Shown: positions 1 through 64,000 of the stretch, piece after piece
Position numbering within the stretch: the first letter of the stretch is position 1
Layout: every line of letters begins with the position of its first letter
DNA from: Candidatus Sulfopaludibacter sp. SbA3
GTDB taxonomy: Bacteria > Acidobacteriota > Terriglobia > Bryobacterales > Bryobacteraceae
Length of the DNA stretch: 64,000 nt
Direction of reading: 5' to 3'
NCBI GenBank assembly: GCA_945861625.1
Contig: CAMAVI010000005.1
Span: 1 to 64,000, forward strand
Program-made: the position numbers and the translations under genes
Notes under the pieces: generated by a model
The model's database searches: none
What the model was told of the DNA's origin: nothing
Seen by the model: the letters and a program-made list of their open reading frames with translations, nothing else

Positions 1-72
1 CTTCAGTAACACGTCTTGCAGTTTCATCATCCGCTCCGTTTCCGCCGCGGAGTATTGCTGGCTGGGGTCCAC
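1..72 (-). CDS. transposase N-terminus (partial, ISNCY-like)
   Basis: A GTG start at 72 follows GGAGG (about 10 bases spacing) and opens a frame that runs off the left edge; 24 codons are visible. The residues YSAAETERMMKLQDVLLK resemble the N-terminus of transposases of the ISNCY/IS1202 type, which open with an 'AER-MK-QEVLL' helix before a helix-turn-helix. An in-frame stop lies just upstream, so this is a genuine 5' end. With so few residues the family is a guess from pattern only. Confidence 0.4.
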   Translation of the reverse strand, partial: MDPSQQYSAAETERMMKLQDVLLK

Positions 73-134
73 CCCTCAGCTTCCTCCGCCGCTTTTTCAA
101 AGCGGACAGTTCATGTGTGAATTCAACCGGACAG
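1..134 (-). mobile_element. left-edge remnant or end of an insertion sequence
   Basis: The first 134 bases read on the minus strand as the 5' end of a transposase-like gene (1..72) preceded by about 60 bases of non-coding sequence. That leader contains the octamer-like core CGGACAG twice in the same orientation (103-109 and 128-134), as is common near IS termini. The outer copy lies inside the last codons of the neighbouring regulator gene. The element continues beyond the window, so its other end and any target duplication cannot be seen. The IS assignment rests mainly on the short protein start and is tentative. Confidence 0.4.
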
Positions 135-452
135 ATCACATACTAGCGACTCTTGCAAGGAAGCGTCTCCTGGCATAGTATCTAGAGAAATCCCGTACCA
201 GGCCAGCACTTCCGGCATGTCCAGCCGGTAGATCGCGCACAGCGAGTACAAGCGGTAAATGGAAGGTATGGTGCCCTTGTTTTCGATGTCGGCCAGCCGG
301 CTCAGGGCCAGAAGAAACTCGTCGTTTTTCCGGCGTGAGGCAATTCTGGCGCTGGCCTCTTCGACATCGCGAAAACGGAGTCCGAGGCGTTCCCGAACCC
401 GCTTGAGTTTCTGTCCTGGTTCCTCGATGATAGAGGCTTGGCTGGTAGTCAT
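123..452 (-). CDS. XRE-family helix-turn-helix transcriptional regulator
   Basis: A 109-residue cytoplasmic DNA-binding protein. Residues 13-75 form a Cro/CI-type helix-turn-helix unit (LKRVRERLGLRFRDVEEAS, then LSRLADIENKGTIPSIYRL), although the segment between the helices is longer than usual. The ATG at 452 gives the full domain. The last residues (CDLSG and stop) are encoded by DNA that looks like the end of the adjacent insertion element, so the C-terminus may have been cut short. Upstream, 93 bases from the start, lies a GTTCTG-N4-CGGAAC palindrome-like site shared with the AT-hook gene near 14.3 kb. It may be the operator of this regulator. The gene is divergent from ubiX. Confidence 0.72.
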   Translation of the reverse strand: MTTSQASIIEEPGQKLKRVRERLGLRFRDVEEASARIASRRKNDEFLLALSRLADIENKGTIPSIYRLYSLCAIYRLDMPEVLAWYGISLDTMPGDASLQESLVCDLSG

Positions 453-544
453 TCGGTACTGCTAGGAGCACTTCCGTGTGATCCTACGGCTGATTGGCGC
501 GATGTTGAATTATAGCGGCCCGATGCGGCCATGGCAAGTGATTC

Positions 545-560
545 GTTCTGAATTCGGAAC
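545..560 (+). promoter_or_regulatory. 16-bp motif GTTCTG-AATT-CGGAAC, candidate operator
   Basis: This near-palindrome sits in the 187-bp divergent region between the XRE regulator (start 452) and ubiX (start 640). The same sequence, changed at only one of 21 bases, occurs at 14447-14467, and a third copy on the other strand is at 14361-14376. The conserved half-sites GTTCTG and CGGAAC with an all-A/T centre suggest binding of a dimeric regulator. Binding itself is inferred. The rest of 453-639 shows no gene. Confidence 0.5.
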
Positions 561-639
561 AAGATTTTCCACAGTCGCTCAATATTAGAGAATCGGCGGG
601 GTAGGCGCCCAAACAGCGTCGTAAAGAAGGCGGATATCG

Positions 640-1221
640 TTGCGCATTATCGTGGGGGTGACCGGAGCAAGCGGCAGTATTTACGGCTGGCGGCTCCTGG
701 AAAAATTACGCGAGCAGCAGCCCCAGGTGGAGACACACCTGATTCTCTCCCGTTCCGGGGAACGGACCGCGCACCTGGAACTGGGAAAGGCGGCCGCCGA
801 CTTCAAGGCCCTGGCTCACCACTCCTATCCGGTGGAAGACATTGGCTCCCGGCTGTCCAGCGGATCGTACCCGGTGGACGCCATGGTGATCGCGCCGTGT
901 TCCATTCACACCATGTCGGCCATTGCCCACGGCATCAGCTCCAACTTGATTATCCGCTGCGCCGACGTGGCGCTGAAGGAGCGCCGCCGGCTGATCCTGA
1001 TGGTGCGAGAATCCCCGTTGCACGCCGGCCACCTGCGCTCCATGGCCTCGCTCGCGGAGATGGGCGCGATCATCGCGCCTCCCATGCCCGCCTTCTACCA
1101 CCAGCCCAAATCGGTCGCCGAAATCGTCGAAGATAGCGTGGATCGCATACTGGCATTGGCTGGATCTCCCGCCGCCGATGCCCGGCAATGGGAGGGCAGC
1201 CGGAGGGAAGGAAAAAGATGA
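640..1221 (+). CDS. ubiX: UbiX-family flavin prenyltransferase
   Basis: A 193-residue flavoprotein of the UbiX/Pad1 family, which attaches a dimethylallyl group to FMN to make the prenyl-FMN cofactor of UbiD-type decarboxylases. Visible motifs are the Rossmann-like GVTGASGS (6-13), IAPCSIHTMSAIAHG (84-98), RESPLH (123-128) and PAFYHQP (150-156). The start is TTG 640, with AAGAAGG 8-14 bases upstream. No partner ubiD gene is in the window. The stop overlaps the start of pheA (ATGA), implying coupled translation. In menaquinone makers of the futalosine type such a cofactor would serve the late decarboxylase, which would link it to mqnA/mqnC 8 kb away; this is inference. Confidence 0.93.
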   Translation: MRIIVGVTGASGSIYGWRLLEKLREQQPQVETHLILSRSGERTAHLELGKAAADFKALAHHSYPVEDIGSRLSSGSYPVDAMVIAPCSIHTMSAIAHGISSNLIIRCADVALKERRRLILMVRESPLHAGHLRSMASLAEMGAIIAPPMPAFYHQPKSVAEIVEDSVDRILALAGSPAADARQWEGSRREGKR

Positions 1222-2069
1222 CAGCAAAAAAGCCCATGAAGATCGCGTTCCAGGGCGAATTGGGGGCCTTCAGCCAACAGGCCATCCAGCAGCTTCTGGG
1301 CATGCGGGCGCAACCGGTGCCCCACCAGAGGTTCGATCAGGCTTTCGCCGCTCTCAAAGCCGGCAAGGTGAACGCGGCCGTCATCCCCCTGGAGAACTCC
1401 CTGGCCGGTTCGGTCCACGAAAATTACGACTTGCTCCTTAAGTATCCTTTTGTCATTACCGCGGAAACCAGTGTCCGCGTGATCCATAATCTAATCGCGC
1501 CACCCGGCGTCACGTTCCGGTCGCTCAAAACCATCTACTCCCATCCCGTGGCTCTGAATCAGTGTCTGGACTTCTTCGCCAAGTACCCGCAAGTCCAAAG
1601 GGTCCCGTTTTACGACACGGCCGGCAGCGTAAAGATGGTGATGGAGGACCGTCCCGCCGGAGCCGCCGCCATCGCCTCCGAACTCGCCGCCCAGACCTAC
1701 AAAGCCAGCATCCTGAAGCGCGGCATTGAAGATGACCGCCAGAATTTCACCCGCTTTTGCCTGTTGGAGCCGGAAGGCGCCAAACCGCGCGCCGTCCCCG
1801 GCTCCTCGAAACGGCCCTGGAAAACCTCTCTGGTGTTTTCCACGAAGAACGTCCCCGGAGCGCTGTTTCGTTCGCTGAGCGCCCTGGCGCTGCGCGACGT
1901 GAATCTGATTAAGATCGAATCCCGGCCTCTGCGCGGCAAGCCCTGGGAGTACTTGTTCTACCTGGATCTGGTCGGCCGCCAGGAAGATCCCGCGGTTCAT
2001 AACGCCTTGCATCACCTCGCGGAAGTCGCCGACTTTCTGAGAATACTGGGGAGTTACCGTTCGGCGTAA
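1218..2069 (+). CDS. pheA: prephenate dehydratase with ACT domain
   Basis: This 283-residue enzyme converts prephenate to phenylpyruvate in phenylalanine synthesis. The catalytic domain covers residues 8-185, with PLENSLAGSV (57-66), SHPVALNQC (108-116) and the hallmark NFTRF (176-180, the TRF motif). A C-terminal ACT domain (about 203-283) with ESRP (234-237) should bind phenylalanine for feedback inhibition. There is no chorismate mutase domain, so it is the monofunctional type. The ATG at 1218 was chosen because it forms an ATGA overlap with the ubiX stop and follows a GGAGGGAAGG stretch; an in-frame ATG ten codons earlier lies inside ubiX. Confidence 0.95.
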   Translation: MTAKKPMKIAFQGELGAFSQQAIQQLLGMRAQPVPHQRFDQAFAALKAGKVNAAVIPLENSLAGSVHENYDLLLKYPFVITAETSVRVIHNLIAPPGVTFRSLKTIYSHPVALNQCLDFFAKYPQVQRVPFYDTAGSVKMVMEDRPAGAAAIASELAAQTYKASILKRGIEDDRQNFTRFCLLEPEGAKPRAVPGSSKRPWKTSLVFSTKNVPGALFRSLSALALRDVNLIKIESRPLRGKPWEYLFYLDLVGRQEDPAVHNALHHLAEVADFLRILGSYRSA

Positions 2070-2114
2070 CTTTTTTCCGCCGGCGCGAGTCTAAGATTTT
2101 ATGCGCGGGTTTTG

Positions 2115-2804
2115 ATGGCGATTTCTAGTCTATGGATGCTCCTGTTGCTTGCCGCCGCTCCGCCTTGGCACGCGGACATGCGGAAGGCGCGCGACGCGCA
2201 GGACCGCCCGCTATTGGAGCGGATCGCCGGGCAAGCTGCCTCCCTGGCCGATAAACAATCCACCGACGCGGAAATACAATACGGCGCGGCGCTCGCCAAC
2301 TCCACGCTGGCCGAAGTGGCCGAGGAAGTGCGCGACAAGGGACGGGCCCGCTCGGCCGCCGAAGCCGGCATGAGATACGCCGAACGCTCCATCGCGGTTA
2401 AGGGTGACGTTGCCGAATACCATCGGCTCTTGGGCACGTTGTGCGGCCAGGCGGCAGGCGCGGTCGGCGGCATCGGAGCACTCAAGTTCGGCCGCTGCGC
2501 CTTGGACGAAGTGAATAAGGCCGTGAGCCTGGATCCCAAAGCCCCCCTCAACTACCTGAGCCGCGGCATTGGCAATTACTATCTGCCCGCAATGCTGGGA
2601 GGCGGCGTGGATCTCGCCATCCGGGATTTCCAGAAAGCCATCGAGCTGGACGCGCGCCTCGCGGAGGCTCACTTATGGCTGGGAATCGCCCTGCGGAAAG
2701 CTAACCGCAATGCGGAAGCCCGCGCGGCGTTTGAGAAAGCGGTCGCGCTCGGTCCATCGCGGCTCTGGAGTAAACAGCAGCTCGAAAAGACGCCGGCGCC
2801 ATAG
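2115..2804 (+). CDS. exported tetratricopeptide-repeat protein
   Basis: A 229-residue protein with a hydrophobic N-terminal signal (SSLWMLLLLAAAPPW) followed by helical TPR-like repeats. The clearest unit is near the C-terminus: AIRDFQKAIELDARLAEAHLWLG, then KANRNAEARAAFEKAVALGP. It probably acts as a periplasmic scaffold; no enzymatic motif is seen. A TTG immediately before the ATG would add one residue. It follows pheA by 45 bases and converges with the SurA-like gene 11 bases beyond its stop. Confidence 0.8.
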   Translation: MAISSLWMLLLLAAAPPWHADMRKARDAQDRPLLERIAGQAASLADKQSTDAEIQYGAALANSTLAEVAEEVRDKGRARSAAEAGMRYAERSIAVKGDVAEYHRLLGTLCGQAAGAVGGIGALKFGRCALDEVNKAVSLDPKAPLNYLSRGIGNYYLPAMLGGGVDLAIRDFQKAIELDARLAEAHLWLGIALRKANRNAEARAAFEKAVALGPSRLWSKQQLEKTPAP

Positions 2805-2815
2805 CGCGGCGCGCA

Positions 2816-3835
2816 TTACTTTTTCTGGCCTTCGCCCACGATTCCGTTGACGAAGTAGTTGATCACCTTGGCGTCATTGCGGGCCATCTCATAATAGGCG
2901 GCCTTGAGCAACTGGTCCTTACGGTTGATCAGCGTCTCGCGGATGGTCTGCTGCACTTTCGGATCGGAGAGCTCGCGTTGCCCGGCGGTCTCGCGGGTAA
3001 TCACTTTCAGAACGCGGTAACCTTCCGCGGTGTGAATCGGCGCGCTGGTCTCGCCCGGGCGCAACGACGTCACCATCTTGCGCAGCTCCACGTTGGCCTT
3101 TTCCAGCGCCGATTCCGGAATGAACCCCAGATCCCCGCCGTTCTGCGAAGACGCCGTGTCTTCGGAATAGTTCTGCGCCAACATCGCAAAGTCCTCACCG
3201 CGGCGGAGCCGTGTATCGATGCTCTGGATTTTCTTGCGGGCCTGCTCGTCATCCTGCGCCTTGTCGTTCTTCAGGTTCCGGACACTGGGATCCGGCGTGG
3301 GCGTCACCAGAATTTGCGCCATGTGGATTTGCGGCTCGGTTACATTAAAGCTGGCCCGGTTGGCGTTGTAGAAATCCGTAATGTCCTTTTCGCTGATGCT
3401 GATCCGCGAAGTAATTTCCTTATTGAACAACTTTTGCACGCTCAGGTCGCGCCGCAACTGCGCCTTCAGCTCGTCCATCGACATCTTGCGGGTATCCAAT
3501 TGCTTCTGGAATTCTTCCTGCGTGTAAGGGGACTTCAGTTCGGTAAACTTGGCGTCAACATCGGCATCCACCGCCATCAACCCCAAGCGCTCCGCGCGCT
3601 GCAGCATGATTTCGTTGTCCACCATGGTGCGCAGCACTTCGACCTTCTGGATTTGGGCCTGATCGCCGCTGGACCGCTCACCGGCCGGTCCCCCAAATTG
3701 CGCCTCGAACTGCTTGTCGAGTTCCGCGTACGTGATCGCGCGCCCGTTCACCGTGCCCGCAACGTTAGCCGGAGCCGGCCGGTTGCAGGCTCCCAGTAGG
3801 GCGATCAGTGGCACAACTGCGGCGATAAGCTTCAT
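2816..3835 (-). CDS. SurA/PrsA-like peptidyl-prolyl isomerase lipoprotein
   Basis: A 339-residue lipoprotein. The signal ends in a lipobox LLGAC (Cys17). A SurA-type N-terminal helical chaperone region (about 25-160) precedes one parvulin (PpiC) domain at about 167-283, with IHMAQILV, the SEDTASSQNGGDLGFIP loop and EGYRVLKV. It likely assists folding of exported or outer-membrane proteins. An insertion rich in charged residues (about 180-200) splits the first strand from the rest of the parvulin domain. The only gene in its transcription unit that can be seen; it converges with the TPR gene. Confidence 0.9.
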   Translation of the reverse strand: MKLIAAVVPLIALLGACNRPAPANVAGTVNGRAITYAELDKQFEAQFGGPAGERSSGDQAQIQKVEVLRTMVDNEIMLQRAERLGLMAVDADVDAKFTELKSPYTQEEFQKQLDTRKMSMDELKAQLRRDLSVQKLFNKEITSRISISEKDITDFYNANRASFNVTEPQIHMAQILVTPTPDPSVRNLKNDKAQDDEQARKKIQSIDTRLRRGEDFAMLAQNYSEDTASSQNGGDLGFIPESALEKANVELRKMVTSLRPGETSAPIHTAEGYRVLKVITRETAGQRELSDPKVQQTIRETLINRKDQLLKAAYYEMARNDAKVINYFVNGIVGEGQKK

Positions 3836-3937
3836 GGGAGGCGACTCCCAATTCTACCGCGCCGCCAACGGCATGGGGACGACGCGGCGCGGGCAGCGCG
3901 TATACCGACCAGCCCGGACAGGGCAGCGGACGCCCGC

Positions 3938-4564
3938 TCATTCTTCGGGCGCGCCCGGGCACGACGCGGGCGAGCCCGGCCAGTTGCCGCCCTGGTACTT
4001 GACAAGCAGGTGGCCGATCAGGATGATCACGGGAAAAACGATGCGTTGAATGATTCTCGGGGGCATCGCCAACTGCTGCGTATGCCGGTGCCGCCACATG
4101 ACATGCGCCATGTAGAAGATTGGAGGCTGGCCGAAGGGACCCGCGTTCACGACTGCGAACACGGCCTGCAGGTAGCGATCCAGATCCACGACAGGAGCCA
4201 CGTGCCCGCTTAATTCCAATAAGTCATCCCCTGAGTTCCACCAGGCGTGGGCCACTCCGGCTGGCAACACAGCGGTTCCCCCTGCCGGCACAATCATCGT
4301 CTTGCCGCCCACGCGCGCGCCGAGCGTTCCTGCTTTCACCGTTCCCCCCTCGTGTTCGTAAAAATGCACGTGCAGCGGTGGGCCGCTCCTCCCCGGCGGA
4401 AGGGAACTGTCAAGGGACAGCATCATCCCGCCCTTCGCGTCGCGCATCCGGCGCATGCGTAGAATTTCTCCCGTATGCCGGTTCTCCAGCCGCAGGAAGT
4501 CTGGCTGCACTTCCGGCTTTGCTTCCGCCTTTGATCCCGGAGCAGCCATTGCTATACTTGACAT
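3938..4564 (-). CDS. cupin protein with C-terminal membrane segment
   Basis: A 208-residue protein with one cupin barrel. Motif 1 is HVHFYEHEGG (His65, His67, Glu71) and motif 2 has His106 (PAGVAHAWW), giving a likely metal site. Residues about 171-190 (IIQRIVFPVIILIGHLLVKY) form a hydrophobic segment that could anchor it to the membrane. The substrate is unknown. The ATG at 4564 was chosen because GGGAGG lies 8 bases upstream; longer frames would run through the operators and the TetR gene. Its promoter and start codon overlap two TetR-type operators, so the divergent TetR protein very likely represses it. Confidence 0.82.
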   Translation of the reverse strand: MSSIAMAAPGSKAEAKPEVQPDFLRLENRHTGEILRMRRMRDAKGGMMLSLDSSLPPGRSGPPLHVHFYEHEGGTVKAGTLGARVGGKTMIVPAGGTAVLPAGVAHAWWNSGDDLLELSGHVAPVVDLDRYLQAVFAVVNAGPFGQPPIFYMAHVMWRHRHTQQLAMPPRIIQRIVFPVIILIGHLLVKYQGGNWPGSPASCPGAPEE

Positions 4565-4572
4565 AGTGTCAA
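4558..4572. promoter_or_regulatory. palindromic operator 1, TTGACA-TAG-TGTCAA
   Basis: A perfect 6-bp inverted repeat around a 3-bp centre. It covers the ATG of the cupin gene (4564..4562) and a possible GTG start of the tetR gene (4566). A second copy lies 45 bases away, centre to centre. Such paired palindromes between divergent genes are typical autoregulatory TetR sites; actual binding is inferred. Confidence 0.75.
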
Positions 4573-4587
4573 CCTCCCAACGCAAGA

Positions 4588-4617
4588 AGAATACACCACA
4601 GCTTGACATTGTGTCAA
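4588..4617 (-). promoter_or_regulatory. sigma70-type promoter of the cupin gene
   Basis: On the minus strand a perfect -35 box TTGACA (4617..4612) is followed after 18 bases by TATTCT (4593..4588), four of six matches to the -10 consensus. The start codon is 24 bases further on with GGGAGG in between. The -35 box lies within operator 2. Confidence 0.55.
4603..4617. promoter_or_regulatory. palindromic operator 2, TTGACA-TTG-TGTCAA
   Basis: The second perfect 6-bp inverted repeat, the same as operator 1 except for two bases of the centre. One arm doubles as the -35 box of the cupin promoter on the minus strand. It also contains the GTG at 4611 used here as the tetR start. Occupation by a repressor would block the cupin promoter directly. 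Confidence 0.75.
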
Positions 4618-5201
4618 TAACAAATTCCAAGGGGCGCATTCTGGAAGCGGCTCTGGCCTTGATCGCGCGCCGCGGCGACGCCCGCGTGACCATGGCCCAA
4701 ATCGCCAAAGCCGCCCGCGTCTCCCGGCAAGCCGTGTACCTGCACTTCGCCGATCGCGCCGACCTGATGGTCGCCCTGGCCCGCCACGTGGACCACAAAC
4801 GGGGCTTGGCGGAAGAAATTCAACGCGTCAACAGCGCGCCAACCGCAAGAGCGGCGCTGTCGGCAATGGTGGCTCTTCAGGCGCGCACCAATCCGGACAT
4901 CTGGGCCGTGGCCCGGGCGGTGGATGCCGTACGCCGGACGGATGACGCGGCGGAACGTTCCTGGCAGGACCGCCTTCAGCACCGCCTGGAGGGTTGCCGC
5001 CAGCTGATCGCGCGGTTGGAGCGCGAAGGGGAATTGCGAAAAGATATCGACCCCGCGGCAGCGGCAGATCTACTCTGGACGATCACTTCGCTGAGGACCT
5101 GGGAAGACCTGGTTCTGCAGCGCGGCTGGACTCCAGAGCATTACCAATCGCACATTACCCGGCTGCTACTGGCGGCCCTCACCCGGGATGGCGGGCTTTA
5201 A
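4611..5201 (+). CDS. TetR/AcrR-family transcriptional repressor
   Basis: A 196-residue regulator. The N-terminal helix-turn-helix occupies about 10-50 (GRILEAALALIARRG, then VTMAQIAKAARVSRQAVYLHF), and the C-terminal helical domain is the ligand and dimer region, ending in an ITSLRTWEDLV-type helix. No ribosome site clearly decides the start. GTG 4611 gives a normal TetR length; GTG 4566, inside operator 1, would add 15 residues. It is divergent from the cupin gene, with both operators in the shared region, implying control of itself and the cupin. Its 3' end overlaps the end of the converging peptidase gene by 36 bases. Confidence 0.88.
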   Translation: MSITNSKGRILEAALALIARRGDARVTMAQIAKAARVSRQAVYLHFADRADLMVALARHVDHKRGLAEEIQRVNSAPTARAALSAMVALQARTNPDIWAVARAVDAVRRTDDAAERSWQDRLQHRLEGCRQLIARLEREGELRKDIDPAAAADLLWTITSLRTWEDLVLQRGWTPEHYQSHITRLLLAALTRDGGL

Positions 5202-7346
5202 ACTCCGCTCGAAGAAATCGAGCATGGCGGCTTCCAGTTGCCGTGCCGCCGCGCCGCTCACTTGGTGTGTTTTCTGAGGGTACAGGGCCAGCTCGAACTG
5301 TTTGCCGGCGGCTTCCAGCGCGCTGATCATCTGCAGCGTGTTTTGGAACAGTACGTTGTCGTCTTCAATGTTATGAGCGATCATCAGCCGGCCACGTAAC
5401 TTGCCCGCCTGCGCCGGCAGCGCCGACGCGGTGTAGCCTTCTTCGTTCTCCGTGGGCAGTCCCATGTAGCGTTCCGTGTAAATGCTGTCGTAGTTGCGCC
5501 AGTCCGTCACCGGGGCGCCGGCGAAGCCCGCGCGCACCAGATCATTCGCGTTCAGCAGCAGGTTGAGCGTCATGAAACCTCCGTAACTCCAGCCGTTGAC
5601 GCCGATGCGGGCCGGGTCCACGAACCCCATCGCGATCAAATGCTCAATGCCTTCGCGCTGATCGGCCGCTTCCACCGCGCCCAACTTGCGGAACACCGGC
5701 GTTTCAAAGCCGTGTCCCCGCCCCGCCGTACCGCGATTATCCATCTGCCACACTACATAGCCCTTGTGCGCGTAAACCTGATCGATTCCGAACCCCGGCC
5801 AGGCGTTGCGCACCGCCTGCGCGTGCGGGCCTCCATAGACATTCACAAATACCGGATACTTCTTCGCCGGATCGAACCCCGCGGGCTTGATCATCGTTGC
5901 GTAAAACACCACGCCGGACCTTCCCTGGAACGTCACGATCTCGGTGGGCAGCACCTCGAACTGCTCTTGCGCGCGCCGGTCCGCCGCGCGGTATACGGCG
6001 ATCGGGTCGCCGGCGGCCGTACGCAACGTGGCTTCCGGCGGAGAGCTCAAGTTGGAATAGACATCGAGGAACGCGTTGCAGCTTGGCGCCATCGAAACGC
6101 GATGCGTACCCGCGCCTCTGGTTACCCGCCGCTTGTCCGTGCCGTCCAGTTTCACGCTGTACAACTGGCGTTCCAGGGGAGAGTCTTCCGTCGAGCGGAA
6201 ATACACGCGCCGCGCGTGTTCATCCACGCCCACGATGTCGCTCACCACCCAGGCGCCCTTGGTCAATTGCTTCGGATCTCCCCCGCCCGCCGAAAAAACA
6301 TACAGATGCCGGAATCCGTCGCGTTCGCTGGTCCACACAAACCGCTTGCCGTTGCGCAGAAAAACCGGATCGCCTTCGATATTGATCCAGAACGGGTCTT
6401 TTTCTTGATACACGACGCGCGGCACAGTGGAAGCATCGTCGAAGACCAGAATCTCCATCTGGTTCTGTACGCGATTGGTCCGGACCGCGTAAACATGCGC
6501 GGCATCGGCCCACCCGGCACGTGCGATGAGCGACGTCCGCGCCGTATCGCCCAACTCCAGCCAGCGCGTCACGCCTCCGCTTGCTGGAACTACTCCAAGG
6601 CGCACCTGCGGATTGTTCTCTCCGGCTTTCGGATAGCGCTGCGGCTCGTACACGGGCCGCGTCCCGCGCAAGTCTTCGTGCGGATACAGCGGCTCCTGGC
6701 TCACGTCGAATTGCAGATACGCAATCGATTTCGAATCCGGCGACCACCAATACGCGGTCCCCAGGCTCAGTTCCTCCGGATACACCCAATCCACGCCGCC
6801 GTTGCGCAGCGTGTCGGAGCCATTGGCCGTCAGCCGCGTCTCCGCTCCGTCGGCAAGGTTCATCACATACAGATCCCAGTTGCGCCGGAACGAGATCCGC
6901 TTGCCGTCGGGAGAAAATTTCGGGTCGCGCTCGGCGCTGGCCGTCTTCGTCAACTGTTTCCACCGGCCATCGGCCGCGTCGATCAGAAAAATGTCGCCGT
7001 CGCTGAAATACAACACCTGCTTGCCCGCCGCGTCCCATTGCAGGGACGCCTCATCCACGCGGCGATTCTCCCACTCGTAGCGTTCGGCGCTGGGCGGAGT
7101 CGCCACGGATGCATCGAGCGGCGCAAGATCCGCCAGATCCCTCGCCTGCTTTTTAGCCAGCTCATAGAGCCGCAATTCGGAGCGCTGGCGGAACAGAAAC
7201 GTCTTCCCATCCGGCGCCCAAACCGGCTCTCCCGGAAGGCCGCGCGGCGTGCCGCCCCGGTAATCGTTCAGCGTTTCCAGCGTAGCCGGCTTCTTCTGCG
7301 CGGACACCTGAAACGCAAGGAGCGCGATGAGCAGCAGCTTCCGCAT
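5166..7346 (-). CDS. S9B dipeptidyl peptidase IV-like serine peptidase
   Basis: A 726-residue exported peptidase that removes dipeptides from N-termini, probably in the periplasm for peptide uptake. The signal peptide is MRKLLLIALLAFQVSAQ. An N-terminal beta-propeller includes the double-Glu region WVYPEELSLG that binds the substrate amino group. The C-terminal alpha/beta-hydrolase domain has the nucleophile in GWSYGG (Ser587), Asp of IEDDN (about 662) and His of KTHQVSG (about 694). The ATG at 7346 starts the signal peptide; upstream in-frame codons reach the neighbouring gene. It is divergent from the nuclease gene with 44 bases between starts. Confidence 0.93.
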   Translation of the reverse strand: MRKLLLIALLAFQVSAQKKPATLETLNDYRGGTPRGLPGEPVWAPDGKTFLFRQRSELRLYELAKKQARDLADLAPLDASVATPPSAERYEWENRRVDEASLQWDAAGKQVLYFSDGDIFLIDAADGRWKQLTKTASAERDPKFSPDGKRISFRRNWDLYVMNLADGAETRLTANGSDTLRNGGVDWVYPEELSLGTAYWWSPDSKSIAYLQFDVSQEPLYPHEDLRGTRPVYEPQRYPKAGENNPQVRLGVVPASGGVTRWLELGDTARTSLIARAGWADAAHVYAVRTNRVQNQMEILVFDDASTVPRVVYQEKDPFWINIEGDPVFLRNGKRFVWTSERDGFRHLYVFSAGGGDPKQLTKGAWVVSDIVGVDEHARRVYFRSTEDSPLERQLYSVKLDGTDKRRVTRGAGTHRVSMAPSCNAFLDVYSNLSSPPEATLRTAAGDPIAVYRAADRRAQEQFEVLPTEIVTFQGRSGVVFYATMIKPAGFDPAKKYPVFVNVYGGPHAQAVRNAWPGFGIDQVYAHKGYVVWQMDNRGTAGRGHGFETPVFRKLGAVEAADQREGIEHLIAMGFVDPARIGVNGWSYGGFMTLNLLLNANDLVRAGFAGAPVTDWRNYDSIYTERYMGLPTENEEGYTASALPAQAGKLRGRLMIAHNIEDDNVLFQNTLQMISALEAAGKQFELALYPQKTHQVSGAAARQLEAAMLDFFERSLKPAIPGEGRQ

Positions 7347-7390
7347 CTTATATTTGGCCCGGTTGTATATATTTGAATTGTATTCCAATC

Positions 7391-8785
7391 ATGAAACTTA
7401 CCTTTTGGGGCGCCGCCAAGACTGTCACCGGATCCATGCATGAAGTGGAAACCGGCGGAAAAAGATATCTGCTCGATTGCGGCCTGCACCAGGGGCGCCG
7501 CCAGGAAGCCTTCGCGCGCAACAGCCAGTTTCCCTTCCCCGCCTCCAGTGTCGCGGCCGTGATGCTGTCGCACGCCCACATCGACCATAGCGGCAATCTG
7601 CCCAACCTGGTCAAGAACGGATTTCGCGGACCGATCTACACGACCCCCGCCACCGTGGACTTGTGCCTGGCGATGTTGACGGATTCCGCCTTTTTGCAGG
7701 AGAAAGACGCCGAGTTCGTCAACCGGCGGCGCCAGTACCGCAAGGCCCTGGGGCGCGATGACCGTGAGGTGATGCCTCTTTACACTTCCGAAGACGCCCA
7801 ACAGACCTTCCCTCTGTTTGCGCCGGTCGCGCTCAAGGAGACCAAGCAAGTCGCCCCGGGCCTGACGTACCGGACTTACAACGCCGGCCACATGCTGGGC
7901 TCGACGTCGATTATCCTGGAGGCCGATGGTACCCGGTTGGCCTTTTCCGGCGACGTGGGCCGGCACGGACTGCCCATCATCCGCGATCCGGAGCATCTGG
8001 ATCCGGTCGACTACCTCATCATGGAAAGCACCTATGGGGACCGCTTCCACCAGCCGATCGCGCATGCGGCGGATACGCTGGCCGACATCGTGAACCGGAC
8101 CGCCGGCCGCGGAGGTAAGATTATCGTGCCGGCCTTTGCCGTGGGCCGCACGCAACAACTTGTATTGCTGCTCCACCAACTAATAGATGCCCAGCGCATC
8201 CCCTCGCTGCCGATCTTTGTCGACAGCCCGCTCGCGGTCAACGCCACGGAAGTGTTCCGCAAGCATCCGGAGTGCTACGACGAGGAGGCGCGCAAATTCC
8301 TCACCGAGGGTGACGACCCCTTCGGATTCAGCCGCCTGACTTACATTCGCGACGTCGCCGAGTCAAAGAAATTGAATGACCTGCACGGCCCCTGCGTGAT
8401 TCTTTCCGCCTCCGGTATGTGTGAAGCCGGGCGTATCTTGCATCACCTGCGCAATAACATCGAGAACCCCCGCAACACAGTATTGATAACCGGATTCCAG
8501 GCCGAGCACACGCTGGGCCGCAAGATTGTCGAAAAGCAGCCGGAAGTTCCCATCTTCGGCGAGCCGATGCGCCTGCGCGCCGAGGTCTGCGTGCTCAACG
8601 AACTCAGCGGCCACGCCGACCAAGGAGAACTGATCGAGTGGATGCGGCCCATCTCGAAAGGCCTGAAGAAAGTTTTCCTCGTGCACGGCGAACCGGCGCA
8701 AGGAGCCGCCTTGGCCGAAGTGATCCGCCGCGAATACGGAGTCGAAACCGTGCAGCCCGCGCGCGGCGACAGCTTCACTCTCTGA
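7391..8785 (+). CDS. beta-CASP metallo-beta-lactamase-fold ribonuclease
   Basis: A 464-residue MBL-fold hydrolase of the CPSF/INTS11-like beta-CASP group, expected to cut RNA with two zinc ions. The signature HAHIDHSG (61-68) carries the first metal ligands, GHMLGS and FSGDVGR follow, ESTYGDR begins the beta-CASP insert, and the C-terminus has ELSGHADQGEL, part of the Zn-dependent RNase (RMMBL) motif. There is no KH domain or signal peptide, so it is cytoplasmic. The ATG at 7391 begins the first strand MKLTFWGAAKTVTGS. Confidence 0.92.
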   Translation: MKLTFWGAAKTVTGSMHEVETGGKRYLLDCGLHQGRRQEAFARNSQFPFPASSVAAVMLSHAHIDHSGNLPNLVKNGFRGPIYTTPATVDLCLAMLTDSAFLQEKDAEFVNRRRQYRKALGRDDREVMPLYTSEDAQQTFPLFAPVALKETKQVAPGLTYRTYNAGHMLGSTSIILEADGTRLAFSGDVGRHGLPIIRDPEHLDPVDYLIMESTYGDRFHQPIAHAADTLADIVNRTAGRGGKIIVPAFAVGRTQQLVLLLHQLIDAQRIPSLPIFVDSPLAVNATEVFRKHPECYDEEARKFLTEGDDPFGFSRLTYIRDVAESKKLNDLHGPCVILSASGMCEAGRILHHLRNNIENPRNTVLITGFQAEHTLGRKIVEKQPEVPIFGEPMRLRAEVCVLNELSGHADQGELIEWMRPISKGLKKVFLVHGEPAQGAALAEVIRREYGVETVQPARGDSFTL

Positions 8786-8858
8786 CACCGAGCCGCGAGA
8801 GTGATCGAGCGGCGCGCGATACTGCATTTCGACGAGCACCCTCTGTTAAAGTAGAAGT

Positions 8859-9710
8859 TTGACTCCCCAGGCTCCACCCCTGAGTTCACCCCTGAGTTCA
8901 TTGGTCCGTCCCCGTGTGTGCGCGGTGAGCTACCTCAACACTGTCCCCCTGGTCTGGGGTTTACTACGCGACCCCGCGCAGAAAGACACGTTCGACCTGC
9001 GCTTCGCCGTGCCTTCGGTCTGCGCCGATCAGCTCGCGTCCGGAGAAGCCGACATCGGCATTGTGCCGGTGATCGAAGCCTCCCGCCAGAAGTTGGATTA
9101 CTTCCGTACCTGCGGCATTGCTTCATACGGCCCCGTCCGCAGCATCCTGCTGATTTCCAAGGTTCCTTATCGCGATATCAAGACTCTTGCCGCCGATTCC
9201 GGCTCGCGCACGTCGGTGATGCTGGCGCGCATTATTCTGGCCGAAAGATTCGGTTGCGAGCCGAGCGTCGTTTCTCACGCGCCGGATCTGGCCGCCATGT
9301 TGGGCCTGGCGGACGCGGCTTTGATCATCGGCGACACTGCCCTGCGCCTCGATCCCGCCACCTTGCCCTTCGAATGCCTGGACCTGGGCGAGGAATGGAC
9401 CGGCCTCACCGGCCTCCCCATGGTCTTCGCCGTCTGGGCCGGGCGCCCTGAATTCATCCGCGAGCCCTTTGGCGAGGCGCTCGCGGCCTCCTGCCGTTAC
9501 GGTCTCGCGCGGATGGACGGCATCGTGCGCGAGGAGGCCCCGCGGCGCGGCTTGCCGGAAGCTCTGGTGCGTGAGTACTTGACCCACTACATCCAGTTTG
9601 AGTTTTCCGCGCCGCATCAGACGGCCATTGAAACATATCTGAAGCGCGCCGCTGCGCTGGAACGCACGGTCGTAGCCGCCATTGCACACCCGGGAGGTGC
9701 ACACGTATGA
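8859..9710 (+). CDS. mqnA: chorismate dehydratase (futalosine menaquinone pathway)
   Basis: MqnA dehydrates chorismate to 3-enolpyruvyl-benzoate, the entry step of the futalosine route to menaquinone. The 283-residue product has the substrate-binding-protein-like fold with VSYLNTVPLVWGL near the start, GEADIGIVPVIE and GLPMVFAVWAG. The TTG start at 8859 is weak: it follows AAAGTAGAAG, and residues 7-15 come from a 12-bp tandem duplication. A later TTG at 8901, just before VRPRVCAVSYL, is a possible true start. The stop overlaps the start of mqnC (ATGA). Confidence 0.92.
   Translation: MTPQAPPLSSPLSSLVRPRVCAVSYLNTVPLVWGLLRDPAQKDTFDLRFAVPSVCADQLASGEADIGIVPVIEASRQKLDYFRTCGIASYGPVRSILLISKVPYRDIKTLAADSGSRTSVMLARIILAERFGCEPSVVSHAPDLAAMLGLADAALIIGDTALRLDPATLPFECLDLGEEWTGLTGLPMVFAVWAGRPEFIREPFGEALAASCRYGLARMDGIVREEAPRRGLPEALVREYLTHYIQFEFSAPHQTAIETYLKRAAALERTVVAAIAHPGGAHV
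8877..8900 (+). repeat. 12-bp tandem duplication at the start of mqnA
   Basis: The 12-mer CCCCTGAGTTCA occurs twice back to back. Read in the mqnA frame it encodes PLSS twice, upstream of the conserved start of the fold. It may be non-coding if translation begins at 8901. Confidence 0.85.
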
Positions 9711-10738
9711 TGACGCGCGCGGAAGCCATCGACATGTTCCACAGCGACGATCTGACCGGCATCGGCATGGCCGCCGACCAGGTGCGGCGCAAGCTGCATC
9801 CGGAAGGCATCGTCAGCTACATCATCGATCGCAACATCAACTACACCAACTTCTGCACCGAATATTGCTCGTTCTGCGCGTTCTATCGCCCACCGGGGCA
9901 TGAAGAAGGCTACGTGCATTCGCACGAAGTTATCTTTGACAAGATCCGCGAGACGCTCGCGCTGGGCGGCACCGGCATTCTGATGCAGGGCGGCCTGCAC
10001 CCGGATTTGAAAATCGAGTGGTACGAAGACCTGCTGCGCGAGATCAAGAAACGCTTCGATATCTGGTGCCACTGCTTTTCGGCGCCGGAGATCGTCAACA
10101 TCGCCGAAGTCAGCGGCCTGTCGCTCCACGACACGCTGTCGCGGCTGCGCGACGCCGGACTCGATTCCGTCCCCGGCGGCGGCGCGGAAATCCTCGACGA
10201 CGACGTGCGGCGCCGCATCAGCCGTCTGAAATGCTCGACGCAGGAGTGGGTGGACGTGCACCGCACCAGCCACGCCGTGGGGCTGCGCACCACCGCCACC
10301 ATGATGTTCGGCACCGGCGAGACCATCGAGCAGCGCATGAACCATCTGGATCTGGTCCGCCAGATTCAGGAAGACACCGGCGGATTCACGGCGTTCATCC
10401 CCTGGGCGTTCCAGCGGGAGAATACTTCGCTAGGCAATTTCGTCAAGCAGGAAGCCACGGCGGTCGAGTACCTGAAAATGCTGGCGCTGTCGCGCGTGTA
10501 TCTGGAAAACATCCTGAACGTCCAGTCTTCCTGGGTCACGCCGGGGCTCAAGACCTGCCAGCTCGGCCTGCGCTTTGGCGGAAACGACGTGGGAAGCATT
10601 ATGATGGAAGAAAACGTGGTCAGCGCCGCCGGGGCCCACCACCGGGCTTCCGAGGAAGAACTCAGGCGGCTGATCCGCGACGCCGGGTTCATTCCCAAAC
10701 AGCGCGACAGCTTGTATCGGACTTATTTTTTGAATTAG
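9707..10738 (+). CDS. mqnC: cyclic dehypoxanthine futalosine synthase (radical SAM)
   Basis: MqnC is the radical SAM enzyme that cyclises dehypoxanthine futalosine in menaquinone synthesis. The 343-residue protein has the cluster motif NFCTEYCSFCAFY (Cys50, Cys54, Cys57), GGTGILMQGGLHP and the MMFGTGET region of the family. It is translationally coupled to mqnA through a 4-base overlap. The later pathway genes mqnB and mqnD are not in the window. Confidence 0.96.
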   Translation: MMTRAEAIDMFHSDDLTGIGMAADQVRRKLHPEGIVSYIIDRNINYTNFCTEYCSFCAFYRPPGHEEGYVHSHEVIFDKIRETLALGGTGILMQGGLHPDLKIEWYEDLLREIKKRFDIWCHCFSAPEIVNIAEVSGLSLHDTLSRLRDAGLDSVPGGGAEILDDDVRRRISRLKCSTQEWVDVHRTSHAVGLRTTATMMFGTGETIEQRMNHLDLVRQIQEDTGGFTAFIPWAFQRENTSLGNFVKQEATAVEYLKMLALSRVYLENILNVQSSWVTPGLKTCQLGLRFGGNDVGSIMMEENVVSAAGAHHRASEEELRRLIRDAGFIPKQRDSLYRTYFLN

Positions 10739-10788
10739 AGGCCAGACTTTTGAAACCAGCGGCTCGGGAACGGACGTCAAACCATTTC

Positions 10789-12861
10789 ATGCGTGGCATT
10801 TGCCTATTTCTCATTTGCGCGAGCGCGTTCGCGGCGCCATCAGCCCAGCTTTTGCCCAAGGCGCCGGTCCGCTTTGAACGGAATCAGGGACAGGCTGGCC
10901 CGTCCCTGCTATGGTCGGCCCGCGGACCGGGCTACTCCATCGGGTTCACGCAGGACGCCACGCTGCTCCGTGTGGGAGAACGCACCGTCGCCATGCGCTT
11001 TCCGGGCCAGAACGCCGCGGCGCCCTTCGCAGCCGCCCATCCCTTCTCCGTTCCCACCAACTACGTTACGTCGCGATATCAGGGGAACGTACCGGCCTAC
11101 GGGCGTCTGCGCCGCCACCAGGTTTACCCGGGTATTGACGTCGTCTACTACGGCAACGGCGATAACCTCGAATACGATTTCGAAATCGCGGCCGGCGCCG
11201 ACCCCTCGCTCATCCGCATGCGTTTTGACGGCGCCGACGAGTTACAGCTCGCGGCGGGCGGCGACCTGGCCGTACGGGTAGCGGATAAGACTCTGACACA
11301 GCATCTGCCCGTGGTCTACCAGAGCCAGGCGTCGGGCGAGCGGATTGTGCTGCCGGCGGCCTACCGTATCGGGGCAAATCACGAAGTGACGTTCGCACTT
11401 GCGCCCTACGATGTGAAGGCTCCCCTGGTCATCGACCCGGTCATTTCCTTTGCAACCTACCCGTCGGGCTCCGGATCCGACGTGGGAATTGCGATCGCCC
11501 GCGACCAATACGGCTTTATCTACTTAGGCGGCACCTCCTCCTCCACCGACTATCCCAACCTCAACGGCGGCGTCGACGTCAATCGCGGCGGCCAGGACGC
11601 GTTCGTCATGAAGTTGAATCCCAACGCGAACTCGGGCGCCGAGGTCGTCCAGTACGCAAGCTATTACGGCGGGGGGGGAGTGGACAGCTTGAAAGCCATG
11701 GCCGTCGATCCCACCGGACTGATCTACCTCACCGGCACCACAAACTCATCGGATCTGGTCACGCGCTCCAACGCCTACAAGACCACCATAGGCGGCGGCA
11801 CGACCTCCGGCATCATCGGCACCGACGCCTTCGTGGTCTTTCTAGACCCCGCTCGCAGCGGTTCGTTGACGCTGGTGTACGCTACCTATCTGGGCGGCAC
11901 CGATTATGACGAGGCCACCGCGATCACCTATTTCGACGGAAAGATCTACGTCACCGGCAGCACATCGTCCTACGACTTCCCGCTGGTCAAGCCTTACCAG
12001 CCAGGGCGCGCCCCCGGCAGAGATATGTTTGTCGCCGAAATTGACCCCAACCAGAGCGGGTCGGCGTCCCTGGTCGGCAGTACCTACTTCGGCGGAGCCG
12101 GAAGCGATTATGCGTACTCACTGGCGGTCGACGCCCCCGGCCACGTCTTTGTCGCCGGGAGTACGACTTCCAGAGACTTCCCCGTTTCTCCCAATGCCTA
12201 TCAATCAACGCCTTCCGGAGCCGGCGATGGATTTCTGACGGAGTTCTACCTCCACGACGCCGCGGGAGGCTATTCCACCTACCTGGGCGGAGCCGGAGTC
12301 GATGCGGTCCGGAGAATGGTCCTGGAACCCTCCGGCCGCATTGCTCTGGCGGGCTACTCGGGCTCGCGGGATTTTCCAGTTACGCAGAACGCCGTGCAGC
12401 CTCTGCTCGGGGGGGACGGGGCGATCAACGCGTTTTTGACGGTCCTCGATATCCGCGCGGCGCCGGCCAACGCGCTGACTTACTCCACGTTTTATGGCGG
12501 CCGCGCAACCGAGATCGCCTGGGACCTCAAGCGCGACGCACAAGGAAAATATTACGTCGGCGGTTATTCCTTTTCTGAAAACCTGCCGGTTTCGCAGAAC
12601 GCACTCAGTCCCGTGACGGCAAAGGCCGGACTCAATGGCTTCATCGCCGTGATTGACCCATCGGCGCCGCCCGTGAACGCGCTATCCTACGCCAGCTACA
12701 TCACCGGACCAGGGTCACAGGTGGTGTTCGGAGTCGACGTGGATGCCAACGGGTCCATCTACCTGACCGGCTATGCGACCAGCGATATCTTCCCGGCCGG
12801 CTTCCAGGCTCACAAGACACCCGGCAATTCCGATTCGTTTGTCTTGGTCTTTAAGCCCTAA
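10789..12861 (+). CDS. exported SBBP-repeat beta-propeller protein
   Basis: A 690-residue secreted protein. A signal peptide (MRGICLFLICASAFA) is followed by the N-terminal domain that typically precedes SBBP repeats (VRFERNQGQAGPSLLW, GIDVVYYG). At least seven SBBP repeats follow, each with a pattern like YATYLGGTDYDEATAI...GKIYVTGSTSSYDFPL, which would close a seven-bladed propeller. The function is unknown; binding outside the cell is likely. The frame stays open for 257 codons upstream inside mqnC, but the signal peptide and the end of mqnC at 10738 fix the start at 10789. Confidence 0.87.
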   Translation: MRGICLFLICASAFAAPSAQLLPKAPVRFERNQGQAGPSLLWSARGPGYSIGFTQDATLLRVGERTVAMRFPGQNAAAPFAAAHPFSVPTNYVTSRYQGNVPAYGRLRRHQVYPGIDVVYYGNGDNLEYDFEIAAGADPSLIRMRFDGADELQLAAGGDLAVRVADKTLTQHLPVVYQSQASGERIVLPAAYRIGANHEVTFALAPYDVKAPLVIDPVISFATYPSGSGSDVGIAIARDQYGFIYLGGTSSSTDYPNLNGGVDVNRGGQDAFVMKLNPNANSGAEVVQYASYYGGGGVDSLKAMAVDPTGLIYLTGTTNSSDLVTRSNAYKTTIGGGTTSGIIGTDAFVVFLDPARSGSLTLVYATYLGGTDYDEATAITYFDGKIYVTGSTSSYDFPLVKPYQPGRAPGRDMFVAEIDPNQSGSASLVGSTYFGGAGSDYAYSLAVDAPGHVFVAGSTTSRDFPVSPNAYQSTPSGAGDGFLTEFYLHDAAGGYSTYLGGAGVDAVRRMVLEPSGRIALAGYSGSRDFPVTQNAVQPLLGGDGAINAFLTVLDIRAAPANALTYSTFYGGRATEIAWDLKRDAQGKYYVGGYSFSENLPVSQNALSPVTAKAGLNGFIAVIDPSAPPVNALSYASYITGPGSQVVFGVDVDANGSIYLTGYATSDIFPAGFQAHKTPGNSDSFVLVFKP

Positions 12862-12888
12862 GTCTTTAAGCCCCAGCGTTTTTAAGCC
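12847..12888 (+). repeat. GTCTTTAAGCCC repeats at two gene ends
   Basis: The last four sense codons of the SBBP gene (GTCTTTAAGCCC, 12847-12858) recur at 12862-12873, and a shorter copy TTTAAGCC (12881-12888) overlaps the stop codon of pyrF on the opposite strand. It looks like a small local duplication. Confidence 0.7.
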
Positions 12889-13595
12889 ATCGCTGCCAGC
12901 TCATCTAGAATTCGCTGCATTTCTCCGCGCGGATCAGCCGCGCGCGTGACCTGGCGGCCAATCACCAGGTAATTCGCCCCGTTGGCCATGGCTTCCGCCG
13001 GCGTGGCCACTCGCTTTTGGTCCCCGGCAGCCGCACCCGCCGAGCGCACCCCCGGCGTCACCAGAATCGCGTCCGGACCCGCAATGGCGCGCACGCGGGC
13101 AACTTCCAGCGGCGAGCACACAATGCCTTCCACGCCCGCTTCCCGCGCATTGCGCACGCGCAGTTCCACCAGTTCAAAAACCGGACACGGATATCCCATC
13201 TGCTTGAGGTCGGATTCATCGAAGCTGGTCAGCACCGTCACCGCCAGCAATTTCAGCCCGCCGCCGGACTCGCCTTGCCGCCCGCCTTCGTTCTTGCCGG
13301 AGACGGCCGCTTCCATCACTGCCCGGCTGCCGTGGATGCTGAGAAAATCGGCGCCCACCCGGGCCACCTGCGCGGCGGCGCGGCGCACGGTCTCGCCGAT
13401 GTCATAGAGCTTCAGGTCGACGAACACGCGCTTCCCCTGCCCCTTCAATTCGCGGACGAAATCCATACCGGCGGAAGTGTACAACTCCAGGCCAACCTTG
13501 TAAAAAGAAGCGGAATCACCCAGCTTTTCCAGCAAGACACGGGCGTCGGCGGCGGACTCCACATCCAGCGCCACAATCACGGGAGATGTTGTCAT
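12882..13595 (-). CDS. pyrF: orotidine-5'-phosphate decarboxylase
   Basis: The last enzyme of UMP synthesis, here 237 residues. The substrate-binding aspartate of VIVALDV (Asp11), the catalytic DLKLYDI (60-66, the Asp-Lys-Asp set) and the phosphate-binding C-terminal GANYLVIGRQVTRA are present, with VTPGVR before it. It is the group with the short, class I-like TIM barrel. The ATG at 13595 was chosen over one 11 codons earlier because it starts the conserved first strand. It stands alone and converges with the SBBP gene. Confidence 0.95.
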   Translation of the reverse strand: MTTSPVIVALDVESAADARVLLEKLGDSASFYKVGLELYTSAGMDFVRELKGQGKRVFVDLKLYDIGETVRRAAAQVARVGADFLSIHGSRAVMEAAVSGKNEGGRQGESGGGLKLLAVTVLTSFDESDLKQMGYPCPVFELVELRVRNAREAGVEGIVCSPLEVARVRAIAGPDAILVTPGVRSAGAAAGDQKRVATPAEAMANGANYLVIGRQVTRAADPRGEMQRILDELAAMA

Positions 13596-13688
13596 TTCGT
13601 GGTGAGAACTCTCAGGGGTTTGCCTCATTATACAGTCTGTGTTGTTCGCGGAGAATTCTTCCGATACTAGGATTGAAGGAGTCTAACA

Positions 13689-14096
13689 ATGACGCGGAGA
13701 ACATTTGCCGTTGGTGGCCTGGGGTCTTTGTGCGCGATGGCCGGACTGGCCCAGTCTTCCGGAGAAGCATCCAAGAGCGGAGAGGTGTGGTTGGCGCTCA
13801 TCGACAACCAGAAATATGCCGACAGTTGGAGTGAAGCCAGTAGTTACTTCCGGTCCCGAGTGCCGCGCGAACAATGGGTAGATATGGTGAAGGGCGTGCG
13901 GGCTCCCCTGGGCAGCGTGAAATCCCGCGCCTTGAAGAACGCGACACCTACGAAATCGCTGCCCGGCGCGCCGGACGGGGAATACACCGTGCTTCAGTAC
14001 CAGACGTCGTATCAGAATAAGGCGAACGCCATGGAAACGCTCACGCTGATGAACGATTCCGGGAAATGGCGTTCCGCGGGTTATTTTATCCGCTAG
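13689..14096 (+). CDS. exported DUF4019 protein
   Basis: A 135-residue protein with a twin-arginine-like N-terminus (MTRRTFAVGGLGSLCAMAGLAQ) and a DUF4019 domain: WLALIDNQKYADSWSEAS, then the VPREQWVDMVKGVRAPLG region and YQTSYQNKANAMETLTLM near the end. The family is of unknown function and usually exported. AAGGAGTC 5-12 bases upstream supports the ATG. Confidence 0.85.
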   Translation: MTRRTFAVGGLGSLCAMAGLAQSSGEASKSGEVWLALIDNQKYADSWSEASSYFRSRVPREQWVDMVKGVRAPLGSVKSRALKNATPTKSLPGAPDGEYTVLQYQTSYQNKANAMETLTLMNDSGKWRSAGYFIR

Positions 14097-14121
14097 CCCG
14101 CGCCGCTACGATGACTGCCGT

Positions 14122-14316
14122 TTAGGCGGCAGCGGACTCTTTGGTACGGTTCTTGCTCCCCGGCGGGCGGCCCCGCTTCTTGATGGCGGACAACCAGTTT
14201 GGCGGCCGCCCACGGCGCCGGCCACGGCCTTGTGCCAACCGTTCTAGGGTTACAATCGCTTCCTCAATTTGCTCGCGTTCCTGGCGCAAATCGGTAAGCA
14301 TTTTCAAGATGTCCAT
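14122..14316 (-). CDS. small AT-hook-like basic protein
   Basis: A 64-residue protein with an acidic/leucine-rich helical half (MDILKMLTDLRQEREQIEEA) and a basic tail that carries the AT-hook core RGRPP twice, the second time as KKRGRPPGSKNR. Such cores bind the minor groove of A/T tracts. Its role is unknown; it could be a nucleoid or regulatory protein. The ATG at 14316 has GGAG 7 bases upstream and starts the conserved part; a frame extended to 14439 would cross a shared regulatory motif. Two copies of that motif lie in the 165 bases upstream. Confidence 0.75.
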   Translation of the reverse strand: MDILKMLTDLRQEREQIEEAIVTLERLAQGRGRRRGRPPNWLSAIKKRGRPPGSKNRTKESAAA

Positions 14317-14360
14317 TGCATTTCTCCATTCGTTCGTGGAAGGAGCACTTGCATTTCTCT

Positions 14361-14376
14361 GTTCCGAAAACAGAAC
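14361..14376 (-). promoter_or_regulatory. motif GTTCTG-TTTT-CGGAAC upstream of the AT-hook gene
   Basis: Read on the minus strand this is the third copy of the GTTCTG-W4-CGGAAC motif, ending 45 bases before the start codon of the AT-hook gene. That spacing suits a promoter-proximal operator. The other copies are at 14447 and 545. Confidence 0.5.
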
Positions 14377-14440
14377 AAAGGAGCCCAGATTGCCCCTAAC
14401 TGCTTTGACAAGCTTACCCCTTATTTTATGGAGTTTCAAG

Positions 14441-14468
14441 CATCTTGTTCTGAATACGGAACAAGATG
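14441..14468. promoter_or_regulatory. extended palindrome with GTTCTG-AATA-CGGAAC core
   Basis: This is the longest form of the motif: ten-base arms CATCTTGTTC and GAACAAGATG flank an 8-base centre. It lies between the AT-hook gene and the 3' end of the permease gene (14482). It could act as an upstream operator or, since the arms form a hairpin, partly as a terminator for the convergent side; there is no T-tract, so an operator is preferred. Confidence 0.5.
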
Positions 14469-14481
14469 ACCGGGATTGTAC

Positions 14482-15906
14482 CTAATTCTTCCGGTCTTGC
14501 CAAGGTTGGATCGAAGGAGACGCGTCCACGGAATGCAGCCGGGCTCCGGCCCTTTTCCAGTGAAAATAAAAGGGTAATCCCATGAGAATCAAGGCCAATC
14601 CAATCCCCGACTCGCGCGGCGACGCCACTAACGTGGAATACAGCAGCGCCAGCGAAACCAGTACAAAGGCGATGGGGACTAGCGGATAGCCCCACACCCG
14701 GTAGGGCCGGGGCATCTCCGGCCGCTTCCTCCGCAAGACGATCACCGCGGCCGCGGTCATCCCGTATAAGATCCAGCTTGGGAAAATCACCAGCGTATAG
14801 AGCTCGCGGTATTGCCCGCTCAGCAGCAAGAGAGACGACCATCCCCCCAACAGCAAAATACTGGGCCCTGGCGTGTGATAACGAGGATGCACGCGCGCGA
14901 TCGCGGGAAAAAAATATCCGTCACGGGCCATGGCATAGGGAACCCGCGACCCCGACAAAATCGACCCGTTCAAGGCGGCGAAAATCGAGAGCATCGCGGC
15001 AATGCTGACCAGGGAGCTGCCGATGGGTCCCACGGCGCGCCGCATGACGTCCGCCGCGACACGCGCGCTGGCGCCCACTTCCGGGCCGCTCAGCACATAA
15101 AAATAGGCCAGGTTCGTCAGCAAATAAATGACAATCACCGAGAGGGTCCCCCAAATGAGCGCGCGCGGCAGATTTCGCTCCGGGCGCTCGATTTCCGATC
15201 CCAGCATGCCCGCATTGTTCCAACCGTCATAGGCCCACAGCGCGGCAACCAGAGCCGCGAAAAATCCGGTTACACCTCCGGGATTGGCGGGCATCGCCGA
15301 CTGGAAATTGGAGACGTGTCCATTGCCGGCCAGGACAGCCACCGCGACTACACCTGCGATCAACGCAATTTTTAGCCCGGTCAGCGCCACCTGAATGCGG
15401 CCTCCCAAGCGCACTCCCAGATAATTCACGGCGGACAAGAACAGGATCAACGCAATGGAGAAGACTTGGCCATAACGCACCTCGAACGCTCCGCCCCGCG
15501 GTCCGATGGGCAGGGAGGCCGCGAAGAACACCGCATCCAGGCCCGGAAAGAAATCGGCGAGATAGCGGTAAAATCCCGTCGCGAGTGTCGCGATCGAAGC
15601 GCTCTTGGCCACCCAGGTCTGCGTCCATCCGTACATAAATCCGAACAGCGGACCATACGCGGCGTTGAGGTAGACATACTCACCGCCGGCCCCGGGCAGC
15701 GCGGCCGAAAGTTCGGCGTAAGACAGCGCGCCGAACAGCGAAAGAATTCCGCCGAAAATCCACACGGCGAACACCATGGAGGGCGACCCGACGGCGGTGA
15801 TCATGTCGGAGGGAACCAGGAAGATGCCACTGCCGATGACGGTACCCACCACGACGGCCGCCGCCGGCCAGAAACCAAGCGACCGTTGTAAGCCGGTCCT
15901 AGGCAT
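14482..15906 (-). CDS. APC-family amino-acid permease
   Basis: A 474-residue inner-membrane transporter with about 12 hydrophobic segments. The first, VVVGTVIGSGIFLVP, is the unwound helix 1 typical of APC permeases, and SYAELSAALPGAGGEYVYL is the helix 2-3 signature. Best guess is an amino-acid:proton symporter or exchanger; the substrate cannot be read. AAGGAGGAG precedes the start, which overlaps the stop of the upstream symporter by 8 bases, so the two are cotranscribed and coupled. Confidence 0.92.
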   Translation of the reverse strand: MPRTGLQRSLGFWPAAAVVVGTVIGSGIFLVPSDMITAVGSPSMVFAVWIFGGILSLFGALSYAELSAALPGAGGEYVYLNAAYGPLFGFMYGWTQTWVAKSASIATLATGFYRYLADFFPGLDAVFFAASLPIGPRGGAFEVRYGQVFSIALILFLSAVNYLGVRLGGRIQVALTGLKIALIAGVVAVAVLAGNGHVSNFQSAMPANPGGVTGFFAALVAALWAYDGWNNAGMLGSEIERPERNLPRALIWGTLSVIVIYLLTNLAYFYVLSGPEVGASARVAADVMRRAVGPIGSSLVSIAAMLSIFAALNGSILSGSRVPYAMARDGYFFPAIARVHPRYHTPGPSILLLGGWSSLLLLSGQYRELYTLVIFPSWILYGMTAAAVIVLRRKRPEMPRPYRVWGYPLVPIAFVLVSLALLYSTLVASPRESGIGLALILMGLPFYFHWKRAGARLHSVDASPSIQPWQDRKN

Positions 15907-17371
15907 GCTCCTCCTTTATGAGGAAGGACCCCAGAATTCCGGTTACGAAAGTGGCGCTCGCTCCGATCATCACGTACCAGGTGAAAGCGATGGGAGTCGC
16001 GAATCGCACATACAACATGAGCAGCAGGCCCACGGCCATGCCGCACATGGCCGCGATTTCCCCAACGCGCTTGGTCAATAATCCGAGTAGAAACACGCCC
16101 AGCAGCGATCCATAAACAATGGATGCAATCGACAATCCGGCTTGCAGCACATTGCCCCACTGGCGCGCCAGCAGCGCCACTCCGAATAGGATGACGCCCC
16201 AGAATACGGTGGCGTAGCGCGCCCGCCGCAGCCACATCGACTCGCCGCCCGCGGCCCCCGCCAGGGGTCTCCAGATATCCAGCACCGTGGTGGAAGCCAG
16301 CGCGTTCAACGCCGCGCTGAGATTGGACATCGCCGCCGCAAGAATCGCCGCCATCACCAGCCCGGCCACGCCCGCCGGAAGATTCCGCCAGATGTACAGC
16401 GGGTACAGGCGGTCCAGCACGGCCGGAGCTTGTACGCCTTGCTCGCGGTAGAGCACAAACAGGCACGTGCCGATGACCAGAAACAGCGAGAACTGGATAA
16501 AAATCACGACCCAACTGGCGAGCAGCGCCGCCTGGCTCTGCGCCCGACTGCGCGCGGCCAGCAGCCGCTGCACCAGAAGCTGTTCTGTCCCGTGGCTGGC
16601 CGTAGTCAGGAAGCATCCGCCCAGGATGCCGGCCCAAAAACTATAGGTCCGCGTGAAGAAGACCGCCGGCGCGGCCAGCTCGAAATCGAACACCTGCAAT
16701 TTCCCGAGCGGCCCGGCCACGGCGGCAACATGTCCCCACCCTCCGGGGATTTGGTGGAGCAGCAGCACCAAGCTCACCAACGCACCAAAAACGTAGAGCG
16801 CCATCTGTACCACGTCGGTCCAGATCACGGCGGTGAGGCCGCCTTCATAGGTATAGAAGAGCGTGAGGCAGACAATTACGGCGATCGACACGGTCTCACC
16901 CGCGCCCAAAATAATGGACAGCACCAGGGACACGGCGAACACGCGCACACCCTCGGCCAGAGCGCGCAGGATGAGGAATGCTCCGGCCGTGAGCCGCCGG
17001 ATGCGTTCTCCGAAGCGCCGCCGCATCAACTCATAGGCCGTATACATTTCGCCGCGGAAGTAGGCCGGCAGAAATAGCGTTGCGATCACGATTCGCGCCA
17101 GCAGATATCCCAGCACCAATTGCAGAAACGCATAGTTGCCGCGAAAGGCCAGCGGAGGCGTCCCAATCACCGTTAGAGTGCTGGTCTCCGCCGATACGAT
17201 GGAGAGCGCGATGGCCCACCAGGGAATCGTCTTGCCGCCCAGAAAATAATCCCGCAGCGTCCGTTGCGAGGCGCGGAAGCGCGATCCGAACCAGGTGATT
17301 CCGATCAGGTAGGCCGCGATGACCGCAAGGTCAATCCCGCGGGCGCCGACAGACTGGTCCGGAAGCGGCAT
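15899..17371 (-). CDS. sodium:solute symporter (SSS family)
   Basis: A 490-residue inner-membrane symporter with about 13 hydrophobic segments. Family features include FLGGKTIPWWAIALSIVSAETSTLTVIG near the start and the AILAAAMSNLSAALNALAS segment, which carries the usual sodium-site serines. The substrate is unknown. The ATG at 17371 starts a normal N-terminus (MPLPDQSVGARGIDLAVIA); a frame 18 codons longer adds unlikely residues. It is the first gene of a two-gene unit with the APC permease. Confidence 0.92.
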   Translation of the reverse strand: MPLPDQSVGARGIDLAVIAAYLIGITWFGSRFRASQRTLRDYFLGGKTIPWWAIALSIVSAETSTLTVIGTPPLAFRGNYAFLQLVLGYLLARIVIATLFLPAYFRGEMYTAYELMRRRFGERIRRLTAGAFLILRALAEGVRVFAVSLVLSIILGAGETVSIAVIVCLTLFYTYEGGLTAVIWTDVVQMALYVFGALVSLVLLLHQIPGGWGHVAAVAGPLGKLQVFDFELAAPAVFFTRTYSFWAGILGGCFLTTASHGTEQLLVQRLLAARSRAQSQAALLASWVVIFIQFSLFLVIGTCLFVLYREQGVQAPAVLDRLYPLYIWRNLPAGVAGLVMAAILAAAMSNLSAALNALASTTVLDIWRPLAGAAGGESMWLRRARYATVFWGVILFGVALLARQWGNVLQAGLSIASIVYGSLLGVFLLGLLTKRVGEIAAMCGMAVGLLLMLYVRFATPIAFTWYVMIGASATFVTGILGSFLIKEEHA

Positions 17372-17641
17372 GTAAGGGACAGGATAGCGGCTTACCGGCC
17401 CGCAAAGGCGCGCGGGCGCCCGCAACGCCTCCCATCAGAGGTCCGCGTGAAGGCGGGAACGAATCGGCGCGCGGCGGCGTCTAATCTTAGGTGCATGGGC
17501 CTGCGGCGGCGGCAACTGGTAACCCTAGCGGGGGTGCTTGCGGCTTCCCCGTTGCTTCGGGTATACTTCGCAAGGTGTAGGTTCCACGCAATGGACTGGG
17601 TGGGTACCATAAACGTTGGTGACCGGAGGTTCGTATTCGGG

Positions 17642-18994
17642 ATGAAAAAAACAATCGCAACTCTCATCGTCGTGGCAGCTCTGGCTCTGGGCCAGGCGCC
17701 GGCACAAAAGAATTGGAAAGACCGCGCGGAGTACGACCTCTATGCTGAGATCGTAAAGCCGGATGCCACTCCCGCCGCCCGTCTGGCGAGTCTGGATAAG
17801 TGGAAGAGCGGGTACGCCCAGAGCGAGTATGCTCCCGAGCGTACGAAGATCTACCTCATCACGTATCAGCAGCTCCAGAAGCACCGCGAAGCCTTCGACA
17901 CGGCCGCTGAGATTCTCAAGACCGACCCGAACGACCAGGCCTCCGTGCAGGAAATTCTCGGCTTCATCCGGGCCCTGATGCCGGCCCAGGCCAATGCCGC
18001 CCTGTCGGCGCAGAATAAGGCCGACCTGGATCTGGCCGAGAAGGTCGCCCGCGGCCTGCTGGCGAATCCGGACGCTATTTACGGCCCCAGCAAGAAGCCG
18101 CAGGGCGTCGCCGATGACGCCTATGCCAAGGTCAAGCCGACCATGATGAACTTCGCTCAGTTCACGCTTGGCTACATTGGCGTCACACAGAAGGACGTGG
18201 CCAAGGCCGAAACGGAACTGACCAAGACTTTGCAGGCCGATCCCGCCAACGCCCAGGCTTCCTATATGTTGGCCAGCGTTCTGCTGAGCCAGCAGAAAGA
18301 CCATCCGGAAAAGATGCCGTTCGCCATGTTCGAATATGCCCGCGCGGCTGTGTATGACGGACCGGGCGCCCTGGACGCCAAGACGCGGCCGCAGATCGAT
18401 GCCTTCCTCGGCAAGGCCTACAACACCTATCACGGCTCGGCGCAGGGTCTGGATGCGATCAAGACGCAGGCTAAGACGAATGCCCTGCCCGCGGGCGGCT
18501 TCGCGATCAAGAGCATTGTAGACATCGCCAAGGAAGAGGAAGAAAAACGGCAGAAAGCCGCCGCCGATAATCCGGTGCTGGCCTTCTGGAACGATATTAA
18601 AGAAAACCTCGCGGGCGATGGTTCCGCCGCCTATTGGGATGCCATGAAGGGCGCGGGCCTACCGCCTCCCGGCAAGCTTCCGGGCGACAAACTGAAGGGC
18701 AAGCTGGTGTCGGCGACTCCCGAGACCAAGCCCAAGGAGTTGACGCTTTCGATTGGTGGCGGCGCCGCCGATGTGACGCTGAAACTCGATGAGCCGCTGC
18801 CCGGCAAGATGGATCCGGGCGGAGAAATTTCATTCTTCGGTGAGGCCAAGGAGTTCACCAAAGATCCGCACATGATCACGTTTGAAGTGGCTCCGACGGA
18901 TCTCGAAGGCTGGACCGGCAAGGGTCCCGCTCCTGCCCGGCCGGCTGGCGCGGGCAAGAAGGGCGCCCCGGCTCCGGCCACCAAGAAGCAGTAG
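17642..18994 (+). CDS. exported helical protein with TPR-like region
   Basis: A 450-residue protein with a clear signal peptide (MKKTIATLIVVAALALGQAPAQ). The central part (about 40-270) is helical and TPR-like, including KAETELTKTLQADPANAQASYML; the C-terminal third (from about 345) is beta-rich and ends in an Ala/Pro/Lys tail. No enzyme motif is seen. The frame is open far upstream but the signal peptide sets the start. The 270 bases before it (17372-17641) hold no gene and should contain divergent promoters. A strong terminator follows. Confidence 0.75.
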   Translation: MKKTIATLIVVAALALGQAPAQKNWKDRAEYDLYAEIVKPDATPAARLASLDKWKSGYAQSEYAPERTKIYLITYQQLQKHREAFDTAAEILKTDPNDQASVQEILGFIRALMPAQANAALSAQNKADLDLAEKVARGLLANPDAIYGPSKKPQGVADDAYAKVKPTMMNFAQFTLGYIGVTQKDVAKAETELTKTLQADPANAQASYMLASVLLSQQKDHPEKMPFAMFEYARAAVYDGPGALDAKTRPQIDAFLGKAYNTYHGSAQGLDAIKTQAKTNALPAGGFAIKSIVDIAKEEEEKRQKAAADNPVLAFWNDIKENLAGDGSAAYWDAMKGAGLPPPGKLPGDKLKGKLVSATPETKPKELTLSIGGGAADVTLKLDEPLPGKMDPGGEISFFGEAKEFTKDPHMITFEVAPTDLEGWTGKGPAPARPAGAGKKGAPAPATKKQ

Positions 18995-19015
18995 TTTTCG
19001 GATTCAGAAAGTAGA

Positions 19016-19049
19016 AACGCTCCGGGAGAGGTTCCTCCCGGAGCGTTTT
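19016..19049 (+). terminator. intrinsic terminator
   Basis: A 13-bp perfect stem, AACGCTCCGGGAG with CTCCCGGAGCGTT, and a 6-base loop, followed by a short T run. It lies 22 bases after the exported TPR-like gene; the opposite-strand end of the nuclease gene is 34 bases further on, so it may serve both directions. Confidence 0.88.
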
Positions 19050-19082
19050 GCTTTGCAACCGCTGCTTGGAAGCGCGGCCGGT

Positions 19083-19568
19083 CTACATTTTGTAACGGCC
19101 CATGTCCTCGTCGTTTAGATTCTCCAGCCAGCGGCGCAATTCATCGTTGCTGCCCACTTCCGCGATCGCGGCTACTGACTTCGACGTGCTCAACACGGCT
19201 TCTTCCACGTAGATCGGGCAGTCTAGCCGCAACGCGATTGCTAACGCGTCGCTGGGGCGCGAGTCGATCGAAATCAGTTCGCCGTTACGTTCCAGCCAGA
19301 TCATTGCGTAGAACGTGTCTTCCTTCAGGTCGCTGACCACCACTTTCTTGACGCCGGTTTCCAGCCCCAACAGAAGATTGCGGATCAGATCATGGGTCAT
19401 GGGGCGAGGCGTGGCTACCTTCTCGATTTCCAGAGCGATCGCATTGGCTTCGTACACCCCCACCCAGATGGGAAGGATGGCCGTGCCTCCGATATCCTTC
19501 AGCACAACGATCGGCATATTGGTCACCGGGTCCACCATCAGCCCGCGGATTTTCATTTCGACTTCCAT
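19083..19568 (-). CDS. bifunctional nuclease family protein (DUF151)
   Basis: A 161-residue protein of the BFN/DUF151 family. Conserved parts are PVVLKD-like MPIVVLKDIGG, LPIWVGVYEANAIALE, RPMTHDLI and SRPSDALAIALR. Plant and bacterial relatives have been reported as nucleases; some annotators call them unknown. ATG 19568 follows AAGGAG by five bases; a GTG two codons earlier is less well placed. It is 10 bases downstream of miaB and surely cotranscribed with it. Confidence 0.88.
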   Translation of the reverse strand: MEVEMKIRGLMVDPVTNMPIVVLKDIGGTAILPIWVGVYEANAIALEIEKVATPRPMTHDLIRNLLLGLETGVKKVVVSDLKEDTFYAMIWLERNGELISIDSRPSDALAIALRLDCPIYVEEAVLSTSKSVAAIAEVGSNDELRRWLENLNDEDMGRYKM

Positions 19569-19584
19569 ACTCACTCCTTCAGCG

Positions 19585-20898
19585 TCAGCCCACCCACTCG
19601 CCTACCAGCGAATTCGGCCCTGCCCTGGTCACGCGCACAGCCACGTATTTTCCGGTCAAGTCGTCCCCGCCCGCCGCCGCATGCAGGAAGTTTAACGTCT
19701 TATGCTGCGTCGTCCGTCCGATCCACTGGCCGGTGGCTTTGTTGAACCCTTCGACCAGGCACTCCTCCACGGCGCCGACATACCCGGCGTTGCGCCGGAT
19801 CTGAATCTGGCGCTGCCGTTCCTGCGCGATAGCCAGCCGCCGCGACTTCTCTTCTTCCGGAATCTGATCGCCCAACGCCAGCGCCGGCGTGTTGGGACGA
19901 CGCGAATACTTGAACCCGAAGATCGCATCGTATTCGACTTCATCCAGAAGCCCGAGCGTGGCCTCGAAATCCGCCTCGGTTTCGCCGGGAAATCCCACGA
20001 TGATATCGCTGGTGATCGCGATCGGCCGCCGCGCGGCTTTCATCCAGGCGATTCGCTCCAGGTATTGCTCGCGCGTATAGAGCCGTTGCATGGCCTCCAG
20101 CACGCGCGTGGAACCGGACTGCACCGGCAGGTGCACGTGATTGCACAGCGCCGGGTTGCTGTCGATGGCATCCACGATCGGCTTCACAAAATCGCGCGGA
20201 TGAGAAGTGGTGAACCGCACGCGCCGGATACCCGCCACGCGCCCCACGGCATCCAGAATTTGCGCGAAGTCCCAGCCCGCCGGCGACGGATCGCGATAAC
20301 TGTTGACGTTTTGGCCCAGCAACTGGATCTCGCTATACCCCATATCCGCCAACTGCCGCGCCTCGGAGAGCACGGACTCGCTGGTCCGGCTGCGCTCCGG
20401 CCCGCGCGTGAACGGAACCACGCAGTAGGCGCAAGCTTTATCGCAGCCCTCAATGATCGTGATGTAAGCCCGGTGCGGATTATTGCGCCGGGTCAGCGGC
20501 GTTTCGAAAGTGTCTTCCGTATCCAGATTGAGCCCGGTCACCCGCCGGTTGCCCGCTTCCAGTTGCACCAGCATCTGGGGAAGCTGATTGTAGCTGGCCG
20601 AGCCGCACACCATGCTGACATGCGGCGCTTTCTCGAAAATCTTGGCGCCTTCCTGCTGAGCCACGCACCCCAGCACGGCGAAAGTCTTGCCCTTGCCGTC
20701 GCGCTTAAACTGATCCAGCCGGTGAAATACTTTCTGCTCGGCCTTGTCGCGAATGCTGCACGTGTTATAAAACACCAGTTCGGCGGCATCCGGCGTGGGG
20801 ACCTGCGTGTAGCCTTCGCTCACCAGCGTACCGATGACCTTTTCCGAGTCATGCGCGTTCATCTGGCAGCCGAAGGTCTCGATGTAAAATGTCTTCAC
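19585..20898 (-). CDS. miaB: tRNA-2-methylthio-N6-dimethylallyladenosine synthase
   Basis: MiaB adds the methylthio group to i6A37 of tRNAs that read UNN codons. The 437-residue protein has the N-terminal cluster cysteines (Cys11, Cys47, Cys78), the radical SAM motif GCDKACAYCVVPFTRG (Cys152, Cys156, Cys159) and a C-terminal TRAM domain from about 370. The sequence MKTFYIETFGCQMN is typical of MiaB rather than MtaB or RimO. It is the upstream gene of an operon with the DUF151 protein. Confidence 0.95.
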   Translation of the reverse strand: MKTFYIETFGCQMNAHDSEKVIGTLVSEGYTQVPTPDAAELVFYNTCSIRDKAEQKVFHRLDQFKRDGKGKTFAVLGCVAQQEGAKIFEKAPHVSMVCGSASYNQLPQMLVQLEAGNRRVTGLNLDTEDTFETPLTRRNNPHRAYITIIEGCDKACAYCVVPFTRGPERSRTSESVLSEARQLADMGYSEIQLLGQNVNSYRDPSPAGWDFAQILDAVGRVAGIRRVRFTTSHPRDFVKPIVDAIDSNPALCNHVHLPVQSGSTRVLEAMQRLYTREQYLERIAWMKAARRPIAITSDIIVGFPGETEADFEATLGLLDEVEYDAIFGFKYSRRPNTPALALGDQIPEEEKSRRLAIAQERQRQIQIRRNAGYVGAVEECLVEGFNKATGQWIGRTTQHKTLNFLHAAAGGDDLTGKYVAVRVTRAGPNSLVGEWVG

Positions 20899-21001
20899 CT
20901 GAAGCCATTGTAACGTGGGCGGTTACGCCGGTTCGATCCATCGGGCCATCTAAGGCTTTCCACGTATTGAAACGGGGCGGGATTGAGCCTAGTCTGGAAG
21001 G

Positions 21002-21940
21002 GTGAAGTACTATCTCTATTCACTGCTCTGCGCGGGATTGGCCTGCGGCCAATCCGCCACCACGGAATTTGCAACCGACCTCAATGGACGCCGCGTGGAA
21101 GGCGCGCGGTTCCTGGCCGGCGACGGCGACCGCGCCGAACTGACGCAATCCATCAACGGCCGCAAGGTTCCCTTGCAGCGCAGTGAGACCAAGGTGCTGA
21201 CCGATCAGCCCAATCACCGGGTGACCGAGACGGTCGTCCGCCGCTATGATGCTACGGGACAACTGGCGTCCACCGAGCGCACCGTTTCCGACGAACAGAA
21301 GAGCGCGGGGCGCTCCACCATCCAGGCCACGGTTTACCGCAGCGACACAAATGGACGCTTACTGGAAAGCGAACGCCGGACCATTGAATCGCAAACGCAG
21401 GCCGGAACGACAACGGCCGATGTGACTATCGCCCGCACCGGCATGAGCGGAGCATGGGAGACGGCCGAAAAGCGCAAGGTAGTCACCGTGACGGAAGGCG
21501 ATCGAACCCGCGAAACCGAGACCATAACCCGGCCCGCCCCAGGGAATCTGGCATTGATCGAAGTGGCGCGCGACGTGAAAGAATCGGCCAAGTCCGGCGC
21601 CGCGACCACCGCCAATACCGTGCACTACGAACTCGACTACGTGGGCAAGATGTCGCTCATCCGCCAGGAAACGGCCACCACTACCAAGCAAGGCGATGGT
21701 TCGGAGATCACGGAGTTGAATCTCTACGCCCCGTCCATCTACGGCGTCGCTCGCGAGGGACAGGCCGGCCCGAAGTTGCGTGAGCAGCAGACCATCGTGC
21801 GCAAGGAAAACGCGGGAGTCGTCAACGAGACGACAACCGTGCGCCGTCCCACATTGTCGGATCCCAGCCGGCTGGGCGACCCCAACGTGATCTCCAATCT
21901 GGTTTGCACGGGTAAGTGCGTTGGGCCGCTGAAACCCTAA
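21002..21940 (+). CDS. exported low-complexity protein of unknown function
   Basis: A 312-residue protein starting at GTG with a signal peptide (MKYYLYSLLCAGLACGQ). The rest is polar and rich in Thr, Glu and Arg, with recurring units such as TVYRSDTNGRLLESERRT and YDATGQLASTERTVS, about every 45-60 residues, suggesting a repetitive beta-rich fold. No known domain is recognised. A GxxxG-like LVCTGKCVG near the end has a pair of cysteines. It ends 3 bases before the converging deoB gene. Confidence 0.7.
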   Translation: MKYYLYSLLCAGLACGQSATTEFATDLNGRRVEGARFLAGDGDRAELTQSINGRKVPLQRSETKVLTDQPNHRVTETVVRRYDATGQLASTERTVSDEQKSAGRSTIQATVYRSDTNGRLLESERRTIESQTQAGTTTADVTIARTGMSGAWETAEKRKVVTVTEGDRTRETETITRPAPGNLALIEVARDVKESAKSGAATTANTVHYELDYVGKMSLIRQETATTTKQGDGSEITELNLYAPSIYGVAREGQAGPKLREQQTIVRKENAGVVNETTTVRRPTLSDPSRLGDPNVISNLVCTGKCVGPLKP

Positions 21941-21943
21941 CGC

Positions 21944-23116
21944 TCAGCTCAACGAAAGCTGCTCTAAAAAACTCGTCCCCTGCCCGATCTGTGTCCCGAA
22001 GTTTTGCGCCACGCTCTGGCCGATATCGGATAGCGTCGAGCGTACCCCCAGATTCACCCCGCGCCGGACACCCTTGCCATAGACCAGCAGCGGAACATAC
22101 TCGCGGCTGTGGTCGGTGGACGGAGTGGTCGGATCGCAGCCATGGTCGGCAGTAAGAACGACGAGGTCCCCGTCTTTGAGCTTGGCATCGAGAGACGGCA
22201 GCCACGCGTCGACTTCTTCCAGCGCCCGCGCATAGCCTTCCACGTCGTTGCGGTGGCCGTAGAGCATATCGAAATCGACCAAGTTGGTGAAGATGAGGCC
22301 GCGCTCCAGCTCGCCCATCGCGGCGAGCGTCTTGGCCATGCCGTCCGCGTTGGTCTTGGTCTTCGCTTGCTCCCCAATTCCCCGCCCCAGAAAGACGTCG
22401 AAAATCTTACCGACGCTGTAGGTCTCAACACCCCGCGCTTGCAGTTGATCCAGCAGCATGCCGCGCGGCGGCGCAATCGCATAATCATGGCGGCTCGCGG
22501 TGCGGGTGAACGCTCCCGGCTCGCCGGTAAAAGGCCGCGCGATGACGCGGCCGACCTCGTAGGGTCCGCGCAACAGTTCGCGCGCGGTTTCGCAGATCTT
22601 GTACAACTCGAACAGCGGGATCACTTCCTCGTGCGCGGCGACCTGAAACACGCTATCCGCCGAGGTATAAACGATGGGCGAGCCTGTACGAACGTGCTCT
22701 TCGCCGAGTTCCACGATAATTTCCGTCCCCGAAGCCGCCTGGTTGCCCAGCGTGCGGCGGCCAATCCGGGACTCGAACTCCGCCATCAACTCGCGCGGAA
22801 ATCCGTTGGGAAATAATGGCAGAGGTTTTTCCAGATGGATGCCCGCCATCTCCCAATGCCCTGTGGTCGTGTCCTTGCCGGGCGAAGCCAGCGCGCATTT
22901 TCCGTAAGCGCCCGCCGGTTCCGTCGCGGGCGCAAGACCGGTCAGCGGCTTGATGTTGGCCAGGCCCAAGCGGCGCAAATTCGGAAGGTTGAGTTTCCGG
23001 CGCTTCGCGAGGTTGCCCAGCGTGTCGCTGCCTTTGTCCCCGTAAGCTTCCGCGTCCGGCATTTCGCCGATACCAACGCTGTCGAGCACGATCCAGATGA
23101 CGCGGTCAAACGGCAC
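21944..23116 (-). CDS. deoB: phosphopentomutase
   Basis: DeoB interconverts ribose-1-phosphate and ribose-5-phosphate (and deoxyribose forms) in nucleoside salvage. The 390-residue protein belongs to the alkaline phosphatase-like metalloenzymes: [14 protein letters not shown] (Asp12) and [19 protein letters not shown] hold metal ligands, and [11 protein letters not shown] carries the active Thr. It starts one base before the stop codon of the TlpA-like gene upstream, so the pair are one operon. Confidence 0.95.
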
Positions 23117-24403
23117 TCAGTTCACTCCGGCGGTCTCGGTAGCCGCCAACGCCGCCTGAATCCGCGCCGTCAGTTGATCGACGAAAGTCTCGCCCGCGAA
23201 GCCGTTCATGCGGCTGACGATACGGCCGGCTTTGTCCATGATGACGGTGGTCGGGATCGAAGTAACCGAGAGCAGACGCACCAGGCCGATGTCGTAATAC
23301 ACGTCGCCGGTCCAATGCTGGGATTCCATGAAGGGCTTGACCAGGTCGCGGTCTTCATCGGTATCCACTGCCAGAAATACCAGATCGTTGCGGCCGCTGA
23401 AGCGCTTCTTCACTTCTTCGTAAAGAGGATGCTGCGTGCGGCAGGGCACGCACCACGTCGCCCAAAAGTCGAAAATCAGCACCTTGCCGCGCAGTGTCGC
23501 CAGATTGAGTTTTCCTCCACCCAGCACGCTCAACGTGAAGCGGCCCGGATCTGTCACGCCCAGATTGGGATCCATCTCGCGAAGTTGCGCCCGCCGCTTC
23601 GCCAGCGTTTCCGCCGTGCGATCGTAGGCGGCCAGAATCTCCTCGCCCAGACCGGCTTCCGAACCGCCGTGCTGTGCGCGATGCAGTTCGCCAAGCTTCT
23701 TACGGTCGGCGGCGCGGTCTTCGCTGGTGGCGCGCGGGTCCGCGATCGTGAAGGCATCGGCCAGCCGCTGGACAGCCTCGGCGTGCTTGCCCTGGTGCTC
23801 CAGGGCTTCGGACCACTCGCGCGCGGAAGGTTCATCGGGATAAGCGATGTAAGCGAGCGCGGCTTTTCTGCGCGCCTCGTCGTAGTCACCCAACATATTT
23901 TTGGCTCGCGCCTGATACAGGAGAGCGCGCGCCAATGCCCGGTCATGGTCTTCCTGATTCTTTACCGGATCGTAACCTTGCGGAATGGGCAGCCGCACGA
24001 CGTAATCTTCAAAGCGCTTCGCGTACTCGAGAGCGCGCGCCGCCTCCTCCTTGCCGCCCACGTTCAGCAACGCGCGCGAAAGCGCGTCCAGCAGCACAAC
24101 GTCATTGGGCGTGACTCGCAGCACCGGCTCCCCGTAACGGATGATCCGCGCATTGTCGTTGGTATCCGCTGACGCCTTGGCGAGCAGGCCAAGGATTTCG
24201 GGCCGCAGCGGCGTCGCGGGATACTTCCGTAAGTGTGTTTCCAGCGCGCGGATAATATCGTAACCGCTGGTGCTGGCTTCCGACACCGCCTGCGCCAATT
24301 CCTGTTTTTCCGCGGCGGAGGCTTCCCGCGGAACAGGCGGCTGCGCGGGCGCGGTTTGGCACGCCGCCGCCAGCGCCAGTGTGAAGGTAAGCCAGACTCG
24401 CAT
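23117..24403 (-). CDS. TlpA-like thioredoxin-fold lipoprotein with helical N-domain
   Basis: A 428-residue exported protein. The N-terminus is a probable lipoprotein signal (LALAAACQ, Cys15). Residues about 40-270 are helical and TPR-like, and 285-428 form a TlpA/ResA-type thioredoxin domain with the redox motif WATWCVPC (Cys318, Cys321). It likely reduces or exchanges disulfides in exported proteins such as c-type cytochromes, which are frequent here. It lies directly upstream of deoB and is divergent from the ATPase gene. Confidence 0.88.
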   Translation of the reverse strand: MRVWLTFTLALAAACQTAPAQPPVPREASAAEKQELAQAVSEASTSGYDIIRALETHLRKYPATPLRPEILGLLAKASADTNDNARIIRYGEPVLRVTPNDVVLLDALSRALLNVGGKEEAARALEYAKRFEDYVVRLPIPQGYDPVKNQEDHDRALARALLYQARAKNMLGDYDEARRKAALAYIAYPDEPSAREWSEALEHQGKHAEAVQRLADAFTIADPRATSEDRAADRKKLGELHRAQHGGSEAGLGEEILAAYDRTAETLAKRRAQLREMDPNLGVTDPGRFTLSVLGGGKLNLATLRGKVLIFDFWATWCVPCRTQHPLYEEVKKRFSGRNDLVFLAVDTDEDRDLVKPFMESQHWTGDVYYDIGLVRLLSVTSIPTTVIMDKAGRIVSRMNGFAGETFVDQLTARIQAALAATETAGVN

Positions 24404-24460
24404 GCTGCCTCTATTTTACGCCGCGCGGTCCAGCCGCGTAACATGAAGGAGCGAACGCAA

Positions 24461-26983
<2,523 letters not shown>

Positions 26984-26984
26984 C

Positions 26985-28133
26985 GTGACCTACGACGTAA
27001 TTGTCATCGGCGCGGGCAGCATGGGCAGCGCCACGTCCTATCAACTGGCCAAGCGGGGCCGCCGCGTGCTGTGCCTGGAGCAGTTCAATATCGGCCACGA
27101 CCTGGGGTCGGCGCACGGAGTCAACCGGATCATCCGCCTCGCCTACGCCGAACATCCCGCCTACGTTCCGTTACTACGCCGCGCCTACACGTTATGGCGA
27201 GAGATCGAGCGCACCGCCAAGGAGCGGCTTCTGTTCATCACCGGCGGCATCGACGCGGGTCCGGAAGATGGCGAGATTTTTCGCGGAAGCCTGGCGTCGT
27301 GTCTGGAACATAAACTCAAGCACGAAATCTTGACCTCGCGGGAACTGACGCGCCGGTTTCCCGGCTTTCGTTTGCCCAAGGCCATGAAAGCCGTCTATCA
27401 AGGCGACGGCGGTTTTGTCTTATCCGAACGCGCGGTGGTCGCCTACATTACTGCCGCGCAGGCGCTGGGCGCGGAGATCCACGCGCGAGAAGCCGTCCGC
27501 AACTGGGAAGTGAAGCGGGGCCGCGTGATCGTCGGCACCGATAAAGGCCGCTACTCCGCCTCTAAGCTGGTGATCACGGCCGGCGCCTGGGCCTCAAAGC
27601 TCGTGCCATCCTTGCGCAAACGCAAACTGGCGGTGCCGGAGCGGCAGGTACTTATCTGGACGCAGCCCAAGAGCCCCGCATTGTTTCGTATGGGTGCCTT
27701 TCCCGTATTCAATATGGAAGCGGTCGAAGACGGCGCGACGAACCGGTACTATGGCATGCCGGTCTACGGCGTGCCCGGTTTCAAACTCGGCAAGTATCAT
27801 CACCGGAGGCAGACGGTGGATCCCAATAACATGGACCGCGAGTGCCATCCCGAAGATGAAGCCATATTGCGTGCCGCAATCGGCCGCTATTTTCCGGATG
27901 CCAACGGGCCTACGATGGCCATGAAGACGTGCCTGTTCACGAATAGTCCGGATGAGCACTTCATTTTGGATGCGCACCCGGAATTCCCACAAGTTTCCAT
28001 CGCGGCGGGCTTTTCCGGCCACGGTTTCAAGTTCGCCAGCGTCGTCGGCGAAATCATGGCGGACTTTGCGATGATGGGTGGGTCGAACTGGCTGGAGAAT
28101 CTGGATCTATTCAGGATTGGGCGGAAACGATGA
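26985..28133 (+). CDS. solA: sarcosine/N-methyltryptophan oxidase family flavoenzyme
   Basis: A 382-residue FAD oxidase of the MSOX/MTOX family, which oxidises N-methyl amino acids. The FAD site VIVIGAGSMGSAT is at the start and MKTCLFTNSPDEHFILD contains the cysteine that usually holds FAD covalently. No signal peptide is present. The GTG start sits 2 bases after the stop of the P-type ATPase, with GGGAG as the ribosome site, and the stop overlaps the LamG gene (ATGA). The exact substrate is unclear. Confidence 0.88.
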   Translation: MTYDVIVIGAGSMGSATSYQLAKRGRRVLCLEQFNIGHDLGSAHGVNRIIRLAYAEHPAYVPLLRRAYTLWREIERTAKERLLFITGGIDAGPEDGEIFRGSLASCLEHKLKHEILTSRELTRRFPGFRLPKAMKAVYQGDGGFVLSERAVVAYITAAQALGAEIHAREAVRNWEVKRGRVIVGTDKGRYSASKLVITAGAWASKLVPSLRKRKLAVPERQVLIWTQPKSPALFRMGAFPVFNMEAVEDGATNRYYGMPVYGVPGFKLGKYHHRRQTVDPNNMDRECHPEDEAILRAAIGRYFPDANGPTMAMKTCLFTNSPDEHFILDAHPEFPQVSIAAGFSGHGFKFASVVGEIMADFAMMGGSNWLENLDLFRIGRKR

Positions 28134-28819
28134 CCAATAAACGAAGTCTGCCGGCGCTGTTCCTTATCACGGGACTGTGCGCGGTGGCGCAAAACAAGGC
28201 CGAAGTATGGACCTTCGACAATCTGAAGAAGATCGGCGGCGCTCCGGTGACCGTGCTGGGAAGCCCAAAGATCATCAAGACACCGCTCGGCAAGGCGATC
28301 CAATTCAACGGCGTCGATGACGGCATTTTCATCGGCAAGCATCCCCTCGCGGGAGCCCAAATCTTTACGTTCGAAGCCATCTTCCGGCCGGAGAGCGGCG
28401 GCGCACCCGAGCAACGCTGGTTTCACCTCGCCGAGCAGGACTCCAAGACGGGCATGGATACGGACTCGCGGTTTCTGTTCGAAACACGAACCATCGGGAA
28501 CCAATGGTGCCTCGACGCGTTCGTCCACACGCCCACTGCTGATAAGGCGATTCTGCTGCGCGACCACCTGCACTCTCTGGATGCGTGGCATCACGTGGCG
28601 ATGATTTACGATGGCTCCGAGTTCCGTAGTTATGTGGATGGAGTCCTGCAAGGGAAGGCGGACGTGAAGTTCGGACCGCAGGGACCAGGACACACGGCGG
28701 TGGGCATGCGCGCGAATAAAGTGTTCTTCTTCAAGGGCGCCGTCCGCCAGGCGAAGTTCACCCGGCGGGCGCTGGCGCCCGAAGAGTTCATGAAAGTTCC
28801 GACGAACGCGGCGCGCTAG
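28130..28819 (+). CDS. exported LamG/concanavalin-like domain protein
   Basis: A 229-residue exported protein (signal MTNKRSLPALFLITGLCAVAQ). The mature part is one LamG-type jelly roll with FNGVDDGIFIGKHPLAG, DAWHHVAMIYDGSEFRSYVDG and a C-terminal GAVRQAKFTRRALAPEEF, typical of sugar-binding or structural domains. It is the third gene of the unit with the ATPase and oxidase and is coupled to the oxidase by an ATGA overlap. Confidence 0.85.
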   Translation: MTNKRSLPALFLITGLCAVAQNKAEVWTFDNLKKIGGAPVTVLGSPKIIKTPLGKAIQFNGVDDGIFIGKHPLAGAQIFTFEAIFRPESGGAPEQRWFHLAEQDSKTGMDTDSRFLFETRTIGNQWCLDAFVHTPTADKAILLRDHLHSLDAWHHVAMIYDGSEFRSYVDGVLQGKADVKFGPQGPGHTAVGMRANKVFFFKGAVRQAKFTRRALAPEEFMKVPTNAAR

Positions 28820-28823
28820 CGCG

Positions 28824-28931
28824 TTATCGGCGCCCGTGCAAGTTCGACGGATAGTACACCTTGGGGGTTGGCGGCTTGCGTTGGAACCACGCTTCCACCC
28901 GTTTCCATAAACGAACCAGCCAGTGCAGCAT
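28824..28931 (-). CDS. 35-residue basic microprotein
   Basis: A small open frame with AGGAG 6 bases upstream of its ATG. The peptide begins MLHWLVRLWKRVEAWFQRKP: an amphipathic Trp-rich helix, then a Pro/Arg-rich tail ending HGRR. The gene lies between two genes on the other strand and fits the 109-bp gap. Length alone makes it uncertain. No family is recognised. Confidence 0.45.
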   Translation of the reverse strand: MLHWLVRLWKRVEAWFQRKPPTPKVYYPSNLHGRR

Positions 28932-28994
28932 TGCTGACTCCTTTGAGGGAACGCTATCATAACGGATCGCCGGAGTCATCCGACCATTGACCAA

Positions 28995-29450
28995 ATGAAA
29001 ACCCTTGACGCGGCAGCCACGAAAGAACTGATTGAACGCCTTCAACTAGTCCGCCCGGACACTCCCGCCCGCTGGGGCAGGATGAATGCGCATCAAATGG
29101 TCTGTCACCTGAACGACGCCTTTGAACTGGCAATGGGAATGAAGACCGCCAGCGAGGAGGTTACATTCCTGAACCGGACGCTGGTGCGCTGGTTTGCACT
29201 TCGTGTCCCGCTCACTTGGCCTAAGGGCGTTCCGACGCGCCCGGAGATGGATCAACTTGTGGGGGGCACACCGCCCGTCGAATTCGCGCGCGATACAGCC
29301 GCTCTGGCCGCCGCCATCCGTCGCTTCGGAAGCCAGCCTCGCGATTTTCAGTTCTCGCGCCATCCCATTTTCGGCAACCTCACCGAATGGGAGTGGCTCC
29401 GCTGGGGCTACCTGCACGCCGACCATCACTTCCGCCAGTTCGGCGGGTAG
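28995..29450 (+). CDS. DUF1569 / DinB-like protein
   Basis: A 151-residue four-helix-bundle type protein of the DUF1569 group, related to DinB. The conserved histidines HQMVCHLND (about residues 33-41) and HADHHFRQF at the end would form a metal site. Function unknown; relatives include metal-dependent thiol-transfer enzymes. The start ATG at 28995 has no strong ribosome site. Confidence 0.85.
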   Translation: MKTLDAAATKELIERLQLVRPDTPARWGRMNAHQMVCHLNDAFELAMGMKTASEEVTFLNRTLVRWFALRVPLTWPKGVPTRPEMDQLVGGTPPVEFARDTAALAAAIRRFGSQPRDFQFSRHPIFGNLTEWEWLRWGYLHADHHFRQFGG

Positions 29451-29461
29451 CTCACGCCGCT

Positions 29462-30064
29462 TCAGGCCGTGGTCACGGCGGGCGCCGGATAATACGCCGG
29501 CTCATTGCCCGGCCGCCATTTGATATTGCAACCGAGGCTCGCGCGTTGCTCCTGGCTGACGGCCTGTCCGGCAAGCAAAGCGTCGATAGCGGCGCGCAGA
29601 TCCGCGCCGGTCACGGGCTTGTCGTTGCCTGGGCGGCTGTCGTCGAGCTGGCCGCGATACACCAGCTTGCGCTCCTGATCAAACAGGTAGAACTCCGGCG
29701 TACACGCGGCGTGATAACTCTTGGCCACCGCCTGCGACTCGTCGTAACAGACCGGGAACAGCAATCCCCACTCCGCCACCATGCGCCGCAGGCCTTCCGG
29801 AGAATCGTCCGCGGAAACAGCCGGGTCGTTGGAGCTAATGCCGACGATCCCAATGTCCTTGGCGGCGTAGTCGCGGCCGAGCGCCGCCAGTTCCATTTTC
29901 ACGTGCTTGACGAAAGGGCAATGATGGCAAATGAACATCACCAGCAGTGCCTTCTTGTCTTGGAAAGAAGCGTTGGAAAGTGTCTTCCCGGAAACGGCAT
30001 CGGGAAGAGAAAACGCCGGGGCGCTGGTCCCCAGCGCGAGCATGGTGGAAGCTGTTTTCGCCAT
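29462..30064 (-). CDS. AhpC/TSA-type thioredoxin family protein
   Basis: A 200-residue redoxin. The active motif is FICHHCPFVKH (Cys46 and Cys49), with GISSNDPAVSADDSPEGL and CTPEFYLFD, where the conserved cis-Pro follows the Thr. It resembles the 'thioredoxin family' proteins with CxHCP motifs that are found in Acidobacteriota and Planctomycetes. It is likely a cytoplasmic thiol reductase or peroxidase. No signal peptide. The ATG at 30064 is chosen; frames upstream overlap the neighbouring promoter. Confidence 0.88.
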   Translation of the reverse strand: MAKTASTMLALGTSAPAFSLPDAVSGKTLSNASFQDKKALLVMFICHHCPFVKHVKMELAALGRDYAAKDIGIVGISSNDPAVSADDSPEGLRRMVAEWGLLFPVCYDESQAVAKSYHAACTPEFYLFDQERKLVYRGQLDDSRPGNDKPVTGADLRAAIDALLAGQAVSQEQRASLGCNIKWRPGNEPAYYPAPAVTTA

Positions 30065-30167
30065 AGTTCCTCGGGTACGGATCTCGGAGCCGCGTCTCCT
30101 TCCGTCTAGCCATTGTATACTTGCTCCGGATAGGCGTTTCATTGAAAGTGTCTCTTTGGAGGTAACC

Positions 30168-31403
30168 GTGCGTCGAATCAATTATTTCTTGTTAGCAGTA
30201 GGGTGCCTGGCGCCAGTTGTACATGCGCAACAGGCTACCGTCTACGAAGGGGCGCGCCTGATTCCCGGCGACGGCAGCGCGGCGATCGCGGACAGCGCAT
30301 TCGTAGTAGAGAACGGGCGGTTCACGGCGGTAGGGCGCAAGGGGCAAGTGAAGGCTCCCGCAGGCGCGGCGCGCGTGGATCTGACCGGCAAGACCGTGAT
30401 GCCCGCCATCATCGACGCGCACAAGCACCTGTCGGTGAAGCGCGAAGAGCTCGTGGATCAATTGCAGCACTTCGCCTACTACGGCATCGGCACCACCATG
30501 AGCATGGGCTCGGATACGACCGATGCGCCGTTCCAGGTGCGCGCGGAGACGATTCCGGGCGCGGCGCGGTTCCGCACGGCTGGACGAGGACTGTCCGGAC
30601 CCGAGCCCGGAAGACCTCCGGCGCCGATCTGGGTGAACAATCCGGCGGAGGCGCGTAAGGCCGTGCAGGAGAACGCGGCGAAGAAGGTCGATCTGCTCAA
30701 GATCTGGGTGGACGACCGCGACAAATCAGTGACGAAGTTGACGCCGGACATTTACGGCGCGGCCATCGACGAAGCCCACAAGCAGAAACTGCGGGCCATC
30801 GCGCACATCTTCACTCTGGAGGACGCCAAGGGAGTGCTCCGCGCCGGCGTCGATGTGTTCGCGCATAGCGTCCGCGATAAAGACATCGATGATGAGTTTC
30901 TGAACATGATGAAGGCGAAGAAGAACATCATCGTGGATCCGAACCTACCCGACCGCGGCGTCCGCGCGGACCGGAGCTGGCTCCGCGACAGCATGTCCGC
31001 GCAGGAGTTCGCGAAGGTGCAGGCGGACACCAAGGACAATCCCAAGGCCCAGCAGTTTTTCGGCATTCAATCGCACAATTTGGGCAAGCTGAGTGCGGCG
31101 GGCATCAAGATCGCGCTGGGCACCGACGGTCCCATTCCGTGGGCCGCGCACGAAGAGATGGCCGACATGGCCGCCAGCGGAATGACTCCGGCGCAGGTGA
31201 TCGTAGCCTCCACGCGCAACGCGGCGGAGATGATCGGAGTGACCGACGCCGGCACCATCACGGCGCGCAAGAGCGCGGATTTTCTGGTGCTGGACGCCAA
31301 TCCTCTTGATGACATCACTAACACGCGCAAGATCGCGAATGTTTACCTGCGCGGAGCGGCGGTGGACCGCGCGGCCCTGCGCGCGAAGTGGACAAGTAAG
31401 TAA
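30168..31403 (+). CDS. exported amidohydrolase
   Basis: A 411-residue metal-dependent hydrolase with a signal peptide (MRRINYFLLAVGCLAPVVHA). The amidohydrolase features are DAHKHLS (His85, His87), AHIFTLEDAKGVLRAGVDVFAHS for two further ligands, and ALGTDGPIPW with the last aspartate. Close to imidazolonepropionase-like or Xaa-Pro-type members; substrate unknown. GTG 30168 is supported by GGAGG six bases upstream. It is followed after 11 bases by an esterase gene. Confidence 0.88.
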   Translation: MRRINYFLLAVGCLAPVVHAQQATVYEGARLIPGDGSAAIADSAFVVENGRFTAVGRKGQVKAPAGAARVDLTGKTVMPAIIDAHKHLSVKREELVDQLQHFAYYGIGTTMSMGSDTTDAPFQVRAETIPGAARFRTAGRGLSGPEPGRPPAPIWVNNPAEARKAVQENAAKKVDLLKIWVDDRDKSVTKLTPDIYGAAIDEAHKQKLRAIAHIFTLEDAKGVLRAGVDVFAHSVRDKDIDDEFLNMMKAKKNIIVDPNLPDRGVRADRSWLRDSMSAQEFAKVQADTKDNPKAQQFFGIQSHNLGKLSAAGIKIALGTDGPIPWAAHEEMADMAASGMTPAQVIVASTRNAAEMIGVTDAGTITARKSADFLVLDANPLDDITNTRKIANVYLRGAAVDRAALRAKWTSK

Positions 31404-31414
31404 GGAGCACCCTC

Positions 31415-32308
31415 ATGCGCAAAACATTATTCACGTTCCTTGTCGCGGCGGCCCTGCCGGCATTCGCGCAGTTGCCCCCGGCGGCCGATTGGGCCACGCA
31501 CGCCCTCAACGAATATCAGGTGTTCCCCAACGTTACCTATCTAACGGCGAGCAACTGGGAAGCCAAGCTCGACATTTATAAGCGGCGCGATGCAACCGCG
31601 CCCCAGCCCACACTGATCTTCTTCCATGGCGGCGGATGGGTTGGAGGCTCCAAGGAAGCGTCGTTGATGTCTCTGATGCCGTGGTTCGAAATGGGCTGGA
31701 ACGTAGTGAACGTCGAATACCGGCTGGGCCGCGTGGCGCTGGGCCCGGCAGCGGTCGAAGACTGCTTGTGCGCGCTGCGCTGGGTGGCCACGCATGCCAA
31801 GGACTACGCCATCGACACCACCCGCTTGGTAACTACCGGCGAATCGGCGGGCGGCCATTTGTCGCTCACCACCGGCATGATTTCGGAGAACGCGGGACTG
31901 GACCGCCAGTGTTCCGGCGCGCCTCTGCCGAAAGTGGCGGCGATCATCGACTGGTACGGAATCACTGACGTGAAGGACTTACTGGATGGCACGAACCGGA
32001 AGCCGTACGCGGTCGCATGGCTCGGCAGCCTGCCGGATCGCGAGACTATCGCTGAGCGTGTTTCCCCGCTGAACTACGTGCGCGAAGGACTGCCGCCCAT
32101 CCTGATGATCCAGGGCGACGCGGACCCGACCGTGCCGTATCAGCACAGCGTCCGCCTGCGCGACGCGCTCACCAAGGCGAAAGTGCCGAATGAACTTGTA
32201 ACCGTGGCGGGCGGCAAGCATGGCCAGTTCAGTCCCTCCGAGCGGACCATGATCTACACCAAGATCCGCGAGTTCCTGGCGAAGCACAAATTGGGGCCGA
32301 GCCTCTAG
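31415..32308 (+). CDS. exported alpha/beta hydrolase (HSL-type esterase)
   Basis: A 297-residue secreted esterase or lipase-like enzyme. Signal peptide MRKTLFTFLVAAALPAFAQ; oxyanion loop HGGGW (71-75), nucleophile GESAGG (Ser144), acid in GDADPT and His in GGKHGQF. It probably hydrolyses ester bonds outside the cytoplasm, and is likely cotranscribed with the amidohydrolase. Confidence 0.9.
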   Translation: MRKTLFTFLVAAALPAFAQLPPAADWATHALNEYQVFPNVTYLTASNWEAKLDIYKRRDATAPQPTLIFFHGGGWVGGSKEASLMSLMPWFEMGWNVVNVEYRLGRVALGPAAVEDCLCALRWVATHAKDYAIDTTRLVTTGESAGGHLSLTTGMISENAGLDRQCSGAPLPKVAAIIDWYGITDVKDLLDGTNRKPYAVAWLGSLPDRETIAERVSPLNYVREGLPPILMIQGDADPTVPYQHSVRLRDALTKAKVPNELVTVAGGKHGQFSPSERTMIYTKIREFLAKHKLGPSL

Positions 32309-32393
32309 GGACGGCGTCTCCAGGGCTCTCCGGCAAAGGGATCGGCGCTGACGGAGCTCATCGGCCGTATTTACCGGCTGATAGAATACGGGT

Positions 32394-34373
32394 ATGCGTT
32401 TATCGGGGAAAACAATACTGCCATTCGTACTGCTATTCGCCTTGGGAATCGCCTGCGGAACCGCGCTAGCGCAAAGCGCTGGCAAGACCGTTTGGGACGG
32501 TGTGTATTCGCCCGCGCAGGCCGAGCGCGGCAAAGCCACTTACTCGCGCAGTTGTGCTACGTGCCATGGAGAGGATCTGGGCGGCTACCAGGCGATCCTC
32601 AAAGGCGACCACTTCATGACGCAATGGCGGGAAACCAGTCTGGGTGCTTTCTATAAGACCATCCGCACCACCATGCCGCGCGATGTTCCCGGCAGCCTGA
32701 CCAACGACCAGTATCTCGATATTACGGCCTACGTCCTCAGCTATAACGGCTTTCCCAAGGGCTCAGTGGAACTGACGGCGGATTCGATTGAGAGGGTTCA
32801 GGTGCAAGGAAGGGAAGGGCCGCAGGAAGTGCCCACCGGTTCGTTGATCGATGTGGTGGGTTGCCTGGAACAAACGCCGCAAAACATCTGGATGCTCAGC
32901 AAGGCCACCAACCCGGTGCGGACGAAGAATCCGGCGGAATCCGCAGCCGCGGAATTGAAGGTTTGGGATGCCAAACCACAAGGCACTCAGATGTACGAGT
33001 TGATGAGTGTATATAAGGGAGACCCGCTCAAAGGCGCCCGCGTCGAGATCAAGGGTCTGTTTATCAAGAATCCCGGCGGCAACCGAATCAATGTCACTAC
33101 CATTCAGGGCACGGGTTCTTCGTGCGGCAAGTCACAAACGCAAGTAACGCCAGCATCGGGCGGGGCAACTTTCGCCGCCAAGCCTGACGGGCAGCCGATT
33201 GAAAGCCGCCCTCCGGAAAAGAAGGACAATCAGCCGGCGTTTCCCCAACAGACCCGAGCGCCGTCGCGCACGACGGCCCCCTATAAAGTGACAACTCTGG
33301 TCGATAACCTGCCCGCGCCGTGGAGCATCGCTTTCCTGCCCAGCGGCAATATGCTGTTGACCGAACGACTGCCCGGCAGCATCCATATTCTCGATAAGAA
33401 CGGTGCGCTCTCGAAGCCGCTCAGCGGCGTTGCGGAGCTGATGTCGCCGGGCGCGAAGGATATCGGTCTGCTGGACGTGGTGCCGGATCCGAACTACGCC
33501 ACTAATCACCAGATCTTTTTCACTCTCTACGATTACGTCAACAACACCAACAGCAATACGTATGTCGCCAAGGGCAAGCTCGACGAAGCCGAGTTCGCGG
33601 TGCGCGACGCCAAGGTCATCTTCCGCGCGCTGCCCAACATGCCTTCCAAGCGCCTGGGCGGCAAAACCGGCGGCCGCATCGTCGTCGCTCCCGATGGAAC
33701 TCTGTTTGTCACCACCGGCGACCGTTCGGATTCCCCGCCCTGGGGTGTGGCGCAAGATTTGAGCAACCATCTGGGCAAGGTATTGCACATCACTCAGGAT
33801 GGCGCGCCCGCGCCGGATAATCCATTCCTCGGCAAGCCGGGCATTTTGCCCGAGATCTGGGCGTACGGCATCCGCAGTCCGGAAGGTCTCGGTGTGGACC
33901 CCAGGACCGGCAAGCTGTGGGAGAACGAGCACGGCCCGCGCGGCGGCGATGAGTTGAACATTATCGAGAAGGGCAAGAACTACGGCTGGCCTGTGGTTGC
34001 ACACGGCATTGACTATCCGGGCACGCCCATCGGCGAAGGTATCACGCACAGGGAAGGCATGCAAGAGCCAGTCTATTACTGGGACCCAGTGATCGCGCCT
34101 TCTGGACTGGCGTTCTACACCGGCAACCTGTTTCCGCAATGGCAGGGCAGCGTGTTCGTCGGCGGCCTGCGCGGCAGTCTGCTGTCGCGGCTCAAGATCG
34201 TGAACGACAAAGTGGTGGAGGAAGAAGCGCTGTTGACCGATCTCCACGCCCGCATTCGTGACGTGCGCGTGGGGCCGGATGGCGCGGTCTACGTCCTGAC
34301 CGACAGCGGCGCGTCGTCGGTTTCCTACGGCACGCCGGCCAAGAGCAAGCTGCTGAAGCTGACGCCGAGATAG
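32394..34373 (+). CDS. cytochrome c fused to PQQ-type sugar dehydrogenase
   Basis: A 659-residue exported oxidoreductase. After a signal peptide ending ALAQ comes a cytochrome c domain with the haem site CATCH (Cys54, Cys57, His58). A beta-rich linker domain (about 130-250) follows, then a soluble aldose sugar dehydrogenase propeller from about 300: PAPWSIAFLPSGNMLLTER, WAYGIRSPEGL, WENEHGPRGGDELN. It should oxidise sugars or related alcohols with PQQ and pass electrons through its own haem. The PQQ is not made by genes in this window. Confidence 0.9.
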   Translation: MRLSGKTILPFVLLFALGIACGTALAQSAGKTVWDGVYSPAQAERGKATYSRSCATCHGEDLGGYQAILKGDHFMTQWRETSLGAFYKTIRTTMPRDVPGSLTNDQYLDITAYVLSYNGFPKGSVELTADSIERVQVQGREGPQEVPTGSLIDVVGCLEQTPQNIWMLSKATNPVRTKNPAESAAAELKVWDAKPQGTQMYELMSVYKGDPLKGARVEIKGLFIKNPGGNRINVTTIQGTGSSCGKSQTQVTPASGGATFAAKPDGQPIESRPPEKKDNQPAFPQQTRAPSRTTAPYKVTTLVDNLPAPWSIAFLPSGNMLLTERLPGSIHILDKNGALSKPLSGVAELMSPGAKDIGLLDVVPDPNYATNHQIFFTLYDYVNNTNSNTYVAKGKLDEAEFAVRDAKVIFRALPNMPSKRLGGKTGGRIVVAPDGTLFVTTGDRSDSPPWGVAQDLSNHLGKVLHITQDGAPAPDNPFLGKPGILPEIWAYGIRSPEGLGVDPRTGKLWENEHGPRGGDELNIIEKGKNYGWPVVAHGIDYPGTPIGEGITHREGMQEPVYYWDPVIAPSGLAFYTGNLFPQWQGSVFVGGLRGSLLSRLKIVNDKVVEEEALLTDLHARIRDVRVGPDGAVYVLTDSGASSVSYGTPAKSKLLKLTPR

Positions 34374-34382
34374 ACTGTTGAG

Positions 34383-35798
34383 CTACTGCCAGCCGCCGCC
34401 CAGCGCCCGGTAGATCTGGACAATCGACTCGATTTCCAGTAGCCGGAGTTGCGCGAGATTCAACTGGCCGGTGAACAAATTCCGCTGAGCATCCAAAACC
34501 TGCAGATAGCTGTCCAGGCCGCCTTGATAGCGCAGAGTGGAGAGCCGGACGGTCTCCGCGAGCGCAACCACCAGTTTCTCCTGCTCCAGGCGCTGCTCGC
34601 GCGTTTGGTCATGGGCGATGAGCGCATCGGAGGCTTCGCGTAGCGCCTCGTAAATCGTCTTCTGATAGGAGAGCAAGGCCTCCCGCTGTTGCGCCTCCGT
34701 CAGCCGGATACCGGAGCGCAATCCGGCGTGGAAAATCGGAAGCAGAGCGGAGGGGCCGAAGTTTTGCAGGCGCGCCGGGCCGCTGATGAGATTGGAAAGG
34801 CCGCGGGCCTGCGCTCCGTAGAGACCGGTGAGCGAGACTGTAGGAAACAGCAAGGCGCGAGCCGCGCCGATTTCCGCATTCGCCGCGATCAGATCGTCTT
34901 CTGAGCGGCGGATATCCGGACGGCGTTCCAGTAAAGAGGATGGCAGCCCGGCGGGAATTTCCGGAGGCAGCGCAATCTCTTCCAACGTCTTGCCGCGAGG
35001 AATCTCGCCCGGCACGTTGCCCATCAGCATGCTGAGAGCATCCTCGGCCAATCCGATCTGGCGCCGGGCACGAGCCACTTGGGACGTGGAAATATAGAGG
35101 AGCTGTTCCGCCTGATGCACGTCGAGCGCGGTGGCCGCTCCGCGGTCGTGGCGTACCCGCACCAGACGCAGGCTATCGGCGGCGAGCATGCCGGTCTTGC
35201 GGCTGATCTCCAGTTCGAGATCCTGTTCGCGCAGACCGAAGTATGTGTCCATCACCTCCGAGGCGAGCGACAGCATCACGCCGTGGCGGACTTCCTCGGT
35301 TGCCAGATAGCGGGCGCGGGCGGCTTCGTTTTGCCGGCGGATGCGTCCCCATAAATCGAGCTCCCAGGCAAACAGCAGACCGCCCTGCGTATAGCTGGTG
35401 GCGATATTGGTGCCACGCGGAAGAAATCTGGCGGCTCCCACCGAGGAACCGCGGGCCCCGGTGAATTGAGCTTGCAGGGCCAGAGTGGGCAGAAGGTTCG
35501 CGCGCGCGATGCCGTACGCGGCTCGCGCCTGCTCCACGCGCTCGGCGGCGATGCGGAGATCGAAATTGTTCCCCAGCGCCCCGGCGATCAACTGCCTGAG
35601 AGTATCGTCGGCGAACAAATCGGCGGCTTTGGTTTCGGCAATGGATGCGGGCGCGGGATGGGCGGGGCCGCCCCGGAATTGACTGGGAGCCGGCACGGAA
35701 GGCCGCTTGTAATTCGGTCCCACCATGCAGCCGGCAAGGAGTCCGGTGAAGCCGGCCAGGAAGAACACGCGCGCTCTCATTTGTGCACGGCGTCTCAC
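34383..35798 (-). CDS. RND efflux outer-membrane factor lipoprotein
   Basis: A 471-residue outer-membrane channel of the OprM/NodT type. The signal ends in a lipobox (LLAGC), followed by MVGPNYKRPS, a family hallmark, and two OMF repeats with DLRIAAERVEQARAAYGIARA and QREALLSYQKTIYEALREA. It is third in the efflux operon. The GTG start makes a 4-base overlap with the stop of the pump gene; an ATG 18 bases later is a possible alternative. The substrates of the pump cannot be read. Confidence 0.93.
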   Translation of the reverse strand: MRRRAQMRARVFFLAGFTGLLAGCMVGPNYKRPSVPAPSQFRGGPAHPAPASIAETKAADLFADDTLRQLIAGALGNNFDLRIAAERVEQARAAYGIARANLLPTLALQAQFTGARGSSVGAARFLPRGTNIATSYTQGGLLFAWELDLWGRIRRQNEAARARYLATEEVRHGVMLSLASEVMDTYFGLREQDLELEISRKTGMLAADSLRLVRVRHDRGAATALDVHQAEQLLYISTSQVARARRQIGLAEDALSMLMGNVPGEIPRGKTLEEIALPPEIPAGLPSSLLERRPDIRRSEDDLIAANAEIGAARALLFPTVSLTGLYGAQARGLSNLISGPARLQNFGPSALLPIFHAGLRSGIRLTEAQQREALLSYQKTIYEALREASDALIAHDQTREQRLEQEKLVVALAETVRLSTLRYQGGLDSYLQVLDAQRNLFTGQLNLAQLRLLEIESIVQIYRALGGGWQ

Positions 35799-38700
35799 TT
35801 GTTCACAACCCCCAGGGGGGTTTCGCGCGGCGTGCGCCGCTTGGCGCGATCGGCCAGACTGGCGACAACAAAGAATTGCACCGGCACGAAAAATACCGCC
35901 AAAAGCGTCGCGGCGTTCATGCCGCCGAACACGGCCGTGCCCAGCGTCCGGCGGGACGCCGAACTGGCCCCCGTGGCGACAACCAGCGGCACCACGCCCA
36001 GGATAAAGGCGAACGAGGTCATCAGAATCGGACGCAACCGCAGCTGGGCGGCGTGCAATGCCGCTTCGCGCACGGACATCCCGTCTCTTTCATGGCTTTC
36101 GCGCGCGAATTCGACGATCAGAATGGCGTTTTTCGCGGCCAATCCGATCAGAGTGACGATGCCGATCTGCACGTAGATATCGTACGGGTAGGACCGCAGG
36201 TAGGCGGCCAGCAGCGCGCCGAAAATACCCAACGGCAAGGCCAGCAGAACCGCGAACGGGATGGTCCAGCTTTCATAGAGAGCGGCCAAACACAGAAACA
36301 CAACGATCGCGGCGAATCCGAAAATAGTCCCTTCGTTGCCCTGCGATTGTTTCTGTTGATAGGTGGTTCCCGTCCATTCAAAGCTGTAGCCGGGAGGAAG
36401 CGTATCCGTGGCGACTTTCTCCATTACGTTAATGGCAGTGCCCGTGCTGACGCCCTGCGCAGGGCCACCGAGGATCTGAATCGAGGGATATCGATTGTAA
36501 CGGTAGACTACGTCCGGACCGGCGGAGGGATGCACGGAAGCCACCGTGCCCAGCGGGATCATGCCGCCGCCTGTTCCTCGCAGGTAGAAGCGGTTGAGAT
36601 CGGCGGGACTGTCGCGGAATTCCGGTTCCGCTTGGATCAGCACCTGCCAGGTGTGGCTGAATTGGTTGAAGTCGTTCACATACAAGCCGCCCAGATAAGT
36701 TTGGAGCGCATTGTAGGCATCCGTGACCGGCACGCCCAATGTCTGCAATTTATCCACGTCCATGTCGATGGCGTAAGAGGGAACGTTACCCCGGAACGTG
36801 CCGATCACGTTGGCGAGCTCCGGCCGCCGGCGGGCGGCGTCCACCAGTCCGTCGGCCACCTCGCTCAGTTGCTGCAAGCTTCCACCCGTGCGATCTTCCA
36901 GCATCATCTGGTAGCCGCCGGTGATGCTCAAGCCGAGAATGGGCGGCAGCCCAAAGGCAAAGCTGAACGCCTCGGGAATCTGGGCAAGACCGCGCCGGAC
37001 CTGACCCAGCATCGCGGCGAGTTGCTGGTTTTCCGCCTTGCGTTCATCCCAGGGCTTGAACGTCACAATGACGGTGGACACATTGGGGCCGCTGGTCTGC
37101 GTGGCGACGTCCGTGCCGCCCAGTACGAAGGAGTGGCTGACTCCAGGGATCTGGGCAATGACGTTCTCCACCTTGGCCACCGCCGCGCGCGTCCGCTCCA
37201 TGGAGGCGGCATCAGGCAGCCGCACGGATACGAAAAATGCGCCTTGGTCTTCCTCGGGAAGGAATCCGGCGGGCAGTCTCTTGAATAACCAGCCCGCGCC
37301 AAACCAGAAGCAGCCCAGAAGCAACATCGCGAGCACGGCCCGGCGCATCAGAAATGTGACACCAGCCAGGTAGCGCCGGGTGGCCCATCCAAAGGCCCGG
37401 TTGAAGTAGCGGAAGAACCACGCCAGAGGCCCGCGGGATTCGCGGCGCGGCCGCAGCAGCAGCGCGCTGAGCGCGGGGCTCAGCGAAAGCGCGCTGAAGG
37501 CGGATAACAGGACCGAGGCCGCGATCGTCAGCGCGAACTGGCGGTAGATCTGGCCGGTGATCCCGCCCATGAACGCCACCGGGATAAACACCGCCGCCAG
37601 AATAAACGCAATCGCGACCACCGGCGAGGACACCTGCTCCATGGCGCGGAAGGTCGCATCCCGCGGGGAGTATCCTTCATCGAGCTGGCGCTGCACAGCC
37701 TCCACCACGACGATGGCGTCATCGACGACGATTCCGATCGCCAGCACCAGCCCGAACATGCTCGTGATGTTGATGCTGAATCCTAGCAGCGGAAACAACG
37801 CGAACGTACCGATCACGGCGACGGGGACGGTCAAGAGCGGAATTAACGTGGCGCGCCAATCCTGCAGGAACAAGAACACAACCAGGATCACCAGGCCGAT
37901 CGCTTCCAACAGCGTCACCACGACGTCCTTGATCGCGGCGCGTACGAACATGGTCGAATCGTAGGAGATGACGTAATCCAGCCCGGGAGGAAAACTCTTT
38001 TTCGCCTCTTCCATGAAGGCGCGAATCTTGTCGGCCGTCTCCACGGCATTGGCGCCTGGCGACAGAAATGAGACCATGCCGCCGAAGGGGCGTCCGTCCA
38101 ACCGGCTGAAGCCCGTATAGTTTTGAGCCCCCAATTCCACTCTCCCGATATCCCGAATGCGCAGCAGGGAGGCATCGGGCTGCGCTCGCAAGACGATATC
38201 GCCAAACTGGTTCGGATCGATAAGGCGGCCGGGGGCGGTCATCGCATACTGGAAATCCGTTCCCGGAGGCGCCGGCGCCTGCCCCAAGGATCCTGCCGGG
38301 TTCTGGCGATTCTGCGCGGCGATGGCGCTGCTCACGTCCGTGGCGGTAAGGCCCAACTTGGCCATCTTGTCGGGGTCCACCCAGACCCGCATCGAATAGA
38401 TGAGCTGCGAGGTCAATCGCGTGTCGCCGACGCCTTGAATGGCGCCGATTTGATTCAGCAAATTGAGCTGCGCGTAGTTACTCAGAAAGAGCGCGTCATA
38501 GCGGCTATCCGGTGAGATCAAACCAACCGCCATCAGGAACGCCGTGGATACTTTCTTCACCACCACGCCCTGCCGCTGCACTTCCGGAGGCAGGCGAGGC
38601 AGCGCGAGATTCACCTTATTCTGCGTCTGCACCGCCGCTATATCCGGATTCGTTCCCAACTTGAAAGTAACCGTGATGGTGATGGCGCCGTTGTTCGCGC

Positions 38701-38944
38701 TGCCCGACTGAAAATAGAGCATGCCGTCCAGGCCGGAAAGCTGCTCTTCGATGGGCTGCGCCACGGTCTTTTCCAGATCCAGGGCATTGCCGCCCAAATA
38801 GAAAGCCGTGATCTGCACGGTGGGCGGGACGACTTCGGGAAAATTGGCAACGGGCAAAGTGGGGATCGCCACGCTGCCCAAAATGATAATGACGATCGCG
38901 ATCACCATCGCGAAAACGGGCCGGTCAATAAAAAATCGCGCCAT
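35795..38944 (-). CDS. RND multidrug efflux pump (HAE1 type)
   Basis: A 1049-residue inner-membrane pump of the AcrB/MexB group. The start MARFFIDRPVFAMVIAIVIIILGS is typical of HAE1 pumps, and FPEVVPPTVQI follows. GIVVDDAIVVVEAVQRQLDEG in helix 4 holds the proton-relay aspartates, and TLIGLAAKNAILIVEFARE in helix 10 the lysine. The ATG at 38944 was chosen over a 35-codon extension. It lies 10 bases after the membrane-fusion gene and overlaps the OMF gene. Confidence 0.96.
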   Translation of the reverse strand: MARFFIDRPVFAMVIAIVIIILGSVAIPTLPVANFPEVVPPTVQITAFYLGGNALDLEKTVAQPIEEQLSGLDGMLYFQSGSANNGAITITVTFKLGTNPDIAAVQTQNKVNLALPRLPPEVQRQGVVVKKVSTAFLMAVGLISPDSRYDALFLSNYAQLNLLNQIGAIQGVGDTRLTSQLIYSMRVWVDPDKMAKLGLTATDVSSAIAAQNRQNPAGSLGQAPAPPGTDFQYAMTAPGRLIDPNQFGDIVLRAQPDASLLRIRDIGRVELGAQNYTGFSRLDGRPFGGMVSFLSPGANAVETADKIRAFMEEAKKSFPPGLDYVISYDSTMFVRAAIKDVVVTLLEAIGLVILVVFLFLQDWRATLIPLLTVPVAVIGTFALFPLLGFSINITSMFGLVLAIGIVVDDAIVVVEAVQRQLDEGYSPRDATFRAMEQVSSPVVAIAFILAAVFIPVAFMGGITGQIYRQFALTIAASVLLSAFSALSLSPALSALLLRPRRESRGPLAWFFRYFNRAFGWATRRYLAGVTFLMRRAVLAMLLLGCFWFGAGWLFKRLPAGFLPEEDQGAFFVSVRLPDAASMERTRAAVAKVENVIAQIPGVSHSFVLGGTDVATQTSGPNVSTVIVTFKPWDERKAENQQLAAMLGQVRRGLAQIPEAFSFAFGLPPILGLSITGGYQMMLEDRTGGSLQQLSEVADGLVDAARRRPELANVIGTFRGNVPSYAIDMDVDKLQTLGVPVTDAYNALQTYLGGLYVNDFNQFSHTWQVLIQAEPEFRDSPADLNRFYLRGTGGGMIPLGTVASVHPSAGPDVVYRYNRYPSIQILGGPAQGVSTGTAINVMEKVATDTLPPGYSFEWTGTTYQQKQSQGNEGTIFGFAAIVVFLCLAALYESWTIPFAVLLALPLGIFGALLAAYLRSYPYDIYVQIGIVTLIGLAAKNAILIVEFARESHERDGMSVREAALHAAQLRLRPILMTSFAFILGVVPLVVATGASSASRRTLGTAVFGGMNAATLLAVFFVPVQFFVVASLADRAKRRTPRETPLGVVNK

Positions 38945-38954
38945 AGATCCGTTG

Positions 38955-40301
38955 TTACTTTTTCGGCGTGGGGCTTGCGGCCCGGCCTTGCGCGGGGCCG
39001 GAGGCCGGACCGGGTACGGAGACTGCGGCCTGGTAGGCCGAGGGCGCAACGGCCATGCCCGGCCGCACCTTAAGCTGGCCCTCGACGATGACGCGGTCGC
39101 CCGCTTTGAGGCCGGTATCCACGATCACGTTGTCTCCAGCCCGCTCACGAATGGTGACCACGGCCGTTTCGACCTTATTGCCCGATCCCACCCGCAGCAC
39201 GGTCTGCATGTTTTGCAATTGCTGGACAGCTCTTTGCGGAATCAACAGGGCGCCCTTCCGCACATCAGTTTCAATCCGCACGCGGCCGAACTGACCGGGC
39301 AGCAGGAAACGCCGCGGATTGGGAAAGCGCGCCTGCAACTCCAGCGTGCCGGTTTTCGAATCCACTTCGTTGACCGTATTCTCGACGCGGCCCCGGGATG
39401 GGAATTGCGTGCCATCGGCCAAAATCAGGGTTAGCGAAGACTGCGTCAGGTTTCCGCGCTTCTTGAACGTCAGGTATTCCGACTCCGTGACTTTGAAGCG
39501 GACCCACATGGGATCGACAGGCACAATCGTCGTCAGAGGTTGCGGCGCGGTGGCGTTGACCAGTCCGCCCACGGGCACCAGAGTGTCGCCGATGAGTCCG
39601 GCGATGGGGGCCTTGATGGTGGCGTATTCCAGATTGAGTTCATTCGCGCGCACGGCGCCGCGCAGCGCTTCCACCTTGCCCTGCGTCGAGGCGATCTGCG
39701 TCCGCGTGGAAAGCCGTGCTTGATCGAGATTGGCCTGGCCCGCGCGCACGTTCGCCTTCGCGGCGTCGAGCACGGCCTGCGCCGTTTCCAGATCCTGCTT
39801 GGGAGCGGCGTCCTGTTTGACCAGCGGAGCGAGACGCTCGACGTCCTGCTGGGCCCTGAGCATGTTGGCTTGCGCCACGGCGAGGCCCGCTTCGGCCTGC
39901 AATACCGCTACCTGCTTTTGCGCGAATTCAAGCTCGGCTTCGCCCTGCGCCAGGTTCCCCTTGGCTTGCGTGAGCGCGGCTTCGTAGGGACGCGCGTCCA
40001 AGACGTACAGCACGTCCCCGGCGCGCACTTCCTGGCCGGGCTTGAACAACCACTGTTCCACGTAGCCGCTGACGCGGCCGCGCACTTCCACGGTATCCCG
40101 CGCGTAGGTCTGCGCCGGATATTCGGAAAACAGGGGCACATCGGCGGTACGAACTTCCGTAACCAGAACCGGAGTTGGCGGAGGCGCCGGCGCCGCAGCC
40201 TGGCCGCGCGCTTCCGGACCGCCGGAAAGTGCCGCCGTAACGACGAGAACAAGGGTCAGGCACAACATGGGAAGCTTCGGGCAGGGCTTCAGCAAAAACA
40301 T
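38955..40301 (-). CDS. RND efflux membrane-fusion (adaptor) protein
   Basis: A 448-residue periplasmic adaptor. Signal-like N-terminus (MLCLTLVLVVTAALSGG), lipoyl half-motifs with VRGRVSGYVEQWLFKPGQEV and YATIKAPIAGLIG, a coiled-coil hairpin between (about 110-190), and beta-barrel and membrane-proximal domains with IPQRAVQQLQ. It is the first gene of the operon MFP-pump-OMF. The 162 bases before it contain no gene and no obvious operator. Confidence 0.93.
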   Translation of the reverse strand: MFLLKPCPKLPMLCLTLVLVVTAALSGGPEARGQAAAPAPPPTPVLVTEVRTADVPLFSEYPAQTYARDTVEVRGRVSGYVEQWLFKPGQEVRAGDVLYVLDARPYEAALTQAKGNLAQGEAELEFAQKQVAVLQAEAGLAVAQANMLRAQQDVERLAPLVKQDAAPKQDLETAQAVLDAAKANVRAGQANLDQARLSTRTQIASTQGKVEALRGAVRANELNLEYATIKAPIAGLIGDTLVPVGGLVNATAPQPLTTIVPVDPMWVRFKVTESEYLTFKKRGNLTQSSLTLILADGTQFPSRGRVENTVNEVDSKTGTLELQARFPNPRRFLLPGQFGRVRIETDVRKGALLIPQRAVQQLQNMQTVLRVGSGNKVETAVVTIRERAGDNVIVDTGLKAGDRVIVEGQLKVRPGMAVAPSAYQAAVSVPGPASGPAQGRAASPTPKK

Positions 40302-40463
40302 AGATTGGGGAGTGAGGGGCTTACAGGCGCCTGTAAAGTTTCGATGCCCCCGGTGCCACCTCAGGCTTCAACTATTATCGCTTGTTCGGACAGCCAACGT
40401 GGTATTGGCTGGCTGTCATGCGCGCAGCGACGCAGTCACTAGCAATTTCTCCGGGAAGGCCCG

Positions 40464-41816
40464 CTAGTTCCCCACGGCCGCCGTTTGCGGTTTGGCGTCC
40501 AGGGTTTCGGTCCAGGTGACCATCATTTCGTCTTCGCTGCGGTCGCCCCAGCGAATGGCTTTACTGGAATCCGGGTTGGCCCGGTTGTTGGCGCTGTTGT
40601 CGAAGTGGAAGGTCGCTTCAATGTGGCTGCCTTTTTCCATCAGGACGGGGTCCTTCAGCTTGTACTGCAACTGCCAGTTGAAATCGTAGTTCGGAACCGA
40701 GAGAAGAACGTCGCGGCGGCCATCGGCGTGCACCAGTTCATAAAGAGCGTCTTTGCCGCGGTAATGCGCGTGCGGCGTAATCGCGAGCAATAGTTTATCG
40801 CTTTCCAGTTGGTAGCAGCGCTTCACTTCATGGTTGGCCGCGCCGGCCGGGATCAGGAAGTAGCGATTGCGCATGTCGACGCGTTTCAGGGGCCTTTCCG
40901 GGGGCCGTGACGCAAAGTAGAGCCCGATCCGCGTGCGATCCGTCAGCGAATCCTTGTTGTTGGCGTAATGGATCTGGAAGCGTACTTTGGAACCCGCCGG
41001 GACGTACTTGGCCACGCTGCCGTCGCCGAATAAGTCGTACACATCAGGGCCTTTGCCGGGCAGCATGGTGGCCATCGAACCTTCATCGAAACCGCTCAGA
41101 TTCGCGATGCCGCCATCGCCCGCGCAAGCGTTATCGACGACGGGAGCCGAGTCCTTCACGCGCGACAAACCGTTCACCGTCTCGAAATGCGAGGCCTCCA
41201 GGGCGCGCCTGCCGACACCGTGCGTGGCATCGGTCTTGATCGCCGCCTCCGGTCCGGCTTCTTTTTCGATCAGGCTGAAGTGGACGTGATGAACTGCTCT
41301 GCGGTTTCCAGGTAGAATCTGCGCGGCGCGAACCCAGCGGCCTTCCTTGAGATTGGACTGGACCACGAAGTCCTTATATACGTCGCGGGCGGCGGGAACG
41401 GTAAAGTCTTCACCGATATCGATCACGGCGTCCGGCTCGCCCAGGCTCCAGCCTTCGACGAATTTGGGCTGCGGCGGCAGATCTTTCCGATCACCTTCGA
41501 GAGCGCCGCCCGCGACCCAGGCCTTGATGGTTTCGATGTCGGAATCTTTCAGGCGCGCGTCGTTCTGAAAATGGCCGTAGCGCGGATCGGCGAACCAGGG
41601 CGGCATCTTGCGCGACGCGACGGCGGTCTGCATGGCCTTGGCCCAGGGGCGCGCGGACTTGTAATCCAGCAGCGACATCGGGGCCATCTCGCCGGGGCGG
41701 TGGCACGCCACGCAGTTCTTGTAAAGGATGGGGGCAACGTCTTTACTGAACGTGGTCGCCGCAAACGCGGATGACGTGGCGAGCAGTCCCAGCAGAGCGA
41801 GCGTAAAGGTCCGCAT
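40464..41816 (-). CDS. exported cytochrome c / copper monooxygenase-like protein
   Basis: A 450-residue exported protein. A signal peptide precedes a cytochrome c-like domain with CVACH (Cys35, Cys38, His39) and MPPWFADP, the usual Met-ligand area. The C-terminal two-thirds resemble type II copper, ascorbate-dependent monooxygenases (PHM fold): AVHHVHF (His176, His177, His179), ITPHAHYRGK with a HxH pair, and DEMMVTW with the Met ligand. Substrate unknown. This domain order is common in Acidobacteriota and Planctomycetes proteins annotated as 'monooxygenase'; catalytic competence is inferred. Confidence 0.82.
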   Translation of the reverse strand: MRTFTLALLGLLATSSAFAATTFSKDVAPILYKNCVACHRPGEMAPMSLLDYKSARPWAKAMQTAVASRKMPPWFADPRYGHFQNDARLKDSDIETIKAWVAGGALEGDRKDLPPQPKFVEGWSLGEPDAVIDIGEDFTVPAARDVYKDFVVQSNLKEGRWVRAAQILPGNRRAVHHVHFSLIEKEAGPEAAIKTDATHGVGRRALEASHFETVNGLSRVKDSAPVVDNACAGDGGIANLSGFDEGSMATMLPGKGPDVYDLFGDGSVAKYVPAGSKVRFQIHYANNKDSLTDRTRIGLYFASRPPERPLKRVDMRNRYFLIPAGAANHEVKRCYQLESDKLLLAITPHAHYRGKDALYELVHADGRRDVLLSVPNYDFNWQLQYKLKDPVLMEKGSHIEATFHFDNSANNRANPDSSKAIRWGDRSEDEMMVTWTETLDAKPQTAAVGN

Positions 41817-41862
41817 AGACCCGAGTCTATCATCGTTTCAGGCTCGCGTAGAGGAAGATTGA

Positions 41863-41969
41863 CTCGCGAATGGACGTTAATTCTTGTGGCCGAGAACAAT
41901 CCGCCGCCAAGGGCGCGCACCACGCAAATCCGGGTTTCCTATTTGCGTCTATTTGCGTCCATTCGCGAG
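41863..41969. repeat. inverted repeat of dispersed 'GGACGCAAAT' family
   Basis: Two perfect 14-base arms, CTCGCGAATGGACG (41863-41876) and CGTCCATTCGCGAG (41956-41969), lie 79 bases apart. The right arm is extended by a tandem ATTTGCGTCTATTTGCGTCC and encodes the end of the S1/P1 nuclease. Related single copies occur at 53236 and 57646. Looks like a dispersed palindromic element family. Confidence 0.7.
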
Positions 41970-42895
41970 CCATTTTTTATGCGGCAGCCGTTGCCCGCGC
42001 AGATATCATTGAAGACATTCGACAGCCGGATGCCGGCGCGCAGCAACTGTTGTTCGACCAGCTTCTCGTTGCTGTCGAGATAGTCCTGCTCGATGGCCAG
42101 GTTCGCGACGTGGGTGGCGCACTGCCCAAACGGAGCGTCGTACTTGGGAATCCGGAGCTTCTCGTAAATGTACTCGCGCGCGAGCTGGTGCGATTCGCGG
42201 GTCCAATCAAGCGCCGTGCCTTGCGGGACGCTCGTGCCTTTCTTGAATTGTTGAAACAGCGCCGCGGTCACCGCCTCTTCTGTTCCGAGAACTTTCATGA
42301 CGGTGAGCACTTGATCCACATCCCAGACGCCGTGCAATACGTTGGTCTTGGTGCCATCCGCATGCTGCAGGGGCGGCTGGAGGTGTTCGCAATTCCCTCC
42401 CTGGTCGCTGTTGTCGGAGCCGTGCAAGGGTTGATGGATGTCACCCACGAAGTGAATCAGGAAGGCGGCCTCCCGCGACTTGGACGGGCGCGGCGGTTCG
42501 GGCGGAGCGGCCAGCGTCAAGCCGGTCCTATTCGTACGCAGGCGATCCGCCATTTCCTCAATGCGATCGATGATGCATTCGTGCTTGGCGCACAGGGTCC
42601 CCAGCGCGAACGGCTCATTCACCGGAACATCCACAAAATGCCAATAAAATGTTCCGGTCTTGGACTTATTGATTTCGTCGGGCCAGGTGGAGGCGGCGGC
42701 CATGGCGTTCTCCAGGCCGGCGTCGTTTGTCCCCAGAATTGCCGCGAGTTTCCTGCGCGCTTCCGGCTTCAGGTTGCGGGCCGCGATGCGGGCGACAATG
42801 CGGTGTCCCTCGCGTCCCCACGGCCAGGCCAGTGGGGCTGCGGCGAACAGGAGAAGCACCGCGCAGAACAGTCGAAATGATGTGGACTTGAGCAT
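41939..42895 (-). CDS. S1/P1-type zinc nuclease
   Basis: A 318-residue secreted phosphodiesterase/nuclease of the S1/P1 family, with three zinc ions. After the signal peptide the mature chain starts near the WGREGH motif (Trp26 and His31 as ligands). FVDVP, then FLIHFVGDIHQPLHGSD with zinc ligands, and GVWDVDQV are conserved. It likely degrades extracellular nucleic acids. The last ten codons and the stop come from a dispersed repeat. ATG 42895 preferred to GTG 42904. Confidence 0.9.
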   Translation of the reverse strand: MLKSTSFRLFCAVLLLFAAAPLAWPWGREGHRIVARIAARNLKPEARRKLAAILGTNDAGLENAMAAASTWPDEINKSKTGTFYWHFVDVPVNEPFALGTLCAKHECIIDRIEEMADRLRTNRTGLTLAAPPEPPRPSKSREAAFLIHFVGDIHQPLHGSDNSDQGGNCEHLQPPLQHADGTKTNVLHGVWDVDQVLTVMKVLGTEEAVTAALFQQFKKGTSVPQGTALDWTRESHQLAREYIYEKLRIPKYDAPFGQCATHVANLAIEQDYLDSNEKLVEQQLLRAGIRLSNVFNDICAGNGCRIKNGSRMDANRRK

Positions 42896-42933
42896 CGTCA
42901 GCACCAGCGTAGCCGCATCACTATAATAGCGAT

Positions 42934-43758
42934 GTGAAGGCCACCCCCAGAATCCTGCTGGCTAGCTGCGCCGTCTTCCTAACGCTGGGTAGCGCACTGG
43001 CCTGGCAGAAGCCTTGGCGCGAGTATCCGGGACAAGACAACATCGAAGTGCCCCCGGATTTCAACGTGCAGGCCGAATGGGTGTTCGCGCGGCTGATGTA
43101 TCCTCCCTTTCGCGGCGGCTACAACGGGCGGTTCGCGAACTCGTGGAAGCTGGGCCGCTCCAGTTGGACGACGGATTACACGGCGGCGGACCGGCACGTG
43201 GCGCAGGCGATGCGGCGGCTGACGCGCGTCAGCGTGCGCTCCGTGGAACAGGCGGTGGACCTGGACGATCCCGACGATGTGTTCAACTTTCCGTGGCTAT
43301 ATGCGGTGGAAGTGGGGCGCTGGGAGCTGAGCGATTCCCAGATCAAACAAATGCGCGATTATCTGGATCGCGGCGGGTTTTTCATGACCGACGACTTCCA
43401 CGGCACGCGCGAATGGGACATCTTCATGGCCAGCATGCAGAGGGTGTATCCGGACCGCCAGATCATCGACATCCCCGACGGCGATTCGATTTTTCATTCG
43501 ATTTACGATTTGGACACCCGTATTCAGGTGCCTGGCGCACAGTACCTGTACACGGGCCGCACGTATGAAAGAGATGGCTACGAAGCCAAATGGCGCGGCA
43601 TTTACGACGACAAAGGCCGCCTGCTGGTGGCGATCTGCCACAACATGGATCTGGGCGACGCGTGGGAATACGCGGACGAGCCGCGCTATGACGAAAAGTT
43701 CGCGGGCATGGCGTTCCGCATCGTGTCGAACTACGTCGTCTATGCGATGACGCACTGA
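42934..43758 (+). CDS. exported DUF4159 protein
   Basis: A 274-residue exported protein, signal peptide MKATPRILLASCAVFLTLGSALA, of the DUF4159 family. Conserved features: EWVFARLMYPPF, WTTDYTAADRHVAQAMRRL, YLDRGGFFMTDDFHG and YDEKFAGMAFRIVSNYVVYAMTH. Members have a glutamine-amidotransferase-like fold with unclear role and often stand near TldD or MoxR-type genes; none is here. The start is GTG. It is divergent from the nuclease gene. Confidence 0.85.
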   Translation: MKATPRILLASCAVFLTLGSALAWQKPWREYPGQDNIEVPPDFNVQAEWVFARLMYPPFRGGYNGRFANSWKLGRSSWTTDYTAADRHVAQAMRRLTRVSVRSVEQAVDLDDPDDVFNFPWLYAVEVGRWELSDSQIKQMRDYLDRGGFFMTDDFHGTREWDIFMASMQRVYPDRQIIDIPDGDSIFHSIYDLDTRIQVPGAQYLYTGRTYERDGYEAKWRGIYDDKGRLLVAICHNMDLGDAWEYADEPRYDEKFAGMAFRIVSNYVVYAMTH

Positions 43759-43765
43759 GCGCCCG

Positions 43766-43860
43766 CGGAAAAATGGGACAGACAACCCTTTTCGCGCGAA
43801 GCCATCGCGATGGATTGGCGGGTGACAATCGCGAAAAGGGAGTCAGTCCCTATTTTTCTG
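43766..43860. repeat. imperfect long inverted repeat (REP-like element)
   Basis: Two arms of about 31 bases (43766-43796 and 43830-43860) with roughly six mismatches face each other across 33 bases. Inner parts are CCCTTTTCGCG and CGCGAAAAGGG; outer parts GAAAAATGGGAC and GTCCCTATTTTTC. Such elements often belong to REP/BIME-like families, and the hairpin could also terminate the preceding gene. No transposase for it is in the window. Confidence 0.75.
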
Positions 43861-44573
43861 TCGCGGTGCGATATGTTTCGGGGCCCCTTGCCGCCACTAT
43901 CGGAAGGCGGCGTCCGGCTGCTGTTTCGCCAGCAGCGGTCGGCTGAAATCGTCCAATTCCTCCTTGCGGGAGGCCTTACGATGCCCAAGCCTTGCCTAGG
44001 ATGCCTGAGCCGTCGTGAACCGGTACTCCGTCAGAGAGCACCCGGTCTGCTTGGCTTGAAGATAGCGCCAGTCAAGGACGGACGAGGGTGGTGGAAGTGG
44101 GAAGCCCTGTGGGTGTCGAGGGTTATTCGTTCTGCGTGGACGTGAGCGGCGCGGATATACGAATCCAGCTTTAGAGAGCGCGCGCACACAAGAGGAGCAC
44201 GCGCGACAGGAAACTCCTAAGCGAGCGCCCTAAGAGCGCGCTGATTGGAGGCAGTTCTTCTTCATGAGGGCGACGAGATATTTGGTGCCGGATTCAGACA
44301 TCGAGAAATCCACAGTGCTGGAGACTTCCAGCAGCCCCCCTGGTAGGAGCAATCGTTACGCTTGCATCTGGCCTCAATAATTTTTGCGATCGCGCTTTCG
44401 TGGTCATTCGTGGGTTCCGGCTGCATCAGTAACCCCAGTAGCAACAATCCGCCGATGTCCCCATGCGGTCAGTGATTCCGTATTGCAGCGGGGCTGTCGC
44501 GCGCAGTTTAGGGCACTACCGATTCCTTTCCGCCGTAGGTTGTTGTAACCTTCAATACTGGAGGCCAGTATTC
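43861..44573. other. gene-poor stretch of 713 bases
   Basis: No convincing gene is seen here. Short minus-strand frames exist (43996..44187 and 44262..44447) without ribosome sites or recognisable families; the first contains VLDWRYLQAKQTGCSLTEYRF, which could be a decayed gene piece. Hairpin-prone sequence lies at 44150-44240. Around 44390-44420 TTTCGTGGTCATTCGTGG resembles widespread dispersed repeats. A promoter for the gene at 44574 is expected near the end. Confidence 0.5.
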
Positions 44574-45353
44574 ATGCGCTTGGCACTTTTTGCGTTCCTG
44601 ATTTCCCTACCCGTTTCAGCGCAGTGGTTTAAACAGCCGGATCCGCGCCTTCCGCGCACCCCGGATGGCAAGCCCATCCTGACGGGGAAAGCACCGCGGA
44701 CAGCGGATGGCAAACCGGATCTCACCGGCCTGTGGATCCGCCGCGAAGGCGAGAGCGCTCCGCCCAATAGCGCCGGGCTGGGCTTCAGCTTGCAATGGTG
44801 GATGCCGAAGGGCGCGGAAATCCCGCTCCGGCCCGCGTTTACGGCGGTCTACAAGGAACGCGCCGCGCGTGACGGTGGCGGCCGGCCATCGGAGCGCTGT
44901 CTGCCGCATGGCATTCCCGGCGCCATGCTTCCTCCCACGCCGTTCAAGTTCGTGCAGGCCCCGGGCGTCACTCTCATTCTTTATGAAACGTGGGTGGATT
45001 TCCGGCAGATTTTCACCGACGGGCGCAAGTTCCCGCCGACGATGAATCCGGCCTGGTATGGCTACTCCCTGGGGAAATGGGCCGGTGATACGTTCGAGGT
45101 GGAAACCACGGGATTTAACGAAGAATCGTGGCTGGATGGTCTGGGCTTGCCGCATTCCGATCAATTGCATATCACAGAACGATTCCAGCGGCTCACGGCG
45201 GGTCATTTGCAGATGGAAGGCACGGTGGATGATCCCAAGATGTATACCAAGCCATGGACGTTCAAGGTTGACTTCAATCTGATTGCGGACGGCGACGTGA
45301 TTGAATACATCTGCGAGAACGAGAAGGACGCGGCGCATTACGCGGGTAAGTAG
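44574..45353 (+). CDS. exported protein of the 'DGKPDLTG' family
   Basis: A 259-residue exported protein (signal MRLALFAFLISLPVSAQ) without a family name known to me. It opens with a doubled DGKP motif, PDGKPILTG and ADGKPDLTGLW, followed by LYETWVDFRQIFTDGR, YGYSLGKWAGDTFEVETTGFN and a C-terminal DVIEYICENEKD. A second member (57695) and a pseudogene (57347) are 13 kb away, both near c-type cytochrome genes. GGAGG 9 bases upstream supports the ATG. Likely a lipocalin-size beta-rich domain; function unknown. Confidence 0.8.
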   Translation: MRLALFAFLISLPVSAQWFKQPDPRLPRTPDGKPILTGKAPRTADGKPDLTGLWIRREGESAPPNSAGLGFSLQWWMPKGAEIPLRPAFTAVYKERAARDGGGRPSERCLPHGIPGAMLPPTPFKFVQAPGVTLILYETWVDFRQIFTDGRKFPPTMNPAWYGYSLGKWAGDTFEVETTGFNEESWLDGLGLPHSDQLHITERFQRLTAGHLQMEGTVDDPKMYTKPWTFKVDFNLIADGDVIEYICENEKDAAHYAGK

Positions 45354-45470
45354 CGCGAATCCGCGGACCCCGCGCGCTGACCGTCTACACGCTGACAGTC
45401 GTCCGATTGCAACTCCAACGGATTCCGACTATCCTCTAACCTAGCAGTGACGAAAAAGGAGGATCCATCA

Positions 45471-46487
45471 ATGCGCGCATCTCACAGACTTTCCCGGCGG
45501 GACGTGATGAAAATGGCGGGAGCGGCGGGTGGGCTGGCTCTCTCCGGAGCCGGCGTGTTCGCCCAGGGTGCCAAGAAGATCGAGCAGATGGCGCCGGAGC
45601 TGGCCAACATCATTACCACTTCCGAGCCGATCCGGGAACTCGCCAGCGGCTTTGGCGGTGACATCGGCCCGGCGGAAGGCCCGGTGTGGATGGCCGAGGG
45701 GAAGTATCTCCTGTTCAGCGACATTCAGCGCGCGCGGCGGATGAAGTACGTCCCCGGCGCCCAGGGTGCGACGGTGGCGCAGGAGAAGAGCAACGAGGCC
45801 AACGGCTCCACGCGCGACATGCAAGGCAGGATTCTGGTGGCCGAGCACTTGACGCGGCGCGTCGCGCGCTACGAAGCGGACGGCAGCATCACCGTCGTCG
45901 CCAACAGTTTTCAAGGCAAGCGCCTGCTGCGGCCCAACGACGTGATTGTGAAATCGGACGGTACGATTTACTTCACCGACCCGGGCGGCCCGCTGGCGCA
46001 AGAGCAATGGGACGTGGTGCAACATGGAGTGTATCGCGTGTCGGCCGATCTCGGCTCCATATCGATGATCATTCCCGACATGATCGGGCCCAACGGCATC
46101 GCCTTTTCGCCGGACGAGAAGATCCTGTATGTGGGCGATGCCCGGCGCCGTCACATTCGCGCGTTCGACATGCTGCCCAACGGCATGGTGTCGCTGGAGA
46201 CCAGCCGCGTCTTCGCCGATCTGGGCGGCCCCGAACCGGGCGTGCCGGACGGCTTCAAAGTGGACAGCGCGGGCAACGTTTACAGCGGCGGCGGCGGCGG
46301 CCTGTACATTCTCGATCCCAAGGGCAAGAAACTGGGCCGCATCGTGCACGGGCATCCGGCGACAACCAACGTGGCTTTCGGCGGCGACGATTGGAAAACG
46401 CTGTTCTTCACCACGCGGAGCACGTTGTTCTCGGTCAACATCAAGGTTCCCGGCCTGCCGGTGCCGTCCAAGAAGAGATCGGCGTAA
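45471..46487 (+). CDS. Tat-exported SMP-30/gluconolactonase-like protein
   Basis: A 338-residue six-bladed propeller of the SMP-30/gluconolaconase/LRE family. The N-terminus has a twin-arginine signal (SRRDVMKMAGAAGGLALSG). Family residues: AEGPVWMAEGKYLLFSDI (Glu metal ligand), RPNDVIVKSDGTIYFTDP (Asn) and GPNGIAFSPDEKILYVGD, with PDGFKVDSAGNVY (Asp). It probably hydrolyses a sugar lactone in the periplasm. AAGGAGG 9 bases upstream fixes the ATG. A cupin gene follows 13 bases later. Confidence 0.88.
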   Translation: MRASHRLSRRDVMKMAGAAGGLALSGAGVFAQGAKKIEQMAPELANIITTSEPIRELASGFGGDIGPAEGPVWMAEGKYLLFSDIQRARRMKYVPGAQGATVAQEKSNEANGSTRDMQGRILVAEHLTRRVARYEADGSITVVANSFQGKRLLRPNDVIVKSDGTIYFTDPGGPLAQEQWDVVQHGVYRVSADLGSISMIIPDMIGPNGIAFSPDEKILYVGDARRRHIRAFDMLPNGMVSLETSRVFADLGGPEPGVPDGFKVDSAGNVYSGGGGGLYILDPKGKKLGRIVHGHPATTNVAFGGDDWKTLFFTTRSTLFSVNIKVPGLPVPSKKRSA

Positions 46488-46500
46488 GAGGTATGACCGT

Positions 46501-47004
46501 ATGTTACACATGCGCAAGATCGCACTAACTGCTCTGGTCGTGGTTGCGTTCAGCGCGGGCTGGATTGCCAAGACCGCCGCGCAGCAGAATCCGGCTTCGC
46601 CGATCATCACGTACTTCAGTCATGACAAGGTGGACGCGTCGTTTGCCAAAGCCTTGGCCTCCAACAGCCCCGGGAACCTGTTTTCCCGTAAGGACAAGCG
46701 CGGAACCACCTATTCGGTGAAAACCAACAGCCGCGGCAAGGCCGATAACGGTGAAATCCACTCGCACAAGGAGTGGACGGCGGTGGTGATGGTGGTGAGC
46801 GGGGCGGCGACGGTCAATACGCCGGGTACTCCGGACAAGAGCGTGAAAGCCGGCACGATGAACGAGTTCGGCGGTGTGCTGGTGGGCAAAGGCGAGTCGC
46901 ATCGCGTCAGCAAGGGCGATGTGCTGATCGTTCCTCCCGACGCACCCCACTCGTATCACAACATCGAGGAGCCGTTCCGCTACATGGTGATCGAGACGCC
47001 GTAG
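46501..47004 (+). CDS. exported cupin-domain protein
   Basis: A 167-residue exported protein: signal MRKIALTALVVVAFSAGW, then a single cupin barrel with NGEIHSHKEWTAVVMVVSG (two His, Glu) and GDVLIVPPDAPHSYHNI (His). The function is unknown. Start at ATG 46501 or, three codons later, 46510. Its closeness to the SMP-30 gene suggests one operon, perhaps a small sugar-lactone pathway. Confidence 0.83.
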   Translation: MLHMRKIALTALVVVAFSAGWIAKTAAQQNPASPIITYFSHDKVDASFAKALASNSPGNLFSRKDKRGTTYSVKTNSRGKADNGEIHSHKEWTAVVMVVSGAATVNTPGTPDKSVKAGTMNEFGGVLVGKGESHRVSKGDVLIVPPDAPHSYHNIEEPFRYMVIETP

Positions 47005-47064
47005 AGAGTTGACGCTCTTCTGGCGTCGCCCCGAGGTTACGTCCGCATGGATGGAACCCGCGGT

Positions 47065-47098
47065 GGGCGCTGAAGCGCCCGTCGCAGGCTGAAGCCTG
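47065..47098. repeat. two consecutive TGAA-loop hairpins
   Basis: GGGCGC-TGAA-GCGCCC (47065-47080) and CAGGC-TGAA-GCCTG (47085-47098) follow each other in the gap between two converging genes. Both share the TGAA loop. The pattern resembles widespread paired-hairpin repeats in Acidobacteriota and could also terminate transcription from either side. Confidence 0.75.
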
Positions 47099-47112
47099 GC
47101 TCCACAGCCAAA

Positions 47113-48150
47113 CTAGGGCAGCATCGCCGTGGCGTTGCGTTTCGGCACGAAGCCGACGGGGATGCAAATCACTTCTTTCATGGTTTTGATGTCCACGACC
47201 GCGACGTTGTTGGTCACGGCCATGGCCACGTAAGCGGTCTTGCTGTCCGGCGTGAGGGTCAGCCAGGCGGCGCCCTTGGCGCCCGTCGCGCCCAGATAGG
47301 CGCTGCCCAACAATTTCAAATCCGGCAGCGAGTACGAATAGAGAAAATTATTCAAGCGCGAATTGACCACCAGCGTCTTGCCATCGGCGGTAACGGCGAT
47401 GCCGTGCGATTCATTGGCGCCCGCCGAGACGGTCTTCATCCCCGCCGGCAGGTCCGGATTGTTGATGCGGCGGACTTCCTTGTGCGTAGCGAAATCCACT
47501 ACCACGAAGCCATTGAATTTGGACTGCACGAAGATCCACTTGGTGGAGCCGTCCGGGTTGGTGGCGAAGGTCATGGGCCGGACTTCCAAGCCCAGGTCCA
47601 CATCCCAAGCGATCTCGTCGGTCCGCGTGTCAATCACGTTGAGTCTCTTGCCATGCGGCGAGCCCGCGGCCACGAACTTACCGTCCGGCGTGGCATACAA
47701 ATTATGGATGCCACCCTTGGTCGGGATGGTCTTGATTTTCTTCAGCGACGCGGTGTCGATCACGTCCACGGCGCCGGGCGTCTGGATAATGGCGACATAG
47801 ACTTTCTTTCCGTCCGGCGTGATGGTGATGTTGTTGGGGTTGCCGCTCAGTGGAATGCGCTGGGTAACCTTCAGCGTTTTCGCGTCAACCACGTCGACGG
47901 TATTCAGCGACTCGTCACTCACCCAGATGCGGCTGCCGTCGGGAGAAGCCGTGACCCCGTGGCTCACCTCGATCCCTTTGATTTCGCCCACGATTTTGTT
48001 GGTGGCGGGGTCAATGATATGGATGTTGTCTCCAGCGCTATTGGTCTGGAGGACCCGGACATTGTTCGACGCGGCGTGCAGGGACCACGCGCACAGCACG
48101 GCGATGCCCAGTACGGCGAAACCACGGATAACTTTTTGTACGTTCTTCAT
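47113..48150 (-). CDS. exported YVTN-type beta-propeller protein
   Basis: A 345-residue exported protein with about seven YVTN/40-residue repeats, for example DNIHIIDPATNKIVGEIKG, NTVDVVDAKTLKVTQRIPL and GAVDVIDTASLKKIKTI. The signal peptide is at the start (GFAVLGIAVLCAWSLHA). Such propellers bind partners or sugars in the periplasm. A cytochrome c-like gene lies just upstream in the same direction, 51 bases away. Confidence 0.88.
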   Translation of the reverse strand: MKNVQKVIRGFAVLGIAVLCAWSLHAASNNVRVLQTNSAGDNIHIIDPATNKIVGEIKGIEVSHGVTASPDGSRIWVSDESLNTVDVVDAKTLKVTQRIPLSGNPNNITITPDGKKVYVAIIQTPGAVDVIDTASLKKIKTIPTKGGIHNLYATPDGKFVAAGSPHGKRLNVIDTRTDEIAWDVDLGLEVRPMTFATNPDGSTKWIFVQSKFNGFVVVDFATHKEVRRINNPDLPAGMKTVSAGANESHGIAVTADGKTLVVNSRLNNFLYSYSLPDLKLLGSAYLGATGAKGAAWLTLTPDSKTAYVAMAVTNNVAVVDIKTMKEVICIPVGFVPKRNATAMLP

Positions 48151-48200
48151 GGGTTACTCCTTTTGGATCGAAATCTCGGATCTATGGCGGCACGCGGCCG

Positions 48201-48635
48201 CTATGGACGTCCCAATACCCAACCTTTTAGTGTCTGCCACTCGGCGCTGTTCTGCGATTCAAACTGCTTGCCTCCGGTGTGGAAAAAATCTCCGCCGGCC
48301 TCTTCGGCGAGGGGGTGAGTGAGCAGCCGGCTGCGCTCCGGGCTGCCGGGCACCACCAACACCTTGGTCGATTCGAAATTCTTACGCGTTTCCGCTTCGC
48401 TCCAGCCCGTGCTTCCGGCGGCCAGCGGCTGCAAACGGAACGCCGAATTATTGCCCGCCCGGGAGTGGCACACCACGCAGCGAGCGCGGGCCGGACGCTT
48501 GGCCAGGAAAATGGGTTCGACCTTGGACTTGTAATACTCGTAACTCAGTGCCGCCGGGGCAGCGGTGGAAGAGGCTGGTTGCTGGCTCAGCAGGCTAGCC
48601 ACCAAGACCCAGGATGCGAGTAGTGTCATGTACAT
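48201..48635 (-). CDS. exported small cytochrome c-like protein
   Basis: A 144-residue exported protein with one haem site CVVCH (Cys53, Cys56, His57) and a later WQTLKGWV helix, as in cytochromes of the planctomycete type. Signal peptide MYMTLLASWVLVASLLS. GGGAGGG precedes ATG 48635. It likely serves in electron transfer and is cotranscribed with the propeller gene. Confidence 0.82.
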   Translation of the reverse strand: MYMTLLASWVLVASLLSQQPASSTAAPAALSYEYYKSKVEPIFLAKRPARARCVVCHSRAGNNSAFRLQPLAAGSTGWSEAETRKNFESTKVLVVPGSPERSRLLTHPLAEEAGGDFFHTGGKQFESQNSAEWQTLKGWVLGRP

Positions 48636-48745
48636 GTGGCCCTCCCTGCCGTGCACTTGCTTCAAACCGAAGTAACGTCTGTGATTCTATCCTTGTTCGC
48701 GCATGAAGTCCAGGAGGTTACTGAAAGATGCGCTACACCGGGCGT

Positions 48746-49957
48746 TCACGCCGTAAACGCCGCGCGCAGTTGCGCGGCAAGCCAGGCGAGATCTTCCTGG
48801 GAAGTGATCAGTGGCGGTGCCAGGCGGATGACGTAGTCGTGGGTTTCCTTGCAGAGCACGCCGAGGTCCTTGAGGCGCTCGCAGTAGGGGCGCGCGGGGC
48901 CCAATAGTTCGATGCCGAGTAGAAGGCCGCGGCCGCGGATTTCCTTGATGTGCGGATGCTGGATCTTGCGCAGCTCATATAACAGCCACGATCCGAGTTC
49001 CTCCGAGCGTTCCGCCAATCTTTCGTCCTCGATCACGCGCAGCGCCGCGCGGGCCACGGCGCAGGCCAGAGGATTTCCGCCGTAGGTGCTGCCGTGGCTG
49101 CCGGGCCGGAACACGCCGAGGATCTCCTTGCTCGATACCACCGCCGATACGGGATACGCGCCACCGGAAAGCGCCTTACCCAGGATCAGCACATCGGGCT
49201 GCACGTCTTCGCAGTGGCAAGCAAGAAAGCGGCCGGCGCGGCCGAGGCCGGTCTGGATTTCGTCGGCGACCAAGAGCACGCGCTCGCGGCGGCAGATGCC
49301 GGCGGCCTCGCGGAGGAAGCCGTCGGGAGGCATGAGGATGCCGGCTTCGCACTGGATCGGTTCAAACAAGAACGCGCAGGTATTGGGGGTGATGGCACGC
49401 TCCAACGCTTCGGCATCGCCGAATGGAATGGTGATGAAGCCGGGCGTGAACGGACCGAAGCCGTCTTTGTACAGAGGCTCCGAAGAAAAGCCGGTGATGG
49501 TGGTGGTGCGCCCGTGAAAATTGTTTTCGCAAACGATGATCTCGGCCTGATGGAGCGGGATGCCCTTGCGCGTGTAACCCCAGCGGCGGGAAGCTTTGAT
49601 GGCGGTCTCGACGGCCTCGGCACCGGTGTTCATCGGCAGCACCATCTCCATGCCGCAGGCCTGGGCGAGTTCCCTTTCGAACAGCGGAAGCTGATCGTTG
49701 CGGAAGGCGCGCGAGGTGAGCGTGACGCGTTCGGCCTGTTCCTTGAGCGCCGCGATGATTTTCGGATGGCAGTGGCCCTGGTTCACCGCCGAGTAGGCGC
49801 TCAGGCAATCCAGATATTTCTTGCCGTCAACATCGTAGACCCAGGCTCCGGAAGCGCGCTCGACCACGACATCCAGAGGATGGTAGTTGTGCGCGCCCCA
49901 CTGATCCTCAATGGAGATGAGTTCTTCGGCCTGCGTGCGGGATTTGGCTTCTGACAT
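48746..49957 (-). CDS. rocD: ornithine--oxo-acid aminotransferase
   Basis: A 403-residue PLP enzyme that converts ornithine and 2-oxoglutarate to glutamate semialdehyde/P5C and glutamate. Class III aminotransferase features: MNTGAEAVETAIK (109-121), VADEIQTGLGR (230-240), ILGKALSGGAYPV with the PLP lysine (Lys261), and the TYGGNPLAC near the end. Together with proC, 25 bases upstream, it would make proline from ornithine. Confidence 0.94.
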   Translation of the reverse strand: MSEAKSRTQAEELISIEDQWGAHNYHPLDVVVERASGAWVYDVDGKKYLDCLSAYSAVNQGHCHPKIIAALKEQAERVTLTSRAFRNDQLPLFERELAQACGMEMVLPMNTGAEAVETAIKASRRWGYTRKGIPLHQAEIIVCENNFHGRTTTITGFSSEPLYKDGFGPFTPGFITIPFGDAEALERAITPNTCAFLFEPIQCEAGILMPPDGFLREAAGICRRERVLLVADEIQTGLGRAGRFLACHCEDVQPDVLILGKALSGGAYPVSAVVSSKEILGVFRPGSHGSTYGGNPLACAVARAALRVIEDERLAERSEELGSWLLYELRKIQHPHIKEIRGRGLLLGIELLGPARPYCERLKDLGVLCKETHDYVIRLAPPLITSQEDLAWLAAQLRAAFTA

Positions 49958-49982
49958 TCAGTTCCGTTCCGGCGGTTCCGTC

Positions 49983-50894
49983 CTAGTGGTCGCTACCCGA
50001 GCTGGCGCGATGGCTGGAGGGATTCTCGGAAATCTTGCCGGTGGAGGCTCCCAGGTGCGCGGCGGTCTTGGTGGCTTCCTCCACGGCGCGCGCGAGCACG
50101 GAGCGGATGCGCCCGTCTTCGAGCATCAGCAGGCCGGCGATGGTGCAGCCGGCGGGCGTGGTCACGTCATCGCGGAGCGCGGCGGGATGGCGCCCCGAGT
50201 CGAGCACCATGCGCGCGGCTCCCAAAGCCGTCTGGGCGACCAGCGTCAGCGCAAGGCTTCGCGGCAGGCCCACGCGCACGCCGGCGTCAGCCAGCGCTTC
50301 CATGATCAGAAATTGGTAGCCGGGTCCGCTACCGCTGAGCGCCGTGACGGCGTTGAAGTGAATCTCGTCCACCGGCAGGCATTTACCCACGGCTTCAAAA
50401 ATGCGCTGGGCGCGGTCGCGGTGGGTATTCGAGGCGCTCGAACCGGCGCACACCGCGGTCATGCCTTCGCCGACAACGGCGGGAGTGTTGGGCATGGCGC
50501 GCACCACGGGGTTCCTGGTGCCCAGCAGCGACTCGATACGGTCGGTGGATACGCCGGCCAGGATGGAGATGAGCAGAGTGTCTTGGCGCAGCCCCGCGTT
50601 GCGCAGGGTACCGAGTACGACGGGCGCGTCGCCGGGCTTGACGCAAATCAGGATCACATCGGCCGTCGGCACGCGGTGATGGAAATCGGTTTCCACGGGG
50701 ACGCCGAGTGCTTCAGCGGCCTTGGCGCTCACTGCGGAGTGTTTGTCGCCGGCCCAAATCCGGTCTTTTGCAATGACGCCGCTGGAGATCATCCCGCGGA
50801 TCAGGGTCTGGCCCATGACGCCGGCGCCGATGACACCGAGAGTCATATTACTGGCAACGACGGGCGTTTTTGTGGGCTCGGAATGCTTTGACAT
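49983..50894 (-). CDS. proC: pyrroline-5-carboxylate reductase
   Basis: A 303-residue NADPH enzyme that reduces P5C to proline. Rossmann motif GVIGAGVMGQTLIRG, RAMPNTPAVVGEGMT and ALSGSGPGYQFLIMEALADAGV are conserved. A C-terminal Ser-rich tail is unusual. The ATG at 50894 follows AGAGGTG; an ATG 16 codons later (MTLGVIGAG) is possible. The gene precedes rocD in one unit. Confidence 0.95.
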   Translation of the reverse strand: MSKHSEPTKTPVVASNMTLGVIGAGVMGQTLIRGMISSGVIAKDRIWAGDKHSAVSAKAAEALGVPVETDFHHRVPTADVILICVKPGDAPVVLGTLRNAGLRQDTLLISILAGVSTDRIESLLGTRNPVVRAMPNTPAVVGEGMTAVCAGSSASNTHRDRAQRIFEAVGKCLPVDEIHFNAVTALSGSGPGYQFLIMEALADAGVRVGLPRSLALTLVAQTALGAARMVLDSGRHPAALRDDVTTPAGCTIAGLLMLEDGRIRSVLARAVEEATKTAAHLGASTGKISENPSSHRASSGSDH

Positions 50895-50967
50895 GATTCA
50901 CCTCTTGCGGCGGCGCCGCTGGTGGGGCGTTCTTTCGATTTTAATACTTTGTTTGAGATGATGAAGC

Positions 50968-51372
50968 GTGTCCCATCAAACACGCCGTTTTGTGGTCCGG
51001 CCGGCGAGGGCGGGCGATATGGCCGCGATCCGCGGTTTAATCCGCCTGTTCCCCGGGCAACTGGTCCAGCGGAATTTGCCGCGCGTGACATCGTTCTTCG
51101 TGGCATCGGCGGGCGGGCGGCTAGTGGGCTGCTGCGCGCTGCAAGTGTACTCGAAAAGACTGGCGGAAGCGCGAAGCCTCGCCGTGCATCCGGATTTTCA
51201 GGACTTGGGTGTGGCGTCAAAGCTGGTGGAATGCTGCATCCGGCGAGCCAAAGAGCGCGGAGTCCACGAATTGTTCGCCGTCACTAGCCAGACATCGTTC
51301 TTTGGGCGGCTGGGATTCGCGACGTTCCGGCGGGAAAAGACGGCGATGTTCTATGAACTGGCGGCGGGCTGA
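50968..51372 (+). CDS. GNAT N-acetyltransferase (ArgA-like)
   Basis: A 134-residue GNAT acetyltransferase similar to the amino-acid acetyltransferases that make N-acetylglutamate. RPARAGDMAAIRGLI, RSLAVHPDFQDLGVASKLVECC (acetyl-CoA site) and VTSQTSFFGRLGF are typical. It could supply arginine or ornithine synthesis and so feed rocD-proC, which is divergent from it. The substrate is inferred. Confidence 0.85.
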   Translation: MSHQTRRFVVRPARAGDMAAIRGLIRLFPGQLVQRNLPRVTSFFVASAGGRLVGCCALQVYSKRLAEARSLAVHPDFQDLGVASKLVECCIRRAKERGVHELFAVTSQTSFFGRLGFATFRREKTAMFYELAAG

Positions 51373-51402
51373 GGCTGTAGAATTGATCCGAAGGAGGCAC
51401 CC

Positions 51403-52293
51403 ATGGCGAACACGATTACCCGCAGGAGTATCTTGCAAGCAGCCGCGCTCGGGGTGAGCGCGGGTAGCGCCTGGGCGCAAGACGAATACTACAACAAGAA
51501 CGGTCCGCAGGTAAACGTTGGGCCGGGGCTCGATATTGGGTATCGCGAGGCGTGGCTGGGGGCGCCGTGGGAGAAGCCGGAGGCAATGCTGTTGATTCAC
51601 GGCAATATCGAATCGGCAGTGGTGTGGTACGGGTGGGTACCCAAGCTGGGCAACGAGTTCCGCATGCTGATGCCGGACATGCCGGGCTTCGGCCATTCGA
51701 CGATGCCCGCCAACTTCCAGTACACCTTGCCCAACGTCGCGGGCGCGCTGGCGGGATTCCTGGACAAGATGGGTGTGGAATCCGCGCACGTGGTGGCGGC
51801 CAAGACCGGCGGGTCGATAGGAGTGCAGTTCGCGGCGAGTTATCCGCAACGGACCAAGACACTGGTGCTGGCGACGGCTCCGCTGTCGCCGGAAGAGAAA
51901 ACGAACGCGCCGGCACGGCAATCCCCGGACGAGATCCTGGATCAGTCAAAACGGTTGGGCTCGGCGGCGTCGAAAGAGCAGGTCGCGTTTTACGACAAGA
52001 TGATCGGGGCGACGGTTCCCGAGCCATCGCGTTCCATGCGCAAGATGCTCACCGAGGGGCGGAACAGCAAGTATCTGGAAGGCCTGCTGCTGAAGATCCA
52101 GGCTCCGACGCTGATCATCACCAGCGACCGCAACGCGCAAGTGTCAGTACCCGCCGCGGCGGCGAATCAAAAGATGATTCCGAATTCCCGGCTGCTGGTG
52201 ATCACCAGCGACGCGTATCACATTATCCTGGCGAATACGGATGAGGTGGTGGCGAATGTGCGGGCGTTTATCAAGGCGAACCGGAAGGGATGA
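51403..52293 (+). CDS. Tat-exported alpha/beta hydrolase lacking the nucleophile Ser
   Basis: A 296-residue alpha/beta-hydrolase fold protein with a twin-arginine-like signal (NTITRRSILQAAALGVSAG). The fold is clear: LIHGNIESAVVWYGWVP, MPDMPGFGHS and a late DAYHIILAN with the usual His. At the nucleophile elbow, where GHSMGG is expected, the sequence is AAKTGG, with Lys134 where the serine should be. It may be a pseudo-enzyme or use other chemistry. Asp is seen in ITSDRNAQ. The ATG follows AAGGAGG. Confidence 0.83.
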   Translation: MANTITRRSILQAAALGVSAGSAWAQDEYYNKNGPQVNVGPGLDIGYREAWLGAPWEKPEAMLLIHGNIESAVVWYGWVPKLGNEFRMLMPDMPGFGHSTMPANFQYTLPNVAGALAGFLDKMGVESAHVVAAKTGGSIGVQFAASYPQRTKTLVLATAPLSPEEKTNAPARQSPDEILDQSKRLGSAASKEQVAFYDKMIGATVPEPSRSMRKMLTEGRNSKYLEGLLLKIQAPTLIITSDRNAQVSVPAAAANQKMIPNSRLLVITSDAYHIILANTDEVVANVRAFIKANRKG

Positions 52294-52348
52294 CGTCACC
52301 CACCGGGAGACCGTGTCGAGGTAAACTAATCCTTAACAAGGAGCGACT

Positions 52349-53212
52349 ATGTGCGATCAAGATCATTTTGAGAAAGACCTGCTGGAGTTTGAAGCGAAGG
52401 GCATGGTGACCCGCAAGCAATTCGGCGTCATGCTGGGAGCCGGCGTGGCCATGATGCTGCCGCAGGTGGCGAACGCGGTCACGGTGACCGAATCCGACGT
52501 CATGATCAAGACGCCGGAGGGCACCGCGGAAGGCTACTTCGTGCATCCCGCCAGCGGCACGGCACCGGGCGTCCTGGTGTGGCCGGACATCTTCGGGCTG
52601 CGTCCGGCGAAGCGCCAAATGGCCAAGCGGCTGGCTGAGTCGGGCTATTCGGTGCTGGTGGTGAATCCGTTCTACCGCGTGAAGAAAGTCCCGGTCGCGG
52701 CGAACGGCGCCATGACCCCGATCCCGGATCTGATTCCGCTGGCGCAGGGTCTGACCGAGACGATTCAGATGGCCGACGCGAAGTCGTTTATCGGCTGGCT
52801 GGATCAGCAGGCGTCCGTTGCCAAGAATAAGAAGATCGGCACGCAGGGCTATTGCATGGGCGGCCCGATCGCGTTCCGCACGTCGGCCGCGATGCCGGAT
52901 CGCGTCGGAGCCGTCGCTTCCTTCCATGGCGGCGGACTGGTGACGCCTGCGCCGAACAGCCCGCACTTGCAAGCTTCCAAGACCAAGGCTCAGTTCCTCA
53001 TCGCGGTTGCGGCCAATGACGATGAGAAGTCACCCAATGAGAAGAACGTGCTGAAAGAAACGTTCTCCAATGCGATGCTCGCCGCGGAAATCGAAGTGTA
53101 CACTGGCGCCGCGCACGGCTGGTGCCCGCCCGATTCGCGCGTCTACAACGAGCCCATGGCCGAGAAGGCGTGGACCCGTCTGCTGGCGCTGTACGGAAAA
53201 GCGCTGGCGTAG
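52349..53212 (+). CDS. dienelactone hydrolase family protein
   Basis: A 287-residue hydrolase with the cysteine nucleophile of dienelactone hydrolases in GYCMGG (Cys169), Asp in ANDDEKSP and His in AAHGWCPPD. A hydrophobic stretch at residues 28-43, following an acidic start (MCDQDHFEKDLLEFEAKG), looks like a late signal or Tat-like sequence (VTRKQFGVMLGAG). It likely opens lactones or esters. A ribosome site AAGGAG precedes the ATG. Confidence 0.9.
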   Translation: MCDQDHFEKDLLEFEAKGMVTRKQFGVMLGAGVAMMLPQVANAVTVTESDVMIKTPEGTAEGYFVHPASGTAPGVLVWPDIFGLRPAKRQMAKRLAESGYSVLVVNPFYRVKKVPVAANGAMTPIPDLIPLAQGLTETIQMADAKSFIGWLDQQASVAKNKKIGTQGYCMGGPIAFRTSAAMPDRVGAVASFHGGGLVTPAPNSPHLQASKTKAQFLIAVAANDDEKSPNEKNVLKETFSNAMLAAEIEVYTGAAHGWCPPDSRVYNEPMAEKAWTRLLALYGKALA

Positions 53213-53235
53213 TTACATCACGGCAAAGAATGGCC

Positions 53236-53290
53236 CGCGGATAAACGCAGATGGACACCGATCACTTGGTGCGTTCATCGGCGTTTGTCT
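53236..53290. repeat. dispersed repeat with CCGAT/ATCGG hairpin
   Basis: The segment begins CGCGGATAAACGCAGATGG, matching the 'ATGGACGCAAAT' repeats at 41940 and 57650. Within it AAACG...CCGAT pairs with ATCGG...CGTTT around a loop. It sits between the dienelactone hydrolase and the AT-richer insert. Confidence 0.6.
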
Positions 53291-53303
53291 GGGGGCTTTC
53301 AAA

Positions 53304-53519
53304 TCAGTCCACAGTCTTCGACCCGGATGAGGGTTCATCCAGCAGGTCCAAGACTTCCTGTTTTCGAATCCGGGAGGAGATCAGAGCGATTGCTTCACGT
53401 AGATTTGCTAGACATTCTTCGCGCGTTTTTCCTTGGCCATTCGCGCCAGGAACTTCTTCGCAATAGGCGATGTACCAAAGACCGTCCTGCTCGACCACAG
53501 CGGTGAATTCATCGGGCAT
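53304..53519 (-). CDS. HicB-family antitoxin-like protein (orphan)
   Basis: A 71-residue HicB-like protein with the partial RNase H-like fold: FTAVVEQDGLWYIAYCEEVPGANGQGKTREECLANLREAI. It lacks a C-terminal DNA-binding domain, as the shorter HicB proteins do. No HicA toxin gene lies next to it: a converging gene ends on one side and a winged-helix-like gene lies on the other. The gene is AT-richer than its neighbours, suggesting transfer. Confidence 0.75.
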   Translation of the reverse strand: MPDEFTAVVEQDGLWYIAYCEEVPGANGQGKTREECLANLREAIALISSRIRKQEVLDLLDEPSSGSKTVD

Positions 53520-53558
53520 GTCTGCATTCTATCGCCCCGGGAGGTAACGGGTAGTGTA

Positions 53559-53840
53559 TCAGTTTGAGCGGTAGAGCCACGTATTGCCGTCGATGTCCTT
53601 TTCTCGCCGGATTTTCTTGGCTCTTTCGAGTTCGCTGAGTAGCATGGAAGCTAGGCCGCCTTCATAGCTATCGTTTTTAGAGTCACCTTTATACGTTGAT
53701 GCGAGGCCGAGTTTTTCTTCGATCTGGCTTCTCTTAAACCACACATCGTGTTGAGAACTGAGAAGTTCGATGATCGCTTCTTTGATCAGTGCCTTGCCGT
53801 CTTGGGCCTTCTTGTGCATGGACGGTACTTGGGAAGACAT
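53559..53840 (-). CDS. small winged-helix-like protein, function unknown
   Basis: A 93-residue soluble protein with helix-turn-helix character: IKEAIIELLSSQHDVWFKRS, IEEKLGLAS, GGLASMLLSELERAKKIRRE and a final strand pair (NTWLYRSN). It resembles small winged-helix proteins found beside restriction or other defence genes, but no such enzyme is near. Base composition is AT-richer than the surrounding genome. Confidence 0.6.
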   Translation of the reverse strand: MSSQVPSMHKKAQDGKALIKEAIIELLSSQHDVWFKRSQIEEKLGLASTYKGDSKNDSYEGGLASMLLSELERAKKIRREKDIDGNTWLYRSN

Positions 53841-53933
53841 GGCATAATCCTATCATGCGTAGCCGTTCAAGCAAGGAATCCCAGACGAAGCTCCTCATAA
53901 AGCATTGAACTTCGCCCTTAGCTCCGTAGGGTC

Positions 53934-54746
53934 TTAGGTTCGGCTCACCACTGGATCATTGGTGGCGAGAGTGGAAGCCCTTGCCATCGCAGCGACAATG
54001 CTGTCTGAGACACCGGCGTTTTTCAGTGCGCTCGCCTGGACAACACCTAGCGAGTAAATTCCCGAGTGGGATTTAATTTTCAAGACGATCTGAGTTTCGC
54101 CGAGGCCTTTCTTCACCAATCCGAGAATGTACTCGCTATTTAACTGCCCAATCAGCGCAAGTACATCTGCCTCGAACTCTGAATCGGTCTTATCAGCGTA
54201 TGCATCCAGGTTCAGCCGTATGACTCGCGAGTCGCGCTCAATGTCAGCCCGCTCCACGGATTTCGTCCAAATGCACCCCCAATAGTACCCTTCATCTATT
54301 GCAAGCAGTTTGCGCCGTAATTCGTTCGCGCGGAACATTCGCGTTGCTGGCCTCTCGATCAACTTCTTATGAGCCCAATACGCATCCGACAAGTTATGAG
54401 CCCAATACGCATCCGGCAAGGCTCGAAAGTCGTTGTGGATGAACATGCCCTCTCTATTGTCCCAAGGCTGGGCTAGAGCAGCACTATGTTTCCTCACCTC
54501 ATTCAAGAGCATCTTCTCTTCTTCCTTGAGCACCATCCGTCTAAGCTCGCCAGCCAGTTTAGCCTGTTTCATCCTAGCGGCTTCCGCCTCCTGGGCACTT
54601 CTCCTTGCACCCTCAATGATTCCTCTGATGATCCAGAAGGGAAGGCACAATACGATCAGGAAACCTAGAACCACGAGAAACCAGCTTGGGAGGAGAAGAA
54701 ACACTGTCGGGCCTTTGTCAATATTAGCTGCTAAATCAACCGTCAT
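53934..54746 (-). CDS. membrane-anchored protein with GVSD-type C-terminal motif
   Basis: A 270-residue protein with a single transmembrane helix (about 15-42, FLLLPSWFLVVLGFLIVLCL), a charged coiled-coil stretch (about 45-85), and a soluble domain. Residues 109-126 hold a tandem 9-residue duplication (DAYWAHNLS/DAYWAHKK). The C-terminus has IKSHSGIYSLG and KNAGVSDSIVAAMARAS, a motif widespread at the ends of acidobacterial proteins. No enzyme motif is seen. It is part of the AT-richer insert. Confidence 0.65.
   Translation of the reverse strand: MTVDLAANIDKGPTVFLLLPSWFLVVLGFLIVLCLPFWIIRGIIEGARRSAQEAEAARMKQAKLAGELRRMVLKEEEKMLLNEVRKHSAALAQPWDNREGMFIHNDFRALPDAYWAHNLSDAYWAHKKLIERPATRMFRANELRRKLLAIDEGYYWGCIWTKSVERADIERDSRVIRLNLDAYADKTDSEFEADVLALIGQLNSEYILGLVKKGLGETQIVLKIKSHSGIYSLGVVQASALKNAGVSDSIVAAMARASTLATNDPVVSRT
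54367..54420. repeat. 27-bp in-frame tandem duplication
   Basis: Two 27-base copies (54367-54393 and 54394-54420) differ at only one base (ACAAG versus GCAAG at the end). They lie within the membrane-protein gene and add nine residues without changing the frame. The single mismatch points to a recent event. Confidence 0.93.
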
Positions 54747-54904
54747 TGGGCGCTACTACGCGCCTTCATTTCAGGCCCAATAGTATGCCCTCTCGTCTTG
54801 GCAAGCGCAAGGGTGGTAAATGTTGCAACGTCGAGTGCTGCCCTACATGCTATATTCCCTGAAAACTTCAAAATGATACACTACCAGGTAACGTCGCTCT
54901 TCCC

Positions 54905-56533
54905 CTACTGCTTCAACGCGAACACGAACATGCCGCTGCCGGCGTTGACGGAGACGTACTGCTTGCCGTTGACCATGTATGAAATGGGCCCGGAGGCGAC
55001 CACGCCGCCGAGGGGCATGCGCCACAGCAGGCTGCCGGTGCGGGCGTCGAGGGCGAAGAAGTAGCCTTCGCGGCCGCCGGCGAAGACCAGGTCGGACCCC
55101 GTGGTCAGCACGCCGCTGTCGGTCACGTCGGTCATCTTGAAGTCCCACTTCTTCTCGCCGGTGCGGGGGTCGATGGCGCGGATCGCCCCGTAGCCTTCCT
55201 CCTCTTTGCGCGTCACAATCTGGCCGGGGCGCACGCCGGTGATGATGGACTGCGGCGCGCCGGCGGTGAAGTTGCGGCCTTCCACGTACTCGACAGGCAG
55301 CTTCGCGAAGATCGAAGAGTAGTTGTCCCAGGTGGGAATGTAGAACCAGCCGGTGCGCGGGCTGAACGACGGCGAATACCAGTTGGTGGCGCCCTGGTTG
55401 CCGGGATAAATTTCGACACCCTTCTCGGTGGAATAGGAACCAGGCGCGCGCACGGGGCGGCCCGCGTCGTCGAGTCCCGTCGCCCAGGTCACTTTGGCGA
55501 ACGGCGCACCGCGCAGGAACTGGCCGGTGGTGCGGTCGAGCGCGTAGTAGAAACCGTTGCGGTTGGCCCAGTACATGATCTTGCGCGGGCGGCCCTGCCA
55601 CTCCACGTTGGCGAGCACGGGGACCTGCACGGAGTCGTAATCGAACTCGTCGTGCGGCGAGAATTGGAAGTGCCACTTGAGCTTGCCGGTGTCGGCGTCG
55701 AGCGCGACCACGGAGTCGGTGTAGAGGTTGTCGCCCTTGCGGAGGTCGCCGTTCCAGTCGGGGCCGGGATTGCCGATGCCCCAATAGGTCTGGTTCGTGT
55801 CGGCGTCGTAGGAGCCAGTCACCCACACGGAGCCACCGCCGGTCTTCCAGGTGTCTCCAGCCCAGGTGTTGTTGCCAGGCTCGCCGGGTCCTGGGACGGT
55901 GTAGAACTTCCAGGCTTCCTTGCCCGTGCGCGCGTCGTAGGCGGCGATGTAGCCGCGGATACCGTACTCGCCGCCGGCCACGCCGACGATGACTTTGTCT
56001 TTGACGATGAGCGGCGCGTGGGTCAGCGCGTAGCCGGCCTTGGGATTACCAACCACAGTATTCCAGAGGGGCTTGCCGCTCTTGGCGTCAATGGCGATCA
56101 GATGCGCGTCTATGGTGCCCATGTAGAGCGTGTCGCCGAGGATGGCGAGGCCGCGGTTGATGCGTCCGCAGCAGGGGCGGGCGTCGTTGGAGGGGATGTA
56201 CTGATAAATCCAGTAGACGCGGCCCGTGGCGGCGTCAAGAGCAATCACGTCATTAGGCGCTTGCACGGTGTACATAACTCCGTCGACGACGAGCGGCGTG
56301 GCCTCGAATTTTTCCAGCGACCGCACCTGATACACCCACTGCAGTTCGAGATTCTTCACGTTGGCGGCGGTGATCTGCGTGAGGGGGCTGTAGCGCTGGC
56401 CCAGGAGATTGCCGGAGTAGGTCAGCCAGTTCTGCGGCTCCTTTTCGGCATTGAGCAGGCGCTGGAAAGTGACCTGCGCGGGCGCGAAGCTCGCTCCGAG
56501 GAGCGCGGCAAGAATCAGGTGGCGGGTTCTCAT
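54905..56533 (-). CDS. PQQ-dependent alcohol dehydrogenase (methanol/ethanol type)
   Basis: A 542-residue periplasmic quinoprotein with an eight-bladed propeller. Signal peptide MRTRHLILAALLGASFAPAQ. GQRYSPLTQITAANVKNLELQW is the usual first blade, and Cys121-Cys122 are adjacent, the vicinal disulfide that lies over PQQ. KWDFKMTDVTDSGVLTTGSDLVFAGGREGYFFALDARTG is the C-terminal pattern. It oxidises alcohols and should hand electrons to the coupled cytochrome c gene, whose stop overlaps its start by 4 bases. Confidence 0.93.
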   Translation of the reverse strand: MRTRHLILAALLGASFAPAQVTFQRLLNAEKEPQNWLTYSGNLLGQRYSPLTQITAANVKNLELQWVYQVRSLEKFEATPLVVDGVMYTVQAPNDVIALDAATGRVYWIYQYIPSNDARPCCGRINRGLAILGDTLYMGTIDAHLIAIDAKSGKPLWNTVVGNPKAGYALTHAPLIVKDKVIVGVAGGEYGIRGYIAAYDARTGKEAWKFYTVPGPGEPGNNTWAGDTWKTGGGSVWVTGSYDADTNQTYWGIGNPGPDWNGDLRKGDNLYTDSVVALDADTGKLKWHFQFSPHDEFDYDSVQVPVLANVEWQGRPRKIMYWANRNGFYYALDRTTGQFLRGAPFAKVTWATGLDDAGRPVRAPGSYSTEKGVEIYPGNQGATNWYSPSFSPRTGWFYIPTWDNYSSIFAKLPVEYVEGRNFTAGAPQSIITGVRPGQIVTRKEEEGYGAIRAIDPRTGEKKWDFKMTDVTDSGVLTTGSDLVFAGGREGYFFALDARTGSLLWRMPLGGVVASGPISYMVNGKQYVSVNAGSGMFVFALKQ

Positions 56534-57294
56534 TTGGCTTCGGCTCCCTTGAGTGATGAGAGATAGGCGACCACGTCGGTGAGCTCGGCGGCGCTGAGTT
56601 TGTCTTTATAGGATGGCATCGGCGACTTCTCGACGATCGCGTATTGGCGCAGATCGGCGCGCTGGAGTGTGCGCAGGCGCTCCTTGGAATCGAGGATTTG
56701 GACGCTGAAGGTGTCGGAGTTCAGCAGGCGTCCGCTGATTTCCTCGCCGCCCTTGGTGGTGGCGCGCACGCTGCGATTGCTCAGGTGGATCTCGGCATCG
56801 GGATCGACGATGGAGCGCTGGATTTCCGCTCCTCGGCGCAACAGGCCGATCTCGCTGAGGTTGGGACCGGTGCGCGAGCCTTTGCCAAGAATGTTGTGGC
56901 AGGCGGTGCATCCGCCCTTGCCTTCGAAGAGGGCCTGGCCGCGCGCGGGGTCGCCGCCATTGGTGGCAGAATCGGAGGCGAGCTCGGCCATCTTGCGCAA
57001 GTAGATGACGATGGTGAAGGCTTCGCGCTCGGTGAAATTGTGCGGCGGCATGGCGGTGCCGGGGATGCCGCCGATGATGATGTTTTCGACGTCTTCATTT
57101 GTAGTCGCGCGGCGGAACTTGCCGTGACCCAGGTCGACGCCGGAGACTTTGTCGCCGTCGGGGCCATGGCAGATCACACAGTTGGCACGGAACAGGCGCG
57201 CTCCGTCGTCGATGTCGGCTTGCCCGAAGGTGTGCTGGGCGAAGGCGGGGACGGCAAACAATAGAGCGAAACAGACAATCGTCCAATGATTCAT
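56530..57294 (-). CDS. dihaem cytochrome c
   Basis: A 254-residue exported cytochrome with two haem sites, CVICH (Cys39, Cys42, His43) and CTACH (Cys129, Cys132, His133), and the axial-ligand region MPPHNFTEREA. The C-terminal part has the MPSYKDKLSAAELTDVVAYLSSL fold found in planctomycete-type cytochromes. It is the electron acceptor of the downstream PQQ dehydrogenase, with a coupled ATGA junction. The ATG at 57294 follows AGGAG by five bases. Confidence 0.92.
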   Translation of the reverse strand: MNHWTIVCFALLFAVPAFAQHTFGQADIDDGARLFRANCVICHGPDGDKVSGVDLGHGKFRRATTNEDVENIIIGGIPGTAMPPHNFTEREAFTIVIYLRKMAELASDSATNGGDPARGQALFEGKGGCTACHNILGKGSRTGPNLSEIGLLRRGAEIQRSIVDPDAEIHLSNRSVRATTKGGEEISGRLLNSDTFSVQILDSKERLRTLQRADLRQYAIVEKSPMPSYKDKLSAAELTDVVAYLSSLKGAEAK

Positions 57295-57346
57295 GCAGAC
57301 TCCTGACTGGTCATTGTCGCACGACACACTGCGATAACTATTGGCC

Positions 57347-57629
57347 ATGCGATTCGCAGTCTTGCTACTGCTGACGGCCGGCGCACACGCTCAGTGGCTG
57401 GATTACAAGACACCGGGAATTCCACGCACGAAAGACGGCAAACCAAACTTGTCGGCTCCCGCGCCGCGAGCGCCCGCCGGTAAACCGGATCGAAATAACT
57501 TTTGACGATCCCAAAGTGTACACACGGCCGTTCACCATCAAGGTGCCGTACGGGCTCCTGGCCGATCAGGACATCTTCGAAATGAACTGCAACGAGAACG
57601 AGAAAGACCGCCCGCATTTGAAGCAGTAG
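57347..57629 (+). pseudogene. internally deleted paralogue of the 57695 gene
   Basis: The first 150 bases encode MRFAVLLLLTAGAHAQWLDY and the doubled DGKP opening almost identically to the next gene. At about 57490 it jumps to the last fifty codons of the family (ITFDDPKVYTRPFTIKVPY, DIFEMNCNENEKDRPHLKQ), in another frame, so an in-frame stop comes at 57503. About 560 bases are missing between. GGAT lies at both deletion edges in the intact copy. It is a tandem duplicate that lost its middle. Confidence 0.88.
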
Positions 57630-57645
57630 TGGAGCCGAATTGGTT

Positions 57646-57672
57646 CGCCAATGGACGCGGATGGACGCAAAT
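57646..57672. repeat. copy of the dispersed 'ATGGACGCAAAT' repeat
   Basis: Between the pseudogene and its intact paralogue stands CGCCAATGGACGCGGATGG followed by ACGCAAATG, related to the repeats at 41940 and 53236. It precedes the start codon of the intact gene by 22 bases. Confidence 0.6.
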
Positions 57673-57694
57673 GAATTGCGCTAAACTGGCAGCC

Positions 57695-58531
57695 ATGCGA
57701 TTCGCTCTCTTGCTGTTGTTAGCGGCTGGTGCGCAGGCGCAGTGGCTGGATTTCAAGACGCCGGGAATTCCGCGGACGAAGGACGGCAAGCCCAACCTGA
57801 CGGCTCCGGCTCCGCGCGCGCCGGATGGCAAGCCGGATCTATCGGGCGTATGGATGCACGAGACGACGACGGTGGCCGAAATCCGGCGGTTGTTCGGCAA
57901 CCGCATGGACGCTGAGATCACGCTGGGGCCTCCGGGCATGGAGATCGGAACCCAGCACAAGTACGCCTTCAACATCCTGCTGGACTTCAAGCCGGAAGAA
58001 ACGCCGCTTCGGCCCGAGGCCGCCGAAGCGCTGCGTCTGCGCCCACGGAATCCCGCAAACGTTTGCGCGGGCGACTTCGGCATCCCCCTGGCAGGTTTGC
58101 TCTCCGAACCAATCAAGATTGTGCAGGCGCCGCGGCTCACCATGATCTTGTATGAGGTGGATAATCTTCACCGGCAGATTTTCACCGACGGACGAGTGTT
58201 GCCAAAAGAAGTGAACCTGCCGGCATACCTGGGCTATTCGATAGGGCACTGGGAGCGCGACACGTTTGTAGTGGAGACGGCCGGCTTCAACGGCAGAACG
58301 CGGCTCGACACGATGGGCCACCGGAGCAGCGAAGCCCTGCGGCTCACCGAGCGGTTCCGCCGCCGCGACTTCGGGCATTTGGATGTCGAGATGACGTTCG
58401 ACGATCCGCGGATTCTTACCAAACCGTTCACCATCAAGGTCCCGCACGAGATCATCGCCGATGCCGACATTTTCGAGATGAACTGCAATGAAAACGAAAA
58501 GGACCGCGAGCACCTGCAACCCAAGCCGTGA
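57695..58531 (+). CDS. exported protein of the 'DGKPDLSG' family
   Basis: A 278-residue exported protein, paralogous to that at 44574. Signal MRFALLLLLAAGAQAQ; doubled TKDGKPNLTA and PDGKPDLSGVW; LYEVDNLHRQIFTDGR; YSIGHWERDTFVVETAGFN; final DIFEMNCNENEKD. Its function is not known to me. A damaged copy precedes it, indicating tandem duplication. Longer in-frame start codons exist but the signal peptide fixes ATG 57695. Confidence 0.82.
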   Translation: MRFALLLLLAAGAQAQWLDFKTPGIPRTKDGKPNLTAPAPRAPDGKPDLSGVWMHETTTVAEIRRLFGNRMDAEITLGPPGMEIGTQHKYAFNILLDFKPEETPLRPEAAEALRLRPRNPANVCAGDFGIPLAGLLSEPIKIVQAPRLTMILYEVDNLHRQIFTDGRVLPKEVNLPAYLGYSIGHWERDTFVVETAGFNGRTRLDTMGHRSSEALRLTERFRRRDFGHLDVEMTFDDPRILTKPFTIKVPHEIIADADIFEMNCNENEKDREHLQPKP

Positions 58532-58553
58532 CTTACCCCTCTCCTTGGGTGAC

Positions 58554-58599
58554 GCCGCGCGGATGGCACCGGCGATCTGGGCGGCGCGCTCGCGGGCCA
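58554..58599 (-). pseudogene. detached C-terminal fragment of the 59109-type gene
   Basis: Forty-two of 46 bases match 59122-59167, the end of the gene at 59109..59726. Read on the minus strand it spells [17 protein letters not shown], against [18 protein letters not shown] in the gene. The rest of the gene is absent here. It is best read as a leftover of a duplication or of an insertion that separated two copies. Confidence 0.75.
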
Positions 58600-58639
58600 A
58601 ATGGAGTGCCGGCGAGGGCACGGAACAGACGCCGATCAA

Positions 58640-59047
58640 ATGCATATAGAACTCTTGGCGCGAGCGCCGTTTGCGATCCAACTGCACGTCGCCACCATCG
58701 TGCCGGCATTTTTCCTGGGCACCTGGCTAATCTTTTTTTCGCGGAAAGGGAGCCCGCACCATCGCTCGCTGGGGTTTATCTACCTCAGCCTGATGACGAT
58801 CACTTCGTTCGCGGCGATGTTCGTGCGGAGCATCCGGCCTGGCCACTTTACGTGGTTTCACGTGTTCATCCCCATCACACTTTGGGGGGTGATCTCGGCA
58901 ATATGGCGGATACGGCAAGGCGACATCAAGGGTCATCGCCAGGCAATGCTAGGTACATATTTTGGCGGCTTAATCACCGCGGGCGCTCTGAGTTTCGAAC
59001 CCGGGCGGCTGATGTACGCGCTGATTTTCGGGCGGCCTACGCAATAG
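58640..59047 (+). CDS. DUF2306 membrane protein
   Basis: A 135-residue inner-membrane protein with four hydrophobic segments. LHVATIVPAFFLGTWLIFF, GSPHHRSLGFIYLSLM with conserved His, HVFIPITLWGVISAIW and GHRQAMLGTYFGGLITAGAL are the family pattern. Function unknown; His residues suggest haem or quinone contact. The ATG at 58640 has no clear ribosome site. It lies between two copies of the ARERAAQIA sequence, so it may be an insertion. Confidence 0.8.
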   Translation: MHIELLARAPFAIQLHVATIVPAFFLGTWLIFFSRKGSPHHRSLGFIYLSLMTITSFAAMFVRSIRPGHFTWFHVFIPITLWGVISAIWRIRQGDIKGHRQAMLGTYFGGLITAGALSFEPGRLMYALIFGRPTQ

Positions 59048-59108
59048 CGAATGCGCGGATTTTTCATGGACCGAACCGGTTGCGGAAAACTCGGGCGGAC
59101 CGGGCGAT

Positions 59109-59726
59109 CTACTTAGAAGCTGCCGCGCGGATGGCGTCGGCAATCTGGGCGGCGCGCTCACGGGCCATGTGGACATAGGCTTCGTTACCGGCGACCTGGT
59201 CAAGCAGAGTCAGAAACTGCGGCGTTGCCACCAGGCGCTTATTGTTCCACAACGCCTGGACGTTGTTCACCACGGCATTCACGCCCAGCCGGTCGTGGCG
59301 AATGGCGCGCTTCAATTCCACCATCACGCGGGTGCACTCGGCGATGCGCTCGAAGTAATCGCCCAGGACGCGGGCCTCTTCGAGTGTGGAGTAATTGTAC
59401 TTGGTCTCCGATTTCTCGCCGCCATTTTCCCAGCGCAGGGTCTTCATCCCCGTGTTCGCCACTTTCAGGCCGGATTCAATCGGCTTCTTGAAGTGATCCA
59501 GCTTATCGGCCAGCGCGAACATCGGGTTCACGACGGCGGGTTCGAGTTGGAGCTTTTCGGCGTTGTCGGGATCCTGGCTTTCGTTGTAGGAAGCGTCGCC
59601 GTTACGGTCAACGGCGATCATGGAATAGGCCGGCGTGGAACCCGGAAACGATTTGCTGAACGAGATGCGCGGGATATCGGCCGCGGAGGCGAAAAGGGGG
59701 GCCAACAATAGGAGCGCGGTTCTCAT
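59109..59726 (-). CDS. exported protein of unknown function
   Basis: A 205-residue exported protein, signal [15 protein letters not shown]. The mature part includes [45 protein letters not shown] and a helical C-terminus ending [20 protein letters not shown] know no named family. Its start overlaps the stop of ruvC by four bases (ATGA), tying it to the ruvC transcript although a role there is unlikely. Confidence 0.75.
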
Positions 59727-60211
59727 ATCGCCACTCTCGCGGCCGGCGCCTTACACGTAGTCGCATGACAAATCGCTACCGCGATCGCATCCGCCGCATC
59801 CTCGGAGTCCACTGTTTGTCCGGTCAGGGTCCGTACCATCAATTGCACCTGGCTTTTTTCCGCGCGACCGTAACCGACTACGCTGGATTTCACGGAAAGC
59901 GGCGAATATTCACCGAGCGCCACGCCCGCATCGGCGATGGCGGCCAGCACCGCTCCGCGCACGTGGGCGAGCTTCAGCGCGGTCTTGACATTCCGGGAAT
60001 AAAATACCTCTTCGACCGCGGCGGCCTCCGGTGCGTGCAAGGCCAGAAGGGAGCGTATTCCAGACGCGATCGCGGCGAGACGGCCGTGCAAGGGATCGCG
60101 AGGCGAGAGTTTAATCACGCCGTGCGCCAGCACCGAGTGCCGGCGGCCGTCGCTTTCCACGACGCCCCAGCCGGTGCGTTCGGTCCCGCAGTCGATGCCC
60201 AATACGCGCAT
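59723..60211 (-). CDS. ruvC: Holliday junction resolvase RuvC
   Basis: RuvC cuts Holliday junctions in recombination. The 162-residue protein has the RNase H-type acidic residues: [11 protein letters not shown] (Asp7), [17 protein letters not shown] (Glu) and [14 protein letters not shown] (Glu/Asp pair). RuvA and RuvB are not in the window. It lies 27 bases after yebC, the usual neighbour in many bacteria. Confidence 0.96.
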
Positions 60212-60238
60212 GGGGAGACGCCCGGCGGCTCAACTCGC

Positions 60239-60988
60239 TTACGCCAGGTCTTCCAGCTCCTTCTCGTCGATATCGAAGTTGGAGTACACGTTCTGCACGT
60301 CCTCGTTCTCTTCCAAAGCTTCGCTCAGCCGCAGCATCCCGCTGGCGTTCTTGCCTTCGAGCTTCATGAGGTTCTTGGGAATCATGGCGATTTCCGCCGA
60401 TTCCGTGGGAATGCCAGCCTTCTGAATGGTTTCGAGCACCGGCACGTGGCTTTCCGGCGCGGAAATCACTTCCCAACTGCCATCGTTGTTGCGCAGATCC
60501 TCGGCGCCGGCGTCGAGGACCAGCGCCATCAAGTCATCTTCGGCCGGGGCCTTCTCGGCGTCGATGATGATCTGGCTCTTGCGCTCAAACATCCAAGCAA
60601 CGCTGCCTTGTTCGCCCAGGTTTCCGCCATTCTTGGAAAACGTATGGCGGATTTCGCTGACGGTGCGGTTGCGGTTGTCGGTGGCAACGTTCACCAGCAC
60701 GGCGGCGCCGCCGGGGCCGTAACCCTCGAACATGATCTCGTCGATTTGGCCGCCTTCCAGTTCCCCGGTGCCGCGCATAATGGCGCGCTTGATGTTTTCC
60801 GCCGGCATACTGACGGCCTTGGCGGCGGTAACGGCGGTGCGCAGGCGGGCGTTGGAATCGGGATCGCCTCCGCCGCCGCGGGCGGCAATCATGATTTCCT
60901 TGATGAGGCGCGTGAAGATTTTCCCGCGCTTGGCGTCTGTGGCCGCTTTCTTGTGCTTAATCGTCGCCCATTTGGAGTGACCGGACAT
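60239..60988 (-). CDS. yebC: YebC/PmpR family transcriptional regulator
   Basis: A 249-residue YebC/PmpR/TACO1 protein: MSGHSKWATIKHKKAATDAKRGK at the start, ARGGGGDPDSNARLRTAV and IMFEGYGPGGAAVLVN in the middle. Members bind DNA or assist translation of proline-rich proteins. It is the first gene of the unit yebC-ruvC-59109. The 168 bases before it hold no gene. Confidence 0.95.
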   Translation of the reverse strand: MSGHSKWATIKHKKAATDAKRGKIFTRLIKEIMIAARGGGGDPDSNARLRTAVTAAKAVSMPAENIKRAIMRGTGELEGGQIDEIMFEGYGPGGAAVLVNVATDNRNRTVSEIRHTFSKNGGNLGEQGSVAWMFERKSQIIIDAEKAPAEDDLMALVLDAGAEDLRNNDGSWEVISAPESHVPVLETIQKAGIPTESAEIAMIPKNLMKLEGKNASGMLRLSEALEENEDVQNVYSNFDIDEKELEDLA

Positions 60989-61156
60989 GACTGACCTCTA
61001 ATGAATGAGAACTTGCAGGCTTGCAGGAGCCCGAATTTCTAGGGTAACAGATGAGGGCGGAATCGCGAAGCCGAACTCAGCCAACTTGCCTGCGTTCGCT
61101 TCGGGTCCGGTCATGCGGCGGGCCAAGGCAACAGGGCCGGGCAAATTTAATCAAAC

Positions 61157-63478
61157 TCAATAGAGTAGAAACGGTCCCCGGCGTGCCTCAAAATCCTGCA
61201 CTTGCTGGCGGATGCGTTCTTCGATTTGGCCGGGAACTGCTCCGGATTTCAAGGCCTCCACGACCTCGCGGCTGCCGATCAGGAAGCGGCAAGCTTCGAA
61301 GTTGATCTTGCCGGGATACAGGCGCTGCAAGGCGTAAGCGACGTCCAGGCCCACGCGCACGGCGTCCAACTGTTCCCGGTTCACGACGACGAATCGCACA
61401 CCTTCAATCGTCTTCCCCGCGAACGGCCCGGACGCCGGCTGAAAGCGTGTGGCGTACACGCGCACGCCGGGCAGAACCCAATTATTCAGGAACTGCGCCA
61501 ACTCAGGACCGCGGATCCAATCGGCGCCGATCTGCTCAAAGGGCGCATCCGTTCCCCGCCCCACGGAATAATTGGGCGCGGCTTCGAGCAATGCCAGGCC
61601 AGGGTAGAGCGCCGCGGCGTTCAGGCTGCGCATGTTGGGCGAGGGATCGGTCCATGCCAAACCAGTGGAGTCGAACCAGTCTCCGCGCTGCCAGTTCTTC
61701 ATCTTGATCACATGAAGATCGGCGCCCCACTTGCGCCCTGCGTTCTCCATCGTCGCGATCTCGCCCAAGGTAAGTCCGTGGCGCACGGGTAGAGCGGCGC
61801 ATCCGACAAAACCATGAAGATCCGCGTCGAGCACGGGACCTTCCACGTGCGCGCCGGTCACGGGATTGGGCCGGTCCAGCACGTAAAACGGCTTCTTGGT
61901 TTTGGCCGCTTCCTCCAGGGCCGCGAGCAGCGTGCACGAATAGGTGTAGAAGCGCGCGCCCACGTCCTGAATGTCGAAGACCAGCGCGTCCACGTCGCTC
62001 GCCATCGCGGGCGGGGAACGGTAGCGGCTGTTCGCGTAGAGGCTCCAGATAGGCAATCCGGTCGCGGCGTCATTTCCGTCGGCAATATCGGGGCGATCCT
62101 CTTTGCCGGCGATCCCGTGTTCGGGCGAAAACAGGGCCGTGAGTTGCACGCCCGCCGCGCGCATCATGTCAATATTTCGCCTGCCGTTGCGATCCAGGCC
62201 CGTGTGATTGGTGATCAGCCCAATCCGCTTTCCCCGCAGCGTGGCGAAGTTTTCCGCCGCCAACACGTCGAGACCGGTCAGCACCTGATGATTGGGCGCG
62301 GACATGCGGCGCACCCCGGCGGCGGTAAGCATCTCATAAGAAGCCGCGCCCGCGCTGCTCGCGGGGTTGACCGCGGCACCGAACGCGGCGGCCACCACGG
62401 TCGCAATTTTCGAGCGCAGCGGATTCAGATTCTTGCCGCCTTTGGGATGCACCGAATTCGTCAGCAGAACAATGTACGTACTGGAAGCGGGATCAATCCA
62501 CAGGGACGTGCCGGTGAAGCCCGTGTGCCCGAAAGAACCGATGGGGAACAATTCGCCGCGAGGAGCGGAAAAGCCGGAGTCAATGTCCCAGCCGAGGCCG
62601 CGCAAGATCGACTGGTCGGGCGGCGAGTTCGGGGCCGTGAATTTCTTCACCGTCGGCGCGGAGAAAAGTTTTCCGCCGTTATCGGCGAGCATCCGCGCGT
62701 ATTTGGCAAGATCGCCGGCAGTGGAAAACAGTCCCGCATGTCCCGCCATACCGCCCATGTAACGCGCGGTGGGATCGTGCACGACACCGCGCAGAGACTG
62801 GCCCGTGGCCGCGTCCATCTCGGTCGGCGCGATTCGCGGGCGCAGCGAAGCCGCCGGATGAAAACCAGTCTCATTCATTCCTAGTGGCACGTACACCGTC
62901 TCGCGAGCGTAGACATCCAGTGTCTTTCCGCTCAGGCGGCGCACGATTTCTCCCAGCAGTTCAAAGTTGATATCGCTATAGACGAAGCGCGTGCCTGGTG
63001 GAGACACTGATTTTTCCTGTAGAGCCCGCCGAATGCCCGTATCGTAGCCGCTCCAGGCGGGCTGCAAATCGAGATCCGGACGCAGACCGGAGAAATGCGT
63101 CAACAGATCGCGAACGGTGATATCGCTGTGCCCGCCCTGAAACTCCGGAAGGTATGCGGTCACGGGATCGTTGATGCGGAGCTTGCCTTCCTCAAACAGT
63201 TTCATCAACGCGGGCGTGGTGGCGGTCACTTTGGTCAGCGATGCAACATCGAAGATGGTGTCAACCGTCATGGCCTCACGCACGGGCACCAGGGCGCGGC
63301 TGCCGTAAGCCTTGCGATGCACGATCTTGCCTTCATGACCGACGATCAGGACTGCCCCGGGGATCAGCCCGTCGCGGACAGCGGTGTCCACAACCGAGTC
63401 GAGCGCCGTAGAAGCAGGGAATGTCTCCTGCGCGGCCGCGGCGCCCACCAGGCTGAGGGCTACCCAGAAAAGCTTCAT
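61157..63478 (-). CDS. serine hydrolase fused to NamZ (DUF1343)
   Basis: A 773-residue exported fusion. Signal peptide MKLFWVALSLVGAAAAQ. The N-terminal beta-lactamase/transpeptidase-like domain (about 22-370) has SLTK (Ser80, Lys83), YSD (Tyr167) and HTGFTG. The C-terminal part (about 395-773) is a NamZ/DUF1343 domain: GKRIGLITNHTGLD, FSPEHGIAG and DRPNPVTGAHVEG. NamZ is an exo-beta-N-acetylmuramidase of peptidoglycan recycling. Fusion suggests combined peptide and sugar trimming in the periplasm. It precedes phhB by an overlap (ATGA). Confidence 0.92.
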   Translation of the reverse strand: MKLFWVALSLVGAAAAQETFPASTALDSVVDTAVRDGLIPGAVLIVGHEGKIVHRKAYGSRALVPVREAMTVDTIFDVASLTKVTATTPALMKLFEEGKLRINDPVTAYLPEFQGGHSDITVRDLLTHFSGLRPDLDLQPAWSGYDTGIRRALQEKSVSPPGTRFVYSDINFELLGEIVRRLSGKTLDVYARETVYVPLGMNETGFHPAASLRPRIAPTEMDAATGQSLRGVVHDPTARYMGGMAGHAGLFSTAGDLAKYARMLADNGGKLFSAPTVKKFTAPNSPPDQSILRGLGWDIDSGFSAPRGELFPIGSFGHTGFTGTSLWIDPASSTYIVLLTNSVHPKGGKNLNPLRSKIATVVAAAFGAAVNPASSAGAASYEMLTAAGVRRMSAPNHQVLTGLDVLAAENFATLRGKRIGLITNHTGLDRNGRRNIDMMRAAGVQLTALFSPEHGIAGKEDRPDIADGNDAATGLPIWSLYANSRYRSPPAMASDVDALVFDIQDVGARFYTYSCTLLAALEEAAKTKKPFYVLDRPNPVTGAHVEGPVLDADLHGFVGCAALPVRHGLTLGEIATMENAGRKWGADLHVIKMKNWQRGDWFDSTGLAWTDPSPNMRSLNAAALYPGLALLEAAPNYSVGRGTDAPFEQIGADWIRGPELAQFLNNWVLPGVRVYATRFQPASGPFAGKTIEGVRFVVVNREQLDAVRVGLDVAYALQRLYPGKINFEACRFLIGSREVVEALKSGAVPGQIEERIRQQVQDFEARRGPFLLY

Positions 63479-63774
63479 GCCACTCCGAACTCCCTGCGGG
63501 CCACCTCTTCAAGCAACGCGGCCAATTCGAAGTCGCGCGACGTGAGGCCGCCGGCGTCGTGCGTGACCAGATCCACGGTGACACGGTTGTAGACGTTGGC
63601 CCACTCCGGATGATGGTTTATTTTGTCGATACCGGGAACCGAGGCCATCATGAATTCGATGGCGTGCCGGAAATCGGGGAACTTGTATTCGCGATGCAGC
63701 TTGCCGTCGCGCAGACTCCAGTCCGCCATGCCGGCCAGCTTCGAGGCGACTTCCGCATCGGTCATTCTCTTCAT
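63475..63774 (-). CDS. phhB: pterin-4a-carbinolamine dehydratase
   Basis: A 99-residue PhhB/PCD enzyme that dehydrates 4a-hydroxy-tetrahydrobiopterin. The motif INHHPEWANVYNRV and TVDLVTHDAGGLTSRD are complete. AAGGAG seven bases upstream of ATG 63774 decides the start. Its stop overlaps the start of the NamZ fusion. No aromatic hydroxylase gene is near, so another role (for example molybdopterin) is possible. Confidence 0.94.
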   Translation of the reverse strand: MKRMTDAEVASKLAGMADWSLRDGKLHREYKFPDFRHAIEFMMASVPGIDKINHHPEWANVYNRVTVDLVTHDAGGLTSRDFELAALLEEVARREFGVA

Positions 63775-63789
63775 GCGAGCACTCCTTAG

Positions 63790-63831
63790 TTGACTATACG
63801 ACCTTGACTATACGACCTTGACTATACGTCC
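63790..63831 (+). repeat. 14-bp tandem repeat at the end of the MutS-family gene
   Basis: Three head-to-tail copies of TTGACTATACGACC (63790, 63804, 63818; the last with one change). The stop codon of the minus-strand MutS gene is in the third copy, the other two fall between it and the phhB start. Likely replication slippage. Confidence 0.92.
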
Positions 63832-64000
63832 AAACCCACTGCGCGCATCAGTTCGAGCGCGTTGCTGCGCTCGACCACGCCGGGCCGCAGATGATAGTCG
63901 AAGCGGATCTCGCCGCTCTCGATGTGGTCTTCAAAATGAACATTTCGCGCCCGGTCTCCTAATGGACCAGTGATCTCTGCCAGCGCCAGATCATGCGTGG
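63822..64000 (-). CDS. MutS-family ATPase, C-terminal end (partial)
   Basis: The last 58 codons of a gene that continues beyond the window. THDLALAEITG and HFEDHIESGEIRFDYHLRPG, then SNALELMRAVGL, match the end of the MutS ATPase domain as found in MutS-like proteins without the mismatch-binding domain. The N-terminal part is not visible, so MutS itself cannot be told from relatives. Its stop lies in a tandem repeat. Confidence 0.8.
   Translation of the reverse strand, partial: THDLALAEITGPLGDRARNVHFEDHIESGEIRFDYHLRPGVVERSNALELMRAVGLDV

Follow-up and report, generated by a model that had tools for sequence, protein, structure and literature searches.

Predicted twin TetR operators at a divergent cupin-tetR locus, one enclosing start codons on both strands

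The window, by which we mean the whole 64,000-nt stretch of DNA analyzed here, carries two divergent genes. On the minus strand, positions 3938–4564 encode a 208-aa cupin protein (Pfam Cupin_2, 2.5e-10); on the plus strand, positions 4566–5201 encode a TetR-family regulator of 211 aa when counted from 4566 (Pfam TetR_N, 1.9e-13), whose helix-turn-helix domain (PF00440) scored 50.4 bits against a cut-off of 24. A C-terminal match to TetR_C_11 scored below the cut-off of that family. The structure model of the regulator has ten helices (pLDDT 87.7, pTM 0.75) and suggests a helical fold as in the TetR family; residues 9–14 had a pLDDT below 50 and were modelled as disordered. Among solved structures, TetR chains matched the regulator at E 1.6e-7 or weaker, and nothing better than 0.014 was found for the cupin protein. 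The same-genus genome G010 contained no match to the window TetR, and a search of 61 relatives with the short form of TetR yielded weak matches only, apart from the window itself. Viral contigs gave one weak locus for cupin relatives, and few matches for either protein were found on plasmids, among them Tateyamaria omphalii pDOK1-4-3 and Roseicitreum antarcticum pRA02.

Two exact palindromes of the form TTGACA-N3-TGTCAA are located at this gene pair, at 4558–4572 (predicted operator O1) and 4603–4617 (predicted operator O2), with centres at 4565 and 4610 and hence 45 bp apart, just as had been reported from a first look at the sequence. That original prediction placed both sites between the divergent genes. 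The genes are indeed divergent; only O1, however, straddles the gap between them, a single base (4565) that is also the centre of the palindrome, and O2 falls within tetR (codons 13–18), rather than in intergenic DNA, if tetR starts at 4566. When up to two mismatches were allowed, O1 and O2 were the only matches in the window, each with none. Loose matches of this kind are not rare, since shuffled versions of the window contained 1.14 on average and 36 of 100 shuffles reached at least two. The exact motif occurs twice in the whole assembly (3.82 Mb in 174 contigs, 94% complete), at O1 and O2 only, and the reversed control pattern did not occur in the same 3.82 Mb.

Within O1, two start codons lie back to back: the cupin ATG (4562–4564, minus strand) and a possible tetR GTG (4566–4568, plus strand) are one base apart, so that this palindrome covers both, as had been claimed. 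The Shine-Dalgarno sequence of the cupin gene, GGGAGG (4573–4578, minus strand), is 8 nt upstream of the ATG. On the tetR strand this stretch corresponds to the last part of codon 3, all of codon 4 and the first base of codon 5. A GGAGG is equally placed in a second genome of the phylum, G340 (locus L065). The anti-Shine-Dalgarno duplex energy for the cupin ATG was -10.9 kcal/mol, versus -0.2 kcal/mol for the next ATG at 4549. By the same measure, no Shine-Dalgarno sequence precedes either candidate start of tetR, namely the GTG at 4566 (+1.3 kcal/mol) or an alternative GTG at 4611–4613 (plus strand; +1.2 kcal/mol), which lies in the same frame beyond 14 intervening codons, is inside O2, and matches the start position in genome G679 and in alphaproteobacterial loci.

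Putative promoter elements interlock with these sites. The minus-strand TTGACA of O2 (4617–4612) is a predicted -35 box for the cupin gene, 18 bp from a -10-like hexamer, TATTCT (4588–4593, minus strand; read by eye), and the earlier proposal that one palindrome carries this box gains from hexamers at an equal 18 bp on the cupin side in genome G559 (L184; TATTCT) and in G340 (TAGGTT). For tetR, we propose a -10 box, TATACT (4553–4558, plus strand; read by eye), 7 nt before the GTG in O1. Similar boxes are found at the matching distance in G340 (TATACT) and G559 (TAAACT), and no good -35 box to accompany them was seen in either genome. The ACT of the proposed box may also be part of an extended operator arm.

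Paired sites are present in G340 and G559 as well, and the register of O1 is matched for both genes in G340 and for tetR in G559. In G559, the partner ATG within the site has a weak Shine-Dalgarno sequence (-3.0) and a later ATG has a better one (-5.1), so the two-start operator is founded on two loci, the window and G340. We prefer the GTG in O1 as the start of tetR, and propose that it is leaderless, on the grounds of its distance from the -10-like box and of a frame that is kept in G340 and G559; the evidence between 4566 and 4611 is mixed. The longest reading frames of four cupin orthologues begin later in the protein than that of the window cupin, so the additional N-terminal residues of the latter overlie the proposed tetR promoter. 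Likewise, the N-terminal extension of TetR, relative to the proteins of G679 and the alphaproteobacteria, covers the predicted cupin promoter.

Across 396 genomes of the window's phylum, taken here to be Acidobacteriota, the exact twin pattern was found only in the window and in G340, where the pair is 42 bp apart and is flanked by a cupin gene (33% identity) and a TetR gene (54%). A search of 399 genomes of the class with the G340 TetR protein returned five close matches (at least 188 bits: G340, the window, G559, G527 and G679), and the next match scored 58 bits. All five have the tetR start codon at offset 8 within a site. The two sites of G559 are exact, with a spacing of 39 bp; in G527 there is a single site, with one mismatch, and the exact motif is absent from the genome; G679 has two sites, one mismatch each, 33 bp apart, and one exact motif elsewhere in its genome. 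Genome-wide, the exact motif in G340 and in G559 amounts to just the two copies at tetR. Profile searches found three carriers among 237 genomes of the family, which makes the gene rare and its distribution patchy, and added G098, G201 and G212 from 203 genomes of the phylum. By eye, G098 has three one-mismatch sites and G201 three sites with one, two and one mismatches, in both cases with the ATG inside the last, and G212 has an exact site at -38 with an in-frame CTG at the expected start position, a two-mismatch site at -80, and its ATG outside.

The spacing of the two sites had been described as about four helical turns. This description did not survive the comparison: the spacing is 45, 42, 39 and 33 bp in the window, G340, G559 and G679, respectively, and alphaproteobacterial sites lie at about -50, -34 and -8. 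Helical-phase cooperation of two sites was rejected on these four spacings together with the three-site layouts.

Relatives of the gene pair had been expected to keep the paired sites. TetR relatives do so, but the four closest cupin orthologues (48–63% identity, one from the same genus) lack any site with up to three mismatches in about 3.5 kb each, and no TetR gene was recognized by eye beside them. We also considered the cupin as a general partner and rejected this, because Cupin_2 is found in just four of eight loci of the window's phylum (the window, G340, G679 and G212). Partners were identified at seven of the eight loci, all but G201: the partner in G559 is a SnoaL/DUF4440-like protein, that in G527 a rhodanese, encoded upstream on the same strand, and that in G098 an NAD(P)H-binding protein.

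A pattern scan of genome_contigs returned at least 117 loci, and among the 117 listed six encode a TetR relative directly at the sites (35–39% identity over 183–215 aligned columns): Hyphomicrobiales, Sneathiella, gammaproteobacterial, Rhizobiaceae (cut by the locus end) and Myxococcales MAGs, and Hyphomonas jannaschiana. Two loci with short, weak TetR matches (L083 and L179) were left out of the six. The ATG is inside a site in five of them, the Myxococcales MAG, read by eye, being the exception. A profile from those five loci, run on 289 alphaproteobacterial genomes (the class of the Hyphomonas genome), yielded 24 matches in 21 genomes; the four weakest (126–149 bits, L238–L241) were excluded, and the remaining 20 scored at least 267 bits. 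The Hyphomonas seed is among the 20, and no other member exceeds 92% identity to a seed. With up to one mismatch, an ATG is at offset 8 of a site in 19 of these 20 loci; with up to two, a site is found at -34/-35 in 20/20 and at -49/-50 in 19/20. The two alphaproteobacterial partners that were tested (L164, L229) are of the NAD(P)H-binding or flavodoxin-like kind, and the others are so by their N-terminus.

The presence of the regulator's start codon inside an operator, part of the original prediction, is conserved among relatives of the TetR protein. The start is at offset 8 of a site (up to one mismatch) in 26 of the 28 close TetR relatives from the protein search, that is, in 7/8 in the window's phylum and 19/20 in the alphaproteobacterial set (exceptions: L237 and L244; L242 and L243 were read by eye). 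For relatives found without using the operator the figure is 23/25, which omits the window and G340, both first seen by pattern, and the Hyphomonas seed; the alphaproteobacterial profile was built from pattern-found loci, and the search itself used protein only. As a control, 25 weaker TetR loci from the G340 TetR search (L188–L212) were inspected with up to two mismatches: none has a site at the gene start and two have one elsewhere. Since the control loci are less related, this comparison speaks to the site as a feature of the clade and not to its being bound. Judged by this comparison of sequences, the palindromes are very probably a real, conserved pair of TetR operators. The pair is ordinary in kind, and unusual in its compactness and in the breadth over which the embedded start codon is found.

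The surroundings of the tetR start suggest that its mRNA is likely to be leaderless. Before tetR, the mean anti-Shine-Dalgarno energy in the 20 alphaproteobacterial loci was -2.5 kcal/mol (shuffled -1.6), as against -7.9 kcal/mol (shuffled -4.3) for partner starts, which were placed by homology in 18 of the 20; tetR scored better than its partner in two of these 18 (L230 and L233). In a column profile of the 20 loci, a TTGACA-like arm at -34 is followed after 17 bp by a TACTTT-like hexamer at -11 to -6, a layout that would place the transcript start at the ATG. A GGAG-like sequence, with energies down to -7.3 kcal/mol, occurs about 12 nt before several alphaproteobacterial tetR starts, and because of these and of L230 and L233 not every tetR need be leaderless.

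Collectively, our results suggest that the locus is probably an autoregulated divergent switch, in which the two palindromes are the operators of the adjacent TetR repressor. We infer that, with no ligand bound, a TetR dimer on O2 would sit over the cupin -35 box, and a second dimer, on O1, would cover the tetR transcript start, the cupin ribosome-binding zone and both start codons; occupation of both operators would switch off both genes. The ligand that releases TetR would be a small molecule, and probably one that the partner enzyme deals with. The 5' end of the tetR mRNA is most likely at or beside the start codon in O1, which would make this mRNA leaderless and weakly translated, while the cupin mRNA would have a short leader and a good Shine-Dalgarno sequence, so that the promoter of each gene would be situated in the 5' coding part of the other. 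The overlap of the proposed tetR -10 box with the possible extended operator arm counts against this explanation.

The most serious alternative within such a switch is that tetR is translated from the GTG at 4611, the preceding 15 codons being an untranslated leader; we consider this doubtful, though worth weighing. O1 would then block only the start of transcription and the cupin start, and the start of the regulator would be in the second operator, as first claimed. The start codons of G679 and of 19 of the 20 alphaproteobacterial loci do correspond to the operator nearest the helix-turn-helix, and in the model of the long form the first helix runs from residue 15, adjoining V16, after the disordered residues 9–14. 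However, this start lacks a Shine-Dalgarno sequence, as noted above, no promoter hexamers could be placed for it, and L065 has an ATG in O1 and a GTG in O2. Moreover, in three loci O1 and O2 are separated by a multiple of three (45, 42 and 39 bp), and the linker in each is free of stop codons. The largest difference among these spacings exceeds half a helical turn, which speaks against a pair fixed face to face and in favor of a linker that is coding. The frame argument, drawn from three loci, is a weak one, and homology with G679 and the alphaproteobacterial proteins favors the GTG in O2.

It seems unlikely that both in-frame starts are used, which would yield TetR in a long and a short form that differ in the N-terminal arm. 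An in-frame NTG is present in both operators of the window, G340 and G559, but the operator sequence by itself ([AG]TGTCAA) can account for the NTG in a second site. Recognition of the palindromes by another regulator, or their origin in promoter and coding coincidences, is very improbable: TTGACA is also the sigma-70 -35 consensus, and similar twin TGACA-N3-TGTCA sites adjoin TetR genes of other subfamilies (by Pfam; L101 and L082), so the motif is not private to the clade, but the sites track the TetR clade and not the cupin, being present at TetR relatives with SnoaL-like, rhodanese, NAD(P)H-binding and flavodoxin-like partners and absent from cupin orthologues with no recognized TetR neighbor.

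Returning to the autoregulated switch with tetR starting in O1, one close counterpart is a familiar one. In Tn10, tetR and tetA are a divergent repressor-target pair with autoregulation and with paired operators that lie between the genes. The window resembles Tn10 and Tn1721 tet in its divergent layout and paired operators, its promoters being predicted ones; it differs in operator sequence and in having O1 over both start codons, and its partner encodes a cupin protein and not a tetracycline efflux pump. The proposed window switch would work like a Tn10-type tetR-tetA system, and is not a member of that group.

Other parts also have precedents. In the excerpts of PMC3017554, AcuR of Rhodobacter sphaeroides (acuR-acuI-dddL), which is of the TetR family, represses its own transcript, a leaderless one with the AUG at its very 5' end; its operator, TAATAGAC-n6-GTCTATTA, is over the promoter, and the downstream genes have Shine-Dalgarno sites. 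The mRNA of Tn1721 tetR is cited there as leaderless, too. Like AcuR, the window regulator belongs to the TetR family, would repress itself and would have an operator over a promoter and a leaderless transcript, as proposed here, with a Shine-Dalgarno sequence on the partner gene. Unlike AcuR, which in these excerpts has one operon and an operator over the promoter, the window has a divergent arrangement, an operator over the start codon, and a second start (PMC3017554). SAV576 of Streptomyces avermitilis, according to the portions of PMC3742746 consulted, is a TetR protein with 15-bp palindromes (motif CCRTACRVYGTATGS), one footprint of which overlaps its own start codon, and the adjacent target gene is served by a bidirectional promoter region. 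Its site over the start is at +383 to +407 from the transcript start, unlike that in the window, and the SAV576 mRNA has a long leader for that reason (PMC3742746). AotM of Mycobacterium bovis, a TetR protein, has TGTCAA half-sites at its own promoter and an FAD-dependent oxidoreductase as its target; compared with the window the half-sites are in reverse order (TGTCAATGTTGACA), and start-codon embedding is not described in the excerpts of PMC11351531. A palindrome at a -35 box, its repressor unknown there, appears in an excerpt of PMC3317779.

A further step would be to read the locus as a conserved fusion of operator and start codon, in which the arms of the 15-bp palindrome double as repressor half-sites, as -35 boxes (TTGACA) and as a start codon plus a serine codon (RTGTCA); we hold this to be evenly poised between right and wrong. 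Under this fusion, the divergent genes of the window and G340 would start one base apart in one operator, with their promoters in each other's coding start. While its parts have precedents, the open-licence PMC literature yielded no paper with the exact motif strings, and none with the conserved operator-start fusion or with two divergent starts in one palindrome. If true, repressor binding at a single site would close off the transcription start and the start codon of each gene, and the initial residues of the regulator would be set by the operator of its own gene, in the window's phylum, among Alphaproteobacteria and on one gammaproteobacterial contig. One short sequence would have to serve repressor, sigma factor and ribosome, at two loci on both strands. 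The finding predicts an operator for an unstudied TetR clade in at least two phyla, would correct the start-site annotation of these TetR regulators, and offers a compact switch for synthetic circuits.

Several minor observations accompany this analysis. The Tateyamaria omphalii plasmid pDOK1-4-3 (L216, 2952–3007) has a TetR copy with three sites, one of which embeds the ATG; the gene is divergent from an annotated NAD(P)H-dependent oxidoreductase gene and is followed by ABC transporter genes. At L238–L241, more distant TetR paralogues carry their sites in pairs, each site a related palindrome with shorter spacing (TTTACACGTGTCAAA or TTTACATATGTCAAA); by eye these sites also seem to contain an in-frame start codon, NTG. 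The Myxococcales MAG (L143, genome G895, 9.8 Mb) contains 16 exact copies of TTGACA-N3-TGTCAA and none of the reversed control, and five other genomes have two to four copies; the abundance in G895 perhaps reflects a regulon or several paralogous repressors. Many twin TGACA-N3-TGTCA pairs with a centre spacing of 36 bp were seen (L075, L086, L096, L134 and others), several of which surround a TATAAT-like box by eye. The neighbor of the twin pair at L084 had no Pfam match, and those at L101 (37 bp) and L082 (28 bp) are the TetR genes of other subfamilies mentioned above. Elsewhere in the window, 8859–10738 holds adjacent menaquinone genes of the futalosine pathway, encoding a VitK2_biosynth protein (PF02621) and a radical-SAM protein with a CofH/MqnC C-terminal region.
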